59,738 nucleotides of DNA, taken from Hyphomicrobiales bacterium. GTDB lineage: Bacteria > Pseudomonadota > Alphaproteobacteria > Rhizobiales > Methyloligellaceae. The notes beneath the pieces were generated by a model, which worked only from the letters and a program-made list of their open reading frames with translations, was not told where the DNA came from and ran no database searches. The stretch covers positions 1 through 59,738 of the forward strand of contig JAJFHO010000197.1 in NCBI GenBank assembly GCA_021775575.1, read 5' to 3'. Below are positions 1-59,738 of this stretch, one piece after another. The position numbers and the translations under genes were made by a program. Each line of letters starts with the position of its first letter. The stretch's first letter is position 1.

Positions 1-1303
1 AATAGAAGGAGGTCAAAAACGCCGCCGCGACGGTCAATATGAAGGCATACATGCCGATGCCGCTATGCGCCGCGAAGGCGGATTCGATGATCGCATCCTT
101 GGAAAAATAGCCGGCGGTGAGCGGGAATCCGGTCAGCGCCAGCGTTCCGATAAGCATGGTCACCCAGGTAAGCGGGATCACTTTACGCAAGCCCCCCATA
201 TTGCGCATGTCCTGCTCATCCTGCATCGCATGGATGACCGAGCCCGACCCCAGAAACAGCAGGGCTTTAAAAAAGGCGTGCGTGAAGAGATGGAATATGG
301 CCACGCCATAGGCGCCGACGCCGAGGGCGACGAACATGTAGCCGAGCTGCGAGCAGGTCGAATAGGCGACGACACGCTTGATGTCGTTCTGCACCAGGCC
401 GATGGTCGCCGCAAAAAAGGCGGTGGTCGCACCGAAGAATGTCACGACGGACAGCGCTGTCGGGCTCAATTCAAACAGCGGCGACAGGCGCGCAACCATG
501 AATACGCCCGCCGTGACCATGGTCGCGGCGTGGATCAGGGCCGACACCGGTGTCGGCCCCTCCATGGCGTCGGGCAGCCAGGTATGAAGCAGGAACTGCG
601 CCGACTTTCCCATCGCCCCCATGAACAGCAGCAGGCAAATCGTGGTCAGGATATCGACTTCCCAATTGAGGAAGTGGAAGCTCTTGCCGACATAGTCGGG
701 CGCGGCGGCGAAGACGGTATCGAATTCAATCGCGCCGAAGATGGCAAAAATCGCGAAGATGCCGAGCGCGAAGCCGAAATCGCCGACGCGGTTGACGACG
801 AACGCCTTGATCGCCGCCGCGTTGGATTCCGGCTTGTGATACCAGATTCCGATCAGCAGGTAGGACATCAGGCCAACGCCTTCCCAGCCGAAAAAGAGCT
901 GCAGGAAATTGTCGGCCGTCACCAGCGCCAGCATTGCGAAGGTAAACAGCGACAGATAAGCGAAGAAACGCGGCCGGTGCGGATCGTCGTGCATGTAACC
1001 GATCGAGTAGACATGCACGAGACCCGAAATCGAATTGACGACGACCAGCATAACGGCGGTGAGCGTGTCTATCCTGAGCGCCCAGGAAACGGAGAGTTTG
1101 TCTGAGTTGATCCACTGGAAAATCTCATGCCGTGCCTCGTCCCCGCCGACACCAACCTGGAAAATGGCGACCCAGGACAGCGCCGCGGCGATCAGCACGA
1201 AACTGGTCGTGAGGATTTCGCTCGCGCGCGCGCCTAATGCGCGGCCGAACAGCCCCGCGATCAGCGCGCCGGCAAGCGGCAGAAAGACGATTGCCTGATA
1301 CAT
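1..1303 (-). CDS. nuoL: NADH-quinone oxidoreductase subunit L (3' part outside window)
   Basis: Antiporter-like membrane subunit of respiratory complex I, part of the proton-pumping arm in the inner membrane. I translated it from the ATG at 1303, 7 bases after the nuoK stop. About 434 residues are visible and the frame stays open to the left window edge, so the C-terminal third (including the long lateral helix) is missing from the window, not from the gene. Hallmarks of the family are present: E141 in FGWEGVGL, K233 in MGKSAQ and H258 in [13 protein letters not shown], the residues that correspond to the conserved proton-channel Glu, Lys and His. It is the last gene visible of a continuous nuoA-L operon; nuoM and nuoN would be expected next, beyond the window. 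Confidence 0.97.
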
Positions 1304-1310
1304 CCGTCCC

Positions 1311-1619
1311 CTAGCCCTTCATCAGATTGATGTCTTCGACGGCGATCGATCCGCGGTTGCGGTAGTAGACGACGACGATCGCAAGGCCAATCGCCGCCTC
1401 CGCCGCGGCGACGGTGAGAATAAGCAGCGCGAAGACCTGCCCGACCATGTCGCCGAGATGCACCGAAAAGGCGACCATGTTGATGTTGACCGCCAGCAGC
1501 ATGAGCTCGATGGACATCAGGATGACGATGACATTCTTCCGATTAAGAAAAATGCCGAACACGCCCAGCGTGAACAGGATCGCGGCAACGGTCAGATAAT
1601 GTGACAATCCAATTTCCAT
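1311..1619 (-). CDS. nuoK: NADH-quinone oxidoreductase subunit K
   Basis: Small hydrophobic complex I subunit (102 residues) with three predicted membrane helices; homologous to mitochondrial ND4L and to MrpC. The frame is open upstream to 1676, but that would run into nuoJ; the ATG at 1619 gives the usual N-terminus ([11 protein letters not shown]) and the usual length. The two membrane glutamates needed for proton transfer are recognisable, one in [11 protein letters not shown] and one in [13 protein letters not shown]. It begins 13 bases after the nuoJ stop and ends 7 bases before nuoL. Confidence 0.97.
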
Positions 1620-1632
1620 GAAGCCCTGCCCG

Positions 1633-2256
1633 TCAGATTCCCTTGCCGGTTTCGACTTGTTTGATCTCGACGCCATCCTCGCGGCGGCGCCCGACCTGCC
1701 GCGGAATGCTCTGCCGCTTTACACCTTCCTTGTGATGGAGGGTAAGGACGATGGCGCCAATCATCGCGACCAGCAGAATCATGCCGGCCGCCTCGAAGAA
1801 ATAGACATACTTTGTGTAGAGGATCCGGCCCAGCGCCTCGGTGTTGGTTACGTTGGCGAGCGGCGGCACGGGCGCGGTCGCGCGCGCGGAAACATCCGCC
1901 GTGATGGTCCACGACCCGACGACCAGCACCAGCTCGATCAGGAGAATGACCCCGATCAGCGCTCCCACCGGCAAATATCTCAAAAATCCGGCGCGCAGTT
2001 CGGCAAAGTCCACATCCAGCATCATGACCACGAACAGGAACAGTACCGCGACCGCGCCGACATAAACGACGATCAGGATCATCGCGAGAAATTCCGCCCC
2101 GAGCAATATGAAAAGACCGGCGGAATTGACGAAGGCGAGGATCAGGAAAAGCACCGAATGCACCGGATTGCGCGACGCGATCACCATGAAGCCCGCCGCC
2201 ACCGTGATGGAGGCGAAAAGATAGAAGAACAAGGCGGTGACAATCTGCATTTCCAT
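1633..2256 (-). CDS. nuoJ: NADH-quinone oxidoreductase subunit J
   Basis: Membrane subunit of complex I equivalent to mitochondrial ND6. About five predicted helices; the conserved third-helix signature [18 protein letters not shown] is intact. The C-terminus is a charged, non-membrane tail of about 35 residues. Two ATGs are close together (2256 and 2250), and an AGGA lies close enough to serve either; I chose the first. It starts 30 bases after nuoI and is followed after 13 bases by nuoK. Confidence 0.95.
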
Positions 2257-2286
2257 CAGTCCTGTGCGCTGCGCTCCCCGCAACGC

Positions 2287-2778
2287 TTATCTGTAGGGCG
2301 CATCGAGCGAGAGATTCTTGGCAATCTCACGCTCCCAGCGGTCGCCATTGGCAAGCAGCCGCGCCTTGTCGAAATAAAGCTCTTCGCGCGTCTCGGTCGC
2401 GAATTCGAAATTCGGCCCCTCGACAATCGCGTCGACCGGACAGGCTTCCTGGCAGAAGCCGCAATAGATGCATTTGACCATGTCGATGTCATAGCGCGTC
2501 GTCCGGCGCGTTCCGTCATTTTGGCGCGGCCCCGCCTCGATGGTGATCGCCTGGGCCGGGCAAATCGCTTCGCACAGCTTGCACGCGATGCAGCGCTCCT
2601 GGCCGTTGGGATAGCGGCGAAGCGCATGCTCGCCGCGAAACCGCGGAGAAAGAGGTCCCTTCTCGAAGGGATAGTTCAACGTCGCCTTGGGTCTGAAGAA
2701 ATATTTCATCGCCAGCCAGAATGCGGAGACGAATTCCAGAAGAAGGAGCGACTTCGCTGATTGCAGGATATTTCCCAT
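2287..2778 (-). CDS. nuoI: NADH-quinone oxidoreductase subunit I (2x[4Fe-4S])
   Basis: Complex I subunit of the peripheral arm that carries the two tetranuclear clusters (N6a, N6b) handing electrons towards NuoB. 163 residues, typical for the alphaproteobacterial/mitochondrial TYKY form. The two ferredoxin motifs are complete: C63-C66-C69-C73 ([12 protein letters not shown]) and C103-C106-C109-C113 ([12 protein letters not shown]). The N-terminal amphipathic helix that lies on the membrane is present. It starts 19 bases after nuoH. Confidence 0.98.
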
Positions 2779-2797
2779 GGTCAGTTTCCCTTGCTCC

Positions 2798-3820
2798 TCA
2801 TCCCGCTAAACCGGAAAACTGCAAAACGGCGGCGACGGCGACAACCATGAACAGGGACAGCGGCAGGAACACCTTCCACCCCAGCCGCATAAGCTGGTCA
2901 TAGCGGTAACGCGGCACCATTGCCTTCACCATGGAGAACATGAAGAACATGATGCAGACCTTGAAAACGAACCAGAAAACACCCGGCAGCCAGTTGAACG
3001 GCGCCACGTCGAACGGCGGCAGCCAGCCGCCCAGAAACAGAATAGTGGTGAGCGCGCACATCAGCACGATCGCGACATATTCGCCGAGCATGAACAGCAA
3101 ATAAGGCGTGGAGGAATATTCGACCATGAAGCCGGCGACGAGTTCCGATTCCGCCTCCGGCAGATCGAAGGGCGGACGGTTCGTCTCCGCAAGCGCGGAG
3201 ATAAAGAAAATCACGAACATCGGGAACAGCGGCAGCCAATACCAGTTGAACAGTCCCAAATCCCCCTTCTGAGCCAATACGATCTCCGTGAGGTTCAGCG
3301 ACCCGGCGCAGAGTAGAACGGTGATGATGACGAAACCGATGGAGACCTCATAGGACACCATTTGCGCCGCCGAGCGCAGCGCGCCCAGAAATGGATATTT
3401 CGAGTTCGACGCCCATCCGCCCATGATCACGCCATAAACCTCCAGCGAGGAGATAGCGAATACGAACAGAATGCCGACATTGATATCGGCAACCGCCCAG
3501 CCCTCGTTGACCGGGATCACGGCCCAGGCGGAAAGCGCCAAAACGGACGACACCAGGGGGGCCAGAAGAAATACGCCCTTGTTGGCACCCGATGGCACGA
3601 TCGGCTCCTTGAAGACGAATTTCAGGAAATCGGCGAAGGACTGCAGCAGGCCGAAGGGGCCGACCACATTGGGCCCGCGCCGCATTTGCACCGCCGCCCA
3701 TATCTTCCGGTCCGCCACCAGCAGGAAAGCGATGGCAATGAGCAAACTGGCAAGCAGCAAGACGCTTTGGAAGGCGACCACCACGACGGGCCAGATATAT
3801 GTCCACCAGAATTCAACCAT
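2798..3820 (-). CDS. nuoH: NADH-quinone oxidoreductase subunit H
   Basis: Membrane subunit (340 residues, about eight helices) at the junction between the quinone cavity and the proton-pumping arm; ND1 homologue. The cytoplasmic loop signatures [14 protein letters not shown] and [20 protein letters not shown], which line the quinone chamber, are intact. The frame is open to 3856 but the ATG at 3820 fits the family start; it overlaps the nuoG stop by 8 bases, so translation is probably coupled. Confidence 0.97.
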
Positions 3821-5915
3821 CGGTGCCGGTCGCCCTTGTGCGCGGCGCGCCCGCAAGCGCGCTCATCTGACCCATGACAGCGGATGCCCGGGCTATCGGA
3901 TTTGTCAGGTAAAAATCGGCCACCGCCTGGCCAAAGGCTTTCTTGCCCAGGGCCGCGCGGGCTTTCGACAGCTTTTCAATATCCGCGGCGTCACCGGCCT
4001 CGCGTGCGCCGATATGCGCCAGATGCGGATGCGCGTCATACATGGCGCCGCGCAGCGCCGAAAGGTTGTCATAGGCCAGTGGTTCGCCGGTATGACCGGA
4101 AAGGGCTCTGATTATCGCCCAATCCTCGCGGGCATCGCCGGGCGGGAACGCCGCGCGCTGGGTGAGTTGCGTCCGGCCTTCCATATTGACATAGGTGCCG
4201 CTCTTTTCGGTATAGGCGGCACCGGGCAAAATCACATCGGCGGCCTGCGCGCCGGCGTCGCCATGGGTGCCCTGATAGATCACGAAAGTGTTGCCGAGAT
4301 CCTCCAGGTTGCATTCGTCGGCGCCAAGCAAATAGAGCACGTCGAGTTTCCCCGCTTTCGCCGCGCGCAGAATAGCGGCCGTGTTCAGACCGCCCTTGCC
4401 AGGAACGAAGCCCAGATCGAGCCCGCCGACACGCGCGGCGGCTAAATGCAGGATATTGAACCCGTTGGAGCCCGAAGCAAGCATTCCCGTCGCACTTGCT
4501 ATCTGCGCGGCCAAAGTTGCCACCGCTGCCCCATCGCTCCCCGACAGCGCAGCTTGCCCCAGGATGAGCATTGGCCTCTTGGCGCGCTTGAGAACCCGGT
4601 GGAAAGGATGCTTGCCGGCCGCGACCTGCCTGAGCGTGTCCGGCCCGGCGCCGAGATAGTCATAGTCGTAGGTCAGCGCCGCTTCGCGGCCGATGAGACC
4701 GACCGATAACCCGCCGCGCCGCCAGCGCTCGCGGATACGCGCATTCAGAACCGCCGCCTCGACGCGCGGATTGGTGCCGATCAGCAATATGGCGTCGGCC
4801 TCGTCGATCTCCGCGATGCCGGAATTGAAGAGATAGCTCGCACGTCCTTTTGCGGGATCGAGCGCCGCGCCATCCTGGCGGCAATCCATGTTCGGCGAAC
4901 CGAGCCCCGTCAGGAGATCCTTGAGAGCGAATATCTCTTCCGCGGCCGCGAGATCACCGGCGATCGCGGCTATGCGGTTGCCCGGCGCCTTTTTCAGCCT
5001 GCGCGCGACCGCCGCCAGAGCCTCATCCCAGCTGGCCGGGCGAAGCTTGCCGCCCTTGCGGATATAGGGCTGATCGAGGCGCTGCGTGCGCAGCCCATCC
5101 CAGATGAACCGCGTCTTGTCCGAAATCCACTCCTCATTCACATCGTCATTATTGCGAGGCATGATGCGCATCACTTCCCGGCCGCGCGTGTCAACGCGGA
5201 TATTGCTGCCGAGCGCATCCATCACATCGATGGTTTCCGTCTTCCGCAGCTCCCATGGCCGGGCAGCAAAAGCGTATGGCCGCGATGTCAGGGCGCCCAC
5301 GGGACAAAGATCGATGACATTGCCGGAAAGCTCCGACCTCATGCCCTGCTCCAGATAGGTCGTGATTTCCACATCTTCGCCGCGCCCGATGGCTCCCAGC
5401 TCCTCGACCCCGGCGACTTCGCTCATGAAGCGGACGCAGCGCGTGCAGTGAATGCAGCGCGTCATCATCGTCTTGATCAGCGGCCCGATATTTTTGTCCT
5501 CGACCGCCCTTTTGTTTTCCGCGTAGCGGCTCGCATCCACGCCATATGTCATGGCCTGGTCCTGCAGATCGCACTCACCGCCCTGGTCGCAGATCGGGCA
5601 GTCGAGCGGATGATTGATCAGCAGGAACTCCATCACGCCCTCACGGGCCATCTTGACGGTTTCGGACTTGGTCTGGATCTCCGGCGGGGTGCCGTCGGGA
5701 GCGGGGCGCAGATCGTTCACGCCCAGCGCGCAGGACGCCACCGGTTTCGGCATGCCTGTCACTTCCACCAGGCACATGCGGCAATTTCCCGCGATCGACA
5801 GCCGCTCGTGATAGCAGAAGCGCGGTATCTGCACGCCCGCGGCCTCGCAAGCCTGAATCAGGGTGATCCCGTCTTCGACCTCGATCTCCGTGCCGTCGAT
5901 TATCAGCTTGGGCAT
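3813..5915 (-). CDS. nuoG: NADH-quinone oxidoreductase subunit G
   Basis: Large iron-sulfur subunit of complex I (700 residues). N-terminal ferredoxin-type domain with C34, C45, C48 and C62 for the [2Fe-2S] cluster N1b; a His/Cys motif H102-C106-C109-C115 for N5; C154, C157, C160 and C204 for N4. The rest is a molybdopterin-oxidoreductase-like fold that has lost its cofactor role. The length matches the mitochondrial/alphaproteobacterial NDUFS1 type and not the longer E. coli type. It lies 27 bases after nuoF and overlaps nuoH by 8 bases. Confidence 0.98.
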
Positions 5916-5942
5916 GACGCTCTACCCGTTCCCCTCAAATCT

Positions 5943-7253
5943 CTATTCCGCCGCGACCGGTTCACGCACGGCGCCATCCGGATTCGGATTGGCGGCATAC
6001 TGGTCGATGCGTTCCTCGATAACGTGGCGAAAATGCCGGATCAGCCCCTGAACCGGCCAGGCCGCCGCATCGCCTAGCGCGCATATGGTGTGACCCTCGA
6101 TCTGGTAGGTCACCTCCAGAAGCATGTCGATTTCGCGCTTCTGCGCTTCCCCGCGCGCCATGCGCTCCAGAACGCGCCACATCCAGCCCGTCCCCTCCCG
6201 GCAGGGCGTGCATTGTCCGCAGCTTTCATGTTTGTAAAAATATGACAGCCGGGCAATCGCGCGAATGATATCGGTGCTCTTGTCCATAACGATCACCGCC
6301 GCGGTGCCGAGCCCGGATTTGAGCTCGCGCAAACTGTCGAAATCCATCGACAGGCTCCCGCAGGTGTCTGCCGGAAGACAGGGCACAGATGAGCCGCCGG
6401 GAATAACCGCAAGCAGATTGTCCCAGCCACCGCGCACGCCGCCGGCATGCCGCTCCAGCAGGTCGCGCAAGGATATGCCCATTTCCTCTTCGACATTGCA
6501 GGGCCGGTTGACGTGGCCCGATATGCAGAAAAGCTTGGTCCCGGCGTTGTTCGGCTTCCCCAGCGCAGCGAACCACGTCGCGCCACGCCGCAGAATATCG
6601 GGCGCGACGGCGATGCTTTCGACATTGTTGACAGTCGTCGGCGCTCCGTAGAGGCCGGCATTGGCGGGAAATGGCGGCTTCAGGCGCGGCTGGCCCTTCT
6701 TGCCTTCAAGGCTTTCAAGCAGCGCCGTCTCCTCGCCGCAGATATACGCGCCGGCGCCGTGATGGATATACAGATCGAAGGGCCAGCCATGAATGTTCTT
6801 TTTGCCGATGAGCTTCGCCTCATAGGCCTCGTCGACAGCCGCCTGCAATCTTTCGCGCTCGCGGATGAACTCGCCGCGGATATAGATGTAGGCCGTATTC
6901 GCGCCCATCGCGAATGACGCCAGCAGGCAGCCTTCAATCAGCAGATGGGGGTCGTGCCGCATAATCTCCCGGTCCTTGCAGGTGCCGGGTTCCGACTCGT
7001 CGGCATTGACGACCAGATAGTGCGGGCGGCCATCGGATTGTTTCGGCATGAAGGACCATTTGAGCCCGGTGGGGAAACCGGCGCCGCCGCGTCCGCGCAG
7101 GCCCGACGCCTTGACCTCGTCGACGACCCAGTCGCGGCCGTTCTGAATGAACGTCTTGGTGCCGTCCCATGCGCCGCGCTTCTTCGCTTCCTTGAGGCCC
7201 CAATCCTCAATTCCGTAAAGGTTCCGGAAGATGCGGTCCTTGTCAGCGAGCAT
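5943..7253 (-). CDS. nuoF: NADH-quinone oxidoreductase subunit F
   Basis: NADH-binding, FMN-carrying subunit of complex I (436 residues). Glycine-rich NADH site [10 protein letters not shown] at 54-63, FMN-site motif [16 protein letters not shown] at 166-181, and the N3 [4Fe-4S] ligands C345, C348, C351 and C391. The reading frame is open for nearly 900 bases upstream through nuoE and into nuoD; that is chance, because the ATG at 7253 gives the family N-terminus and shares one base with the nuoE stop (TAATG). Confidence 0.98.
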
Positions 7254-7927
7254 TACTTGCCGGCCCCCTTGGCCCTTGGCTTGCGGCGCGCCACAGCGGG
7301 CTTCTTCGCCGGCGAGCCATCTTTTGCCGCGCCTCCGTTCAGAAGCGTCGTCGGGCCTCCTTCGGGACATGAGAATTGACGTCCGTTCTGCGGTCCGGGC
7401 GGCACTTCTTTCCCTTCCCTGAGGTCCATCAGAATCTGTTCGAAGATCTCCCCTGTCAGGTCTTCGTAATAGTCCTTGTTGATCTGCACCATCGGCGCGT
7501 TGACGCAGGCCCCGAGGCATTCGACTTCGAGCCAGGAAAAAACCCCGTCCTCGGTCACCTGGCCCTGCGGGCCGATGACGCGCCGGCAAACCTCTTTGAT
7601 TTCCTCCGCGCCGCGCAGCATGCAGGGTGTCGTGCCGCACAGCTGCACGAAATATTTGCCGACCGGAGAGAGGTTGAACATGGTGTAGAAAGTCGCCACC
7701 TCCAGCACCCGGATCTGCGCCATATCGAGAATTTCGGCGATATGGCGAATCGCCGGTTCGGGCAGCCAGCCACCATGCTGCTCCTGCGCGCGCCACAGCA
7801 GCGGAATGACGGTGGAGGCCTGTTTTCCCTTGGGAAATTTCTTCATCTGGGCTGTTGCCCAGCGCGCATTTTCCGCGTTGAACTTGAAGCTCTTGGGCTG
7901 GAGGGAATCGAGACGGCGCACACTCAT
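7253..7927 (-). CDS. nuoE: NADH-quinone oxidoreductase subunit E
   Basis: Thioredoxin-fold subunit carrying the N1a [2Fe-2S] cluster. Ligands C97, C102, C137 and C141 are visible (QLCGTTPC and [10 protein letters not shown]). 224 residues: after the conserved core there is a tail of about 50 residues, the last part rich in Lys, Arg, Ala and Pro, as in several alphaproteobacteria. The ATG at 7927 overlaps the nuoD stop by 4 bases (ATGA); the stop overlaps the nuoF start by one base. Confidence 0.97.
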
Positions 7928-9108
7928 CGGTCGACCTCCCCGAAGACGATGTCGAGCGAGCCGATAACAGCCGCCACATCGGCCAGCATATGGCCCCGGC
8001 ACAGGAAATCCATGGCTTGCAGATGGGCATAGCCCGGCGCGCGGATTTTGCATCGATAGGGCTTGTTCGAACCATCGGAAACGAGATAGACGCCAAACTC
8101 TCCCTTCGGCGCCTCAACAGCGGCATACACTTCGCCGGCCGGCACGTGATAGCCCTCGGTGTAGAGCTTGAAATGATGAATGAGCGCTTCCATCGAGCGC
8201 TTCATCTCCGCGCGCTTCGGCGGCACGATTTTCTGACTGACCGCAGAAACGGGACCCTGCTCGTTACGCAGCAACTCGCAGCACTGCCGCATTAAACTGA
8301 CCGACTGGCGCATTTCCTCCATGCGGACAAGATAGCGGTCGTAACAATCGCCATTCTTGCCGACAGGGATGTCGAACGCCAACTCGTCGTAACATTCGTA
8401 AGGTTGCGCCTTGCGCAAGTCCCAGGCCGCGCCCGAGCCGCGCACCATGACACCGGAAAATCCCCTGGCGAAGGCGTCGTCCAGTTCGACAACGGCAATA
8501 TCCACATTGCGCTGTTTGAAAATCCGGTTGTCGGTGAGCAGACCTTCAATATCGTCGCACACATCGAGGAAGGGATCGCAGAAGGCCTCGATATCGTCGA
8601 TCAGTTCCGGCGGAAGATCCTGATGCACGCCGCCGGGGCGGAAGTAGGCCGCATGCAGGCGGCTACCGCTCGCGCGCTCATAAAAGATCATCAGCTTTTC
8701 ACGCTCTTCGAACCCCCACAATGGCGGGGTCAGGGCGCCGACGTCCATCGCCTGCGTCGTGACATTGAGCAGGTGGGAGAGCAGCCGGCCAATCTCGGAG
8801 TAGAGCACACGGATTAGCTGGCCTCTTTTTGGCACCTCGATGCCGAGCAGCCGCTCGACCGCGAGCGCGAAGGCATGCTCCTGGTTCATCGGCGCGACAT
8901 AGTCCAGCCGGTCAAAATAGGGCACCGCCTGCAGGTAGGTTTTGTGTTCGATCAACTTTTCGGTGCCACGGTGCAGAAGTCCGATATGGGGATCGACCCG
9001 CTCGACCACCTCGCCGTCAAGCTCCAGCACAAGCCGCAATACGCCATGCGCGGCCGGGTGCTGCGGCCCCAGGTTGAGTGTGAATTTGCGGATTTCGGTC
9101 TCGGCCAT
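7924..9108 (-). CDS. nuoD: NADH-quinone oxidoreductase subunit D
   Basis: 49-kDa-type subunit (394 residues) that forms the quinone-binding cavity together with NuoB. The conserved GPQHPAAHG loop is at 14-22. NuoC and NuoD are separate genes here (as in mitochondria and Paracoccus), unlike the fused NuoCD of E. coli. It begins 11 bases after the stop of the FlK-like gene at 9120-9545, which splits the usual nuoC-nuoD neighbourhood. Confidence 0.97.
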
Positions 9109-9119
9109 GAGAATCCGCC

Positions 9120-9545
9120 CTAACCCGCCGCCATGGCGCGTTTTTCGTCAACGCGCGCATTGAAACGGTTCCACTTCACGATGAAACGTTCATGATCGCC
9201 CTCGCCAATCAGATCGACGCCATCATGGGCGCGGACGTGAAAAGAGGCGCGCGGCCCCCTGACGTCGGTGCATTCCGCATTTACGGTGACCGTAAGGCCC
9301 GGAGGGGTTGCCGCCTGGTGCGATATGTTGACATGAACGCCGAGGCTGCCTTCGCCGTCATCGAGATGCGGCGCCAGCAATTGCAGGCAGGTCCATTCCA
9401 TCAGCCCGACCATAAAGCCCGTTGCCAGCACCGCCGGCATAGCCTGGAATTCGGACGCCTCGGGAAAGAGATGCGGAACCGTCTTCGATTGTGGAACCTT
9501 GAATTCAAACTGATGCGCAAGGCCTGGTTTCAGAGTGTCTTTCAT
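9120..9545 (-). CDS. FlK-like acyl-CoA thioesterase embedded in the nuo operon
   Basis: 141-residue single hotdog-fold protein. It resembles fluoroacetyl-CoA thioesterase FlK of Streptomyces cattleya along its whole length, as far as I recall that sequence. The FlK catalytic residues fall at the same numbers: T42 and E50 (in [11 protein letters not shown]), H76, plus G69 and R120. The FlK gate residue Phe36 is Met36 here, while F33 is kept, so hydrolysis of a short acyl-CoA is likely but fluoroacetyl specificity is not implied. Its ATG overlaps the nuoC stop by 4 bases (ATGA) and its stop is 11 bases before nuoD, so it must be co-transcribed and probably translationally coupled with complex I genes. 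It is not a complex I subunit by sequence. Physiological substrate unknown. Confidence 0.85.
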
Positions 9546-10168
9546 GACCCCGCCTTCCCGTTATCCCCGTCACCGGCTTTTTCATCGCCGGGCAGGAGAT
9601 AATCAGCGCCTTCCCAGGGGCTCATAAAGTCGAAAGACCGGAATTCCTGCGCCAGTTTCACCGGTTCGTAAACCACCCGCTTCTTGTCGTCGTCATAGCG
9701 AACCTCGACAAATCCGGTGAGCGGGAAATCCTTGCGCAACGGATGCCCCCGAAAACCATAATCGGTGAGAATCCGCCGCATGTCGGGATGGTCGGAAAAC
9801 AAGATGCCGTAAAGATCGAAAGCTTCGCGCTCGAACCATTCCGCCGCCGGAAAAATGCCGACCGAGCTCGGTACCGGCGTCGTTTCGTCGGTGGAGGTCT
9901 TGACTCGAATGCGCATATTCTGCCGAGGGCTGAGCAGGTGGTATACGACATCGAAGCGTCGCGAGCGTTCCGGATAGTCGACGCCGGCGATATCGATCAG
10001 ACATGAGAATCGGCAGCGTGCGTCGTCGCGCAGAAACCGCAGCACTTCCGGAATTTCCTCGCGCAGGCAGACGACGGTCAGCTCTCCATAAGAGACCGTG
10101 CACGTCTCGACGGACGCACTCATTTCATCCGCGATATACTCGCCAAGTTCCTTGAGGGCCTCGTCCAT
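9542..10168 (-). CDS. nuoC: NADH-quinone oxidoreductase subunit C
   Basis: 30-kDa-type subunit of the peripheral arm (208 residues). The conserved core stretches [24 protein letters not shown]-like and [12 protein letters not shown] are readable near 115-155. It has no cofactor and holds NuoD and NuoB together. It starts 27 bases after nuoB and its stop overlaps the start of the FlK-like gene by 4 bases. Confidence 0.96.
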
Positions 10169-10195
10169 CGTCTCCCCGCCCGAGCGCCGCAGTCT

Positions 10196-10765
10196 TTACC
10201 GTTCAATCGTTCCGGTCCGGCGGATTTTTTTCTGCAAAAGCAGGATACCGTAGACCAGGGCTTCCGCGGTCGGTGGGCAACCCGGGACATAAATGTCCAC
10301 CGGCAGAACACGGTCGCAACCGCGCACCACGGAATAGGAATAGTGATAATAGCCGCCGCCGTTGGCGCAACTTCCCATCGAAATCACATAACGCGGTTCC
10401 GGCATCTGGTCGTAGACCTTGCGAATTGCCGGAGCCATTTTGTTGGTAAGCGTTCCCGCGACGATTATGACATCCGACTGGCGGGGGCTGGCGCGCGGCG
10501 CAAAACCAAACCGTTCGATGTCATATCGCGGCATCGACGCCTGCATCATTTCTACCGCGCAGCATGCGAGCCCGAAAGTCATCCACATCAGCGAGCCGGT
10601 GCGCGCCCAGTTGATGAGTTCATCCGTCGAGGTGACGAGAAAACCCTTGTCGGCCAGTTCATCGGAGATGTCGGAATAATAGGGCGCATCGGGCGCCGCG
10701 GGCGTGCTTGCCGATCCGCTTCCACCGCGATGGTCAAACACCGGAGACGGGACAATCAATCCCAT
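10196..10765 (-). CDS. nuoB: NADH-quinone oxidoreductase subunit B
   Basis: PSST-type subunit carrying cluster N2, the last iron-sulfur centre before quinone. Ligands C68-C69 (LACCAVEMM), C133 (GSCANGGG) and C163 (PGCPPTAE) are all present. 189 residues from the ATG at 10765. That start has a strong AAAGGAG 8 bases upstream and overlaps the nuoA stop by 10 bases; longer in-frame starts would lie deep within nuoA. Confidence 0.97.
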
Positions 10766-11121
10766 TCGAGTGCTCCTTTGCGCCATTCGTAGATGAAACC
10801 GATGGTCAAAATGGCGAGAAACACCATAACCGACCAAAAGCCGAATACGCCGGCCTCCTTGAACGCCACCGCCCAGGGAAACAAAAACGCAACCTCAAGA
10901 TCAAAGATGATGAACAGCAGCGCGACGAGATAAAATCTAACGTCGAATTTCATGCGGGCGTCGTCGAACGCCTTGAAGCCGCATTCGTAAGCAGACAGCT
11001 TTTCGGGATCCGGTCTGGAAACGGCAACGACGAACGGCGCGATCATCAAGGCGAGACCAATTACGAGAGCAACGGCGATAAAGATTATGACCGGAAAATA
11101 AGCACCGAGCAGTTCGTTCAT
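10756..11121 (-). CDS. nuoA: NADH-quinone oxidoreductase subunit A
   Basis: First gene of the complex I operon; ND3 homologue of 121 residues with three predicted membrane helices. The conserved loop [16 protein letters not shown], whose Cys is the active/deactive switch residue in mitochondrial ND3, is at about 43-58. The long intergenic region upstream (11122-11627) should hold the operon promoter. Confidence 0.97.
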
Positions 11122-11244
11122 TGACCGCGCTCCATCCCGCCGTCGACATGGTCAACTGAAACACTATGCCGAACCATGGCTTTTTCAACAGTCTTTGCTG
11201 ATTCCCCGCGGAATAGCGATGCGACTGAATGCCTGCGACGACCG

Positions 11245-11273
11245 ATTATAGGGCGTGGAACCACTTCGGGCAT
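11245..11273 (-). promoter_or_regulatory. Candidate sigma-70 promoter of the nuo operon
   Basis: On the minus strand a perfect TATAAT (11245-11250) lies 124 bases upstream of the nuoA ATG, with a weak -35 (ATGCCC, 3 of 6) 17 bases further up. A second possibility is TTGAAA-N16-TAGTGT within about 50 bases of nuoA. Prediction by eye only. Confidence 0.3.
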
Positions 11274-11325
11274 CCAATCCAAAGGTTTGAAGCAACCTTG
11301 CTGAATCGAGCCTTAACGCACCTGT

Positions 11326-11547
11326 CCGGGCATGGCAAGGCTGAAGGCCCGGCAAGGCAGAGCCGCCGCTGTCATGGCTCTAACAGCGACGGCTCCGAAC
11401 GCTTCGGCTATTCTGGACAGAACGGGGTGGCGTCCTGTCCGAGACCTCCCGAAGCGCTCTGGCGGGTGCCTGCCCAAAGCGGGGTCGGCAGGCCCCGTCG
11501 GGGTTTGCGTCTGTGATCGGACCGGGCGCGATGCGGCCGGGTCGATC
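11326..11547. repeat. Array of consecutive palindromes in the nuoA upstream region
   Basis: The gene-free stretch 11122-11627 contains, in a row: CCGGGC/GCCCGG (11326-11331 with 11347-11352); a 13-bp stem 11360-11372 with 11383-11395 (loop 10, one mispair); nested stems CGCTTCGG/CCGAAGCG (11400-11407 with 11449-11456) around GGACAG/CTGTCC (11415-11420 with 11435-11440); GCCTGCC/GGCAGGC (11468-11474 with 11487-11493); and an imperfect GATC-ended palindrome at 11515-11547. The single mispair of the 13-bp stem is C-A on plus but a tolerated G-U on minus, which favours a minus-strand RNA. No convincing coding frame and no T-tract was seen. It could be a mosaic palindromic repeat of the RIME/REP kind or a structured RNA. 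Confidence 0.6.
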
Positions 11548-11627
11548 ATGCGCCAAGAAGGGTTGTTTCAGTTATTCCGATGCGCTAAGCGCGCGTCTCG
11601 TTACACCGGAACAATCGGCGGCTTGTC

Positions 11628-12665
11628 ATGATGGCGATATCTCCCGGCGCGGTTTGCCGACCGGATGATCTGGAGGGCGCCCGGCGCGTGACAGCAGAGC
11701 AACACCCGCCGCTCTTTCATCCGCGCGCACCATGGTGGGGCGGCGATCTGCAGACGCTCCGCAACTGGCTGGTGCCAGGTGAACCCGAATTGCCCGGTAC
11801 ATCGGAACGGTTAATCTTGCCGCTGGGCGACGGCAGCGGCGACAGGCTGGCGGCCATGCTTGATACGCCCGGCCACCCGGGAGAAGGGCCGCTGGTGGTT
11901 ATGCTCCACGGCCTCACCGGATGCGAGGACAGCGCCTATATTCGCGCCAGCGCAGCCTTTCACCTGAACAGGAGGAGACGCGTGCTGCGGCTCAATCTGC
12001 GTGGCGCGGGCCCTTCGCGGCCCGTCTGCGGCGGGCATTATCACGCCGGCTGCGCATCCGATATCCGCGACGCGCTCACCATGCTCGACAGCACTCTTGT
12101 GTCGCAAGGGTTGGTGCTGATCGGTTTTTCGCTGGGCGGGAATGTGCTGATCAACCTGATGGCCGGCCAGGCGGCCGAGCTGCCGGTGCGCGGCCTGGCC
12201 ACGGTGTCGGCCCCCATCGAACCTGCCCAGGCGGCGCGGCGTCTCATGGCGCGGCGCAATACCGTCTATCACGCATGGCTGTTGTCCCGGATGAAGAAGG
12301 AAAGCACAGCAGCCGGTGCGCGGCTCAGCGAGGCCGAACGCGCCGCGATTCACCAGGCCCGGACAATCCGGGACTATGACGATGGCTTCATAGCGCCGCG
12401 CAACGGCTTTTCCGGTGCGGACGACTATTATGCCGGCACTGCGGGCGCTCGTGTCGCCCGCAATATTCGCGTGCCCACACTGATGATCCACGCCCGCGAC
12501 GATCCCTGGATCCCTGCTGACCCCTATGAGGCGCTGGAGAAGCGATGCCCGCCCAATATCCGCGTGATTTTGTCGCCGGGCGGCGGCCATGTCGGATTCC
12601 ACGCGAGCGGTCACGCCGAAACCTGGCACGACCGGTGCCTGGATGCATTTTTGGCCTCGCTGTAA
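11628..12665 (+). CDS. YheT/ABHD-type alpha/beta-fold hydrolase
   Basis: 345-residue soluble hydrolase of the COG0429 (YheT, ABHD1/3) family. Oxyanion motif HGLTG at 94-98; nucleophile elbow GFSLGGN with S168; acid residue D291 or D292 in HARDDPWIP; H321 in GGGHVGF. A family N-terminal signature (HPRAPWWGGDLQTL) is present. Substrates are poorly known in bacteria; esters or acylglycerols are plausible. Two ATGs in tandem (11628, 11631) and no good ribosome site, so the start is uncertain. It is convergent with nosX, 41 bases apart, and lies alone on the plus strand. Confidence 0.85.
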   Translation: MMAISPGAVCRPDDLEGARRVTAEQHPPLFHPRAPWWGGDLQTLRNWLVPGEPELPGTSERLILPLGDGSGDRLAAMLDTPGHPGEGPLVVMLHGLTGCEDSAYIRASAAFHLNRRRRVLRLNLRGAGPSRPVCGGHYHAGCASDIRDALTMLDSTLVSQGLVLIGFSLGGNVLINLMAGQAAELPVRGLATVSAPIEPAQAARRLMARRNTVYHAWLLSRMKKESTAAGARLSEAERAAIHQARTIRDYDDGFIAPRNGFSGADDYYAGTAGARVARNIRVPTLMIHARDDPWIPADPYEALEKRCPPNIRVILSPGGGHVGFHASGHAETWHDRCLDAFLASL

Positions 12666-12706
12666 TAGACCGTGCCGTCAGTCCTCGAAGCGGCGGCGTG
12701 CAACCT

Positions 12707-13717
12707 CTACGCCTGCGCTTCAAGCCAGGCTCCCCGCAGATCAAGAGCGGCCACCCGCAATCCGGGTGTCTTGCGGACAATGTGGCGAATATTGCGCCAA
12801 TCCGTCACCGCCAGGGCCGTCGAGAAGGCGTCCGCCAGGGTCGCGTTGGAGGCCGTGACCGTAACGCTCCGGTACAGGGTGGCGCACTGGCCCGTGCGTG
12901 GATCGAGCAGATGATGGAATTTTCCCGACGGCTCGAAGGGTGTGCCCAGCGGCGCCGACGTCGCTACGGCCCTGTCAATCAGCTCGATTTTGCGGATGAT
13001 CTCATCTTTGGCGCCGGGCGAATGAATGCCGACGCGCCAGGGGCGGCCAGACGGGTGAGCGCCAAGCCCCCTCGTCTCGCCCAGATCGAGGAGAATGTGA
13101 TCCAGGCCCTCGGCGCGCAGCATGTCCGCGATCCGGTCGGTGATATAGCCTTGCGCGATACCATTCAGGCTGAGCGCCATGCCGGGCCGCTCGAAGGCGA
13201 TCCGGTCGGATGCAAGCGCGACGGCGCGATAGTCGACAAGCTCCAGAACGCGCGCGATATCGCGCGAGGCGAGCCCCTGCCCTGCGCCTGGATGGCGCGC
13301 GAAATGCTCCGCATAGTGCAGCCAAAGCGGCTGGATGGTCGGGTCGAACGCCCCATCCGTTGCAGCCGCGACTCCCTTCGCCTCGCTCACCAGGCGGATG
13401 AGGTCGAGGGGAGGATTGCGAAGCTCGCCATGCCGGTTCAGCCGGGAAAGCGCCGATTCGCTCTGGTGGAGGCTGAACACCGCCTCGAGCCGGCGCAACT
13501 CGGTGACCGCTTGCCGCAGGATGGTCCGCGCGGCGTCTCTGTCGGTTGAATAGAGCTTGATTTCGGCCGGCGCGCCGAGCGCAATTCCGCGCCACGAAAC
13601 AGGCTCAAGAGGCTCCGCCGCCGCATAGCCGTGCGACGGCAGCAGAGCGGAGCCGCACGCGGCAGCCGCGATCTTCAGCATCCGCCGCCGGGTGACGATT
13701 TCGGGTCCGCGTGACAT
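12707..13717 (-). CDS. nosX: NosX, periplasmic FAD:protein FMN transferase (ApbE family)
   Basis: 336-residue ApbE-type flavin transferase with a twin-arginine signal (TRRRMLKIAAAACG at 9-22). It should attach FMN to a threonine of NosR in the periplasm. ApbE landmarks are present: SLNGIAQGYITDRIAD for flavin binding, HHLLDPRTG and, near the C-terminus, ASNATLADAFSTALAV with the metal-binding Asp/Thr. It is the last gene of the nos operon; its ATG shares one base with the nosL stop (TGATG). The acceptor site SGAT in NosR, encoded in the same operon, supports the assignment over a general ApbE. Confidence 0.92.
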   Translation of the reverse strand: MSRGPEIVTRRRMLKIAAAACGSALLPSHGYAAAEPLEPVSWRGIALGAPAEIKLYSTDRDAARTILRQAVTELRRLEAVFSLHQSESALSRLNRHGELRNPPLDLIRLVSEAKGVAAATDGAFDPTIQPLWLHYAEHFARHPGAGQGLASRDIARVLELVDYRAVALASDRIAFERPGMALSLNGIAQGYITDRIADMLRAEGLDHILLDLGETRGLGAHPSGRPWRVGIHSPGAKDEIIRKIELIDRAVATSAPLGTPFEPSGKFHHLLDPRTGQCATLYRSVTVTASNATLADAFSTALAVTDWRNIRHIVRKTPGLRVAALDLRGAWLEAQA

Positions 13718-14289
13718 CAGCTATCTCCACCGCTCTTCTTGGGTCCATGGTGGCCTATATGCCGGTCGCCGGTCGTGGGCGCGGTGTCGTCACCCAGCAC
13801 ATAGTCCTCCGGAACTTGCGAGAAATCGGCGACAATGCCGCCATGTTGGGCGATGAAGGCAGCGGCGGCGTCTTGCGTGGCGAAGGGCACGGTCTCCTTG
13901 AGCCCCATCCCGCCCTTGCGCGCGCTGTCGAGCACGAAATAGGCCTTTCTGGCGTCGATCCACGTCCCCGGCTCGGGCGCGCTCCAGTTGGCCGCCTTGC
14001 CCATATCGTTGACGTAGATGGCGCGCACATTCTTGGTTTCACCCGGCAGCTTCATGAAGGCAAAGGCATCGCGCACCGAGCTGAACCAATAGGGCTCGGC
14101 TCGGCCTTCGACAAAAATCTGTGCCTTGGGTCCTGAATGATCCGCCACGATCATCCGGCAAAAATGGCCCACCGCATCGCGCGTCAGTTCACGCGGGCCC
14201 GGCAACTCCGCGCCGGTCTCGCCATAGCAGCCCGAAAGCGCCAGCATCGCGGCCGTGCAAAGGAGAAAGTGCTGAACAGCTTTTCTCAT
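13717..14289 (-). CDS. nosL: NosL, copper-chaperone lipoprotein for NosZ
   Basis: 190-residue outer-membrane-type lipoprotein: signal peptide with lipobox LSGC and lipidated C21. The mature part keeps the Cu(I)-binding C-x-M motif in HFCRMIVADHSGPKAQIF. NosL delivers copper to apo-NosZ, working with NosDFY. The C-terminus is an unusual His/Gly/Lys-rich tail (DRHIGHHGPKKSGG) that could add metal affinity; this is inference. It overlaps nosY by 4 bases. Confidence 0.93.
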   Translation of the reverse strand: MRKAVQHFLLCTAAMLALSGCYGETGAELPGPRELTRDAVGHFCRMIVADHSGPKAQIFVEGRAEPYWFSSVRDAFAFMKLPGETKNVRAIYVNDMGKAANWSAPEPGTWIDARKAYFVLDSARKGGMGLKETVPFATQDAAAAFIAQHGGIVADFSQVPEDYVLGDDTAPTTGDRHIGHHGPKKSGGDS

Positions 14290-15113
14290 GGTTCGCTCGC
14301 TCCAAAACGAATATAGGCCAAAAGGCCCGCCACAATGGCCCAGGCGGCCATGGCGCCAAGGGCCAGGGTCGGGGACGCCGCCGATGTCATGCCGGGTCCG
14401 GCCAGCCCGGCAACGGCGCTGACGCTGTCGAATTGGGTCAGATTGAACACACGAAAGGCATCCGCCGGATTCAGGATCAACAGGCCGGCGAAAACCCGCT
14501 CGCCGATCACATGGGATGCGTCGGCCAGCAGAACGCCCAGGAGGACCAGATCATATAGCAGAACCATGCCCAGCCAGAGAGCTATCGCCAGACCGGCGGC
14601 AGTCGCGCGCTCACGGGCAAATGCACTCAGCAGATAGCCAAGCATCAGAAACACCGCGCCAAGCAATATCGAACTGCCGACCAGCGCAAGCAAGGCAAGG
14701 AGATCGCCGGGGGCGGTATCGGTGAGCATGGCGACAGCCATGGCTGCGGCGCCATATCCAATGATGATGGCCACTGAAAGGATGGCGAGATGGCCGAGAA
14801 ACTTGCCGGCAATCAACTGCCATCGCGATACCGGATAGGCGAGAAGCAATAGCAATGTGCCGCGCTCGGCCTCGCCAACGATGGCATCATAAGACAACAT
14901 AAGCGCGATCAGCGGCACGAGGTAGACAGACAGGCTGGAGAGACTGGTCACAGTCACGGCAAGACTTGTGGTGCTTGTCGTCCCAACCGGCGCGGAGCCC
15001 AGAAAGGTCACCGCGAGCGTAAGGCCGGCCAGCAGCAAAACAGCCGCCGCGATCCAGCGATTGCGCAACCCGTCGCGAAACTCCTTCACCGCGAGTATGA
15101 CGGACACCCTCAT
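14286..15113 (-). CDS. nosY: NosY, membrane subunit of the NosDFY ABC transporter
   Basis: 275-residue integral membrane protein with about six predicted helices, ABC-2 type. With NosF it powers conformational changes that NosD passes to NosL/NosZ during copper-site assembly. Motif EAERGTLLLLLAYPVSRWQLIAGK near 80-103 is typical. The ATG at 15113 overlaps the nosF stop (ATGA) and the stop overlaps nosL the same way. Confidence 0.93.
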   Translation of the reverse strand: MRVSVILAVKEFRDGLRNRWIAAAVLLLAGLTLAVTFLGSAPVGTTSTTSLAVTVTSLSSLSVYLVPLIALMLSYDAIVGEAERGTLLLLLAYPVSRWQLIAGKFLGHLAILSVAIIIGYGAAAMAVAMLTDTAPGDLLALLALVGSSILLGAVFLMLGYLLSAFARERATAAGLAIALWLGMVLLYDLVLLGVLLADASHVIGERVFAGLLILNPADAFRVFNLTQFDSVSAVAGLAGPGMTSAASPTLALGAMAAWAIVAGLLAYIRFGASEP

Positions 15114-16099
15114 TTGCGCACCCTCCCCGACGCAAAATGCGCATAAATATCGTCGAGGCAGGTTGAGCGGACCTCGATGTCCTCGACGGATGCATCGGCG
15201 TTCATAATTTCCCGGATCAGCGCCATCTTCTCCGCCTCCGGACAGGCCAGATCGATATGGCCGGCACCTACCGGCGTCACCGTACAGCGCTCGCCCAGCC
15301 GGCGTATCATGGATTGAACCCGGTCCGGCGGCAGCGTGAGACGGATATGAACCGGCAAACCTGCTTCGCGCTGCAGCGCGCTCAAGGTGCCGAGCGCGGA
15401 AACGGTACCGCTTTGGAGAATGGCGTAGCGCCCGGCGCGCGCCTCGATTTCGGTGAGCGCGTGCGACGAGATGACGACGGTGACGCCGGCCTCGCTGAAG
15501 CTGCGCAGAATATCGAAGAAACGCCGCCGCAGCGCCGGATCGAGCCCCGTCGTCGGTTCATCCAGAATGAGAAGCCGCGGATTGCCGAGCAGGGCCTGGG
15601 CGAGACCGAGGCGCTGACGCATGCCCTTGGAATAGGTCCGCACGCGTTTGGACGCGGCCTCGGTGAGACCGACGCGATCCAGCAATGGGGCGCAATCTGA
15701 GGCTGGAATGCCCTTCAGCCGCGCGTAGAAGGCCAGCACCTCCGCGCCCGTCATCGCATCGTGAAAGGACACATTCTCAGGCAGGAAGCCAATGCCGGCC
15801 CGAACGGCGCGAAATGTGCGTGTGGCCGGATCGAATCCATCGATCGTGACCCTGCCGCCGTTTGGGCGAACCAATCCGAGCATCAGCTTGAACAGCGTCG
15901 TCTTGCCGGCGCCGTTTGGACCCAGCAGCGCCAGGCACTCGCCCGGAGCGATATCGAGGCTGATATCCCTGACGACCGGCTGGCGCCCATACTGCTTCGA
16001 CACCCGGTCGAGCTGGATACCGAGTCCGTCCTGGCGCGCCGCCACGGGGCTGGAGCGCAGATTTTCCGGCGTCGCGATCATTCTGCGGTCCGCGGCCAT
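15110..16099 (-). CDS. nosF: NosF, ATPase of the NosDFY ABC transporter
   Basis: 329-residue ABC ATPase. Walker A GPNGAGKTT at 60-68, signature YSKGMRQRLGLAQALL, Walker B LLILDEPTTGLDP and switch His in VVISSHALTEIEA. About 25 residues N-terminal to the ABC domain are extra relative to many NosF proteins, so a later start cannot be excluded, but the ATG at 16099 is only one base from the nosD stop. The C-terminal domain of about 90 residues is typical of NosF. Confidence 0.94.
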   Translation of the reverse strand: MAADRRMIATPENLRSSPVAARQDGLGIQLDRVSKQYGRQPVVRDISLDIAPGECLALLGPNGAGKTTLFKLMLGLVRPNGGRVTIDGFDPATRTFRAVRAGIGFLPENVSFHDAMTGAEVLAFYARLKGIPASDCAPLLDRVGLTEAASKRVRTYSKGMRQRLGLAQALLGNPRLLILDEPTTGLDPALRRRFFDILRSFSEAGVTVVISSHALTEIEARAGRYAILQSGTVSALGTLSALQREAGLPVHIRLTLPPDRVQSMIRRLGERCTVTPVGAGHIDLACPEAEKMALIREIMNADASVEDIEVRSTCLDDIYAHFASGRVRK

Positions 16100-16100
16100 G

Positions 16101-17393
16101 TCAGCGCTCCGTGCCGGCCGGCGCTTGCGGGGGAAGCATAAGCGGCGCGCTGTCTCGCACGCCGCCGGGATAGAGCGCCGGAAAGGCCGACTGGCCCCAG
16201 CGCAGAACTTGCAAGGCCGGGCTCGTCAGCAGGAGTTTCGCCGAAGGATGCCGCCAGACCAGCTGATCGACCAGATCGTTTGGCTTGTAGGGCCGGTCCG
16301 CCAGCCCGTCGCCGTTGAGATCGAAGGCCGGATTGTCGCTCCAATAGTTGCCGCGCCCCTTTTCGGACCATTCGACAAAGCGCGAGCCGACATACTTGAC
16401 CTGCGTGCGGTTGGCCAGGAAGGCGTTGCCGGAAATTACGTTGCGCTCGGAACCGGCGGTAAAATGAATGCCGATGCCGCATCCCTCGAACCAGTTGTCG
16501 CGAAAGACGTTCCGGTTCGCATTGTAAATGAATACGCATTTTTGCGCGCCGCCCGTAACGGCGTTGCCCACGAATTGCGACCGGTTGGTATAGTTGAGCA
16601 AAATGCCGTGGTCCCGGTCACCTTCGGAGCGGTTGCCCGTCACAAGGATATGCGAGGAATACATGATGGCAAAACCCAGATGGTTGCCTTGCGAGATATT
16701 CCAGCTGACCTCGCTGTCATTCGTGTACATGTAGTGCACGCCAAAGCGCACATCGCGCAAAAGATTGCGCCGGAAGATGTTGCGCTTGCTGGTGGTCACG
16801 AAAATGCCGTCGCGTCCCCCCGTTATCTCGTTACCTTCGATGATCGAGCCAGGCGTATTCCAGAGTTGTATACCGTTGCCCCTCTCGTTGAGACGTAAAT
16901 CCCGACGGCCCTCGATCACATTGCCGACAACCCGGGCGTCGTCGGGGCCTTTCAGATAAATGCCGATCAGGTTTCCGATCAGCCGGTTGCCTGCAATCAG
17001 GGCCCGGTCCCCATTCGGCGTAATGAAGATTCCGGCGTCCTCGGTTTCGAGCAGGCCGCCTGACCCTCTTACCTCGATGCCGCGTATGGTTACATCGGGC
17101 GCATCCACCGTTACGGCCCGGCCCTCGCCGCCGCCGTCGATGACGGCGCCCGGCTCACCGTTGAGTTCAACGGACTTGCCGATGATCAGTCCGCCCCGAT
17201 GCACTCCGGCAAGCAGCCTCAGCTCATCTCCCGGCATGGCAAGGGTGAGCGCTTCGGCGAGGCGCCCATGCCCTGCTTCTACGGTTAAGGTAGAAGCTGC
17301 GCCCGCGCATGGCAGGGCCGCGCTTGCGGCAAGCCAGACCGCAAGGCCTGGTGCCGCAACGCCGCCCGACAAACGTGGACGCAGCATCTTCAT
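16101..17393 (-). CDS. nosD: NosD, periplasmic beta-helix copper-maturation protein
   Basis: 430-residue exported protein: a hydrophobic signal peptide (about 1-33, ending near GAAS) followed by a right-handed parallel beta-helix made of repeated short G-N-x-I/F turns (for example GNRLIGNLIGIYLKG, GNEITGGRDGIFV). It docks on NosY in the periplasm and hands over NosL and NosZ. The frame is open further upstream, inside nosZ, but the ATG at 17393 shares one base with the nosZ stop (TAATG) and gives a good signal peptide. Confidence 0.93.
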   Translation of the reverse strand: MKMLRPRLSGGVAAPGLAVWLAASAALPCAGAASTLTVEAGHGRLAEALTLAMPGDELRLLAGVHRGGLIIGKSVELNGEPGAVIDGGGEGRAVTVDAPDVTIRGIEVRGSGGLLETEDAGIFITPNGDRALIAGNRLIGNLIGIYLKGPDDARVVGNVIEGRRDLRLNERGNGIQLWNTPGSIIEGNEITGGRDGIFVTTSKRNIFRRNLLRDVRFGVHYMYTNDSEVSWNISQGNHLGFAIMYSSHILVTGNRSEGDRDHGILLNYTNRSQFVGNAVTGGAQKCVFIYNANRNVFRDNWFEGCGIGIHFTAGSERNVISGNAFLANRTQVKYVGSRFVEWSEKGRGNYWSDNPAFDLNGDGLADRPYKPNDLVDQLVWRHPSAKLLLTSPALQVLRWGQSAFPALYPGGVRDSAPLMLPPQAPAGTER

Positions 17394-19339
17394 TACGAGG
17401 CTCTGGGCTCCACCAGCATCCGCCCGCGCATTTCCATATGCAGCGCATGGCAGAACCACTGGCAATAGAACCAGTGCACGCCGGGTCTGTCGGCGGTGAA
17501 TGTCACAGAAGCGGTGGCCTGCCCCGGGATCTCCATGGCGATACCATAATTCGCCAGACAGAAACCGTGAGTGAGGTCATCCACATCATCCATATTGGTG
17601 ACGTAGACTGTGACCTCGTCGCCTTGCTTCACGGTGAATTTCTCAAGGCTGAATTTGGGCGCGACCGAGTGCATGTAGACCCGCACCTTGTTGCCGTCAC
17701 GGATCACATGCTCGCCCCAGTCGAGATCGACGCCATCCTTTTTAGCCTGCTGGCGCGCATCTTCCCACGTCGGGTCGTTGCGGTCCCAGACATTCTTCGG
17801 ATTGACGATATCGGCCCGGACGATGATGCAATCATGCGGTTCGGCGAAAGTCGGACCGTCATGCACCACCTTCATCGTATCACCGGTAATGTCTATCAGC
17901 TGCTCATTCTCCGGCTTGAGCGGACCCACATTTATGAAACGGTCCTTGGAGAATTTATTGAGCGATACCAGCCATTTACCGTCACTTTCCTTGGTCTCTC
18001 CCATCGAGGAATGATTGTGTCCGGGCTGATACTGGACGTCCACCTTGTGAATGATCGGGTTGACCTTCTTGCCTTTGAAGGCCTCGATCGCCTTGCCGAT
18101 ATTCCACTTGGCCACCTGGCTGTCGAGGAACAGCGTAGTGTAGCAGTTACCCTTATTGTCGAAGGCCGTATGCAATGGCCCAAGTCCCAGTTCAGGCTCC
18201 GCGACGATGCAGTCGCGCGGCTTGATTTTGTCGGCGAAGACATCCGGCAGCTTGGTCACATCGATGACCGACACGGTTGGCGAAAGCTTGCCGTTGATGA
18301 CCACATGGCGGCCGTCAGGGGCCGTATTGCAGCCGTGCGGGCTGTTCGAGATCGGGATGTAGCGGGTGTATTTCGAACCCTTCTGCCCGTTGAGAACCGG
18401 CACACCGCTGATCTTCTTGACGTCGCCTTTCTTGACCGCCGCCTCGATAGCCTTGATGTCGAACACCACGGCCCAGTCCTGCTCGCTGGAAGTCATTTCC
18501 TCGAGCGTTACGCCTTCCTCACTGTTGTAGCAGGTGGAGAATGCGTAGAGACCTTGATAGTCCGCGTCGCAATTGTCGAGATTGCCGTCGACGATGACCT
18601 GCCAGGCGACCTCCATCTTCTCGCCGTCGATAGCGGTGAAGACCGAGTGATATTTCGACGGGTCGTCCAGGATCTGTCCATCATTGGGGAGCGGGATCCG
18701 GTGTTCGCCATTGGCAAAGACATAGCCCGTCTTGGGGTATTTCTGCGGCCGCAGCCCGTGGATATCGGCCGCGTTGGGGATCTCGATGATCTTGTCGCAC
18801 TTCATGACGTCGCAGCGCACCCGCGCAACCCGCGTGTTTGCCTTGTCGTTCATGAACAGATAGCGGCCGTCATATGTGCCGTCGGTGAAGGACATATGCG
18901 GGTGATGCAGATCGCCATTGGTCCACATGCCGCCATTCGACTCGAGATACTTTTTGGTTTCGGGAAGCAGTCCCTCGGACAGGATCTTCAGGCTTTCATT
19001 GGTCTGTCCCCAGCCGGTGGCGCTGCAGCGGTTGAAAACCGGGACGCGCATCAGCTCGCGCATTGAGGGTACGCCGATGATACGAAGCTCGCCGGACTGC
19101 CCGCTCGACCAAAAGCCGTAATATTCATCGAGTTGGCCCGGCCCCACATACGCTTTGCCGGCCTCGGCCGCCTTTGCCTGCGGGGCATCAAGCAGTGATC
19201 CCGCCAGCATACCGCCGGTCGCTCCACCGGCCGCCGCAAGCGCGCTTACCGCGGCGAGTTTCGCCGGGCTTTTGAGAACGTCGCGCCGATTGGGCAAGTT
19301 CTTCGTCTTCTGTTCCTTTAAATGTTTTAGGTTTGCCAT
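17393..19339 (-). CDS. nosZ: Nitrous-oxide reductase NosZ, clade I (Tat-exported)
   Basis: 648-residue periplasmic copper enzyme reducing N2O to N2. N-terminal twin-arginine signal (NRRDVLKS, R18-R19) followed by a hydrophobic stretch, which marks clade I. CuZ histidine motifs are readable in order: [36 protein letters not shown]. The C-terminal cupredoxin CuA site is complete: H591, C626, W628, C630, H634 and M637. Ribosome site GGAG before the ATG at 19339. It follows nosR by 42 bases. No key residue is missing, so an active enzyme is expected. Confidence 0.98.
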
Positions 19340-19381
19340 AACCTTGCTCCTTCCACTTCAACTTTTGCCAAAATCAAAACC

Positions 19382-21604
19382 TCAGGTGACTGCGGCCGGT
19401 TTGCGCCGGCCTTTGCGCCGTTGTCCGCCGCTTTTTCTGGATGAAAACTGGGTCAATGAAGACAGTTCGCGCCGCTCGGCCCTGAGCTCCCGCTGGATTA
19501 CGACAGGACAGCGATGCGCATCGTGATAGACGGTCTGACAATGCAGACAGTAGAGGCACTCGTTTGGGTTTATATGGCCATCGGGATGGATCGCCTGAAC
19601 CATGCATTCCGTGGCGCAGCGATGGCACGGTGCCCCGCATTGCCGGTAGCGCTTGAGCCATTCGAACAGGCGGAACTTGCCGGGAATGGCCAGCGCCGCG
19701 CCGAGCGGGCATAGGTAGCGGCAATAGAAACGCTCGATAAACAGGCCGGCGGCGAGCAGCGATCCCGCGAACAGTATAAACGGCCACTCGCGTGCGAATT
19801 TGAGCACGATTGCGGTTTTGAACGGCTCCACCTCGGCCAGCTTCTCCGCCAGCGACAGGGAATAAAGCGAGATGCCAAACAGCACCAGGAAGATCATGTA
19901 TTTGAACGCCCAGACCCGTTCATGCACGCCCCAAGGCACTGCAATTTGCGGTATTCCGACTGCCTTGGCCGCCCGGTTCAACAACTCCTGAAAGGCGCCA
20001 AAGGGACACAGCCAGCCACAAAACGCGCCCCTTCCCCAGAACATGAGCGAAGCCGCGACGGCAAACCACAAGGTGAAGATCAGAGGCTCCAGCAGGAAAT
20101 ATTCCCAACGGAAATCGGTGATGAGCGCATTGAAGAATGTCATCACGTTGACGACCGAAAGCTGCGCATTTGCGTAAAAGCCAATGCCGAACAAGGTGTA
20201 TGTGAGAAAGCCGATTCTCACCCAGTCGGTCAGCCGGGAGCGCTGCGCCAGCCAGTCCTGAAAGAAGAAGATCAGCGTCAGAAAGACCAGTGCGACGGCG
20301 AGAATGATCACTTCGACCGCTTTCTGCTTCCACAACCGCTGCCAGATTGGCGCCGCGCTGAAGGCGCCGGCTGCCGGCTCCGCGCGCCGGACCGATTTGG
20401 CGGCCGGCTCCGCAGCCACCGTTTTCAAATATTTTTCAGGAAGCCGGTAGCCGAGGTCAAATGTGAGAAAAGCCTTGTCCGTGGGGCCGGTCGCCCGCCC
20501 GACCAGCAGCTCGATCCGCCAAGGTTCGGCTGGATTGAAGTCGGCGTCCTTGGGAAGTCTGAAAAGCGCAACTTCCGGAAATACGGTGGCGCCTTTCGCC
20601 GCGACGCGCCGTAACCGCTTGTAATCCTTGTCGCGGAAGCGGACTGAGTTATCGCCCTGAATAAGCTGGATGCGGTCGAAGATGCCGCCCCTCACGAAAC
20701 CGGACCCACGGAACGAGTAGCGCCCTCTTCCCGCAAGCAGAATTGCATGCTGTCCCGGCGCCAGGGTTTTCGTCAGGTTGCCATACTCGTTTTTCCCCAG
20801 CAGGCTGAGACCGATGGTCGGAACGGAGACAAGGGCCGCATTGAGGTGAATAAAGATGTCACCGGGATCTCCGGGCTCGGGCAGCTGAGCGGCCTTAACA
20901 TCGCCCGATTGCTCGAAAGCCTTGTTGATGTCGTCGAGGGTGAGATTGAGCGCGCGCACAGAGCCGTCGCCAACCAGAGTGGCCCAACCCTCCTCGGAGC
21001 TCTTGTCACGGTCAATTTCAGCCTTGGGACCGGCCACTGCCGCAATCTCGGGCTTCAGGCCGCCAAGGCTGAACCTGCGCGCAACCTTGATCGCGGAACG
21101 CAGGATACTGTCGTCGATCACCATGATCGTGACCGTGGCGCCGCTGACAATATCGATTCTGCGCTCAGCCTCCTGACCGCGCGCCAGCGCACCGATATTT
21201 CGGCCGGCGTAGCCGTCGATGACGGCGGTGATCCGCTTCTCGGGGATGCCGATCAAAACGATAGGCTCATGATGGTCGACGAGTTGCGCACCGGTGAGCA
21301 CGCCTTTCAAGTCGAGACCGACAAGCACATGAATGGGTTTACCCGAATATCCCGTGGCGCCGGCAAAGTCGGAGTTGAGGAAGACGTATCCCGCGGCCTT
21401 GCCCGCTGCAACGACAGGGGCCACCGGCGGACTGCCGACCGGCTCGCCGAGACGCTCAGCTCCCGGAAAGACCCGTTGCAGGTCGATCTTGCCAATCAGG
21501 CGGTCAAAATCGCCGGCCGCGTCGGCGCGGCCCGGAACGTGAGCGATCAGGGAGAGCATCAACGCCAGAAAGAGGAGCCGCTTGAGAACTGAGTTGCGTT
21601 CCAT
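19382..21604 (-). CDS. nosR: NosR, flavin/iron-sulfur electron donor to NosZ
   Basis: 740-residue membrane protein. Signal peptide, then a periplasmic FMN-binding domain with the flavinylation motif S154-G-A-T157 (T157 is the expected FMN acceptor, served by NosX). After residue about 410 follow several membrane helices with two CxxxCP motifs (CGWLCPFG, CRYLCPLG), and a cytoplasmic ferredoxin-like part with CGAPCHRCATEC and CLYCLHC for [4Fe-4S] clusters. A basic C-terminal tail closes it. NosR is needed for N2O respiration and nos expression. The frame is open to 21685, but the ATG at 21604 with GAGAGA upstream gives the proper signal peptide and fits the promoter elements at 21684-21725. Confidence 0.97.
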   Translation of the reverse strand: MERNSVLKRLLFLALMLSLIAHVPGRADAAGDFDRLIGKIDLQRVFPGAERLGEPVGSPPVAPVVAAGKAAGYVFLNSDFAGATGYSGKPIHVLVGLDLKGVLTGAQLVDHHEPIVLIGIPEKRITAVIDGYAGRNIGALARGQEAERRIDIVSGATVTIMVIDDSILRSAIKVARRFSLGGLKPEIAAVAGPKAEIDRDKSSEEGWATLVGDGSVRALNLTLDDINKAFEQSGDVKAAQLPEPGDPGDIFIHLNAALVSVPTIGLSLLGKNEYGNLTKTLAPGQHAILLAGRGRYSFRGSGFVRGGIFDRIQLIQGDNSVRFRDKDYKRLRRVAAKGATVFPEVALFRLPKDADFNPAEPWRIELLVGRATGPTDKAFLTFDLGYRLPEKYLKTVAAEPAAKSVRRAEPAAGAFSAAPIWQRLWKQKAVEVIILAVALVFLTLIFFFQDWLAQRSRLTDWVRIGFLTYTLFGIGFYANAQLSVVNVMTFFNALITDFRWEYFLLEPLIFTLWFAVAASLMFWGRGAFCGWLCPFGAFQELLNRAAKAVGIPQIAVPWGVHERVWAFKYMIFLVLFGISLYSLSLAEKLAEVEPFKTAIVLKFAREWPFILFAGSLLAAGLFIERFYCRYLCPLGAALAIPGKFRLFEWLKRYRQCGAPCHRCATECMVQAIHPDGHINPNECLYCLHCQTVYHDAHRCPVVIQRELRAERRELSSLTQFSSRKSGGQRRKGRRKPAAVT

Positions 21605-21683
21605 GAATCTCTCGGGGCCATCCCACCGGCACGGCCACTCCTGCATCGGCGTTGCGCACTCTATTCTGCGCTGCCATACCGGC

Positions 21684-21725
21684 ACTCTAGCGAGCTTGGA
21701 TCGGTATTTGCTTGACCTTCGTCAA
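21684..21725 (-). promoter_or_regulatory. Nnr/Fnr-type box and -10 element of the nos operon
   Basis: A perfect palindrome TTGAC-CTTC-GTCAA (21712-21725) fits the Crp/Fnr-family consensus TTGAY-N4-RTCAA used by Fnr, Nnr and Dnr. On the minus strand TAGAGT (21684-21689, 4 of 6 matches to TATAAT) begins 22 bases after the box, the geometry of a class II promoter with the box centred at -41.5. This predicts a start near 21677 and a leader of about 73 bases to nosR. The box is symmetric, so it could also serve the divergent gene at 21784, where TGAAAT is at the mirrored position. Confidence 0.75.
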
Positions 21726-21783
21726 CCAAAAACTCGCATGAGATGTGAAATTGGCGCCAAGAACGTTAGGTTGGCTGCTTGCC

Positions 21784-22701
21784 ATGGACAAGTCACCCTC
21801 TTTGAGCCGCATCACAAGCGGCGACGAACTGGCGGATTTCGTGCTCGCACTCCGCAAGGCTGTTGCCGTGCGCTATGAGCAGCTCGCGATCGAGATGGCC
21901 AAGATAGGCGAGCCGAAACTGGAAACCATTTACCGGTCGCTGGCCGGCGATGCGCGCCAGCGGGGCGCACTGGATGAGGGATCGGCGCGCAGCGCGCCAA
22001 AGCCGGAAAACATTGACATTCCCGAAGTGGCCAGACTTTGGACTCCCTATGCGGTTTGGGCATTCGCGGTGAGCAACGAGATTCATTTTTTCGAAACACT
22101 GGCGTCAGCGAACGTCCCCATTGACAGCAGCCGACTGCGTTCGGCGCTAGCCATTGAGGCGCGGGCGTGCCTCGACCGCGCGGCGAACTACAGGGTGCAG
22201 CGCCGTCTCGCTTTTCACGCGGAACGAATAAGCGAGGAGATCGCCCAGTTTCCGGACATCCGCCGGATCGACACGGTTGAGGATTTCGCCCATGTGGCAC
22301 TGGCGATCGAGCGATACTTCCGCCTTCTCGTCGAAAGCCATGAGCCCGCAGCCAGCGGCCTCGGCGCTGTCGCCGAGACGGGCGAGAGCGCCATCGCCTA
22401 TCTCGAACCGGTCGCACGGGCGGCGGATATGTCGAATCGGCTTCGCAACCCTTTGAAAAGACTTGCCAAGGTCAGCCCCAGCCAAGTTGGCGGGACTGTT
22501 TCCGGCGACTTTGCCCTGGCGAAAATCGCATTGGAGGCGGACCGTATTTTCGACTATTACGACCGCGTCTTCGAAACGGCTCAGGATCAACAGGTTGTGG
22601 AGGCCTCGCAACATCTCAGCACCAATGCGCTGGATCGCCTGCGCAACCTGCGCGCACTGCAAGATGAGGCCGGCTATTTTTTGCCGGGATCGAAGGGGTA
22701 G
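21784..22701 (+). CDS. Uncharacterised helical protein divergent from nosR
   Basis: 305 residues, no signal peptide or membrane helix, predicted all-alpha. I do not recognise the family with certainty. The N-terminal half reads like a degenerate ferritin-like domain: a helix with RYEQLAIEMAKIG, a helix LETIYRSLAGDARQRGA, then VSNEIHFFETLASAN; the metal ExxH pairs are not all present. An in-frame GTG at 21745 would lie upstream of the predicted start site for a promoter using the shared box, so I chose the ATG at 21784, although it lacks a clear ribosome site. The divergent position next to the nos operator hints at a role linked to denitrification. Its 3' end overlaps the convergent dehydrogenase gene by 28 bases. 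Confidence 0.7.
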   Translation: MDKSPSLSRITSGDELADFVLALRKAVAVRYEQLAIEMAKIGEPKLETIYRSLAGDARQRGALDEGSARSAPKPENIDIPEVARLWTPYAVWAFAVSNEIHFFETLASANVPIDSSRLRSALAIEARACLDRAANYRVQRRLAFHAERISEEIAQFPDIRRIDTVEDFAHVALAIERYFRLLVESHEPAASGLGAVAETGESAIAYLEPVARAADMSNRLRNPLKRLAKVSPSQVGGTVSGDFALAKIALEADRIFDYYDRVFETAQDQQVVEASQHLSTNALDRLRNLRALQDEAGYFLPGSKG

Positions 22702-23597
22702 TCCCAGGCATCGCCGCCGATGAGCTTCGAGATGCCCGAATAATCGGTTTGGTTATCGCCGCTGTCGCAGAAATGCGAAAAAATTGCCAGCGCGTGCGCC
22801 GCGAGCGGCGTGCAGGCGTTTACCGACAGGGCCACGTCCTGCGAGAGGCGCATATCCTTGCGCATCATTTCAGCGGAAAAGCCGGGCTTGTAGCCATCGT
22901 TGGAAGGGACGCCATCAAGCAATCCCGGCAGCGGACAATAATTGCTCAAGGCCCAATTCTGTCCCGAAGCATTTGTGATGATCTCATAGGTGCGCGCCAA
23001 ATCCAGCCCCAGACGCTTCGCCATCATGAGCGTTTCAGCCGCGGCAATCATGGAAATACCCAACGACATATTGTTGCAAATTTTGACGCCTATCCCGCTT
23101 CCCTGTGCACCCGCATAGAGAAGTTTCTGGCCCATCACTTCAAGCACGGGTTTCGCCCTGTCGAAGGCCTCCTGCGTGCCTCCGACAATAAAATTGAGCT
23201 TGCCCACCCGTGCGGCCATCACGCCGCCGGTAACCGGCGCATCGATCATCTCCAAGCCGGCTTCGACCGAGGCGCCGCCCACCGCGCGGGAGGTGTCGAC
23301 ATCGATTGTGGAGGAATCGATCAGCAATGTTCCCGGTGCAGCTGACGCGATAAGCCCGTCCTCGGCCAAGTAGACAGTGCTCACATGCTGCCCCGCGGGA
23401 AGCATGGTGATCACGATCGACGCGCCCGCGGCCGCATCCGCGATCGAGTTTGCAGGCGCCGCACCCAACTCGCCGGCCTGCTTCAAAGATTTCTCCGACA
23501 GATCAAATGCCCGAACGGTGTATCCGGCTTTGAGAAGTTGCCCGACCATCGGCAACCCCATGTTACCAAGCCCGATGAAACCAACTATGTCTGTCAT
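22674..23597 (-). CDS. 3-hydroxyisobutyrate dehydrogenase-like NAD(P) oxidoreductase
   Basis: 307-residue beta-hydroxyacid dehydrogenase. Dinucleotide motif GFIGLGNMG at 6-14, substrate motif DAPVTGG, catalytic lysine K172 in GSGIGVKICNNMS, and C-terminal DYSGISKLI. A TTG at 23603 is in frame, but the ATG at 23597 has GGAG 9 bases upstream. Family members oxidise 3-hydroxyisobutyrate, tartronate semialdehyde or related acids, so the exact substrate is open. It is the last gene of a minus-strand catabolic group with an aldehyde dehydrogenase upstream, a pairing also seen in valine degradation (MmsA/MmsB); here the aldehyde dehydrogenase is not MmsA-like. Confidence 0.88.
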   Translation of the reverse strand: MTDIVGFIGLGNMGLPMVGQLLKAGYTVRAFDLSEKSLKQAGELGAAPANSIADAAAGASIVITMLPAGQHVSTVYLAEDGLIASAAPGTLLIDSSTIDVDTSRAVGGASVEAGLEMIDAPVTGGVMAARVGKLNFIVGGTQEAFDRAKPVLEVMGQKLLYAGAQGSGIGVKICNNMSLGISMIAAAETLMMAKRLGLDLARTYEIITNASGQNWALSNYCPLPGLLDGVPSNDGYKPGFSAEMMRKDMRLSQDVALSVNACTPLAAHALAIFSHFCDSGDNQTDYSGISKLIGGDAWDYPFDPGKK

Positions 23598-23654
23598 CCC
23601 CAATATCTCCGCAGATGATTTTTGTTTACGCGCCCATGCCGGCCCGCCGCAGCT

Positions 23655-25199
23655 CTAGACATTCGGGCCCGGCGTTCCCCGGTTGATCAGCACTGTTTTC
23701 GAACAGGTAAAATGATGCACCATGCTGTCGAGCGCATATTCCTTGCCGAGCCCGCTCATCTTCAGCCCGCCATAAGAGACGTTCGAGCGCGGCGCGACGC
23801 ATTGGTTGACCTGAACGAAGCCGGCCTCGATGCGCTCGACATATTCCAGTGCCCGGGCGAGATCGCGCGTCCATAGATTGGCGGCGAGACCATATTCCGT
23901 ATCGTTCGCACTGGCGATCATGTCGTCGAATGAGCTGAAGGGAAGCACCGTCGCGACGGGCCCGAAGATTTCATCCTGGCAAACCTCGGATTCTATAGGA
24001 ATTCCGTCGATCAGGGTTGGGGGATAAAAATAACCTTTGCTCAGATAAGGATCAGTGGGGCGTTCGCCGCCAAACAGGATCCGCGCGCCGGGTGTCGCTT
24101 GCGCGATTTCCATATAGCGCAGCGTTCGGTTCAACTGCTCCTCGGAAATGATAGCGCCCATGTCTGTTGCTTCATCGAGCGGGTTGCCAAGTTTTATGTC
24201 GGCTAGCCTGGCGACCACGCCCTCGACAACTTCCTCATATACGTCCTGGTGCACGAAAACCCGCGTCCCGGCGGTGCAGGCTTGTCCCTGCCTTGTGTAG
24301 CGCATGCCTTCGATGATGCCTGGAATGGCAAGGTCAAGATCGGCGTCCGCCATGACGATGCTTGGATTCTTGCCGCCCAGTTCCAAGGTCACGGGACAAA
24401 GCTTCGGCGCCGCATAGCCAGCAATTGCCTGACCGACGGGAAGTGAGCCAGTAAAGGTCACTTTGCGCACGGCGGAGTGCTCGACGAGCGGCTTGCCGCA
24501 TTCCTCGCCATATCCCGAAATCACATTCAGGACGCCGGGCGGCAATTCGCGATTCATTATTTCAGCCAGATACAGGACGCAGAACGGGGCTTGCTCCGCC
24601 GTCTTGATGACGACGGTATTACCGGCCGCCAATGCCGGGGCCACCTTGGCGACAAACAGAAAAAGCGGCGCGTTCCAGGGAATGATCCCCGCCACGACAC
24701 CGATTGCGTCTCGCGTGGTGTATTGCAAGACGTCCGAATTCGCTGACGGAATGGTCTCACCCTTGAGCTCACCGGCCAGGCCACCGAACATCCGTGTCAG
24801 ATCGATGCTCGACGCCGTCTCGGGCCTGGCCTGCGTCCTGAGCGCATTGCCCGTATCCAGCGCCAGCACTTGCTCGACCAATTTCGCATTCGCCTCAACC
24901 GCGTCGGCTGCCTTCTGCAACATACGGCCACGTTCACGGGCCGGAATTTTTCGCCATGTGACGAGAGCTTTTGCGGCTGCTTCAACCGCGGCATTGACGT
25001 CTTCCACTCTGCACTTCGGCGCCAGGCCGATAACGGCGAGGTTGCCGGGATGAATAACCTCGAAGGTCTCATTCGTCAGCGCATCGCGGATTTCGCCATC
25101 GACAAGCAGCTTGCCCGACAGCCGCCTCGTGACACTGAGAGCGTCGGGTGCGAGATGTTCCGCTCCCAGCCGAATTTCTGCAATCGCCGAGTTGCTCAT
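23655..25199 (-). CDS. NAD(P)-dependent aldehyde dehydrogenase
   Basis: 514-residue member of the classical aldehyde dehydrogenase superfamily. N176 in IIPWNAPL, K199 in VVIKTAEQAPF, general base E273 in TLELGGKNPS and nucleophile C308 in GQACTAGTR are all in place, so it should be active. The C-terminal end has the usual YGGLKMSGLGKEYALDSM region. The substrate cannot be read from sequence; it resembles betaine/benzaldehyde-type enzymes more than acylating MmsA. The gene starts after a 47-residue membrane ORF and is followed by the hydroxyacid dehydrogenase 57 bases downstream. Confidence 0.93.
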   Translation of the reverse strand: MSNSAIAEIRLGAEHLAPDALSVTRRLSGKLLVDGEIRDALTNETFEVIHPGNLAVIGLAPKCRVEDVNAAVEAAAKALVTWRKIPARERGRMLQKAADAVEANAKLVEQVLALDTGNALRTQARPETASSIDLTRMFGGLAGELKGETIPSANSDVLQYTTRDAIGVVAGIIPWNAPLFLFVAKVAPALAAGNTVVIKTAEQAPFCVLYLAEIMNRELPPGVLNVISGYGEECGKPLVEHSAVRKVTFTGSLPVGQAIAGYAAPKLCPVTLELGGKNPSIVMADADLDLAIPGIIEGMRYTRQGQACTAGTRVFVHQDVYEEVVEGVVARLADIKLGNPLDEATDMGAIISEEQLNRTLRYMEIAQATPGARILFGGERPTDPYLSKGYFYPPTLIDGIPIESEVCQDEIFGPVATVLPFSSFDDMIASANDTEYGLAANLWTRDLARALEYVERIEAGFVQVNQCVAPRSNVSYGGLKMSGLGKEYALDSMVHHFTCSKTVLINRGTPGPNV

Positions 25200-25242
25200 T
25201 GCTCTCGCTTCCCTTTTTTAAAACAACGCGTTCGAACTTCAT

Positions 25243-25386
25243 TCAATTCGCAGGTGCGTACAGCTCCCCACCTTCATGGAAGAGCAGAATTGCTGCAAGC
25301 GGTGGCACGAACGCGATTATGAGCCAAGTTGCGTACAGGGCCAGCTGTTCTACCTTCCCAAAAAGGGAGTGCGCGGGGTCGTTCAT
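25243..25386 (-). CDS. Putative 47-residue single-helix membrane protein
   Basis: Short ORF between the TRAP binding protein (stop at 25446) and the aldehyde dehydrogenase. ATG at 25386 with TGGAG 8 bases upstream. One strong hydrophobic segment (LALYATWLIIAFVPPLAAILLF, about 15-36 when counted loosely) with a short charged N-terminus and a polar C-terminus. Not recognised as a TRAP DctQ/DctM fragment. It could be a small accessory membrane protein of the pathway or a chance ORF; operon position and ribosome site argue for the former. Confidence 0.5.
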   Translation of the reverse strand: MNDPAHSLFGKVEQLALYATWLIIAFVPPLAAILLFHEGGELYAPAN

Positions 25387-25445
25387 CCCGCGCACTCCAC
25401 CAGACGGCAGATGTTGCCGCCCGTGGTTACCTCCAGGGAGGAGGC

Positions 25446-26678
25446 TTATACTTTCCACCAGCGGCGCGGTTCCACATTTTCAACCAGCGTGTCGGCGGGT
25501 ATCTCCCTAGCGATCTTGTGGATCTCGCTATAGGTGTCGATGCCGCCGGCCCAGCCGTTGATCCGCTCGCGCCATTGCTCCCAAGGCTTGGGAACAAATT
25601 CCGGCGCACAGATTTTTGCTGCCTTCAGCCGCTCTGCGTCATTCAGGGGTATGAAGCGCGTGCCGTTCTTGACGAAGATCGTGTTTGGCAGTTGCGGCAC
25701 GGAATGGCCGACTGTGTTGACCAGGGCCGCTTCATGCGCACCCTGAATCAGGGCCTGCGTGAAATAGGCCGATTCCATGACATCGTCCTGCAAATCGCTG
25801 CCGAGCTTGTCAAATACCGGCAGGCTCATGGCCGTATGCTCAAAGCCGGCGAAGAAGCGCAGGTCGATTACCTGGCTGACTACCGGCGACATGTTGGCGT
25901 AGGCCACAGCCGACGACCAGGTCTCGGCGCCGTCAATCAGGCCCTGCTTGAGGCCGTCGAGAGTTTCCGACCATGCAATCGGCGTCGGGTTCAGTTGCAG
26001 GAGTTGCATGGCGATGCGGCCAAGCTGCGTACCGGTCACCCGGTTCTTTGTACCGAACAGTTCCTCGATCTTGGTTACATCCGGCTTGTCTTTCCACTTC
26101 AGGCCGAGCTGGATTCCACGAAGCTGACATACCGAAAAAAGGAACTGCAGTTTATGCTGCTTACGAAGAGGTTCCCGGAAGATCTTCTCGCTCGCCGGGT
26201 GATAGAGGAAGTGATACTCGGACGCGCGGGTCGGAAACTGGTAAGCGTAATCCAGAACATTATAGAAAGGCGCACCGCCCGCCGTATTCTGGGTCGAGGC
26301 GGCAAACATATCGACGATGCCCTGCTGCGTTTTCTTCACGCAGTTGAGCTGTCCGCAGATCGCATTATTGCCGATAAACTCAATCCGGACCGCGCCATCG
26401 CTTCTCTCTTCGAGGTCACGAACGAATTCCAGGCAGCCAGCCCGTTCAATCAGAAGATTGCGCTCGTTGAAGCCGGATGCACCGAATTTAAGCGTGTGCT
26501 TGGCGGGTGTTTTGAACCGCTTCTCATAGGTCGAGTTGGCGGCCTCAGCGAGCCGCGATATTGTTAGAGGACCCGCCAGGGCGGCACCACCCAGCAAGGT
26601 CGATGACAGGCCATAACGGCCCGCGACACGAAACAGATCGCGCCGAGATATACCTTCGCTAATGAATTTTTTTAGCAT
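25446..26678 (-). CDS. TRAP transporter substrate-binding protein (DctP type, Tat signal)
   Basis: 410-residue periplasmic binding protein. N-terminal twin-arginine motif SRRDLFRVAG followed by a hydrophobic stretch and AEAA cleavage region. The body shows the DctP layout, with ERSDGAVRIEFIGN near 90 and GLKQGLIDGAETWSS in the second lobe. The ATG at 26678 has GGGAGAAAG as ribosome site; a longer frame to 26765 would overlap the upstream gene region. No DctQ or DctM membrane subunits are encoded in this window, so it is an orphan or depends on a transporter elsewhere. Ligand probably an organic acid related to the neighbouring dehydrogenases (inference). Confidence 0.88.
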   Translation of the reverse strand: MLKKFISEGISRRDLFRVAGRYGLSSTLLGGAALAGPLTISRLAEAANSTYEKRFKTPAKHTLKFGASGFNERNLLIERAGCLEFVRDLEERSDGAVRIEFIGNNAICGQLNCVKKTQQGIVDMFAASTQNTAGGAPFYNVLDYAYQFPTRASEYHFLYHPASEKIFREPLRKQHKLQFLFSVCQLRGIQLGLKWKDKPDVTKIEELFGTKNRVTGTQLGRIAMQLLQLNPTPIAWSETLDGLKQGLIDGAETWSSAVAYANMSPVVSQVIDLRFFAGFEHTAMSLPVFDKLGSDLQDDVMESAYFTQALIQGAHEAALVNTVGHSVPQLPNTIFVKNGTRFIPLNDAERLKAAKICAPEFVPKPWEQWRERINGWAGGIDTYSEIHKIAREIPADTLVENVEPRRWWKV

Positions 26679-26774
26679 CTTCTTTCTCCCTAGTTTCAAC
26701 GTAAACTCTCTGGACGCGCCACGGCTCCGCGCTTGTCCGAAACGCCACCTGCCAGGAGGCCACAAGCCGACCGC

Positions 26775-27557
26775 TCAGTCCCATATTGGCAGCTCACCTG
26801 ATCGGGATCTGGCGCCGAGCCATCCCCCTTCAATCTTGATTTCAGCCCCATTCACGAAACTCGATTCATCGGAGGCAAGAAAGACAGCCGCACCTCCGAT
26901 ATCTTCCGGCTGCCCCCATCGGCCAACCAGATTCTCCTGCGCCCATGCGGGTCCGGAATCCGAGCTTTCAGCAAAGGATTGATTGAACGGAGATGCTATC
27001 ATTCCCGGCGCTATCGCGTTGACCCGGACATTTTTCCCCGCCAGATCGGCCGCCATGGCACGGGTTAGCCCGAGGACTCCTGTTTTCGCGGCAACATAGG
27101 CACAGCGGTTCGGCCGCCCCATGAAGCTCGCAATAGAAGCGATATTGATGATATTGCCCGATCCCCGCTCGACCATGTGGGGTATGACGGCCTGGGCGCA
27201 CAGGAACGGCCCGGTGAGGTTGATTCCGATCATCTTCTCCCAGTCATCAAGGCTATGCTGCATCAGCCCCTTGATGATGCGGGCGCCTGCATTGTTCACC
27301 AGAATATCGACCTGGCCATGCTCCTTGAGTGCGGCGTCAGCCATATTCGTCGCGCTATCTTTGCTGGCGATGTCGATCTCGACGCAGGACGCGGCGGCGC
27401 CTTCATTCCGAAGGGTACCCGCGACAATCTCCGCGCCGGCCATGTCGATATCGCCGATAACGACGCTTGCGCCTTCCTTCGCGAAGGCTTCGCAAATAGC
27501 GGCTCCGATCCCCTTGCCCCCGCCGGTTACAATGGCAACTTTATCTTTGAGCCTCAT
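26775..27557 (-). CDS. Short-chain dehydrogenase/reductase (FabG-like)
   Basis: 260-residue classical SDR. Cofactor motif TGGGKGIG at 11-18, NNAG at 88-91, catalytic S141, Y154 and K158 (YVAAK), and the C-terminal VNGAEIKIEGGW typical of this family. Starts at 27605 or 27569 are also in frame; the ATG at 27557 gives the canonical MRLKDKVAIVTGG N-terminus. First structural gene after the Crp/Fnr regulator and directly downstream of the palindrome at 27722-27745, so probably the first gene of the regulated unit. Substrate unknown. Confidence 0.92.
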   Translation of the reverse strand: MRLKDKVAIVTGGGKGIGAAICEAFAKEGASVVIGDIDMAGAEIVAGTLRNEGAAASCVEIDIASKDSATNMADAALKEHGQVDILVNNAGARIIKGLMQHSLDDWEKMIGINLTGPFLCAQAVIPHMVERGSGNIINIASIASFMGRPNRCAYVAAKTGVLGLTRAMAADLAGKNVRVNAIAPGMIASPFNQSFAESSDSGPAWAQENLVGRWGQPEDIGGAAVFLASDESSFVNGAEIKIEGGWLGARSRSGELPIWD

Positions 27558-27721
27558 GACTGGGCACATCTCCGCTGTTCCCGCGCCGGCATTTTTTCCG
27601 GGCAACGAGTGGCACCATTCCTGATTGTCTTGTGTCGCGCCCCGCCCTGCCGGATTATTCCGTAACCCGGTGTCCGGCGATTGGCGCTTCCAACAAAAAG
27701 GCTACAGCGATTGCACGCTCT

Positions 27722-27745
27722 TGAATGTCAGATTTTTGACATTCA
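27722..27745. promoter_or_regulatory. Perfect palindromic operator (TGTCA-N6-TGACA type)
   Basis: TGAATGTCA (27722-27730), spacer GATTTT, TGACATTCA (27737-27745): a perfect 9-bp inverted repeat. Its core TGTCA-N6-TGACA has the half-site spacing of Crp-family sites (Crp TGTGA-N6-TCACA; CooA TGTCA-N6-CGACA). It lies between the Crp/Fnr-type gene and the SDR gene, 165 bases upstream of the SDR start, and no T-tract follows, so it is an operator candidate and not a terminator. Confidence 0.65.
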
Positions 27746-27782
27746 CGCCCTTAAAGACCTTTTTTTGACGAGTCCGTCGCCT

Positions 27783-28547
27783 CTAGGATCCAGCGGAACC
27801 CTCGCCGGAAAAAATCTGACCAAGTTTTTCCGGGTTCAAGAGGCGAATACGCTGGCGTCTGTTTTCGATCAGGCCGCCAGACACAAAGCTCCGCAATATT
27901 GACGTGACATACTGGCGTCGGGAAAGGACGAGCGTTGCCAAGTCCTCATGCGTAATTGGCAGAATGGGTTCCGTTCCGGCGGGGATGCGTGTGGCTATTT
28001 CGGCATGGAGCTGCAACAGGACACGCGCCAGTCTTTGCTGCACGCTGTGTCCGGTGACGTCGCTGACCCGGGCGTGCAGCTGTTGTTGGCGTTTCAACAG
28101 CACCCGGACGAGCAAGACGCCCAACTCGCCATCGCTACGCATGTATTCGAAAAAGTCGTCGCGGCTGAAACAGGCCGTGTCCGCTTCATCGACGGCTATA
28201 GCGTTCGCGTCGCGCACCGCCACGGGCCTTAGCGCCGACAGGCCGAGCAGGCTTCCGGGACCATGAATCTTCAAAAGCGTCTCATGGCCATTCTCATCGG
28301 TACGCGTTGCCTTGACCGTGCCGGACTTCAGGACATAGACATGCGCCGCCTTATCTCCCTGCAGATAGAGATGCTTATTGCGCCTGAATGCCCGTTCCTG
28401 GCCAAGCGTCGCCAGTTTACGCAAATACGCCTCGTTCAAATCCTGCTCGAGATCGATGCCGTCGCTGAGTATGAGATGGGGCATAAGGTTTCGGTCTATG
28501 CGGCGCGCGAGCGCTCCCAGGCTGCTTGCTTGCGCGGATTTTTCCAA
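27783..28547 (-). CDS. Crp/Fnr-family transcription regulator
   Basis: 254 residues if the TTG at 28547 is used, 233 from the ATG at 28484; the start is not settled. N-terminal cyclic-nucleotide-binding-type barrel and C-terminal winged helix. The Fnr iron-sulfur cysteines are absent (one Cys only) and the cAMP motif is not kept, so the signal is unknown. In the recognition helix LSRRQYVTSIL the Crp R180 equivalent is Arg but E181 is Gln and R185 is Ser, so a non-canonical site is expected. A palindrome with Crp-like spacing lies 38 bases past its stop, in front of the SDR operon, its likely target. Confidence 0.88.
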   Translation of the reverse strand: MEKSAQASSLGALARRIDRNLMPHLILSDGIDLEQDLNEAYLRKLATLGQERAFRRNKHLYLQGDKAAHVYVLKSGTVKATRTDENGHETLLKIHGPGSLLGLSALRPVAVRDANAIAVDEADTACFSRDDFFEYMRSDGELGVLLVRVLLKRQQQLHARVSDVTGHSVQQRLARVLLQLHAEIATRIPAGTEPILPITHEDLATLVLSRRQYVTSILRSFVSGGLIENRRQRIRLLNPEKLGQIFSGEGSAGS

Positions 28548-28607
28548 GGGTCTGTTCGAGGCCAGAGCGTATCAGATTAGCGGGGGCCGGTCAGGAACTC
28601 CGTGTGC

Positions 28608-29615
28608 TTACCCATTCGCGTCATGGTAGGCGTCGACGCTCTCGCGCACTGCCCTCACATTTTCCATCCTAGCATTCAGCGGGACGGCGCATTCAGGCGC
28701 GATGATATCGAGCCCGGCGTCCAGGGCCTGAAAGACTTCGCGGCGCACATCCTCGACCGTGCCGGCATACAAGGTCGCCGGATTGTTGATGTTGCCGACA
28801 AGCGTCATGCTCGCCTTCTCGCGCATTTCCGCTGCGTCATTCTGCGACTCGAAATGGAAGGCGGTCATGCCGCACTCATTGAAATGATGCACACGGTCCA
28901 TGGTGCGCCCGCAGCAATGGAAAATCAGCGGCGCACCGATAGCCTCCTCCATTTCACGGTCGATATCGCGCAGGAATCTGGGATAGGCGTCGGGCCGGAT
29001 CAGGTCGGCGGTGATATGCGCGCCATAGCATAACGCATCCGCGCCCGCCTCGACCTGGGCGCGGCCAAAGATCACCGCGATTTCCTTGAGGCCGTGCAGA
29101 ATAGCGTCGACCTGGGGCGGATCCTTGATTGTGAGTTTCAGGAATCGGGCCAGGCCGAAGCAGTGATAGGCCATGCTCCAGGGGCCATAGACCTTGCCCA
29201 TGACGCCGACACGGTCGCCAACCTCGGCCTTCAGCAGCCGTATGGCTTCGACCGGCGTGGCGATTGCCGGGTGACCCAGAAAATCGTCCCGAATAGTGAT
29301 TTCGTCTGGATGCTTCCAGATGCCCTGGTGGCAGGCCGGCAGGCGGCCCTTCCCGCCCCACTCCACCGGCACTCCGAGCGCCTCGGCCTCATGGGCGCCG
29401 CCGGCGAACACCGGAAACACGACGTCATAGCCAAGCACCGTATGGCCGGCCAGCGCCAGCGCCGCCATCTGTTCGGCGTCATGATGGGCTTCGGGGAAGA
29501 ACACCCCGACATGGTCCTGCAGATCCTCGGTAACGATGGAGGTCGGGTTGGCCACCGGCGTGCGGTCGACCGGCTCACGCCGCAGCGCGGCGAGGAAACG
29601 CTGGCGCGGTGTCAT
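28608..29615 (-). CDS. MtaA/CmuA-type methyltransferase (uroporphyrinogen decarboxylase family)
   Basis: 335 residues of the URO-D superfamily. It keeps the zinc ligands of methylcobamide-dependent methyltransferases, H233-x-C235 (FHCCGRT) and C309 (APECAVPL), which are absent in true HemE. MtaA, MtbA and CmuA family enzymes move methyl groups between a corrinoid protein and a thiol or tetrahydrofolate. No corrinoid protein or MtaB-type partner is in the window, so donor and acceptor are unknown. ATG at 29615 with GGGTGAA upstream. It is transcribed divergently from a second family member at 29770. Confidence 0.82.
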   Translation of the reverse strand: MTPRQRFLAALRREPVDRTPVANPTSIVTEDLQDHVGVFFPEAHHDAEQMAALALAGHTVLGYDVVFPVFAGGAHEAEALGVPVEWGGKGRLPACHQGIWKHPDEITIRDDFLGHPAIATPVEAIRLLKAEVGDRVGVMGKVYGPWSMAYHCFGLARFLKLTIKDPPQVDAILHGLKEIAVIFGRAQVEAGADALCYGAHITADLIRPDAYPRFLRDIDREMEEAIGAPLIFHCCGRTMDRVHHFNECGMTAFHFESQNDAAEMREKASMTLVGNINNPATLYAGTVEDVRREVFQALDAGLDIIAPECAVPLNARMENVRAVRESVDAYHDANG

Positions 29616-29769
29616 TTCACCCTTCCCTTATTTTTCGGTTGAGCCCCAGCGTATGACGGACACTCACACAATTGCAGCCGGACATTTTACCACAGCCGGT
29701 AACGCTTGGTTTCCCTACGGCGCAACCGCTAATCTCATGCGAGCAGTAAGATATGACCGGAGGGCAACC

Positions 29770-30918
29770 ATGACAGCCATGACGCACCGCGAACGGGTTC
29801 TCGCCGCGCTCAATCATCAGGAACCCGATCGCGTGCCGATAGACTTCGGCGGCACATTCACCACAACCATCTATCATTCGGCCTATGAGCGGCTGAAGCG
29901 GCACCTCAATCTCGACCATGAGACAAAGATCTACTCAAAGCTGCGCCGCCTTGCCGTTCCCCACGAAACGATGCTCGAGCGGTTTGACGTAGATACCCGC
30001 CTTCTTGGCCTTGGCGCCTATGAAGGGGACCAGCACGAAATCGATGAAGACACCTATTTCGATGAATGGGGCACCACCTGGAAGAAGGCCCAGGACGGCC
30101 ATTATCTCTATGTGGACGGGCCCTTCTTCGACCAGAAGAAACCGGACCCGCAGGCGCTGGAAAATGGCGATTGGCCCGACCCCGACAATCCGGGTTATTA
30201 TCGCGGGCTTCGCGAGCGGGCAGAGAAACTGCGTGCCACCGAATGCGCCGTCATCCTCAATATGCCCATCGGCGTCGTCCATCAGGGGCAGTTTTTGCGC
30301 GGCTTCGCCGATTGGCTCAAGGACCTCTACAAGAACCGCGCCTTCTCGGAAAAGATGATGGACGTCATCGCCGACCGCTGGATTGCCGTGGCCGGAAACG
30401 CCATCCAGACGGTTGGGGACAATGTCGACGTCGTATTTCTGGGGGATGACCTGGCGTCACAACTCGCACCTTTGTTCAACCCTGAAATCTACCGCGAACT
30501 GATCAAACCCCGGCACGCACGCATGATCGAGGCGGTCAAATCGAGGGCGGACGTCAAGGTCCTCTATCATAGCTGCGGCGCGGTATCGCAGCTCATCGAC
30601 GATCTTATCGACATCGGCGTCGACGCCATCAATCCGGTGCAGGTGACGGCCAGCGGCATGGAACCGGAGACGCTCAAGGAACGCTTCGGCGGGCGCATCA
30701 CATTCTGGGGCGGGATCAATTCCCAGGAAATTCTACCCTTTAGCAATCCTGACGAGGTGCGCGCCGAAACTCGCCGGGTCATCGATATATTGGGCAGCGG
30801 CGGCGGTCTGGTGCTCAACTCCGTCCACAACATCCAGGATGACGTTCCGGCGGAAAACATTGTCGCCATGTTCGACGAGGCGCGGAGCTATGCCAGGGCG
30901 CATCGAACACGCGGCTGA
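29770..30918 (+). CDS. Second uroporphyrinogen decarboxylase-family protein, divergent
   Basis: 382 residues; ATG at 29770 with GGAGG 7 bases upstream (longer in-frame starts would run into the divergent gene). Family N-terminus MTHRERVLAALNHQEPDRVP is clear. The H267-x-C269 zinc pair (YHSCG) is kept, but the third ligand Cys is replaced by the sequence NSVHNIQDDVP, so H353 may serve or zinc may be bound differently. This subtype is common near demethylation and catabolic loci, but its reaction is not established. The 154-base region between the pair must hold both promoters; I see no clear operator there. Confidence 0.78.
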   Translation: MTAMTHRERVLAALNHQEPDRVPIDFGGTFTTTIYHSAYERLKRHLNLDHETKIYSKLRRLAVPHETMLERFDVDTRLLGLGAYEGDQHEIDEDTYFDEWGTTWKKAQDGHYLYVDGPFFDQKKPDPQALENGDWPDPDNPGYYRGLRERAEKLRATECAVILNMPIGVVHQGQFLRGFADWLKDLYKNRAFSEKMMDVIADRWIAVAGNAIQTVGDNVDVVFLGDDLASQLAPLFNPEIYRELIKPRHARMIEAVKSRADVKVLYHSCGAVSQLIDDLIDIGVDAINPVQVTASGMEPETLKERFGGRITFWGGINSQEILPFSNPDEVRAETRRVIDILGSGGGLVLNSVHNIQDDVPAENIVAMFDEARSYARAHRTRG

Positions 30919-30925
30919 AGAGCGA

Positions 30926-33900
30926 CTAGATCTTGCCCGACAATCTGTCCGCGTCGGCCAGTTCCGCTTCCAGCGCGACTGTTGCATCGCCGCGCGGTTT
31001 CATCCACCCCGCGATCAGAACATAGAGCGCCGGCGTCAAGAACAGCGTAAACACGGCTGCCAGCCCGAGGCCGCCAAACACCACCCAGCCAATGGCCGCG
31101 CGTGATTCCGCACCCGGGCCGCTGCCCAGGATGAGCGGCAGTCCCGCGAGCACGGTCGAAACCATGGTCATGACGATCGGCCGAACGCGCACCAGCGAGG
31201 CCTCGCGCACCGCGTCGACGACATCCATGCCCTTGTCACGAAGCTGGTCGGCGAACTCGACCATCAGGATCGAGTTTTTGGCCATGATGCCGATCAGCAT
31301 CAATACGCCGATCTGAGAGTATATGTTGACGGTCGTTCCCGTTATCGCCAGGGCAAAGATCGCCGCGCAGACCCCGAACGGCACGGTCAGCAGCACGACA
31401 AGTGCGCTTGTGATGCTTTCAAACTGCGCCACGAGCACGAGAAACACGACAAGCAGCGCGATCAGATAGGTTATGACGATACCTTTGGAGGTGTCCTCCA
31501 GTTCGGCAGCTTCGTTCAGGAACAACAGGCCAATATCTGACGGCAGTTCCTGGTGCGCCAACGCCTGGACTGCGTCGACGGCCTCGCGCAGGGTAAAACC
31601 CTCAACCGGATCGGCATCGACCTCAATGGCGCGGCGCTGGCCGTGCCTGTCCAACTCGGCCGCCACGGCATCTTCCGTGAAGGTGATCAGTTGCGACAAC
31701 GGCACCAAGCGGCCGCCTTCAGCGCTCACATAGAGCTTGCGCAAATCAGAAGGATTGGTGACCGCGCCTTCGCTCGCTTGCAGAATGATCGGCACCGTCT
31801 GATCGTCGACCGTCATTTCCGCCACCTCATCATTGTCGACAAGCACCTGAATGGTCGATGCCAGGCTCTCGATGGGCACGCCAAGATCGGCGGCGCGGCG
31901 GCGATCAATATTGATGGAAAGCTGCGGCTGGGTCGCGCGGAACTCGATACGGATGCCGCGCAACTGCGGGATTTCGCGCTCCATGGCAATGACGAAGGCA
32001 TCGGTCGCCTCCAGTATTTTGCCGTAGTTCGATCCGGTCAGTGCAAATTTCAACCTGCCGCCCGCATGGCGAAGCCCCAGGGAGTTGGCGCGGACAATGC
32101 GCGCGAGCGCACCGGGAATTTCGCTCACGGGTTTCGCCACGCTCTTGGCAATTTCGCCTTCCGATTTATCGCGTTCGGACCAGTCGCGCAGGGGCGCATC
32201 GATCCAACCGCGGTTGAGGTCCCAGCGTCCGCTGATTGTGAAAAGATTGGTGACCGTGCCCGCGTCGACGAGGGGACGCAATATTTCCTCCACACGCTCG
32301 ACCTGGCGGTCGGTGTAGTCGAGTCCCACTCCGTCGGGGCCCGTCAGCCTTACTGAAATGAGACCCCGGTCTTCTTCCGGAACCAGCTCCTCGCCAAGAG
32401 TCGAGAAGGCGAGCGCCGCCGCGATACCGACTATCGCGCAGCCGCCGAGCAGAACCAGCGGCGCCGCCAGGACGGCATCGAGCGCCCAGGCAAAGAAACG
32501 ATTGAGGAATCCGGGTCGTGTTGGCGTCTTGCCCCGCGACGCTTTGTCTGGCGCAGCCTTGTCGGGAAGTTTGGACGCCAGCATAGGGCATAGTGTCAGC
32601 GCCACAAATGAGGAGATGACCACACTGACCGCAAGCACGAAACCGAATTCGGTGAACAACCGCCCGGCTGTCGACGGCAGGAAGGAAATCGGAAGGAACA
32701 CCGAAATCAACGTCGCGGTCGTGGCCAATACGGCGAAGAATACCTGCCGCGTGCCTAGCACGGACGCGGCGCGCGAAGCGGTTCCCTCGGCGCGCCGGCG
32801 CTGGATGTTTTCCAGGACGACGATAGCGTCATCCACCACCAGTCCCGCCGCCAGGACGAGCGCAAGCAGGGTGATGAGATTAATGGAAAACCCGAACAGC
32901 CAGATGGCGGCAACGGTACCGATTAGCGCGATCGGTATTGTTGCCGCGGGAATAAGCGCCGCCCGGAACTGACCGACGAATAGGGCAATCACCGTAATAA
33001 CGATCAGCACCGCCAGGCAAAGCGAGATGAGCACTTCACGAATCGCGCCCTCGATGAATTTGGCGTCGTCGGAGGTCGTCTGGATGGTCACATCCTTGAA
33101 TCGGGCGTTCATTCCGGCGACGACGCGCTTCACGCCCGCAGAGATCGACACGGTGTTCGATTGCGCCTGACGGACGACGCCGAGATTGACGACCGTACGG
33201 CCATTCAGACGCACATAATTGATCGGGTCGGCGGGTCCGAAGGAAGCGGTTGCCACATCACCGATACGCACCGGATCGCGCACGATCAACTCTTCGATTT
33301 CTTCAGGCTTGGTGACCGACGCGTTGGCGCGCACAAGAACTTCCTGGCGATCCGACTGGAAGCTGCCGGCGGGCACATCGTAGCGCGCATTGCGCAGTAT
33401 CGCGGCTATGTCGGCGACGGAAAGCTTGTAGCTTGCGAGCTTCATGGGATCGATTACCACGCGCAGCACGCGCTCGCGGTCGCCGAACAGCTGCACATCG
33501 GCCACGCCTTTTACCGACATCAATTCGGGAACGACTTCGTCCTTCACCTTGCGGGTGACGTCCTCGATGGTAAGCCGGTCGCTATAGGCGGAGAGCTGGA
33601 TGATCGGCCGCGCGTCGGCGTCCGCCTTGATGACGAAAATATCCTCCACTCCCTCGGGCAATTCGCGCTCCACGCGGCTCACTGCCTCGCGCACGTCATT
33701 GGCGGCATCGATGAGGTTCACCGAAGGGCTGAATTCGACACGTATCCTGAAATTGTCTTCCTCGCTGGACGAGCGGACGGCCTTCACGCCGTTAACCCGC
33801 GCCACGGCGCCTTCCACGCGTGATGTGATTTCCGCATCGATGGTTTCCGGCGAACCGCCGGGATAATTGGCTCGCACCGTGACGATGGGCCGGTCGATGT

Positions 33901-34030
33901 CGGGAAGCTCGCGCACCTCGACGCCAAAGATGGCGCTGATGCCGGCGATAATAATCAGCAGGTTGACGACGCCCGCGAGATAAGGGCGGCGGACACTAAG
34001 GGCTGGAAGGTCGTAGGCGGGCGCGGCCAT
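30926..34030 (-). CDS. RND efflux transporter, AcrB/HAE1 type
   Basis: 1034-residue inner-membrane proton-driven pump with twelve predicted helices and two large periplasmic loops. The TM4 proton-relay motif GLVVDDAIVVLENI carries the paired aspartates, and the second-half motif GIMAKNSILMVEFA is present. The N-terminus (LSVRRPYLAGVVNLLI) is typical. Encoded 16 bases after its adaptor. No outer-membrane TolC-type gene is adjacent, so a shared channel is expected. Substrates cannot be predicted. Confidence 0.95.
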   Translation of the reverse strand: MAAPAYDLPALSVRRPYLAGVVNLLIIIAGISAIFGVEVRELPDIDRPIVTVRANYPGGSPETIDAEITSRVEGAVARVNGVKAVRSSSEEDNFRIRVEFSPSVNLIDAANDVREAVSRVERELPEGVEDIFVIKADADARPIIQLSAYSDRLTIEDVTRKVKDEVVPELMSVKGVADVQLFGDRERVLRVVIDPMKLASYKLSVADIAAILRNARYDVPAGSFQSDRQEVLVRANASVTKPEEIEELIVRDPVRIGDVATASFGPADPINYVRLNGRTVVNLGVVRQAQSNTVSISAGVKRVVAGMNARFKDVTIQTTSDDAKFIEGAIREVLISLCLAVLIVITVIALFVGQFRAALIPAATIPIALIGTVAAIWLFGFSINLITLLALVLAAGLVVDDAIVVLENIQRRRAEGTASRAASVLGTRQVFFAVLATTATLISVFLPISFLPSTAGRLFTEFGFVLAVSVVISSFVALTLCPMLASKLPDKAAPDKASRGKTPTRPGFLNRFFAWALDAVLAAPLVLLGGCAIVGIAAALAFSTLGEELVPEEDRGLISVRLTGPDGVGLDYTDRQVERVEEILRPLVDAGTVTNLFTISGRWDLNRGWIDAPLRDWSERDKSEGEIAKSVAKPVSEIPGALARIVRANSLGLRHAGGRLKFALTGSNYGKILEATDAFVIAMEREIPQLRGIRIEFRATQPQLSINIDRRRAADLGVPIESLASTIQVLVDNDEVAEMTVDDQTVPIILQASEGAVTNPSDLRKLYVSAEGGRLVPLSQLITFTEDAVAAELDRHGQRRAIEVDADPVEGFTLREAVDAVQALAHQELPSDIGLLFLNEAAELEDTSKGIVITYLIALLVVFLVLVAQFESITSALVVLLTVPFGVCAAIFALAITGTTVNIYSQIGVLMLIGIMAKNSILMVEFADQLRDKGMDVVDAVREASLVRVRPIVMTMVSTVLAGLPLILGSGPGAESRAAIGWVVFGGLGLAAVFTLFLTPALYVLIAGWMKPRGDATVALEAELADADRLSGKI

Positions 34031-34046
34031 GCCGGTTGGTCACTCG

Positions 34047-35231
34047 TCAGCTGCTGGGGATGGGATCGGGCATCGAAAACCGGACCGGCCGCCCCGGGCG
34101 CAGCCGGTGCACGCCTTCCACGACGACCAGATCGCCCTTGGCGATATCGCCCTCGATCAGAATTATGCTGTTCAGCCTTTTCACGCTTCGCACGACCACT
34201 GTCTCCGCCTTGCCGTCGCGCGCACGCCACACATAGCTCACGCCTTTGCGCCACTGGAGCGCCAGTTCGTGAACCGTGGGATAAATTTTCCCGGGAATTA
34301 CGAGGTCGACGACGAAGGACAGGCCGGGCCGGAGCAAATCCTCCTTGTTCGGGATATTAGCGCGCACGATCACGGTTCTCGACGTAGGGTCGATCCGGCT
34401 ATCGATATCTTCGATCACACCCTCGAAAGTGCGGTTGGCAAAGCTCGGCGATTGAGCGGTGACTTTCTGGCCGACGGTCAGTTGGGAGAGAAACTGCTCG
34501 GCAACCTCGAATTCCACAATCAACTCGCTGCGATCATCGAGGGTAACGATGGCTGTGCCCGGCGCGACGCGATCTCCCAGTTCCACCTTTGCAATACCGA
34601 CGAAACCGTCGAAGGGGGCCTTCATTTCGCGGTCGGCCAGCGCCTCTTCAGATTGCAGCAACTCAAATTCGGCCCGGTCGACCACGTTGCGGGCGTCATC
34701 CACGTTGGCTTGCGAATTGATCCTTTTCTTGAGCAGTTGCTCGGAACGCTTCATCAGGCGTTCCGTTTCGATGAGCCGCGTCCTGGCGACCCGCACCGCC
34801 AGTTCGGCATCGCGGGAGTCGAGCCGCAGGATCGGTTGCCCTTTGGAGAGGTTCTCGCCGGCCCTGACAAAGAAATGCCGTATCTCGCCTGTGGCTTTGG
34901 GATAAAGCATCACCGAACGCCGGGCGCGGCCGGTTCCGACCGCTCCGACAATAACGTCGTTGGTAAGTTCTCCGGCACGCGCGACAACCACCGGAACGGC
35001 GCGGGGCTTGTTGCCATCCTCTTGTTTGCCGCGCTGCTCTGCGCCGATGAACCCGGCCAACACCGTGCTGACCCGGTCGCGTCCGGCCCAAAGGGCGCCC
35101 GCCGCGCCCAGCAATAGTATGAACAGCGCAAGCTGCACCCCGCCGGCTAACTGCCGCCTGGCCGGCTCAGTGTCCTTTTTGGGCTTTGCTCCAGCACGCC
35201 GTCGCGCCATGCGCGTTGTTTCCTCAACCAT
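34047..35231 (-). CDS. RND efflux periplasmic adaptor (membrane fusion protein)
   Basis: 394 residues: basic N-terminus, one membrane anchor (about 30-48), then the HlyD-type order of beta-barrel, lipoyl and coiled-coil segments. Lipoyl half-motifs are readable (VRAGENLSKGQPILRLDSRDAE and MKAPFDGFVGIAKVELGDRV), with the hairpin coiled coil between them. Starts at 35231 and 35210 are both possible. It forms a two-gene operon with the pump downstream. Confidence 0.93.
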   Translation of the reverse strand: MVEETTRMARRRAGAKPKKDTEPARRQLAGGVQLALFILLLGAAGALWAGRDRVSTVLAGFIGAEQRGKQEDGNKPRAVPVVVARAGELTNDVIVGAVGTGRARRSVMLYPKATGEIRHFFVRAGENLSKGQPILRLDSRDAELAVRVARTRLIETERLMKRSEQLLKKRINSQANVDDARNVVDRAEFELLQSEEALADREMKAPFDGFVGIAKVELGDRVAPGTAIVTLDDRSELIVEFEVAEQFLSQLTVGQKVTAQSPSFANRTFEGVIEDIDSRIDPTSRTVIVRANIPNKEDLLRPGLSFVVDLVIPGKIYPTVHELALQWRKGVSYVWRARDGKAETVVVRSVKRLNSIILIEGDIAKGDLVVVEGVHRLRPGRPVRFSMPDPIPSS

Positions 35232-35394
35232 GCCTGTCGATAGGGAGAAGAGTGAACCACAGATTCAGTGTGTTTGCCCAGAACAAGAGCAATGACATCT
35301 CTGTTTTCTGTCCGACGTCAGCGCCCATGGGACAGGTTGAGGCATTTGCGTAAGGGAGTGTTTTTGGCTCATCGTCACCATTCAGGAGTGAACG

Positions 35395-35463
35395 ATGAGA
35401 CGGAAATCAGAACGGCATCAAGGCGCCGCAGAACACACGATCAAGGACGTAATAAGGACGGCT
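35395..35463 (+). pseudogene. Possible remnant of an IS3-family orfA
   Basis: After AGGAG and a short spacer, an ATG opens a frame beginning MRRKSERHQGAAEHTIKD, which resembles from memory the N-terminus of IS3-group OrfA transposase proteins; similarity stops after about 20 codons and the helix-turn-helix part is missing. It sits in a 430-base gene-free stretch (35232-35661) between the efflux operon and a more AT-rich gene. The rest of that stretch holds nothing I can name. Weak evidence, based on recalled similarity only. Confidence 0.35.
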
Positions 35464-35661
35464 CACATTGTGAGGAGCACTAACCCACGCACTCATGACT
35501 GGGTGCCGGTTCGACTGTTGCGGGGAATGTCCGCTTCACCCCCAAAACTGGACGCGCTGGGCATCGGCACTCAACGCCCGCCAAGTGCCGATTTTGTTCA
35601 ATAAAGTCGGCGGGGACCTCGCTTTGAGGTTCTGCGCGCAACGATGTTGCAGAGCTTGTCT

Positions 35662-36762
35662 TCAAAGGGGTGGAAAAGAATATGTGGTGATTTTGTATGA
35701 AGATAATTCCCGAACATACATCTCCAGACTTAGCAAACCAACGCATGGCAATGCGCCTGTGAGTTTAAACTCACCTGCGACAATCTGCTTTGCCAGAATG
35801 ATAGCCGGAATCGTCGGTATTTGAGGCCCGTCTCCTCCTTTTGCAATTATGAACCAGCTGCGCGTGTAGGGCTCACCGGACTGATCCTCTCCTGCAATGA
35901 TCATATGCATGCCGCCATCAGCCGAACCCATTCCATTAAACCAGTTGCTCGCTTCGAGAAGGGCTCGCGCGTAGCGCTGCAGATTGAGTGGCAATCCGCA
36001 GCGGACCAGCCAGGACAATCCCCACAGCCCTAAATGCATGATGCTCAATTCCAGACCGGCAGAAAACTGGATCTTGCCGATACCGTAGCGGGCTGGCAGG
36101 AGATCGAGATCAGGAATATCGCAATTGGCCATCCATCTTCGGCCAAGCTCAGGATATGTTTGGCGATAAAGGTCTTGCCATCCGTAAACCGTTTTCTTGT
36201 GGCTCTGGAAAGGCTGCAGAGGCTTTCCGACATATGTCAGGATGCTTTGCGTCGTTGCCAGACCGCGCTCTGCTTTCTGGCCGGGGCAAATCCCAAATCT
36301 GAGAGAACTGATTTTTGAAAACTCGCCTTTGAAATGCTCGAGCACAGCGGAGGAAAGCCCTGGTACTGTGCTTGCACCGGAGATGACCGCAACGCCGCTG
36401 TTCTTGGCGTTCTCGTTGAGGCCACTGATACCCGCAACGAAATCGCGGCCATCGGCGAGATCGATATAGTGGACTTTGTTTCGAATGCAGGCTTCGGCGA
36501 TCGAATAGTCTCTGTCCTGAAACGGGCCACAGGTATTGATGACAGCTTTTGGCTCGATCCGGCTCAATTGTTCGTCGAAATTTTGCGAGACATCGCAAGC
36601 TGCCGCCTCCGCCAGATCGGTCGGCAAGAGTTGCGTGAGACTTTCAGCCTTGTCCCTGTTTCGCCCCGCAACGATAACAGGGATCCCGCTTCCGGTTAGG
36701 GTCGCCGCTATGCGTTTACCGAAATTTCCGTAGCCTCCTAGGATCAGGATGCGTCCACGCAT
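35662..36762 (-). CDS. Saccharopine dehydrogenase-like NADP-binding protein
   Basis: 366 residues with an N-terminal Rossmann fold (GGYGNFGKRIA at 9-19; VINTCGPFQ at 74-82), as in saccharopine dehydrogenase/carboxynorspermidine and trans-acting enoyl reductase families. The second half has one hydrophobic stretch (LGLWGLSWLVRC) and no recognised catalytic signature. By eye the gene is more AT-rich and uses more A/T-ending codons than its neighbours, and it lies between a probable insertion remnant and a tRNA gene, so acquisition by transfer is plausible. Function unknown. Confidence 0.8.
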   Translation of the reverse strand: MRGRILILGGYGNFGKRIAATLTGSGIPVIVAGRNRDKAESLTQLLPTDLAEAAACDVSQNFDEQLSRIEPKAVINTCGPFQDRDYSIAEACIRNKVHYIDLADGRDFVAGISGLNENAKNSGVAVISGASTVPGLSSAVLEHFKGEFSKISSLRFGICPGQKAERGLATTQSILTYVGKPLQPFQSHKKTVYGWQDLYRQTYPELGRRWMANCDIPDLDLLPARYGIGKIQFSAGLELSIMHLGLWGLSWLVRCGLPLNLQRYARALLEASNWFNGMGSADGGMHMIIAGEDQSGEPYTRSWFIIAKGGDGPQIPTIPAIILAKQIVAGEFKLTGALPCVGLLSLEMYVRELSSYKITTYSFPPL

Positions 36763-36847
36763 AGAACTTCCGCGATTTTGAATGACCCCGCATAGGCTAG
36801 CGTTGTTGGAATGGATAAAATAAAAAAAGCTAAGTCATTGAAAGTAG

Positions 36848-36925
36848 TGGCGGGAGTGACGGGACTCGAACCCGCGGCCTCTGGCGTGACAGGCCAGCGC
36901 TCTAACCAAACTGAGCTACACCCCC
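36848..36925 (-). tRNA. tRNA-Asp (GTC)
   Basis: Cloverleaf on the minus strand: 7-bp acceptor GGGGGTG/CACTCCC with one G-U pair, anticodon loop CTGTCAC in a GGC-rich stem, T-arm GGGTTCGAGTCCC, and an encoded GCCA end. Confidence 0.96.
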
Positions 36926-37056
36926 AAAAAATAAAGTCCACTCTTGCGGAAACGCCCGTGTGTAGGGCAGCCCTCCGGTCAAGTCAAGCAGGTCGCGAAT
37001 GGTTTGTATTTCGGGGCTCCGCAACTGATTTCAATCGCCTCACTAACCGGCTTTCG

Positions 37057-37485
37057 CTAGCAGGACTTTCCAAGTGTCGCAACACAACCGAGACCCTTCA
37101 AGGTCCCCTTTCCGACCTTGCCGGCGCCTTTCACAACACCCTTGCCCAACTCCGCGGTCCCCTCGAGCGCCCCCTTGCCGAGCTTGCCGGCGCCTTTCAC
37201 GACATGGCCCTTGGTGACTTCCGTGGTTCCCTCCACGACGCCCTCGCCGACTTTTCCGGCGCCTTTCACGACGCCCTTGGCTGCAACGCCTGTACCTATC
37301 ACCGCGCCCTTGCCCGTTTCAACCGCACCTTCCGCGGTCCCCTCGACGGCGCCAGCCACCGGACCGGATTGCTGCGCAAGGTGAAATGATTGCACGCCAG
37401 GCACTGCATCGTTAGACGTGCCAGCCGCCGAAACAGGCGTTACGATCGCCGTCAACGCCACTACAGATGCGGATATAACCGACAT
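37057..37485 (-). CDS. Exported protein made of 11-residue Gly/Lys/Val repeats
   Basis: 142 residues: signal peptide (about 1-21, cleavage after SAA), a short linker, then from about residue 60 a row of 11-residue units of the pattern G-x-x-x-G-x-x-x-x-x-K/E (GAVIGTGVAAK, GVVKGAGKVGE, GVVEGTTEVTK, GALEGTAELGK, GVVKGAGKVGK; one unit has an extra His). Two Cys lie near the C-terminus (GCVATLGKSC). Hendecad repeats of this kind form amphipathic helices on membranes in synucleins, LEA proteins and apolipoproteins; that parallel is structural inference. Ribosome site AAGGAA 8 bases before the ATG. Its own small transcription unit between tRNA genes. I do not recognise a named family. Confidence 0.75.
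   Translation of the reverse strand: MSVISASVVALTAIVTPVSAAGTSNDAVPGVQSFHLAQQSGPVAGAVEGTAEGAVETGKGAVIGTGVAAKGVVKGAGKVGEGVVEGTTEVTKGHVVKGAGKLGKGALEGTAELGKGVVKGAGKVGKGTLKGLGCVATLGKSC
37087..37290. repeat. In-gene tandem repeat of 66-69 bp
   Basis: The 14-base core CCGGCGCCTTTCAC recurs at 37121, 37187 and 37256, giving units of 66 and 69 bp (22-23 codons, two 11-mers each). The spacing keeps the reading frame of the exported repeat protein. Confidence 0.8.
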
Positions 37486-37587
37486 TTTACAGTTCCTTCC
37501 AAGGTCAATGCCTAATCTGCCCAGCCGTTCAGGAGTGTAACCCCTTTCGGCGGCGGAAGCAGCGGTTCATTTTACAAGCAAAGAATT

Positions 37588-37663
37588 TGGTGGGCGGTGC
37601 AGGGATCGAACCTACGACCTCCTGGGTGTAAACCAGGCGCTCTTCCAGCTGAGCTAACCGCCC
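37588..37663 (-). tRNA. tRNA-Val (TAC)
   Basis: Minus-strand cloverleaf: acceptor GGGCGGT/ACCGCCC, anticodon stem CCTGG/CCAGG around TTTACAC, T-arm AGGTTCGATCCCT, encoded CCA. Confidence 0.97.
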
Positions 37664-37713
37664 GTCATTCCTGATTTAGAGCGACAACCCTGGCCGCACA
37701 AGCCGCGGGGTGG

Positions 37714-37746
37714 AAAAAAGAGCCCCGCCAAAACAATGGCGGGGCT
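37714..37746 (-). terminator. Rho-independent terminator of the HU gene
   Basis: 9-bp perfect stem AGCCCCGCC/GGCGGGGCT (37721-37729 with 37738-37746), loop 8, followed on the minus strand by CTTTTTT. It lies 36 bases past the HU stop and upstream of tRNA-Val. Confidence 0.93.
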
Positions 37747-37782
37747 TCAAAAGCCGATACCCGGCTCTTCTTCACTCTGGGG

Positions 37783-38058
37783 TCAGCCGTTGACGGCTTC
37801 CTTCAACGCCTTGCCGGCCTTGAATTTCGGAACCCGCGAGGCCGGAATCTGAATGGTCTCACCCGTGCGCGGATTACGTCCGGTAGACGCTTTACGCTGA
37901 GCAACCTGAAAATTGCCAAAACCGACAATCCTTACCGTATCGCCCGACCGCAAAGCCGACGCTATATTCTCGAACGTTGCGTCGACTGCGTCAGCGGCAG
38001 CTTCTTTTGAAATATCGGCCTTATTTGCAACTTCAGCGACAAGCTCTGTCTTGTTCAC
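37783..38058 (-). CDS. hup: DNA-binding protein HU
   Basis: 91-residue histone-like protein; N-terminal helices NKTELVAEVANKADISKEAA, beta-arm motif GRNPRTGETIQIPA that grips the minor groove, and C-terminal helix. The start is GTG at 38058 with AAAGGA 8 bases upstream. An AT-rich TATTATATAT at about 38150 on the minus strand is a possible -10 region. Downstream of lon as in many alphaproteobacteria, but separated from it by a terminator. Confidence 0.97.
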   Translation of the reverse strand: MNKTELVAEVANKADISKEAAADAVDATFENIASALRSGDTVRIVGFGNFQVAQRKASTGRNPRTGETIQIPASRVPKFKAGKALKEAVNG

Positions 38059-38183
38059 GGCTTTATCCTTTCGCTTGCTGTTTTCAACGAGTCGCTAACA
38101 GCAATTGTTAACAATCCTCCGGATAACGACCGAATCGTTAACGACCCAAATATATAATACCTGAAAAATCGCAGAAAACCGGC

Positions 38184-38216
38184 AAAAATGAGGCCCGGCT
38201 TAGAAGGCCGAGCCTC
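38184..38216 (-). terminator. Rho-independent terminator of lon
   Basis: 10-bp stem (38190-38199 with 38207-38216, one T-G wobble) with a 7-base loop, followed on the minus strand by ATTTTT. About 60 bases past the lon stop. Confidence 0.88.
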
Positions 38217-38277
38217 TTTCTTTTCCGCTGTGCCGAAAATGGCGTCCCGACAGTCGATCCGTCAGGTGCGTAACAGG

Positions 38278-40707
38278 CTAATGGGCCGTCACGCCGGCTG
38301 GAGCTTCCTTGCCGCCGCCAACCGCCTTGGCCGCATCCGCCGCCGCCTCGTCCCATTCAATCGGCACGAGCTTTTCAGTCAGGGCGATCTTCAAGACATC
38401 GTCCATCCGCGAAACCGGCAATATTTCGAGACTGTTCTTCAGATCGTCGGTAATTTCAGCCAGATCCTTGGCATTCTCTTCCGGAATAATCACTGTCTTG
38501 GTGCCGCCTCGCAAAGCGGCGAGCAGTTTCTCCTTCAGCCCGCCAATCGGCAACACCCGGCCGCGCAGCGTAATTTCACCCGTCATGGCAACATCCTTGC
38601 GAACGGGAATTCCGGTCATCGCGGAAACGATGGCCGTCACCATGGCCACGCCAGCCGAAGGGCCGTCTTTCGGGGTCGCCCCCTCGGGAACATGTACGTG
38701 AATATCGCGTTTGTCGAACAGCGGCGGTTCAATGCCAAAATCGACGCTGCGAGATTTCACATAGGCATTTGCCGCCTGGATCGACTCCTTCATTACGTCT
38801 CGCAAATTGCCGGTGACAGTCATTTTGCCCCTGCCGGGCATCATCACGCCTTCGATAGTCAGCAACTCACCGCCAACCTCCGTCCAGGCCAGACCGGTTA
38901 CCACGCCAACCAGGTCCTCGCATTCGGCCTGACCGTAACGATATTTCGGCACACCGAGGAAATCCTGGAGGTTTTTGAGCTTGATCGAAATCTTCTCCTG
39001 GTCGGTCGTCAATATCTCCTTGACCGACTTTCGGGCGAGCTTGGCAATCTCTCTTTCGAGGTTTCGCACCCCGGCTTCACGGGTATAACGCCGAATTGCC
39101 TCCTTCAAGGCCGCATCGTTGAGTTCCCACTCGTTATCCTTCAACCCATGCGCCTTCAACTGGTCCGGGATGAGATGACGGCGGGCAATCTCGATTTTTT
39201 CGTCCTCTGTATACCCGGCGATACGGATGATCTCCATCCGGTCCATCAGGGCCGGCGGAATATTCAGCGTGTTGGCCGTCGTCACGAACATCACATTGGA
39301 AAGGTCGTAATCGACCTCAAGATAGTGATCGTTGAAGGTATGGTTCTGCTCCGGATCGAGCACCTCCAGAAGCGCAGAAGCCGGATCGCCGCGGAAATCC
39401 GCACCCATCTTGTCGATTTCGTCGAGCAGGAACAGCGGATTGACCTTTTTCGCCTTCTTCATCGACTGAATAACCTTGCCCGGCATCGACCCGATATAGG
39501 TGCGCCGGTGGCCGCGGATTTCCGCCTCGTCGCGCACACCGCCGAGCGACATGCGGACAAATTCGCGTCCCGTGGCACGGGCGATCGACTTGCCGAGAGA
39601 TGTTTTGCCCACGCCGGGAGGCCCAACAAGACAGAGAATCGGTCCCTTTAGCTTGTTTGTGCGCGACTGAACCGCCAGATATTCGACGATCCGTTCCTTG
39701 ACCTTTTCCAACCCGTAATGATCCTCGTCGAGAACCAGCTGGGCGTCGTCCAGGTCCTTCTTGACCTTGCCCTTGACGCCCCACGGAATGGACAGCAGCC
39801 AGTCGAGATAATTGCGCACGACGGTCGCCTCGGCAGACATCGGACTCATCTGTTTGAGCTTCTTCAACTCGGCAACAGCCTTCTCGCGCGCTTCCTTGGA
39901 GAGCTTGGTGCTCTCAACCTTGTCCTCCAGCTCGCCGATATCGTCGCGGCCGTCCTCGGCGTCGCCGAGTTCCTTCTGAATGGCCTTCATCTGCTCATTC
40001 AGATAATACTCGCGCTGGGTCTTCTCCATCTGCCGCTTCACGCGCGAACGGATTTTTTTCTCGACCTGCAGAACGGAGATTTCGCTCTCCATCAAAGTGA
40101 AGACCCGCTCGAGCCGTTCGGTTATCGAAATCGTTTCGAGAATTTCCTGCTTGTCGGAAATCTTGATTGCCAGGTGCGAGGCGACGGTGTCCGCCAGCTT
40201 GGCGTAATCTTCTATCTGGCTAACGGTGCCCAGCACTTCGGGAGAGATTTTCTTGTTCAGTTTTACATAGCTCTCGAACTGACTGATCGCCGAGCGGGCC
40301 AGCGCCTCGATTTCTTCCTGCGATCCGGTTACTTCGTCGACCGAAGCAATCTCGGCTTCAAAATAATCGTCATTTTCGGTGTATTCTTTAATCTGGGCGC
40401 GAACGGTCCCTTCGACCAGAACCTTTACGGTGCCGTCCGGCAGCTTTAGCAACTGCAGAACCGACGCCAGGGTTCCCATCTTGTAAATGGAATCCGTGTC
40501 GGGGTCGTCGTCACTCGCATTCTTCTGCGCCACCAGCAGAATCTGCTTGTCCGACTGCATGACCTCTTCGAGAGCGTTGATGGATTTCTCCCGCCCAACG
40601 AACAGCGGAACGATCATATAGGGGAAAACCACAATATCCCGAAGAGGCAAGACGGGGTAAACCTCTTTGCCATCGCCAGTTTTGCCGGCCTGCTGTTTTT
40701 CGCTCAT
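38278..40707 (-). CDS. lon: ATP-dependent protease Lon
   Basis: 809-residue cytosolic protease degrading misfolded and regulatory proteins. N-terminal substrate domain ([16 protein letters not shown]), AAA+ module with Walker [10 protein letters not shown] near 360, and the Ser-Lys catalytic dyad: S684 in PKDGPSAG and K727 in GGLKEK. Length normal for LonA. The frame is open to 40752, but the ATG at 40707 has AGGA 7-10 bases upstream and gives the family start. It is its own unit behind the clpX terminator. Confidence 0.98.
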
Positions 40708-40892
40708 GTTATTTTCCTGTCCTGACAAACCAGTATCCGCCGCCCGGGACAAACCCCGGCGACACCCACCCCTCGCCTCTTGTACCTAACCGCCGACGAG
40801 CCTCCGATTACTTTGTGATTGCCAAGTCCGGATGGAACATGGCGTGACAATGCACCGAGGATACGCGCAAACCGCACCTAAGGCTCGAATTG

Positions 40893-40921
40893 ATATTAGG
40901 TGGCGACCCCGAAGGCGCAAG
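40893..40921 (-). promoter_or_regulatory. Candidate heat-shock (sigma-32) promoter of lon
   Basis: Minus strand: CTTGCG (40916-40921), 15-base spacer, CCTAATAT (40893-40900), close to the alphaproteobacterial RpoH pattern CTTGAx...CCTAnAT. This predicts a leader of about 180 bases. The rest of the lon-clpX gap (40708-41026) holds only the clpX terminator. By eye only. Confidence 0.35.
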
Positions 40922-40952
40922 TCAACCCTTTGCGCAGCCAGCGTTAAGACAA

Positions 40953-40978
40953 AATCCGGCACTATGTTGTGCCGGATT
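40953..40978 (-). terminator. Rho-independent terminator of clpX
   Basis: Perfect 10-bp stem AATCCGGCAC/GTGCCGGATT with a 6-base loop, followed on the minus strand by TTGTCTT. About 48 bases after the clpX stop. Confidence 0.85.
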
Positions 40979-41026
40979 CGCCGTCATTAGCAAGTTTTGA
41001 TCGGTCGGTAGGTACAACCTACAGCG

Positions 41027-42292
41027 TCAGGCGCTTGACTCGATCTCCTCCGAGCGCTCGGAATAAATGCGCAACGGACGGGCGCTGCCCTCGATCACCT
41101 CGGGAGAGATGACGACTTCCTCGACGCCTTCCAGCCCCGGCAGCTCATACATGGTCTCCAGAAGAATGCCTTCCATGATGGACCTTAGTCCACGCGCGCC
41201 GGTCTTGCGTTCAACCGCCTTGCGGGCAATTCCGCCCAACGCCTCTTCGGAGAAAGTGAGGGTGACATTTTCCATCTCGAACAAGCTTTGATACTGCTTC
41301 ACCAGCGCATTTTTGGGCTCGACCAGGATTTTCACCAGCGCATCCTCATCCAGATCTTCAAGTGTCGCAAGCACCGGGACACGTCCGATAAACTCCGGGA
41401 TAAGACCGAATTTGAGAAGGTCCTCCGGTTCAACGCCCTTCAGCAACTCACCCATACGGCGCTCGTCATCAGCTTCGACGGTAGCGCCGAATCCGATCGA
41501 GGTCGTGCGTCCGCGCTTGGAAATAATTTTTTCGAGACCGGAAAACGCGCCGCCGCAAATGAACAATATATTGGTCGTGTCGACCTGCAGGAATTCCTGT
41601 TGCGGGTGCTTGCGCCCGCCCTGCGGAGGCACGCTGGCGACGGTACCTTCCATGATTTTCAGCAAGGCCTGCTGCACGCCCTCGCCCGACACGTCGCGCG
41701 TAATCGACGGATTGTCTGATTTGCGCGAAATCTTGTCCACCTCGTCGATATAGACGATGCCGCGCTGCGCGCGCTCGACATTATAGTCGGCGGACTGCAG
41801 CAGTTTCAGAATGATGTTCTCGACATCCTCACCGACATAACCCGCCTCGGTCAGCGTGGTCGCATCCGCCATCGTGAAAGGAACGTCAAGAATACGGGCC
41901 AATGTCTGCGCGAGCAGCGTCTTGCCGCAACCGGTCGGGCCGATCAGGAGAATGTTCGACTTTGCAAGTTCGACATCGCCATTCTTCGCGGAATGGTTCA
42001 GCCGCTTATAATGATTGTGGACGGCGACGGATAAAACGCGTTTTGCGTGATCCTGCCCTATCACGTAATCGTTCAGGACAGTGCAGATCTCAATCGGAGT
42101 CGGTACGCCGTCGCGCGATTTGACCAGGGAGCTTTTATTCTCCTCCCTGATGATGTCCATGCACAGCTCGACGCATTCATCGCAAATGAATACCGTCGGA
42201 CCAGCAATCAGTTTTCGCACTTCATGCTGGCTCTTGCCGCAAAAGGAACAGTACAAAGTATTCTTGGATTCGTTTCCGCTCACTTTGCTCAT
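41027..42292 (-). CDS. clpX: ClpX, ATPase of the ClpXP protease
   Basis: 421 residues. N-terminal zinc-binding domain with C15, C18, C37 and C40; Walker A GPTGCGKT at about 117-124; Walker [11 protein letters not shown]; pore loop GYVGED; and the IGF loop (SIGFGA) that docks on ClpP. Typical length. Downstream of clpP in the conserved tig-clpP-clpX-lon order, but with a 405-base gap from clpP, so probably with its own promoter too. Confidence 0.98.
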
Positions 42293-42697
42293 CCAATCTT
42301 TTAGGTCCTGGTTACCCTTCCAGTGGCCTTGGCCAGAGCTGACTTTCCTCGGTTCGTCAGCCGGGCCTTGGTTGGGACACGAGTGAGCCGCATCGGGTTG
42401 AATCTACCCTCGCAGCAATCACAACATGCTAGCCGTTCATAGATCAAGAATTGATTAATTGACCTTCTCGTGAATTTACCGCGATCTCAGTATGCGGCAC
42501 TCGGTGATCCTAATACAATCTTCGTGCCAACTCGACGTCAAAAAAGATGCTTGGCGCTGGATTCCCTCTATTTTTTTTGCAGTCAAAATAATTCCGGGAG
42601 TGATATGTGTGTTTTAAACTGGCCCGGAATATGGCGTCACTCAAAAAGACCGACTTAATGATCCTTCGAAAATCGTAAAGATATTCGCGCCGGCCGC
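42293..42697 (-). promoter_or_regulatory. clpP-clpX intergenic region with candidate clpX promoter
   Basis: 405 bases without a gene. On the minus strand TTGACG (42536-42541), 18-base spacer, TGTATT (42512-42517) could be a sigma-70 promoter giving a leader of about 210 bases to clpX. An 8-bp inverted repeat ATTCCGGG/CCCGGAAT (42592-42599 with 42624-42631) has a 24-base loop and no T-tract, so a terminator role for clpP is doubtful. Nothing else was recognised. Confidence 0.35.
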
Positions 42698-43357
42698 TTA
42701 AGAATCCTTGGCGTCCCCTTTGTCACCGGCGGTGCCATCCTCGGGAACCGGACGCGACGTCAGCACCTCGTCGATGATGCCGAATTCCTTCGCTTCCTCC
42801 GCCGTCATGAAATAATCCCGATCCAGCGTCTTTTCAATCATCTCATAGTCCTGCCCGGTGTGCTCGACATAGATCTCGTTGAGACGCTTCTTGGTCTTGA
42901 TGATATCTTCGGCATGCCGCTCAATATCGCTGGCCTGCCCTTGAAAACCTCCCGATGGCTGATGCAGCATAACCCGCGCATTGGGCAGGATAAATCGCAT
43001 TTCCTTCTCGCCGGCGGTCAAAAGCAGCGACCCCATCGACGCCGCCTGTCCGGTGCAGAGCGTCGAAACCGGCGGGCGAATGAACTGCATCGTATCGTAC
43101 ATCGCCATGCCGGATGTCACGACACCGCCAGGGGAATTGATATACATCGATATTTCTTTTTTGGGATTGTCCGCTTCCAGAAACAGAAGCTGCGCGGTAA
43201 CCAGCGCCGACATGTGATCCTCGATAACGCCGGTGACGAAGATTATCCGCTCCTTGAGTAGCCGCGAAAAGATGTCATAGGCGCGCTCGCCTCTGTTGGT
43301 CTGCTCGACGACCATCGGGACAAGCGTGTTCATATAGGTGTCGATCGGATCCTTCAT
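42698..43357 (-). CDS. clpP: ATP-dependent Clp protease proteolytic subunit
   Basis: 219-residue serine peptidase forming the ClpP double ring. Catalytic triad S107 (GQAASMGS), H132 (MLHQPSGG) and D181 (LDRDYFM). The C-terminus has a short acidic/Gly tail. Works with ClpX (next gene) and ClpA. Starts 114 bases after tig. Confidence 0.98.
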
Positions 43358-43471
43358 CGCGATACTCCTGTCATTTCTTGTCGGCGGGGTCCAACCTGTG
43401 CCCCCCGGCCTCCTGGACCGCTTGCTCCCGTGATAACCGATTCGCCTGAAAAGGAGTTAACGTGACGCGAA

Positions 43472-44836
43472 CTAAGCTTCGGCCTCGTCTTCGTCTTCAT
43501 CCTCGATCGACGCGAATAATTCGTCCTTCGTGATCTTTTTCTCCGTCACGTCAGCCAGCTCAAGGATGTAATCCACGACCTTCTCCTCAAAGATCGGGGC
43601 CCGGAGCTCGGCGACCGCTTCGGGGTTCTTCTTATAGAATTCGTAGACCTGCTGCTCCTGTCCGGGAAACTGGCGCAGACGCTCCATCAGGGCGTTGTTC
43701 ACCTCGTCGTCGGAAATTTTAACCTCGGCGGTATCGCCAATTTCCGAGATCACAAGGCCCAACCGGACGCGGCGCTGGGCGATTTTCAGATATTTTTCTT
43801 TCTCCGCCTCTTCCGTCGTGCCCTCATCGTCAAAGCTCTTTCCGGCTTCTTCAAGACCAGTCGTCACCTGTTTCCAGATCGTCTCGAACTCCTGGTCGAC
43901 AAGGACCTGGGGAAGTTCGAATTTGTGCGCCTCCTCCAACGCATCGAGCAAGCTGCGTTTCACGCGCATACGGGAAACCGAGCCATAGTCGTCGCCGATC
44001 TTCTTCGCCACTCCCTCGCGCAGCTTTTCGACCGTTTCAAATCCATTCGCCTTGGCCAGCGTCGCATCGACCTCCGGCCTGACCGGCGAACCGACGCTTT
44101 TTATCTTGACCGCGAAGACCGCGTCCTTGCCGGCCAAATGTTCGCCCGCGTAATCGGCGGGAAAAGTGACATTGACGGTCCGCTCTTCGCCTGCCTTGGC
44201 GCCAATCAGCCCTTCCTCGAATCCGGGAATGAACTGATTGCGCCCGATCGTCACCGGCGCGTCGTCCGCTTTGCCGCCGTCGAATTTCAACCCGTCAATC
44301 ATACCTTCAAAATCGATCACGATCTGGTCGCCATCTTCGGCCGCGCCATCCTTTGGCGTAAAGGTAATGCTTTCCTCGACAAGCCGCTCGATTGCGGTTT
44401 CGATTTCTTCATCCAGAACATCGACGACCTGTTTCTCCACTTTCAGTTTGGCGAGATCGGTTATCTTGATCTTGGGCAGCACCTCGAAAGACAAGGTGTA
44501 AGCGAGATCGGCCTCGCCGCTGATGACCTTCTCGATTTCCTTTTCATCCTCGGTCATCGAAATGTCGGGCTGCACGGCCGGACGCTCCTCGCGGTCGGCA
44601 ACGGCTTTTTGACTGGTTTCCGTAACCGTCTGCTGAACGACTTCGGCCATGATCGACTTGCCATAAATCTTGCGCAGATGGTTGACGGGCACCTTGCCGG
44701 GCCGGAATCCGGGCAACTGGACATTTCCCTTGATCTCGTCCAGACGATCGGCAAGACGCTTGTTCAGCTCCTGCGCGCCAATGACGACCTTGAGCTCGCG
44801 CTTCAGGCCGTCTGATGTGCTTTCGGTTACTTCCAT
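43472..44836 (-). CDS. tig: Trigger factor (ribosome-associated chaperone)
   Basis: 454 residues. Ribosome-binding signature PGFRPGKVP at about 42-50; FKBP-type peptidyl-prolyl isomerase domain beginning near DGDQIVIDFEGMIDG; long helical C-terminal arms; very acidic end. First gene of the tig-clpP-clpX group, immediately downstream of tRNA-Leu. Confidence 0.97.
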   Translation of the reverse strand: MEVTESTSDGLKRELKVVIGAQELNKRLADRLDEIKGNVQLPGFRPGKVPVNHLRKIYGKSIMAEVVQQTVTETSQKAVADREERPAVQPDISMTEDEKEIEKVISGEADLAYTLSFEVLPKIKITDLAKLKVEKQVVDVLDEEIETAIERLVEESITFTPKDGAAEDGDQIVIDFEGMIDGLKFDGGKADDAPVTIGRNQFIPGFEEGLIGAKAGEERTVNVTFPADYAGEHLAGKDAVFAVKIKSVGSPVRPEVDATLAKANGFETVEKLREGVAKKIGDDYGSVSRMRVKRSLLDALEEAHKFELPQVLVDQEFETIWKQVTTGLEEAGKSFDDEGTTEEAEKEKYLKIAQRRVRLGLVISEIGDTAEVKISDDEVNNALMERLRQFPGQEQQVYEFYKKNPEAVAELRAPIFEEKVVDYILELADVTEKKITKDELFASIEDEDEDEAEA

Positions 44837-44901
44837 AATTTCCTGAATTTAAACCCACTAAATGATGTGTTCGGATACCGCGTTTTTCGCTCGGTTGCCC
44901 C

Positions 44902-44986
44902 TGGTGCGGGCGGAGGGACTTGAACCCCCACGGCCAAAGCCACCAGATCCTAAATCTGGCGTGTCTACCAATTCCACCACGCCCGC
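44902..44986 (-). tRNA. tRNA-Leu (TAG)
   Basis: 85-base class II tRNA on the minus strand: acceptor GCGGGCG/CGCCCGC, anticodon stem CCAGA/TCTGG around TTTAGGA, long variable arm, T-arm GGGTTCAAGTCCC, encoded ACCA. Confidence 0.97.
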
Positions 44987-45126
44987 ATTCAAGGACCGGC
45001 GTCCCAACCGGCCACCGCCGGAAGCGCATCCTATATCACAAGGGATTCAGTCGCCGCTAGAGGCTTCGCGCAACACTCTGTCAATCCGGAGCTCGCCCTG
45101 ACCGGAACATGCCGAGACACAGGATA

Positions 45127-45291
45127 TCAGCCCTCGTCAAAGTATGGATCGGACAGCGACAGAACGACCAGACATACGAAGTATACCGCCGGCAGCAGAC
45201 CAGCCCAGATAACGACCTCAAGCATCCCGAAACTCAACCAGACGGACGACATCAACCAGATTGTTCCAACAATAAACGTAAAATGTACCAC
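45127..45291 (-). CDS. Putative 54-residue membrane protein with two hydrophobic segments
   Basis: Read directly from the minus strand: GTG at 45289-45291 with GAGG 5 bases upstream, stop TGA at 45127. N-terminal hydrophobic segment (HFTFIVGTIWLMSSVWLSFGML) and a second one (VVIWAGLLPAVYFVCLVVLSL) joined by a short link; polar acidic end SDPYFDEG. Two clear membrane segments in a frame this short are unlikely by chance. It is the only coding signal in the 476-base stretch between tRNA-Leu and the multicopper oxidase (44987-45462). Family not recognised; start codon unusual but well placed. Confidence 0.55.
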   Translation of the reverse strand: MVHFTFIVGTIWLMSSVWLSFGMLEVVIWAGLLPAVYFVCLVVLSLSDPYFDEG

Positions 45292-45462
45292 TTTTACCTC
45301 ATTCGTCTTGTTTTAAGTCAGTATTATCAGCTGTATTGAGTGACTGTGATCTGGTGGCAATTTTGATGCCAGCCAGTTGAATTATGGAGTCGACGCCCGT
45401 CCCGCCACAGGCGATGCCAGTGGACGTGATTGATCGAGAGTGGAATAGTACCGGGCAGCCTC

Positions 45463-46857
45463 ATGATCCGAATTCCGACCAACCGCCGCGCTTTCATAAC
45501 CGGTGCCGGTGCGCTTGCCGCCGGCTTTGCTTTGCCGCGCATCGCCCGTGGTGCAACTGGGCCTGGGAAAAAACCAATCCTGCTGACAGCGCGGCAAGGA
45601 AGCGCGAGGCTGCTCGAAACCGCCGACAAACATACGCCCATCTGGGGCTATAGGGGCACAGCACCTGGCCCCCTGCTACGCTTCAAACAGGGACAGGAAT
45701 TGTGGGTGCGGCTCAAAAACGAGCTCCCACAACCGACTACCATCCACTGGCACGGCATCCGCATCGACAATGTAATGGACGGCGTTGCCGGGCTCACGCA
45801 GGACGCCGTACCGCCAGGTGAAACATTCGACTATCGATTCTCCGCGCCGGACGCGGGCACATTCTGGTATCACCCGCATAATCGCTCCTGGGAGCAGCTG
45901 GCCCGCGGGCTCTATGGCGCCTTGATTGTCGATGAGCCCGACCCGCCCGCCGTGGATCAGGATATTATCGTCATCGCCGACGACTGGTTTCTTGGCGATG
46001 ACGGTCAGATCCATGAGGCGAGTTTAGGCTCGATCCGGGATCGCGCCCACGCCGGTCGGCTGGGGAATATCCTGACGCTGAACGGCAAACCGCGCGGAAT
46101 ATTTCCTGTCGTGTCGGGCGAGAGAATCAGGCTGCGGCTTATCAACAGCTGCAATGCCAGAATCCTCGAATTCCGCTTCGAACAGCTCAAGCCGCTTGTG
46201 ATCGCCCTGGATGGTCAGCCGGTGGCGCCCAATGTGCTGAACAATGAAACCGTGAGAATCGCACCGGCGCAACGGATCGATCTGGCAATCGACATGACAG
46301 GCCCGCCCGGTTCGACCCATGCCATCACCGAGGTTTCGCAAAGCCGGCTCGTGGCCGGCGAATTTGTTTACGATCCCAAGACAACCCGCGCGCTGCGCGG
46401 CACGCCCCTGACGCTTCCGGAAAACAGCTTGCCCGCGCCCGCCGAAGCACATTCAAAATCCGTTGATCTGGTCATGAGCGGAGGCGCCATGGGGCGGATG
46501 GAAAAAGCCAGCTACAAGGGCACGGACTATGAAATCAGGGAACTCGTCCGGCGCCATGGCATGGTCTGGGCCTTTAACGGCATTGCCGGCATGGGCGCAA
46601 AACCTCTGTTCACCGCGCGCCGGGGCGAGAGCGTCGCGGTCCGGATGGTGAATGACACGCGCTGGCCGCACGCGATGCATTTTCATGGTCACCATTTCCG
46701 CGAGACGGACGGGCCCTGGCGCGACACGCTGTTGATCGAACCTCAGGAAACGCGAAAGATCGGGTTCGTCGCCGATAATCCTGGGAAATGGATGATTCAC
46801 TGCCATATGCTCGAGCATCAGGCCGGTGGCATGGCAACCTGGTTTGAAGTGACGTAA
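45463..46857 (+). CDS. Tat-exported multicopper oxidase
   Basis: 464 residues. Twin-arginine signal (NRRAFITGAGALAAG, R8-R9). All four copper motifs are present: H95-W-H97-G, W-Y-H137-P-H139, H403-A-M-H406-F-H408-G, and H446-C447-H448-x3-H452 with axial M457. This supports a working type 1 and trinuclear centre. The order is that of CueO/SufI/bilirubin-oxidase-like proteins; no Met-rich copper-sensing insert is visible. Possible roles are periplasmic copper(I) or phenol oxidation. An in-frame TTG at 45430 is less likely than the ATG at 45463. First gene of a plus-strand run with cysK following after 99 bases. Confidence 0.93.
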   Translation: MIRIPTNRRAFITGAGALAAGFALPRIARGATGPGKKPILLTARQGSARLLETADKHTPIWGYRGTAPGPLLRFKQGQELWVRLKNELPQPTTIHWHGIRIDNVMDGVAGLTQDAVPPGETFDYRFSAPDAGTFWYHPHNRSWEQLARGLYGALIVDEPDPPAVDQDIIVIADDWFLGDDGQIHEASLGSIRDRAHAGRLGNILTLNGKPRGIFPVVSGERIRLRLINSCNARILEFRFEQLKPLVIALDGQPVAPNVLNNETVRIAPAQRIDLAIDMTGPPGSTHAITEVSQSRLVAGEFVYDPKTTRALRGTPLTLPENSLPAPAEAHSKSVDLVMSGGAMGRMEKASYKGTDYEIRELVRRHGMVWAFNGIAGMGAKPLFTARRGESVAVRMVNDTRWPHAMHFHGHHFRETDGPWRDTLLIEPQETRKIGFVADNPGKWMIHCHMLEHQAGGMATWFEVT

Positions 46858-46956
46858 CCCTCCCGCTCTGACTTCCAGTTGCAGTCGGCCGCCGTCATTT
46901 GTAGTTTCGGCATCATCAGTCGCGACAGAAACCGAAAATTCAAAAAGGCAAATCCT

Positions 46957-47994
46957 TTGGACATCAAAGACACCGTTTTCGATGCGATCGGCAACACGCC
47001 GCTGATCAAATTGCGCAAATTGTCGGAAGAAACCGGCTGCACGATCCTCGGTAAGGCCGAATTCATGAATCCCGGCCAGTCGGTCAAGGACCGCCCCGCG
47101 CGGCAGATGATCCTGGAAGCCGAAGGGCGCGGTGATCTCAAGCCAGGCGGCCTGATCGTGGAAGGCACTGCGGGAAATACCGGTATCGGCCTCGCCCTGG
47201 TCGCTCGTGCCAAGGGTTACCGCTGCTGGATCGTTATGCCCGATACGCAGAGCCAAGAGAAGAAAGACACGCTGCGTCTTGCCGGCGCGACGCTGTTCGA
47301 AGTCCCCGCCCTGCCCTTCAGCAACCCGAACAATTATCAGCATATTGCGCGACGCCTGGCGGAAAAGCTCGCCGAGACAGAGCCGAACGGGGTGCTGTTC
47401 GCCGACCAGTGGAACAATATGGACAACCGCAAGGCGCATTATGTGTCCACGGGACCGGAGATCTGGGCGCAGACGGACGGCAAGGTCGACGGTTTCATAT
47501 GCGCGGTCGGTACGGGCGGCACGCTGGCGGGAGCATCGACATTCCTGCGCGAGAAGAAGCAGGATATCGTGATCGGTTGCGCCGATCCGCGCGGCGCGGC
47601 CATGTATTCTTTCTTTTCAACCGGAGAAGCAAAATCATCGGAGGGCGGATCGGTCTCGGAAGGGATCGGTCTCGGCCGCTCGACCTGCATCGTCGAGGAT
47701 GTGAAGGCCGAGCACCCCTACATTATTCCCGACGACGAGGCGGTGCCGGTTCTCTTCGACCTGGCGGAACATGAAGGCCTGCTGCTCGGCGGTTCAAGCG
47801 GGATCAATGTCGCGGGCGCGATCCGTCTGGCGAAGGATATGGGCCCCGGACATACCATTGTCACCATCCTGTGCGACCATGGCACCCGTTACCAGAGCAA
47901 GCTGTACAATCCCGTTTTCCTGAAAGAAAAGGGTTTTCAGGTTCCCTCCTGGCTGGCAGCCGAGACACCGGAAATGCCCGACGTAATCGAGTGA
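46957..47994 (+). CDS. cysK: Cysteine synthase A-type PLP enzyme
   Basis: 345 residues, soluble. Forms cysteine from O-acetylserine and sulfide in related enzymes. PLP lysine K44 in NPGQSVKDRPA, phosphate loop GTGGTLAG and substrate loop EGTAGNTGIG. The start is a TTG at 46957 with AAGG 9 bases upstream, which gives the family N-terminus DIKDTVFDAIGNTPL; no ATG fits. At about 345 residues it is longer than E. coli CysK, as are many alphaproteobacterial homologues. Followed by the AlaX and sulfurtransferase genes. Confidence 0.9.
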   Translation: MDIKDTVFDAIGNTPLIKLRKLSEETGCTILGKAEFMNPGQSVKDRPARQMILEAEGRGDLKPGGLIVEGTAGNTGIGLALVARAKGYRCWIVMPDTQSQEKKDTLRLAGATLFEVPALPFSNPNNYQHIARRLAEKLAETEPNGVLFADQWNNMDNRKAHYVSTGPEIWAQTDGKVDGFICAVGTGGTLAGASTFLREKKQDIVIGCADPRGAAMYSFFSTGEAKSSEGGSVSEGIGLGRSTCIVEDVKAEHPYIIPDDEAVPVLFDLAEHEGLLLGGSSGINVAGAIRLAKDMGPGHTIVTILCDHGTRYQSKLYNPVFLKEKGFQVPSWLAAETPEMPDVIE

Positions 47995-48024
47995 CCGGAA
48001 TTGGCAATCGGGAGTTATTCAACG

Positions 48025-48738
48025 ATGGCAGGGACCGAAGAACTTTTCCGCGATGACGCTTATGCGCGGCGATGCGAGGCCCGCATTCTGGCTGTGAATG
48101 AGCGGGGCGGGATTATCGTCGACAGGACCGTGTTCTATCCGACGGGGGGCGGCCAGCCGGGCGATAGCGGCTCGCTGACTCTCGCCGACGGCTCCGATAT
48201 CAAGATCGCCACGACGATTCATGACCGCGACGCCGGCGCAATCGTCCATGTGCCGGCTGAACCCGCGGACGTGGAAGCTGAACAGGAAGTTTCATGCGAA
48301 ATAGACTGGGAACGCCGGCACCTTCACATGCGCGTTCACAGCTGTCTTCATCTATTATGCGCGCTATTGCCCTATCCGGTTACCGGCGGTTCTATCGGCG
48401 AAGGCCAGGGGCGGCTGGATTTCGATATTCCCGAGGCAGGCCTCGACAAGGAAGCGCTGAGCGAGGAACTCAGCGCGCTGATCGGGCGGGACGCCTCAAT
48501 CGGCGCGCGCTGGGTCACTGACACGGAACTTGACGCGCAGCCGGAGCTGGTGCGCACCATGGCCGTTCAACCGCCGCGCGGGTCGGGGCGCGTTCGCCTC
48601 GTCGAGATCGAGGGTATAGACCTTCAGCCCTGCGGCGGCACGCATGTTGCGAGCACGGCGGAAATCGGTAAGGCTGCGATCAGCAAGATTGAGAAAAAAG
48701 GAGCGCAAAACCGGCGGGTCCGGATTGCCCTCCTGTAA
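48025..48738 (+). CDS. Alanyl-tRNA editing protein (AlaX-like)
   Basis: 237-residue free-standing editing domain that removes Ser or Gly wrongly attached to tRNA-Ala. Zinc ligands H105-x3-H109 (VHSCLHLL) and C203-x3-H207 (QPCGGTH). The N-terminal glycine-rich motif FYPTGGGQPGDSG is of the AlaX-II kind, which favours mischarged Ser. ATG at 48025 with GGAG 10 bases upstream. Lies 30 bases after cysK and 28 before sseA, so the three genes are probably an operon. Confidence 0.9.
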   Translation: MAGTEELFRDDAYARRCEARILAVNERGGIIVDRTVFYPTGGGQPGDSGSLTLADGSDIKIATTIHDRDAGAIVHVPAEPADVEAEQEVSCEIDWERRHLHMRVHSCLHLLCALLPYPVTGGSIGEGQGRLDFDIPEAGLDKEALSEELSALIGRDASIGARWVTDTELDAQPELVRTMAVQPPRGSGRVRLVEIEGIDLQPCGGTHVASTAEIGKAAISKIEKKGAQNRRVRIALL

Positions 48739-48766
48739 TGCACAAAACAGACACTGGGGGAAATGA

Positions 48767-49627
48767 ATGGCTGACTATTCCGGCAAATGGCTGGTTGAAA
48801 CGGACTGGCTCGCCGAACATCTGACCGCACCCGATCTCGTTGTGATCGACGGTTCCTGGCACCTGCCGAACTTAGAGCGCAAGGGCTATGACGAATTTCT
48901 CGCCGAGCATATTCCAGGCGCATTATTTTTCGATATCGATGCAATCTCCGATACCGGCTCGGACCTGCCTCATATGCTGCCAAGCCCGGAGAAATTCTCA
49001 TCGACCATGCGCAAGATGGGGATTGGCGACGGGATGCGCATCGTCGTTTACGATTCCTATGGCATGTTCTCCGCGGCTCGGGTCTGGTGGACATATCGCG
49101 TGATGGGCGTCGCGGATGTCGCCATATTGAATGGCGGCCTGCCAAAATGGACAGCCGAAGGATACCCGGTCGAGTCGGGTCCTCCCGAACCACGCGGCGA
49201 GCGCCATTTCACCGCTCGGCGCAATGCCGGGCTGGTGCGTGACTCCGACGATATTCTTGCCGCCAGCAAGACAGGAACCGAACAGATCATTGATGCGCGC
49301 TCCGCCGCGCGCTTCGCCGGCGAAGCGCCCGAACCCAGGCCGGGGCTGCGCTCCGGGCGCATTCCCAATTCTCTCAACATGCCCTACGATGCACTGCTGA
49401 ACGAGGATGGCACTCTAAAGACGGCGGCTCAACTCAAGGCCATCTTCGACGGAGCCGGCATTGCCCTCGACAGGCCTGTCGCCACGACCTGCGGATCGGG
49501 CGTGACCGCCAGCATCCTGTCTTTCGCACTCGCCATTATCGGCCATCGCGACACGGCTGTTTACGACGGGTCGTGGAGCGAATGGGGCGCCGACGACACA
49601 TTGCCCATCGAAACCGGCACGCCCTGA
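48767..49627 (+). CDS. sseA: 3-mercaptopyruvate sulfurtransferase
   Basis: 286 residues in two rhodanese domains; the first is inactive, the second has nucleophile C242 in TCGSGVTA. The CGSG(V/T)TA loop separates mercaptopyruvate enzymes from thiosulfate rhodaneses. Works in cysteine breakdown and sulfur transfer, which fits the neighbouring cysK and metC. Ribosome site GGGGGAAA close to the ATG at 48767. Confidence 0.93.
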   Translation: MADYSGKWLVETDWLAEHLTAPDLVVIDGSWHLPNLERKGYDEFLAEHIPGALFFDIDAISDTGSDLPHMLPSPEKFSSTMRKMGIGDGMRIVVYDSYGMFSAARVWWTYRVMGVADVAILNGGLPKWTAEGYPVESGPPEPRGERHFTARRNAGLVRDSDDILAASKTGTEQIIDARSAARFAGEAPEPRPGLRSGRIPNSLNMPYDALLNEDGTLKTAAQLKAIFDGAGIALDRPVATTCGSGVTASILSFALAIIGHRDTAVYDGSWSEWGADDTLPIETGTP

Positions 49628-49682
49628 CCCGGCACGCCCTCCCCACCTGGCACGGCAGCCAAGACGCTCGGGGCCATGCCGC

Positions 49683-50507
49683 CTAGTGCAGAATCTGGCT
49701 CAGGAACAGCTTGGTGCGTTCGTGTCGCGGATTGGAGAAGAATTTGTTGGGCTCGTCCTGCTCAATGATCTCGCCTTCATCCATAAAGATCACCCGGTTG
49801 GCGACCTCCCGGGCGAATCCCATCTCATGCGTTACCACCAGCATGGTCATGCCTTCCTTGGCGAGATCGACCATCACTTCAAGCACTTCCTTGATCATCT
49901 CCGGGTCAAGCGCCGACGTCGGCTCGTCGAACAGCATTATCTTCGGGCTCATGCACAAGGACCGGGCGATCGCCACGCGCTGCTGCTGGCCGCCCGAAAG
50001 CTGGCCCGGAAATTTATCCGCCTGCTCGGGTATGCGCACGCGTTCGAGATATTTCATCGCCACCTCTTCCGCCTGAGCCTTCGGCATGTTGCGCACCCAA
50101 ATCGGACCGAGCGTGCAGTTTTCGAGAATTGTCAGATGCGGGAACAGATTGAAATGCTGGAAGACCATGCCGACTTCGCGGCGGATTTCATCGATCTTCT
50201 TCAAATCGTCGGTGAGTTCGATTTCGTCGACGACAATCTGGCCGCGCTGGTGCACCTCCAGCCTGTTGATGCATCGGATCAGGGTCGATTTGCCGGACCC
50301 CGATGGCCCGCAAATCACGATCCGCTCTCCTTTCATGACCTTCAGATTGATATCCTTGAGGACATGGAAGTCGCCATACCATTTATGCATATCGGTGATT
50401 TCAATCGCGACCTCGTCGCTGATTGTCATCTTGTTTTGCGACTTGGCAGGTCCGTTTGCTTTGGACCTTGTGTTGCTCGTTTTTGCCGAGCGCGCCTGTG
50501 CAGCCAT
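49683..50507 (-). CDS. aapP: General L-amino-acid ABC transporter ATPase (AapP-like)
   Basis: 274 residues. Basic N-terminal extension of about 25 residues, then a polar-amino-acid-uptake ATPase: Walker [10 protein letters not shown], signature LSGGQQQR, Walker [14 protein letters not shown], switch [12 protein letters not shown]. Strong GGGGGG ribosome site before the ATG at 50507. Lies 106 bases after the binding-protein gene with no permease genes in between or nearby, which is unusual for this family (normally aapJ-Q-M-P). Confidence 0.92.
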
Positions 50508-50613
50508 ATTCCCCCCACTAACGGATTGCTAGATAGAACGGCTTTTTTCCACCGCACTCAAGACCTGAATCAAAATTATGACGCCAATGCCCGCAAAATC
50601 CGGCGCACGGGAA

Positions 50614-51627
50614 TCAACGGATCGGCGGCGCATAGAGGATCCCGCCCCTGTTCCAGAGAGCATTTATGCCACGTTCCATCTTGAACGCGCTGCCAGCACC
50701 GACATTCCGATCGAAGATTTCGGCGTAGTTGCCAACCTTGCTGATAACCCGATAGGCCCACTCCGCTTCAAGGCCAAGACCTTTACCATAGTTACCGTCC
50801 AGCCCCAGCATCCGGCGGACGGCCGGGTTGCCCGTCGATTTCAGATCATCGGCATTGGCGGAAGTGATGCCGAGTTCCTCGGCGTTTATCAGGGCGAAGA
50901 CAGTCCATTTAACAAGGTCGGACCACTGACGGTCGCCCTGCCTGACATAGGCGCCGACGGATTCCTTTGAAATGATCTCCGGCAAGACCATGTGATCTTC
51001 CGGCTTCGGCAATTGGAGCCTGGCTGCGTAAAGTCTTGAGACAAGGGCCGAATAGACGCCGCATCTTTTGGCCGCATAGGCTTGGTGATCCTGCTCTTTC
51101 TTGTCAATCAGCACCGCTTCGAAAGGCAATTTCTTCGACTCAAAAAAAGCCCTGATATTCTGCTCTTCCATTGTTCCGGCATGCAGGCAGATGGTCGCCC
51201 CGGAAAGCTCCAATGCGCTTGCAATGCCGAGCGCCTTGCGCACCATGAAGCCTTGCCCGTCGAAAAAGGTAGTTGCGGCAAAACGTATTCCGTAAGTCAT
51301 CTCGCGCCGCATTGTCCGGCCAGACCGCAGCAGCTGCACATCGAGGGTGCCAAAGCGGAGCTGGTCAAGCGGCCTGTCTTTGGGAACTGCCGTATATTTG
51401 ACCTTGCCGGGGTCGCCGAATATCGCCGCCGACAGCGCGCGGCAAATATCAACATTCAATCCGGTCCAGTCGCCGCCCACCTGATCTGAAAATCCGGGCA
51501 TGCCGACGCTGACGCCACACTCAAGGTGGCCGCGCGCCTTCACCTCATCGAGGGTCCCGGCAACGGCGGAGACCGTTGAAAGGAAAAGAACGGCTCCCGC
51601 GATCAGCGCCCTCGGACTCATTGACAT
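50614..51627 (-). CDS. aapJ: Amino-acid ABC transporter substrate-binding protein (AapJ-like), possibly diverged
   Basis: 337 residues with a Sec signal peptide (cleavage near AVAG). Clear AapJ family landmarks: ECGVSVGMPGFS, DWTGLNVDICRA, DGQGFMV, VLPEIISKE, and the C-terminal GINALWNRGGILYAPPIR. The segment that in AapJ proteins reads about DVLSRNTTWT and contacts the ligand backbone is changed to DVQLLRSGRTM here, so ligand preference or function may have shifted. Start at 51627 chosen over 51621 because of GAGG upstream. The permease genes normally between aapJ and aapP are absent. Confidence 0.87.
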   Translation of the reverse strand: MSMSPRALIAGAVLFLSTVSAVAGTLDEVKARGHLECGVSVGMPGFSDQVGGDWTGLNVDICRALSAAIFGDPGKVKYTAVPKDRPLDQLRFGTLDVQLLRSGRTMRREMTYGIRFAATTFFDGQGFMVRKALGIASALELSGATICLHAGTMEEQNIRAFFESKKLPFEAVLIDKKEQDHQAYAAKRCGVYSALVSRLYAARLQLPKPEDHMVLPEIISKESVGAYVRQGDRQWSDLVKWTVFALINAEELGITSANADDLKSTGNPAVRRMLGLDGNYGKGLGLEAEWAYRVISKVGNYAEIFDRNVGAGSAFKMERGINALWNRGGILYAPPIR

Positions 51628-51847
51628 CAAAAACTCATCCTCGCGCAACAGAATACACCAAATACACAACGGCCTGGATCTTCTATCGGCAGCGACCCGT
51701 CATTTGAAGGACTCTGACAATTGGAAGGCGGAACCTAGCCGGAGTCAGATTCCACTGTCGAGCAATTTCCGGCTCCGGGTCAAGGGGTTGACGGAGGCAT
51801 CACGACGCGTCAAACCCGCTCATCCAGCCAATGAATAGGACAGGCAG

Positions 51848-53035
51848 ATGTCGAAATCCAGTTCCTCCCCGCCCGGAAACAAGCGTATCAAAACAAGGCT
51901 CGCACATATGGGCCGCGACCCGGGCCAGAATTATGGGTTTATCAACACGCCGATTTACCGTGGATCGACAATCCTGTATCCGACTGTCGAAGCTTATGAC
52001 ACAAAAAGCCAGCCCTACACTTATGGCCGCCGCGGCACGCCGACCATACGCGCGCTCGAAGATTCGATCAGCGAACTTGAAGGCGGAGAACTCACGGTTT
52101 TGACCCCGTCGGGCCTGAACGCGATCGCCTGCGCCTTGCTGGCGCTGGTCGAGGCGGGCGACCATATACTCGTAACCGACAGCGCCTATCAGCCAACGCG
52201 CCGCATCTGCAATCGGCTTTTGAAACGGATCGGCGTCGAGACCGAGTTTTACGATCCGCTCATCGGGGCCGGAATCGGCGATCTTATCAGGGACAATACG
52301 CGGCTGATCTATGTCGAATCTCCCGGATCGCAAACATTCGAGATTCAGGACATTCCCGCCATTTGCGAAGCCGCCCGCGCGCGCGGCATTTTCGTCGTCG
52401 CCGACAATACCTGGGCGACGCCGCTCTATTGCAACCCGCTCGCCCTCGGCGCGGATTTGGTGCTTCATGCCGGAACCAAATATTTTGGCGGTCACGCCGA
52501 CGTAAATCTTGGCACGGTGACTGCCAACGCAAAGACCGCGGACGCACTGAAAGGCGTGCATGGCGACATCGGCGTCTGTCCAAGCCCGGAGGATGTGTTC
52601 CTGTCGCTTCGCGGATTGAGAACCCTTGCCATCCGGCTGGAGCAACATCACCAGGCAGCGATTGAAATGGCGCACTGGCTGCAGGATCGCGATGAAGTTA
52701 TCCGGGTCCTCCATCCGGCGCTGGAGAGTGACCCTGGTTACGCATTGTGGGAACGCGATTTTCGCGGCGCCTCGGGATTGTTTTCCGTGATCCTGAAACC
52801 GGTGGAGCGGAGCGCGCTCGCCGCGATGCTCGATGATCTCGAATTGTTCGGCATGGGCGCCTCCTGGGGCAGTTTCGAGAGTCTCGTTATCCCCTTCAAC
52901 CCGTCGTCATACAGAAGCGCGACGGCCTGGCGGAATGACGGACAGGCGCTCCGTTTTCATATCGGACTTGAGGATGTCGAAGACCTGAAAGAGGATCTCG
53001 ACAAGGGCTTGGAGAGGCTTCGCGGGGCCAGCTGA
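51848..53035 (+). CDS. metC: Cystathionine beta-lyase (PLP, Cys/Met metabolism family)
   Basis: 395 residues. PLP-binding K211 in HAGTKYFGGHAD, D186 in VVADNTWATP and Y59 of the TYGRRGTPT loop. Cleaves cystathionine to homocysteine in methionine synthesis. The alphaproteobacterial MetC type is suggested by THxG-like start and DNTWATP; gamma-synthase cannot be ruled out fully. In the 220-base upstream gap there is a short GGGTTGACG/CGTCAAACCC hairpin (51785-51817) but no SAM-II riboswitch signature that I can see. Confidence 0.9.
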   Translation: MSKSSSSPPGNKRIKTRLAHMGRDPGQNYGFINTPIYRGSTILYPTVEAYDTKSQPYTYGRRGTPTIRALEDSISELEGGELTVLTPSGLNAIACALLALVEAGDHILVTDSAYQPTRRICNRLLKRIGVETEFYDPLIGAGIGDLIRDNTRLIYVESPGSQTFEIQDIPAICEAARARGIFVVADNTWATPLYCNPLALGADLVLHAGTKYFGGHADVNLGTVTANAKTADALKGVHGDIGVCPSPEDVFLSLRGLRTLAIRLEQHHQAAIEMAHWLQDRDEVIRVLHPALESDPGYALWERDFRGASGLFSVILKPVERSALAAMLDDLELFGMGASWGSFESLVIPFNPSSYRSATAWRNDGQALRFHIGLEDVEDLKEDLDKGLERLRGAS

Positions 53036-53058
53036 CGGCGGGCGCCGGCGATGCGCGT

Positions 53059-54114
53059 TCACTTGAGGTGATAAAAAACCGCCAGAGTTGCCAGATAGAC
53101 CGCGAGAACAGCGACAGAATCGACACCCATACCCAAAAACCGCCGTTTGTGGCGCAGCAGAAGTCCAGCGACAAAAATACCCGTGACGACGATGCCGGAA
53201 ACCAGGGCGAAGGCTGCCGTATCGTCAATCTGGTCCAGCAACACACCTTGCCGATAGAGCATATCGGCCGGCAGCAGCAATGCGATCATGATCAGATTGC
53301 TTCCGAAAATATTCGAGATAGCCATCGTGAAGGATCCCAGCCGCACCGCAGCAATGGTCGTGGAAAGCTCCGGCAACGATGTCGAGGCGGCAAGCAGCGT
53401 CACGCCGACAAAACTGCGCCCAAGACCGGTCTGGTCGGCCAACACTTGCGACAGGGAAACCAGCGCCACACCGGCGACCAGTATGATCGCGGTCATAGCC
53501 AGGCCGAAGCGGATGAGAATGCTGACATCCAGCGCGTCAAGATCACGCGCGGTACGTGACGCAAGCGGCATGCGCGCCTCTTCGGGCACTTCCACCGGAG
53601 TCCATGCCGATTGATTGTCATAGCTTCTCAACAAAGCGATCGCACCGGCGTAAGCCATCGCCATCACAAAGGATCCCAAGCCGATATTCCCCACAATCGA
53701 AACGTCACCCAGCGCCGCCACGCCGAGCAGGATCGCAAGGAACAAGATCAGCAATGTCCCTTCCAGCGCATGGGTGGGTTTGCGTGGAAAAAAAGTCAGC
53801 GTCGCCGCGGGAACGGCGGCGTCCGCGACCGCCAGGACGGCGGTCTGCATCGTGATGCCGCCAAACATATTGCCCAGCACCAATTCCGCATCATTGGCGA
53901 GCGCAGCGGTAATCGTGGTCGCCACTTCCGGTAATTCGGTTGCCAGAGCCAGAAAGAACAACCCCATGATCGCCTTGCCAATCCGCAAGCGATCGGCGAT
54001 GGCGTCGGCATAAAACGAAAGCCGGGTTCCGGCCAGCCACACGGCGGCGGCGGCGGCGGCGAACAGCACCAGATTTGCTGCGACAGGAAGGCTGGCCAGC
54101 GCGGGTTGAAACAT
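53059..54114 (-). CDS. CaCA-family cation (Na/Ca or K) exchanger
   Basis: 351-residue inner-membrane antiporter with about ten helices in two inverted halves. The alpha-repeat motifs are present in both: LALATELPEVATT with GNMFGG, and LAASTSLPELSTT with SNIFGSN; the Glu of each repeat (LPE) is the ion-binding residue. The central loop is charged. Ion specificity cannot be told. Single gene, convergent with metC. Confidence 0.9.
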   Translation of the reverse strand: MFQPALASLPVAANLVLFAAAAAAVWLAGTRLSFYADAIADRLRIGKAIMGLFFLALATELPEVATTITAALANDAELVLGNMFGGITMQTAVLAVADAAVPAATLTFFPRKPTHALEGTLLILFLAILLGVAALGDVSIVGNIGLGSFVMAMAYAGAIALLRSYDNQSAWTPVEVPEEARMPLASRTARDLDALDVSILIRFGLAMTAIILVAGVALVSLSQVLADQTGLGRSFVGVTLLAASTSLPELSTTIAAVRLGSFTMAISNIFGSNLIMIALLLPADMLYRQGVLLDQIDDTAAFALVSGIVVTGIFVAGLLLRHKRRFLGMGVDSVAVLAVYLATLAVFYHLK

Positions 54115-54165
54115 GGGCCGAGACTTAACAGAAAATTTCGGAAACCGTCAGATAGTTCCCGAAGA

Positions 54166-54242
54166 TGGCGACCCCGGCACGACTCGAACGTGCGACCTAG
54201 TGCTTAGAAGGCACTTGCTCTATCCAGCTGAGCTACGGGGCC
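54166..54242 (-). tRNA. tRNA-Arg (TCT)
   Basis: Minus-strand cloverleaf: acceptor GGCCCCG/CGGGGTC (one G-T), anticodon stem AGTGC/GCACT around CTTCTAA, T-arm CGTTCGAGTCGTG, encoded GCCA. Confidence 0.96.
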
Positions 54243-54304
54243 AATCCGCAATCGAAATCAGCAATGGTCCATGATTGCGCAAAGACGCGCCGGACCTTCT
54301 TGAG

Positions 54305-54610
54305 TTAGTGCGTCCAGGTGCCGACCCGGCCGAAACTGAAATTGTCGCCATAGGATCTTCGGCGCTGTTTGCGCGGGTGAGGCTCGATAACCTGAAAAGC
54401 GATACCATGCTTTTTTGCATAGGCAATTGCCCCGTCCCTGGTTGAAAAAGTCATACGTATCTGCGACTTCATATCGCGTGAACTTGTCCAACCCATCAAT
54501 GGTTCGACCTCGCGGCGTGCTTCGGGTTCAAATTCAAGCACCCAGTTTTGCGTCTTCGCCTGGCCCGATTGCATCGCCGTTTTTGCTGGTCTGAAAATCC
54601 GTGCCGCCAT
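54305..54610 (-). CDS. NDUFS4-like complex I accessory subunit
   Basis: 101 residues of the ETC complex I (NDUFS4, 18 kDa/AQDQ) family: MAARIFRPAKTAMQSG start, NWVLEFEPEARREVEPLMGWTSS, and the C-terminal KRRSYGDNFSFGR-like end (here QRRRSYGDNFSFGR). In mitochondria and alphaproteobacteria this subunit stabilises the NADH-dehydrogenase module. It is encoded apart from the nuo operon at the other end of this window, as is usual. The frame is open upstream through the tRNA-Pro gene, but the ATG at 54610 gives the family start. Confidence 0.93.
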   Translation of the reverse strand: MAARIFRPAKTAMQSGQAKTQNWVLEFEPEARREVEPLMGWTSSRDMKSQIRMTFSTRDGAIAYAKKHGIAFQVIEPHPRKQRRRSYGDNFSFGRVGTWTH

Positions 54611-54654
54611 TGCCGTCACCGTTCTTGAAGGGCCGCTCGCCCCGATAGTTAAAA

Positions 54655-54731
54655 TGGTCGGGGCAGCAAGATTCGAACTTGCGACCCCCTGCTCCCAAAG
54701 CAGGTGCGCTACCAGGCTGCGCCATGCCCCG
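54655..54731 (-). tRNA. tRNA-Pro (TGG)
   Basis: Minus-strand cloverleaf: acceptor CGGGGCA/TGCCCCG, anticodon stem CCTGC/GCAGG around TTTGGGA, T-arm AGTTCGAATCTTG, encoded ACCA. Just upstream of the NDUFS4-like gene. Confidence 0.97.
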
Positions 54732-54814
54732 ACATTGACAATCGCCCGCGTGCCGGACTCAAGTTTGCCATACACCCTTGTCCTTTTGCCGGCAAGCAGG
54801 GTGGCAGCAAACCG

Positions 54815-55279
54815 TTAGTTGTTCGTTGCCGCTTTGAAGCGCGGATGGTCGACAGTGTCGCCCGGCCGCAAACCAATCTCCTTGGCGGTACCCGCCTTGA
54901 CCTCCAATACGGCAAGAACAGCGTCACCCGACAGGATTACCTCTTCGGAGAAGGGTTCGGTATTCTCCTGTATCCGATGCACCGACCCGTCCTGTTTGAT
55001 GAAAACCATGTCGAGAGAGATATAGGTGTTGCGCATCCACATCGAAATTTGCTGCTCCCGATCATAGAAGAAGAGCATGCCTTCGCGGGCGCCAAGCTGT
55101 TTTCGGAACATCAGGCCCTGTGACCGGGTGTCGGCCCGGTCGGCAATTTCAACGTCGAATGTGTGGCTCCCGCCAGCGGTTGCGATCGTTGCGCTCTCCC
55201 GCTTCAGCTGTTCCGCCGAGGCTGGTGCCACCGTCGTGGCGACAACGAAAGCCAGAACCAGGCACACAATGGCTCGCAT
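54815..55279 (-). CDS. DUF192 family exported protein
   Basis: 154 residues: Sec signal peptide (MRAIVCLVLAFVVATTVAPASA), then the DUF192 fold with GLMFRKQLGAREGMLFFYD, MWMRNTYISLDMVFI and the C-terminal LEVKAGTAKEIGLRPGDTV. Biochemical role unknown. The ATG at 55279 was chosen because longer starts lack a signal peptide. Follows the two-domain cold-shock gene by 67 bases, a pairing frequent in alphaproteobacteria. Confidence 0.9.
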   Translation of the reverse strand: MRAIVCLVLAFVVATTVAPASAEQLKRESATIATAGGSHTFDVEIADRADTRSQGLMFRKQLGAREGMLFFYDREQQISMWMRNTYISLDMVFIKQDGSVHRIQENTEPFSEEVILSGDAVLAVLEVKAGTAKEIGLRPGDTVDHPRFKAATNN

Positions 55280-55346
55280 GACTGCCCAACGTGCCGCATT
55301 GCTCGGGTGCGACGGCATCACGCCAACGAAATGCAGGGCGAACGCG

Positions 55347-55967
55347 TCAGTGCTGTTGAGGCAAGGTTGGATCGATGGGAAGGGAATCCGGGTTGGTGTC
55401 GGGTTTGAGTTCAGCGGCCATAAGCCCTTTGGGGCCGCGACCGTAGCGAACCAGGACCGCTTGCCCCGGGCGCAACTCGGCAAAGCCGAAGCGGCGGAGC
55501 GTCTCCATGTGAACGAATATGTCAGCGGTGCCTTCCCCGCGCGTCAAAAAGCCGAAACCTCGAATTCTATTGAACCACTTGACGATCGCAGGTTCAAACT
55601 CGCTTTCGGGCACCACCTGAACATGCGTACGCTGCGGCAATTGTGAAGGATGGATCGCGGTGCTCTCGTCCATCGTAACAATGCGAAAAGCCTGCAGGCC
55701 CTTCGGCCGGCGCAAAACCTCGCAAACAACCCGCGCGCCCTCATATGCCGTCTGGTAGCCGTCACGGCGCAAACAGGTCACATGCAGAAGAATATCCGGC
55801 ATGCCATTGTCTGGAACGACAAAGCCATAACCCTTCGATGCGTCAAACCATTTGATCGCGCCCGAGATTTGAAAGACGTCTACGGCAGCAGCATTATCAA
55901 GCTCTTGTTCGAGCGCTGCAACGTCGTCAATCTCAATATGTGGCGTATCTTTGGCCTCGGCCCCCAT
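55347..55967 (-). CDS. Two-domain cold-shock protein
   Basis: 206 residues with two cold-shock domains: [19 protein letters not shown] at about 34-52 and [19 protein letters not shown] at about 125-143; the RNP1-like K/R-G-(Y/F)-G-F cores are in both. The second binding motif is DILLHVT in the first domain and DIFVHME in the second. Binds single-stranded RNA/DNA. The ATG at 55967 gives the usual acidic N-terminus; the open frame upstream is probably non-coding. Confidence 0.93.
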
Positions 55968-56416
55968 GCCGCAAACCCCCGCTGCACTCGCTGACGCCTC
56001 CCTTTGCTCAATGTGCCCTCTTGAGCCACGGGAAGCGATCCCTCTGTTTGAAAATAGCATTGCAGCCGGTAGAGGCCAGTACAAAATATCGGTGTGGGAT
56101 TTTCTCCACATGTCCGCACAGGATTTGGTGGCTTCCGCTGTATGAGCGAAGCCTATGATTTACAGATGGAAATGACGGCAATCCTTGTTTTTTGAGTAGT
56201 ATTTGATCAGCGGCATTCAATGTCGACAGGAGGCAAGATGTTGCAAAAGAGCCACGGAGTAGAGCTTTTTTCCCCCAATATCAGTGGCGAATTGCGGTAA
56301 TTGGCCCAATTGATTCGGTTATTCCGGTTGGCCGCGACGGCCATATGCTATTGCGCGGAGCCAACGAACCGCAATAATGACCCCAGACCAAAGCCAAAGC
56401 TCAACGGGACAAAGGC
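55968..56416. other. Intergenic region, cold-shock gene to glyoxalase
   Basis: 449 bases with divergent genes at both ends. The left part may be a long leader of the cold-shock gene. On the plus strand an AGGAGG (56228-56233) stands 4 bases before an ATG that opens a 20-codon frame ending at 56300; too short to call a gene but the ribosome site is perfect. No RNA gene recognised. Confidence 0.4.
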
Positions 56417-56836
56417 ATGAAGTATCTTCACACAATGGTCCGCATTTCCGATGTCGACAAATCCCTCGACTTCTATTGCAGCAAGCTTGGCCTGCAGGAA
56501 GTCAGGCGGCGTGAAGACGAAGCGGGACGCTTTACGCTTATTTTTCTCAGCGCGGGAGGCGACGAGAACGCTCTGCTCGAGCTGACATATAACTGGGATC
56601 CGGAACAATATGGTGAAGGCCGCAATTTCGGCCACCTCGCCTATGAGGTCGACGACATATATGAAACCTGCCGGAAATTGATGGATGGCGGCGTTACCAT
56701 AAACCGTCCGCCGCGCGATGGACGGATGGCGTTCATCCGTTCCCCGGACAATGTTTCCATCGAACTGCTTCAGAAGGGCGGGTCACTTGAAAAGAAAGAG
56801 CCCTGGGCTTCAATGGAAAACAGCGGCAAATGGTAG
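56417..56836 (+). CDS. gloA: Lactoylglutathione lyase (glyoxalase I)
   Basis: 139 residues; converts the methylglyoxal-glutathione adduct to S-lactoylglutathione. Metal ligands H5, E55, H73 and E116 are all present, at positions almost equal to E. coli GloA, and the short form without zinc-type inserts suggests a Ni(II) enzyme. ATG at 56417 with AAAGG a few bases upstream. Confidence 0.94.
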
Positions 56837-56894
56837 GAGCGACCGGCCCGCGGCGAATTTTTACACACCGCTGAAAATGGCACGCCGGGAAGAA

Positions 56895-56969
56895 TGGCAC
56901 CCCCTAGGAGAATCGAACTCCTCTTTCCAGGTTGAAAACCTGGCGTCCTAACCGATAGACGAAGGGGGC
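56895..56969 (-). tRNA. tRNA-Glu (TTC)
   Basis: Minus-strand cloverleaf: acceptor GCCCCCT/AGGGGGT (terminal G-T), anticodon stem CCAGG/CCTGG around TTTTCAA, T-arm AGTTCGATTCT, encoded GCCA. Confidence 0.96.
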
Positions 56970-57044
56970 GCAGCCACGCGCTGATATAGAAGGGTTCGCG
57001 TTTGCTTTCAACCTTCCGGTGCACCGGAAATATCTCTCGTCCCG

Positions 57045-58877
57045 TTATCCTTTTTGCGGGTCGGCGGCATCTTCTATCTGCAATTCGATCGATTCCCTTC
57101 CACCCCAATGGTTGCGCCTCAAATGGCCCGCGACATGGAGCGGAAGTCCGCCGGACTCCAGAAGCGCCGCGCCGAGCGGCGTATTCGCCGATCTGAACGC
57201 AATCGCATCGATATGACTGCCATCGGATGCGGAAAGGCTGCAGCGGATGTGAGATTCCCCAACGACCTTTGCAAAGCGGCGGCGATGAGCGGCGAAAGCG
57301 AAGCGGGGCTGCGGATTGCCGCTGCCATAGGGACCCGCCTGATCGAGAAGCGCCATAAGATCCTCATTCGCCCCCGATGGCATCAAGGCTGCGTCAATCT
57401 TCAACACGCTTGCCACGCCCGCATGGACGAGAGAGTCCCCGGCGCACGCCTCCAGATAATCCGAAAACGCTCCAAGTTTATCGCGCCCGATCGTCAGTCC
57501 GGCGGCCATTGCATGACCGCCGCCCTTGATCAGCAACCCTTTCGCGCAGGCAGCCGATATGGCGGAGCCTATATCGACACCGGGAATGGAGCGTGCCGAT
57601 CCGGCGCCTGCACCGGCGCCGTCCCAGGCGACCGCGATCGATGGCCGCGAAAAACGCTCGGTAAGCCGCGACGCCACAAGACCGACGATGCCGCGGTGCC
57701 AGCCTTCGCCATGCACGACGATCACAGCCGCCTCGGGCCGGTCTGCAAGAATATGATCCGCTTGTGCAAACCCCTCCTCGCACATTGCGCTTTCCAATGC
57801 TTTGCGTTCAGCGTTCAGACGCTCCAGGGTTGCCGCAATTCCAGCGGCCTCCAGATCGTCGTTGGTTGTAAGCAGGCGAGCGCCGAGCCCGGAATCGCCA
57901 ATGCGCCCGCCCGCGTTGATGCGCGGACCCAGCACGAAACCCAGATGATAGGATGACGGCTCGGCGGACAGCCGGGCTGAGTCGGCCAACGCGCGCAGCC
58001 CTGTATTGCGCCGTTGCCGAAGCACCTGCAGGCCTTTGGCGACGAACGCGCGGTTCAGGCCCTTTAACGGGACGACGTCGCAGACGGTAGCGAGCGCAAC
58101 CAGGTCGAGCCATTGCAGAAGATCGCATTCGCCGCCGCCCTTGTCATACCAGCCGGCTTGCCGCAGGGAACGCGCCACGGCGACCAGAAACAAAAACGTC
58201 ACCCCGGCGGCGGCCAGGTCGCCCTGCCCGCTGACATCGTCAAGACGGTTGGGATTGATAAGCGCCGATGCCCCGGGCAGATGTTCGCCGGCCAGATGAT
58301 GGTCGATGACGATCACGTCGGCGCCCAGTTTTCGCGCATGCGCTATAGGCTCAGCCGACGCCGTTCCGCAGTCGACCGCGACGATAACCCGTGCGCCGGC
58401 TTCGACGAGCGAGTTAAAGGCTTCCTTGTTCGGTCCGTATCCTTCCGTAATCCGGTCTGGAATATATATCTCCGGCTCATTGCCGTGCGATCTCAAAAAC
58501 CGCGCAACGAGCGCGGCGCTGGCCGCTCCGTCGACATCATAGTCACCGAAGATCGCGATCTTTTCGCGATCCCTGATGGCGCCGGCAAGCCGGTCGGCGC
58601 CCGCATCCATGTCCTGAAGCGTCGATGGATCGGGCATAAGACGTTTCAAGGTCGGATCGAGAAAGTCGCTGACGGCGTCAGGCCCGACGCCGCGCGCGGC
58701 CAGCACGCGGGCAAGAAGGCCTGGCAGAGAGTGGCGCTGTGCAATCGTCTCGGCGACGTTTGCGCGCGTCTGGTCAAGCCGGTCTACCCAGCGCATACCG
58801 CGCGCGGAGCAGCTGACACCGAGAAAGGGCGGCTGTTCCGGAGTGCCGGCGGGTATTTTCTGGGCGGACGCTTTCAT
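57045..58877 (-). CDS. recJ: Single-stranded-DNA exonuclease RecJ
   Basis: 610 residues; 5'-3' single-strand exonuclease used in RecF-pathway recombination and mismatch repair. DHH phosphoesterase motifs: DYDVDG at 112-117, DCGT at 169-172, DHH at 192-194; DHHA1 motif GGGHAMAAG and the C-terminal OB-like domain follow. Length in the normal range. Starts 62 bases after glpX, possibly co-transcribed. Confidence 0.96.
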   Translation of the reverse strand: MKASAQKIPAGTPEQPPFLGVSCSARGMRWVDRLDQTRANVAETIAQRHSLPGLLARVLAARGVGPDAVSDFLDPTLKRLMPDPSTLQDMDAGADRLAGAIRDREKIAIFGDYDVDGAASAALVARFLRSHGNEPEIYIPDRITEGYGPNKEAFNSLVEAGARVIVAVDCGTASAEPIAHARKLGADVIVIDHHLAGEHLPGASALINPNRLDDVSGQGDLAAAGVTFLFLVAVARSLRQAGWYDKGGGECDLLQWLDLVALATVCDVVPLKGLNRAFVAKGLQVLRQRRNTGLRALADSARLSAEPSSYHLGFVLGPRINAGGRIGDSGLGARLLTTNDDLEAAGIAATLERLNAERKALESAMCEEGFAQADHILADRPEAAVIVVHGEGWHRGIVGLVASRLTERFSRPSIAVAWDGAGAGAGSARSIPGVDIGSAISAACAKGLLIKGGGHAMAAGLTIGRDKLGAFSDYLEACAGDSLVHAGVASVLKIDAALMPSGANEDLMALLDQAGPYGSGNPQPRFAFAAHRRRFAKVVGESHIRCSLSASDGSHIDAIAFRSANTPLGAALLESGGLPLHVAGHLRRNHWGGRESIELQIEDAADPQKG

Positions 58878-58939
58878 GAGCTGAGGTTCCGAAGCGTCAT
58901 CTCATAGGCCGATTCGGAACTGCCGCCGGTCTCGCGGGC

Positions 58940-59738
58940 TTATTCGAACTTGGCCATCCCCCTATGCTCGGTCCGAATCCAGCGTACGGTTCGCGTCTTG
59001 GCGCGCATGATGACGGTTTGCGTACTGGTAACATCCGCACCGAACTTGACGCCGTCCAGCATCGAACCGTCGGTGACCCCGGTCGCCGCGAACAAAACAT
59101 CGCCCGAGGCAAGTTCCTGCATTGAATATTTCCGGTCGATGTCTTCGATACCGATGGCCGCGACACTGGCGCGGTGGTCGTCGTTCATCGGATATAGCCG
59201 CGTCTCCATCTGGCCGCCGATACAACGCAAAGCAGCCGCGGCCAGAACGCCTTCCGGGGCGCCGCCAATGCCGAAATAGATGTCGATCCCGGTCTCGGCC
59301 GGATTGGTCGTGTGAATTACACCGGCGATATCACCGTCACCGATCAGGCGGATCGCGGCGCCGGAGTTTCTTACGCTCTCAATCAGTTTGGCATGCCGCG
59401 GACGGTCGAGGATACACGCGGTTATCCCCGAAACCGGGACACCCTTCGCTTGCGCAACCGCCTTGATATTATCGGCCGGTGACGCATCAAGATCGACGAG
59501 GCCCGGTTCGAAACCGGGGCCTATGGCAATTTTGTCCATATAAATATCGGGTGAATGCAGAAGCGTCCCGCGCTCCGCGATCGCCAATACCGCAAGCGAG
59601 TCCGGCAGCGCCTTTGCGCAGATCGTCGTGCCTTCGAGCGGATCGACGGCGATATCGACGTCCGGGCCGTCGCCCGTGCCGACCTCTTCACCGATAAAGA
59701 GCATCGGCGCTTCGTCGCGCTCGCCTTCGCCGATAACG
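58940..59738 (-). CDS. glpX: Class II fructose-1,6-bisphosphatase GlpX (5' part outside window)
   Basis: Gluconeogenic phosphatase of the GlpX family. The frame is open to the right edge, where VIGEGERDEAP is readable, so the N-terminal part (about 50-60 residues) lies outside. Metal and substrate motifs: GEGERDEAPM, DPLEGTT, HTTNPAETGIDIYFGIGGAPEG. About 265 residues are visible, down to a normal C-terminus (RTEHRGMAKFE). Upstream of recJ. Confidence 0.96.
   Translation of the reverse strand, partial: VIGEGERDEAPMLFIGEEVGTGDGPDVDIAVDPLEGTTICAKALPDSLAVLAIAERGTLLHSPDIYMDKIAIGPGFEPGLVDLDASPADNIKAVAQAKGVPVSGITACILDRPRHAKLIESVRNSGAAIRLIGDGDIAGVIHTTNPAETGIDIYFGIGGAPEGVLAAAALRCIGGQMETRLYPMNDDHRASVAAIGIEDIDRKYSMQELASGDVLFAATGVTDGSMLDGVKFGADVTSTQTVIMRAKTRTVRWIRTEHRGMAKFE

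Follow-up and report, generated by a model that had tools for sequence, protein, structure and literature searches.

The window analyzed here, a stretch of 59,738 nucleotides from a Hyphomicrobiales bacterium, contains a small gene that fills the interval between a tRNA-Val and a tRNA-Asp gene, downstream of clpX, lon and hupB as read from the sequence, with all of these genes on the minus strand (Table 1). The initial annotation had described its product as an exported 11-mer repeat protein with a signal peptide, and this was confirmed by our reading of the ORF, by the tandem array, by homologues and, at the sequence level, by the export signal. The start codon is an ATG with GGAAGG directly 5′ of it, and the ORF (37057..37485) has no other in-frame ATG, GTG or TTG start. 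The protein is composed, in order, of the signal peptide, a linker, the 11-residue units and the C-terminal CVATLGKSC. Cleavage of the signal peptide is likely to occur between VSA and AG, as judged by eye. Its N-region carries no Lys or Arg; nearly all homologues have K/R there (MR, MIR or MKR).

Table 1. Features of the repeat gene and its flanks (positions are those of the window)
Feature	Position	Strand	Basis or remark
CDS, exported 11-mer repeat protein	37057..37485	-	142 aa + stop; homologues, dN/dS in relatives
Shine-Dalgarno-like GGAAGGAAC	37492..37500	-	from sequence
Signal peptide, residues 1-20, MSVISASVVALTAIVTPVSA	37426..37485	-	by sequence; homologues have corresponding ones
Tandem 11-residue units, residues 58-133	37087..37314	-	Tandem Repeats Finder, autocorrelation, unit comparison
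CX7C module CVATLGKSC, residues 134-142	37060..37086	-	T, L/F, G and both Cys conserved family-wide
tRNA-Val(TAC), upstream flank	37588..37663	-	
tRNA-Asp(GTC), downstream flank	36848..36925	-	
Terminator-like hairpin after hupB	37721-37746		
Terminator-like hairpin preceding tRNA-Asp	36937-36950		

The tRNA-Val/tRNA-Asp interval also holds the repeat gene in the genomes G005 and G055, as it does in G000. In most relatives, only a short interval separates the two tRNA genes, and the repeat gene sits elsewhere in the genome. Because G055 lies outside the window's family and an unrelated Cys-rich region precedes the repeats in its protein, the common position suggests either an old location followed by losses and moves or repeated insertion. 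When the interval of the window (36848-37663) was compared with those of relatives (L084-L111), it was often under 300 nt in the latter, but as judged by eye it holds a GIY-YIG-like ORF in G003 and encodes a Sel1-like repeat protein in G016. Given this variable content, the interval may be a site at which single genes are gained and lost.

The repeat array and its periodicity

The strict tandem run comprises seven units, in the order GKGAVIGTGVA, AKGVVKGAGKV, GEGVVEGTTEV, TKGHVVKGAGKL, GKGALEGTAEL, GKGVVKGAGKV and GKGTLKGLG, and an extra degenerate unit lies at residues 43-53. Six near-identical 11-residue units had originally been counted; the 11-mer array stood, but the strict units number seven and one of them, TKGHVVKGAGKL, has 12 residues owing to an inserted His94. 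Tandem Repeats Finder reported the array at 37105-37279, with a period of 69 and 77% matches, and reported no other array in the window. The lag-11 residue autocorrelation of the protein was 0.28 compared with 0.14 after shuffling, a value that 0 of 1000 shuffles reached. Units rich in K and units rich in E partly alternate, which gives rise to a 22/23-residue (66/69 bp) super-repeat. The repeat copies that we compared are 69-75% identical in DNA and differ at both synonymous and nonsynonymous positions. Therefore, the duplication is not very recent, and the "recent" internal duplication initially proposed was overstated.

Across 74 units of the family, the consensus was [G/V]-K-G-V-V-K-G-[A/T]-G-[T/E/K/Q]-V, with G3 in 95% and G7 in 98% of the units, percentages that lean upward as the units were gathered by a consensus-based score. 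Positions 2, 6 and 10 are polar, and positions 4, 5, 8 and 11 are hydrophobic; plotted at 98.2 degrees per residue, the two sets lie opposite each other and the G3/G7 stripe adjoins the polar face. The hydrophobic moment peaked at 96.5-98.5 degrees in 12 of 14 members (98.2 degrees for an 11/3 helix), and shuffles rarely reached such a moment in 11 of those 12, while G025 and G350 had no significant moment. In the window protein, the halves N- and C-terminal to His94 gave maxima at 98.5 and 98.0 degrees, respectively, and the insertion rotates the hydrophobic face by about 100 degrees. The family shares with synuclein its tandem 11-mers and their 11/3 amphipathic periodicity.

The family fractions of hydrophobic, aromatic and charged residues are 0.37, 0.009 and 0.20, next to published values of 0.47, 0.02 and 0.24 for alpha-synuclein and 0.35, 0.002 and 0.15 for perilipin-4 (PMC5889406, Table 1). 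In an approximate comparison with that table, made with our own script and the Fauchere-Pliska scale, moment and composition fall within the range of exchangeable lipid-binding 11-mer amphipathic helices, a functional class that includes those of synuclein, perilipin and apolipoprotein. Net charge is positive in 12 of the 14 members, and the mature window protein, with a GRAVY of 0.06, is not hydrophilic.

Distribution and conservation of the family

A single-sequence search (E<=0.01) returned matches in 25 of 61 genomes, and a 14-member profile (E<=0.001) did so in 27 of the 30 genomes of the window's family (Methyloceanibacter relatives, Hyphomicrobiales). The full plan of signal peptide, 11-mers and C-terminal C..TLG..C was found in 18 of these 30, including the window's own genome; this count comprises proteins read individually and leaves out Cys-less matches (G018, G020 and G026 were read). 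The latter three genomes, of genus g3, encode exported 11-mer-like proteins (DGAAQGTVGAAKGAGEGAVDAGKSAVEG...) without C-terminal Cys, which are either related or convergent. The three elements occur together in homologues of several genera, and beyond the window's family the plan, with its C-terminus, recurs in three genomes of the order (G055, G105 and G350). No additional match came from 385 genomes sampled across the class, and 398 genomes sampled across the phylum added one, which ends before the C-terminus. Scanning contig records with the profile gave four matches, two from Methyloceanibacter sp. and two from Hyphomicrobiales bacterium. An earlier contig scan had given no match, probably because low-complexity masking, which abolishes almost all cross-matches, removes the repeat; tblastn against plasmids also gave no match, and low-complexity filtering may conceal matches there. 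Pfam and NCBIfam returned nothing for the window protein up to E 1 and only scattered weak matches for the 14 members (Senescence, 0.014; PA0050_fam, 0.0056), which we did not take as real. This is an undescribed and taxonomically narrow protein family, without a Pfam or NCBIfam model.

Within the protein, conservation is highest in the C-terminal module. The two C-terminal Cys pointed out in the initial annotation proved to be a conserved family feature, as every member of the core alignment has exactly two Cys, with CX7C spacing throughout except for CX8C in G012. The repeat number, which it had suggested counting among homologues, does vary, with 3 to 11 units among members. Within genus g2 the protein differs little in length (115-118 aa), and the repeat number thus shifts on the scale of genera. 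Two further arrangements were observed. In G055 (C51, about 4057-4700, minus strand; L014/L074), a Cys-rich N-terminal region (VEYCVRCVSPQATNVC...) is joined to 11-mers and C..TLG..C in a domain fusion. G008 carries a second small exported repeat protein, the Arg/Gly-rich VGRGTARAGRGVARGAETAGRGVGRG, about 2 kb from the first (C6, about 50610; L069 7608-7976).

A nucleotide comparison covering genus g2 and G027 gave dN/dS values of 0.04-0.32, and the protein sequence is therefore under purifying selection. This result bears on whether the ORF could be spurious or a repeat artifact, with the plus strand as the true coding strand, since a plus-strand ORF of 192 aa (36811..37389) overlaps the gene. 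However, the plus ORF runs through tRNA-Asp, whereas in relatives it is the minus frame that shows these dN/dS values and conserves the signal peptide and the C-terminus. The spurious or antisense ORF was rejected by the selection pattern in the minus frame and is almost certainly wrong; ORF 37057..37485 is a genuine protein-coding gene that belongs to a real family. The plus ORF mirrors the repeats (GAFHDALADL) and is an antisense by-product of repeat composition.

Resemblance to synuclein and a putative mechanism

When the family profile was compared with 177,635 PDB sequences, alpha-synuclein was the top match (E 0.0017; 81 residues, ungapped; 8zlp_A residues 10-90), with a correction for composition bias as large as the score. 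Because of this large correction, a reversed-alignment control was run for composition and periodicity. Synuclein was absent from the PDB matches of the reversed profile, the best of which had an E value of 0.55, so the residue order within the unit is common to both proteins, beyond composition. A single-sequence PDB search with the window protein gave no match. The Pfam synuclein model (PF01387) matched nothing at E<=10 in the genome that holds the window and nothing over the cut-off in 30 genomes; therefore, we regard the resemblance as convergence, not membership, and convergence with no sign of common descent is the most likely reading of the sequences. The acidic, disordered C-terminal tail of synuclein is absent, and in its place lies the CX7C module, which is not acidic. 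The initial annotation had proposed a synuclein/LEA architecture. Its synuclein half was borne out by the 98-degree periodicity, the top PDB profile match, the reversed-profile control and the composition; its LEA half was not, given the GRAVY value and the lack of a match to any LEA model. A synuclein-like membrane-helix architecture is thus well supported as far as sequence goes. Our literature search, which covered open-licence papers, found no bacterial synuclein-like protein.

Overall, with somewhat better than even confidence, we infer an exported protein that forms a lipid-induced amphipathic helix on an envelope membrane and bears a disulfide-loop cap; helix, location, disulfide and purpose are all inferred in this model. 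The Sec-exported chain would be largely unfolded in water. On contact with lipid, much as alpha-synuclein and perilipin-4 do, it would become a single long 11/3 amphipathic helix. On this helix, Val/Ala/Thr at positions 4, 5, 8 and 11 would make up a shallow hydrophobic face that lacks bulky residues, and positions 2, 6 and 10 would line a face that is mainly cationic. The near-invariant Gly 3 and Gly 7 (GxxxG) would form a stripe that could pack on a neighboring helix. Weak contacts would sum along the array, so affinity would be set by repeat number. Since the protein is exported, it would be placed outside the inner membrane or inside the outer membrane; in the periplasm or outside the cell, it might occupy the periplasm-facing leaflet of either membrane, or vesicles. 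The Cys pair would be oxidized outside the cytosol, and the CX7C disulfide loop would cap or orient the helix end. The purpose may be to coat or stabilize an envelope surface. Weak helices of the synuclein and perilipin-4 kind are reported to be unfolded in water and helical in trifluoroethanol and to bind lipid by many weak contacts, with length setting the affinity (PMC5889406).

AlphaFold2 predicted the window protein with a mean pLDDT of 47 and helices at residues 65-89 and 104-136, and the G003 relative with a mean pLDDT of 41 and almost no helix. Such low confidence in a prediction would fit a conditionally folded chain and, equally, a disordered one. The main difficulties for the helix model are the high Gly content, which at 27% speaks against a helix, and the shortest members of the family, whose repeats of about 33 residues (3 units) are below the 66 aa of Plin4 fragments that showed no droplet binding (PMC5889406). 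These shortest members may depend on the C-terminal module or on self-association by way of the GxxxG stripe.

The near-invariant G3xxxG7 of each unit would also suit a glycine-zipper protein that self-assembles on the cell surface, as a helix bundle or in an amyloid-like form, and is possibly bacteriocin-like, as are Caulobacter CdzC/CdzD. The window family is exported, cationic and alphaproteobacterial, and CdzC/D are small Gly-rich surface proteins (PMC5380434). However, the signal peptide is of the Sec type by sequence, compared with a Cdz leader ending in GG/GA/GS, and no type I secretion or immunity gene was recognized in the neighborhoods that we read. Additionally, most units have K/E/R at positions 2, 6 and 10, whereas the zippers of Cdz proteins are defined as uninterrupted by Pro or charge (PMC5380434), and a single gene is under purifying selection, all of which makes this explanation unlikely. 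Alternatively, the protein could be a flexible Gly-rich spacer or envelope linker, with CX7C as the working part and the repeat providing reach only. A spacer with a working CX7C end deserves consideration because the C-terminus is so well conserved; the freedom of repeat number, from 3 to 11, and the different Cys-rich region ahead of the repeats in G055 would agree with it. Nevertheless, the strict 98-degree amphipathic pattern seen in distant members would be unnecessary in a spacer, and we judge this role improbable. An LEA-like or hydrophilin-like periplasmic protectant against drying or salt would share the 11-residue repeats, the high Gly content and the likely disorder, but a GRAVY of about 0 and the absence of an LEA model match in Pfam render it quite improbable.

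Returning to the amphipathic helix, we propose more specifically, and only tentatively, with confidence a little short of even, that a synuclein/perilipin-type helix evolved independently in these bacteria, that it is periplasmic and anchored or oriented by a disulfide, and that it coats and stabilizes envelope membranes or vesicles with an affinity tuned by repeat number. If true, this would represent an unusual convergence on a synuclein-type design outside the cytosol. To our knowledge, work on synuclein-type 11-mer helices has dealt almost entirely with animal proteins. A bacterial series that occurs in nature and runs from 3 to 11 units, with one consensus and a fixed cap, would provide a direct handle on the length-dependence of lipid binding.

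Among known systems, LEA 11-mer proteins share the 11-residue period and probable disorder in water, whereas the window family is exported, Gly/Val-rich and not hydrophilic, and matches no LEA model. Caulobacter CdzC/CdzD are likewise alphaproteobacterial, small and Gly-rich, and are located in the envelope or at the surface (PMC5380434), but their type I secretion leader, their zippers without charged residues and the immunity in their gene cluster were not seen in the window family. By published description, the 33-mer (3 x 11) region of perilipin-4 is built of similar Gly/Val/Thr-rich 11-mers with nearly no aromatics, a net positive charge and a low hydrophobic moment (PMC5889406); it is cytosolic, sits on lipid droplets and spans about 1000 residues, whereas the family described here is exported, with mature chains of 42-142 residues. 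The N-terminal 11-mers of alpha-synuclein are alike in their amphipathic units, in residue order, in extent (about 80-90 residues) and in being rich in Gly, Val and Lys with few aromatics. Compared with alpha-synuclein, the window family is bacterial, exported and richer in Gly, and it ends in CX7C.
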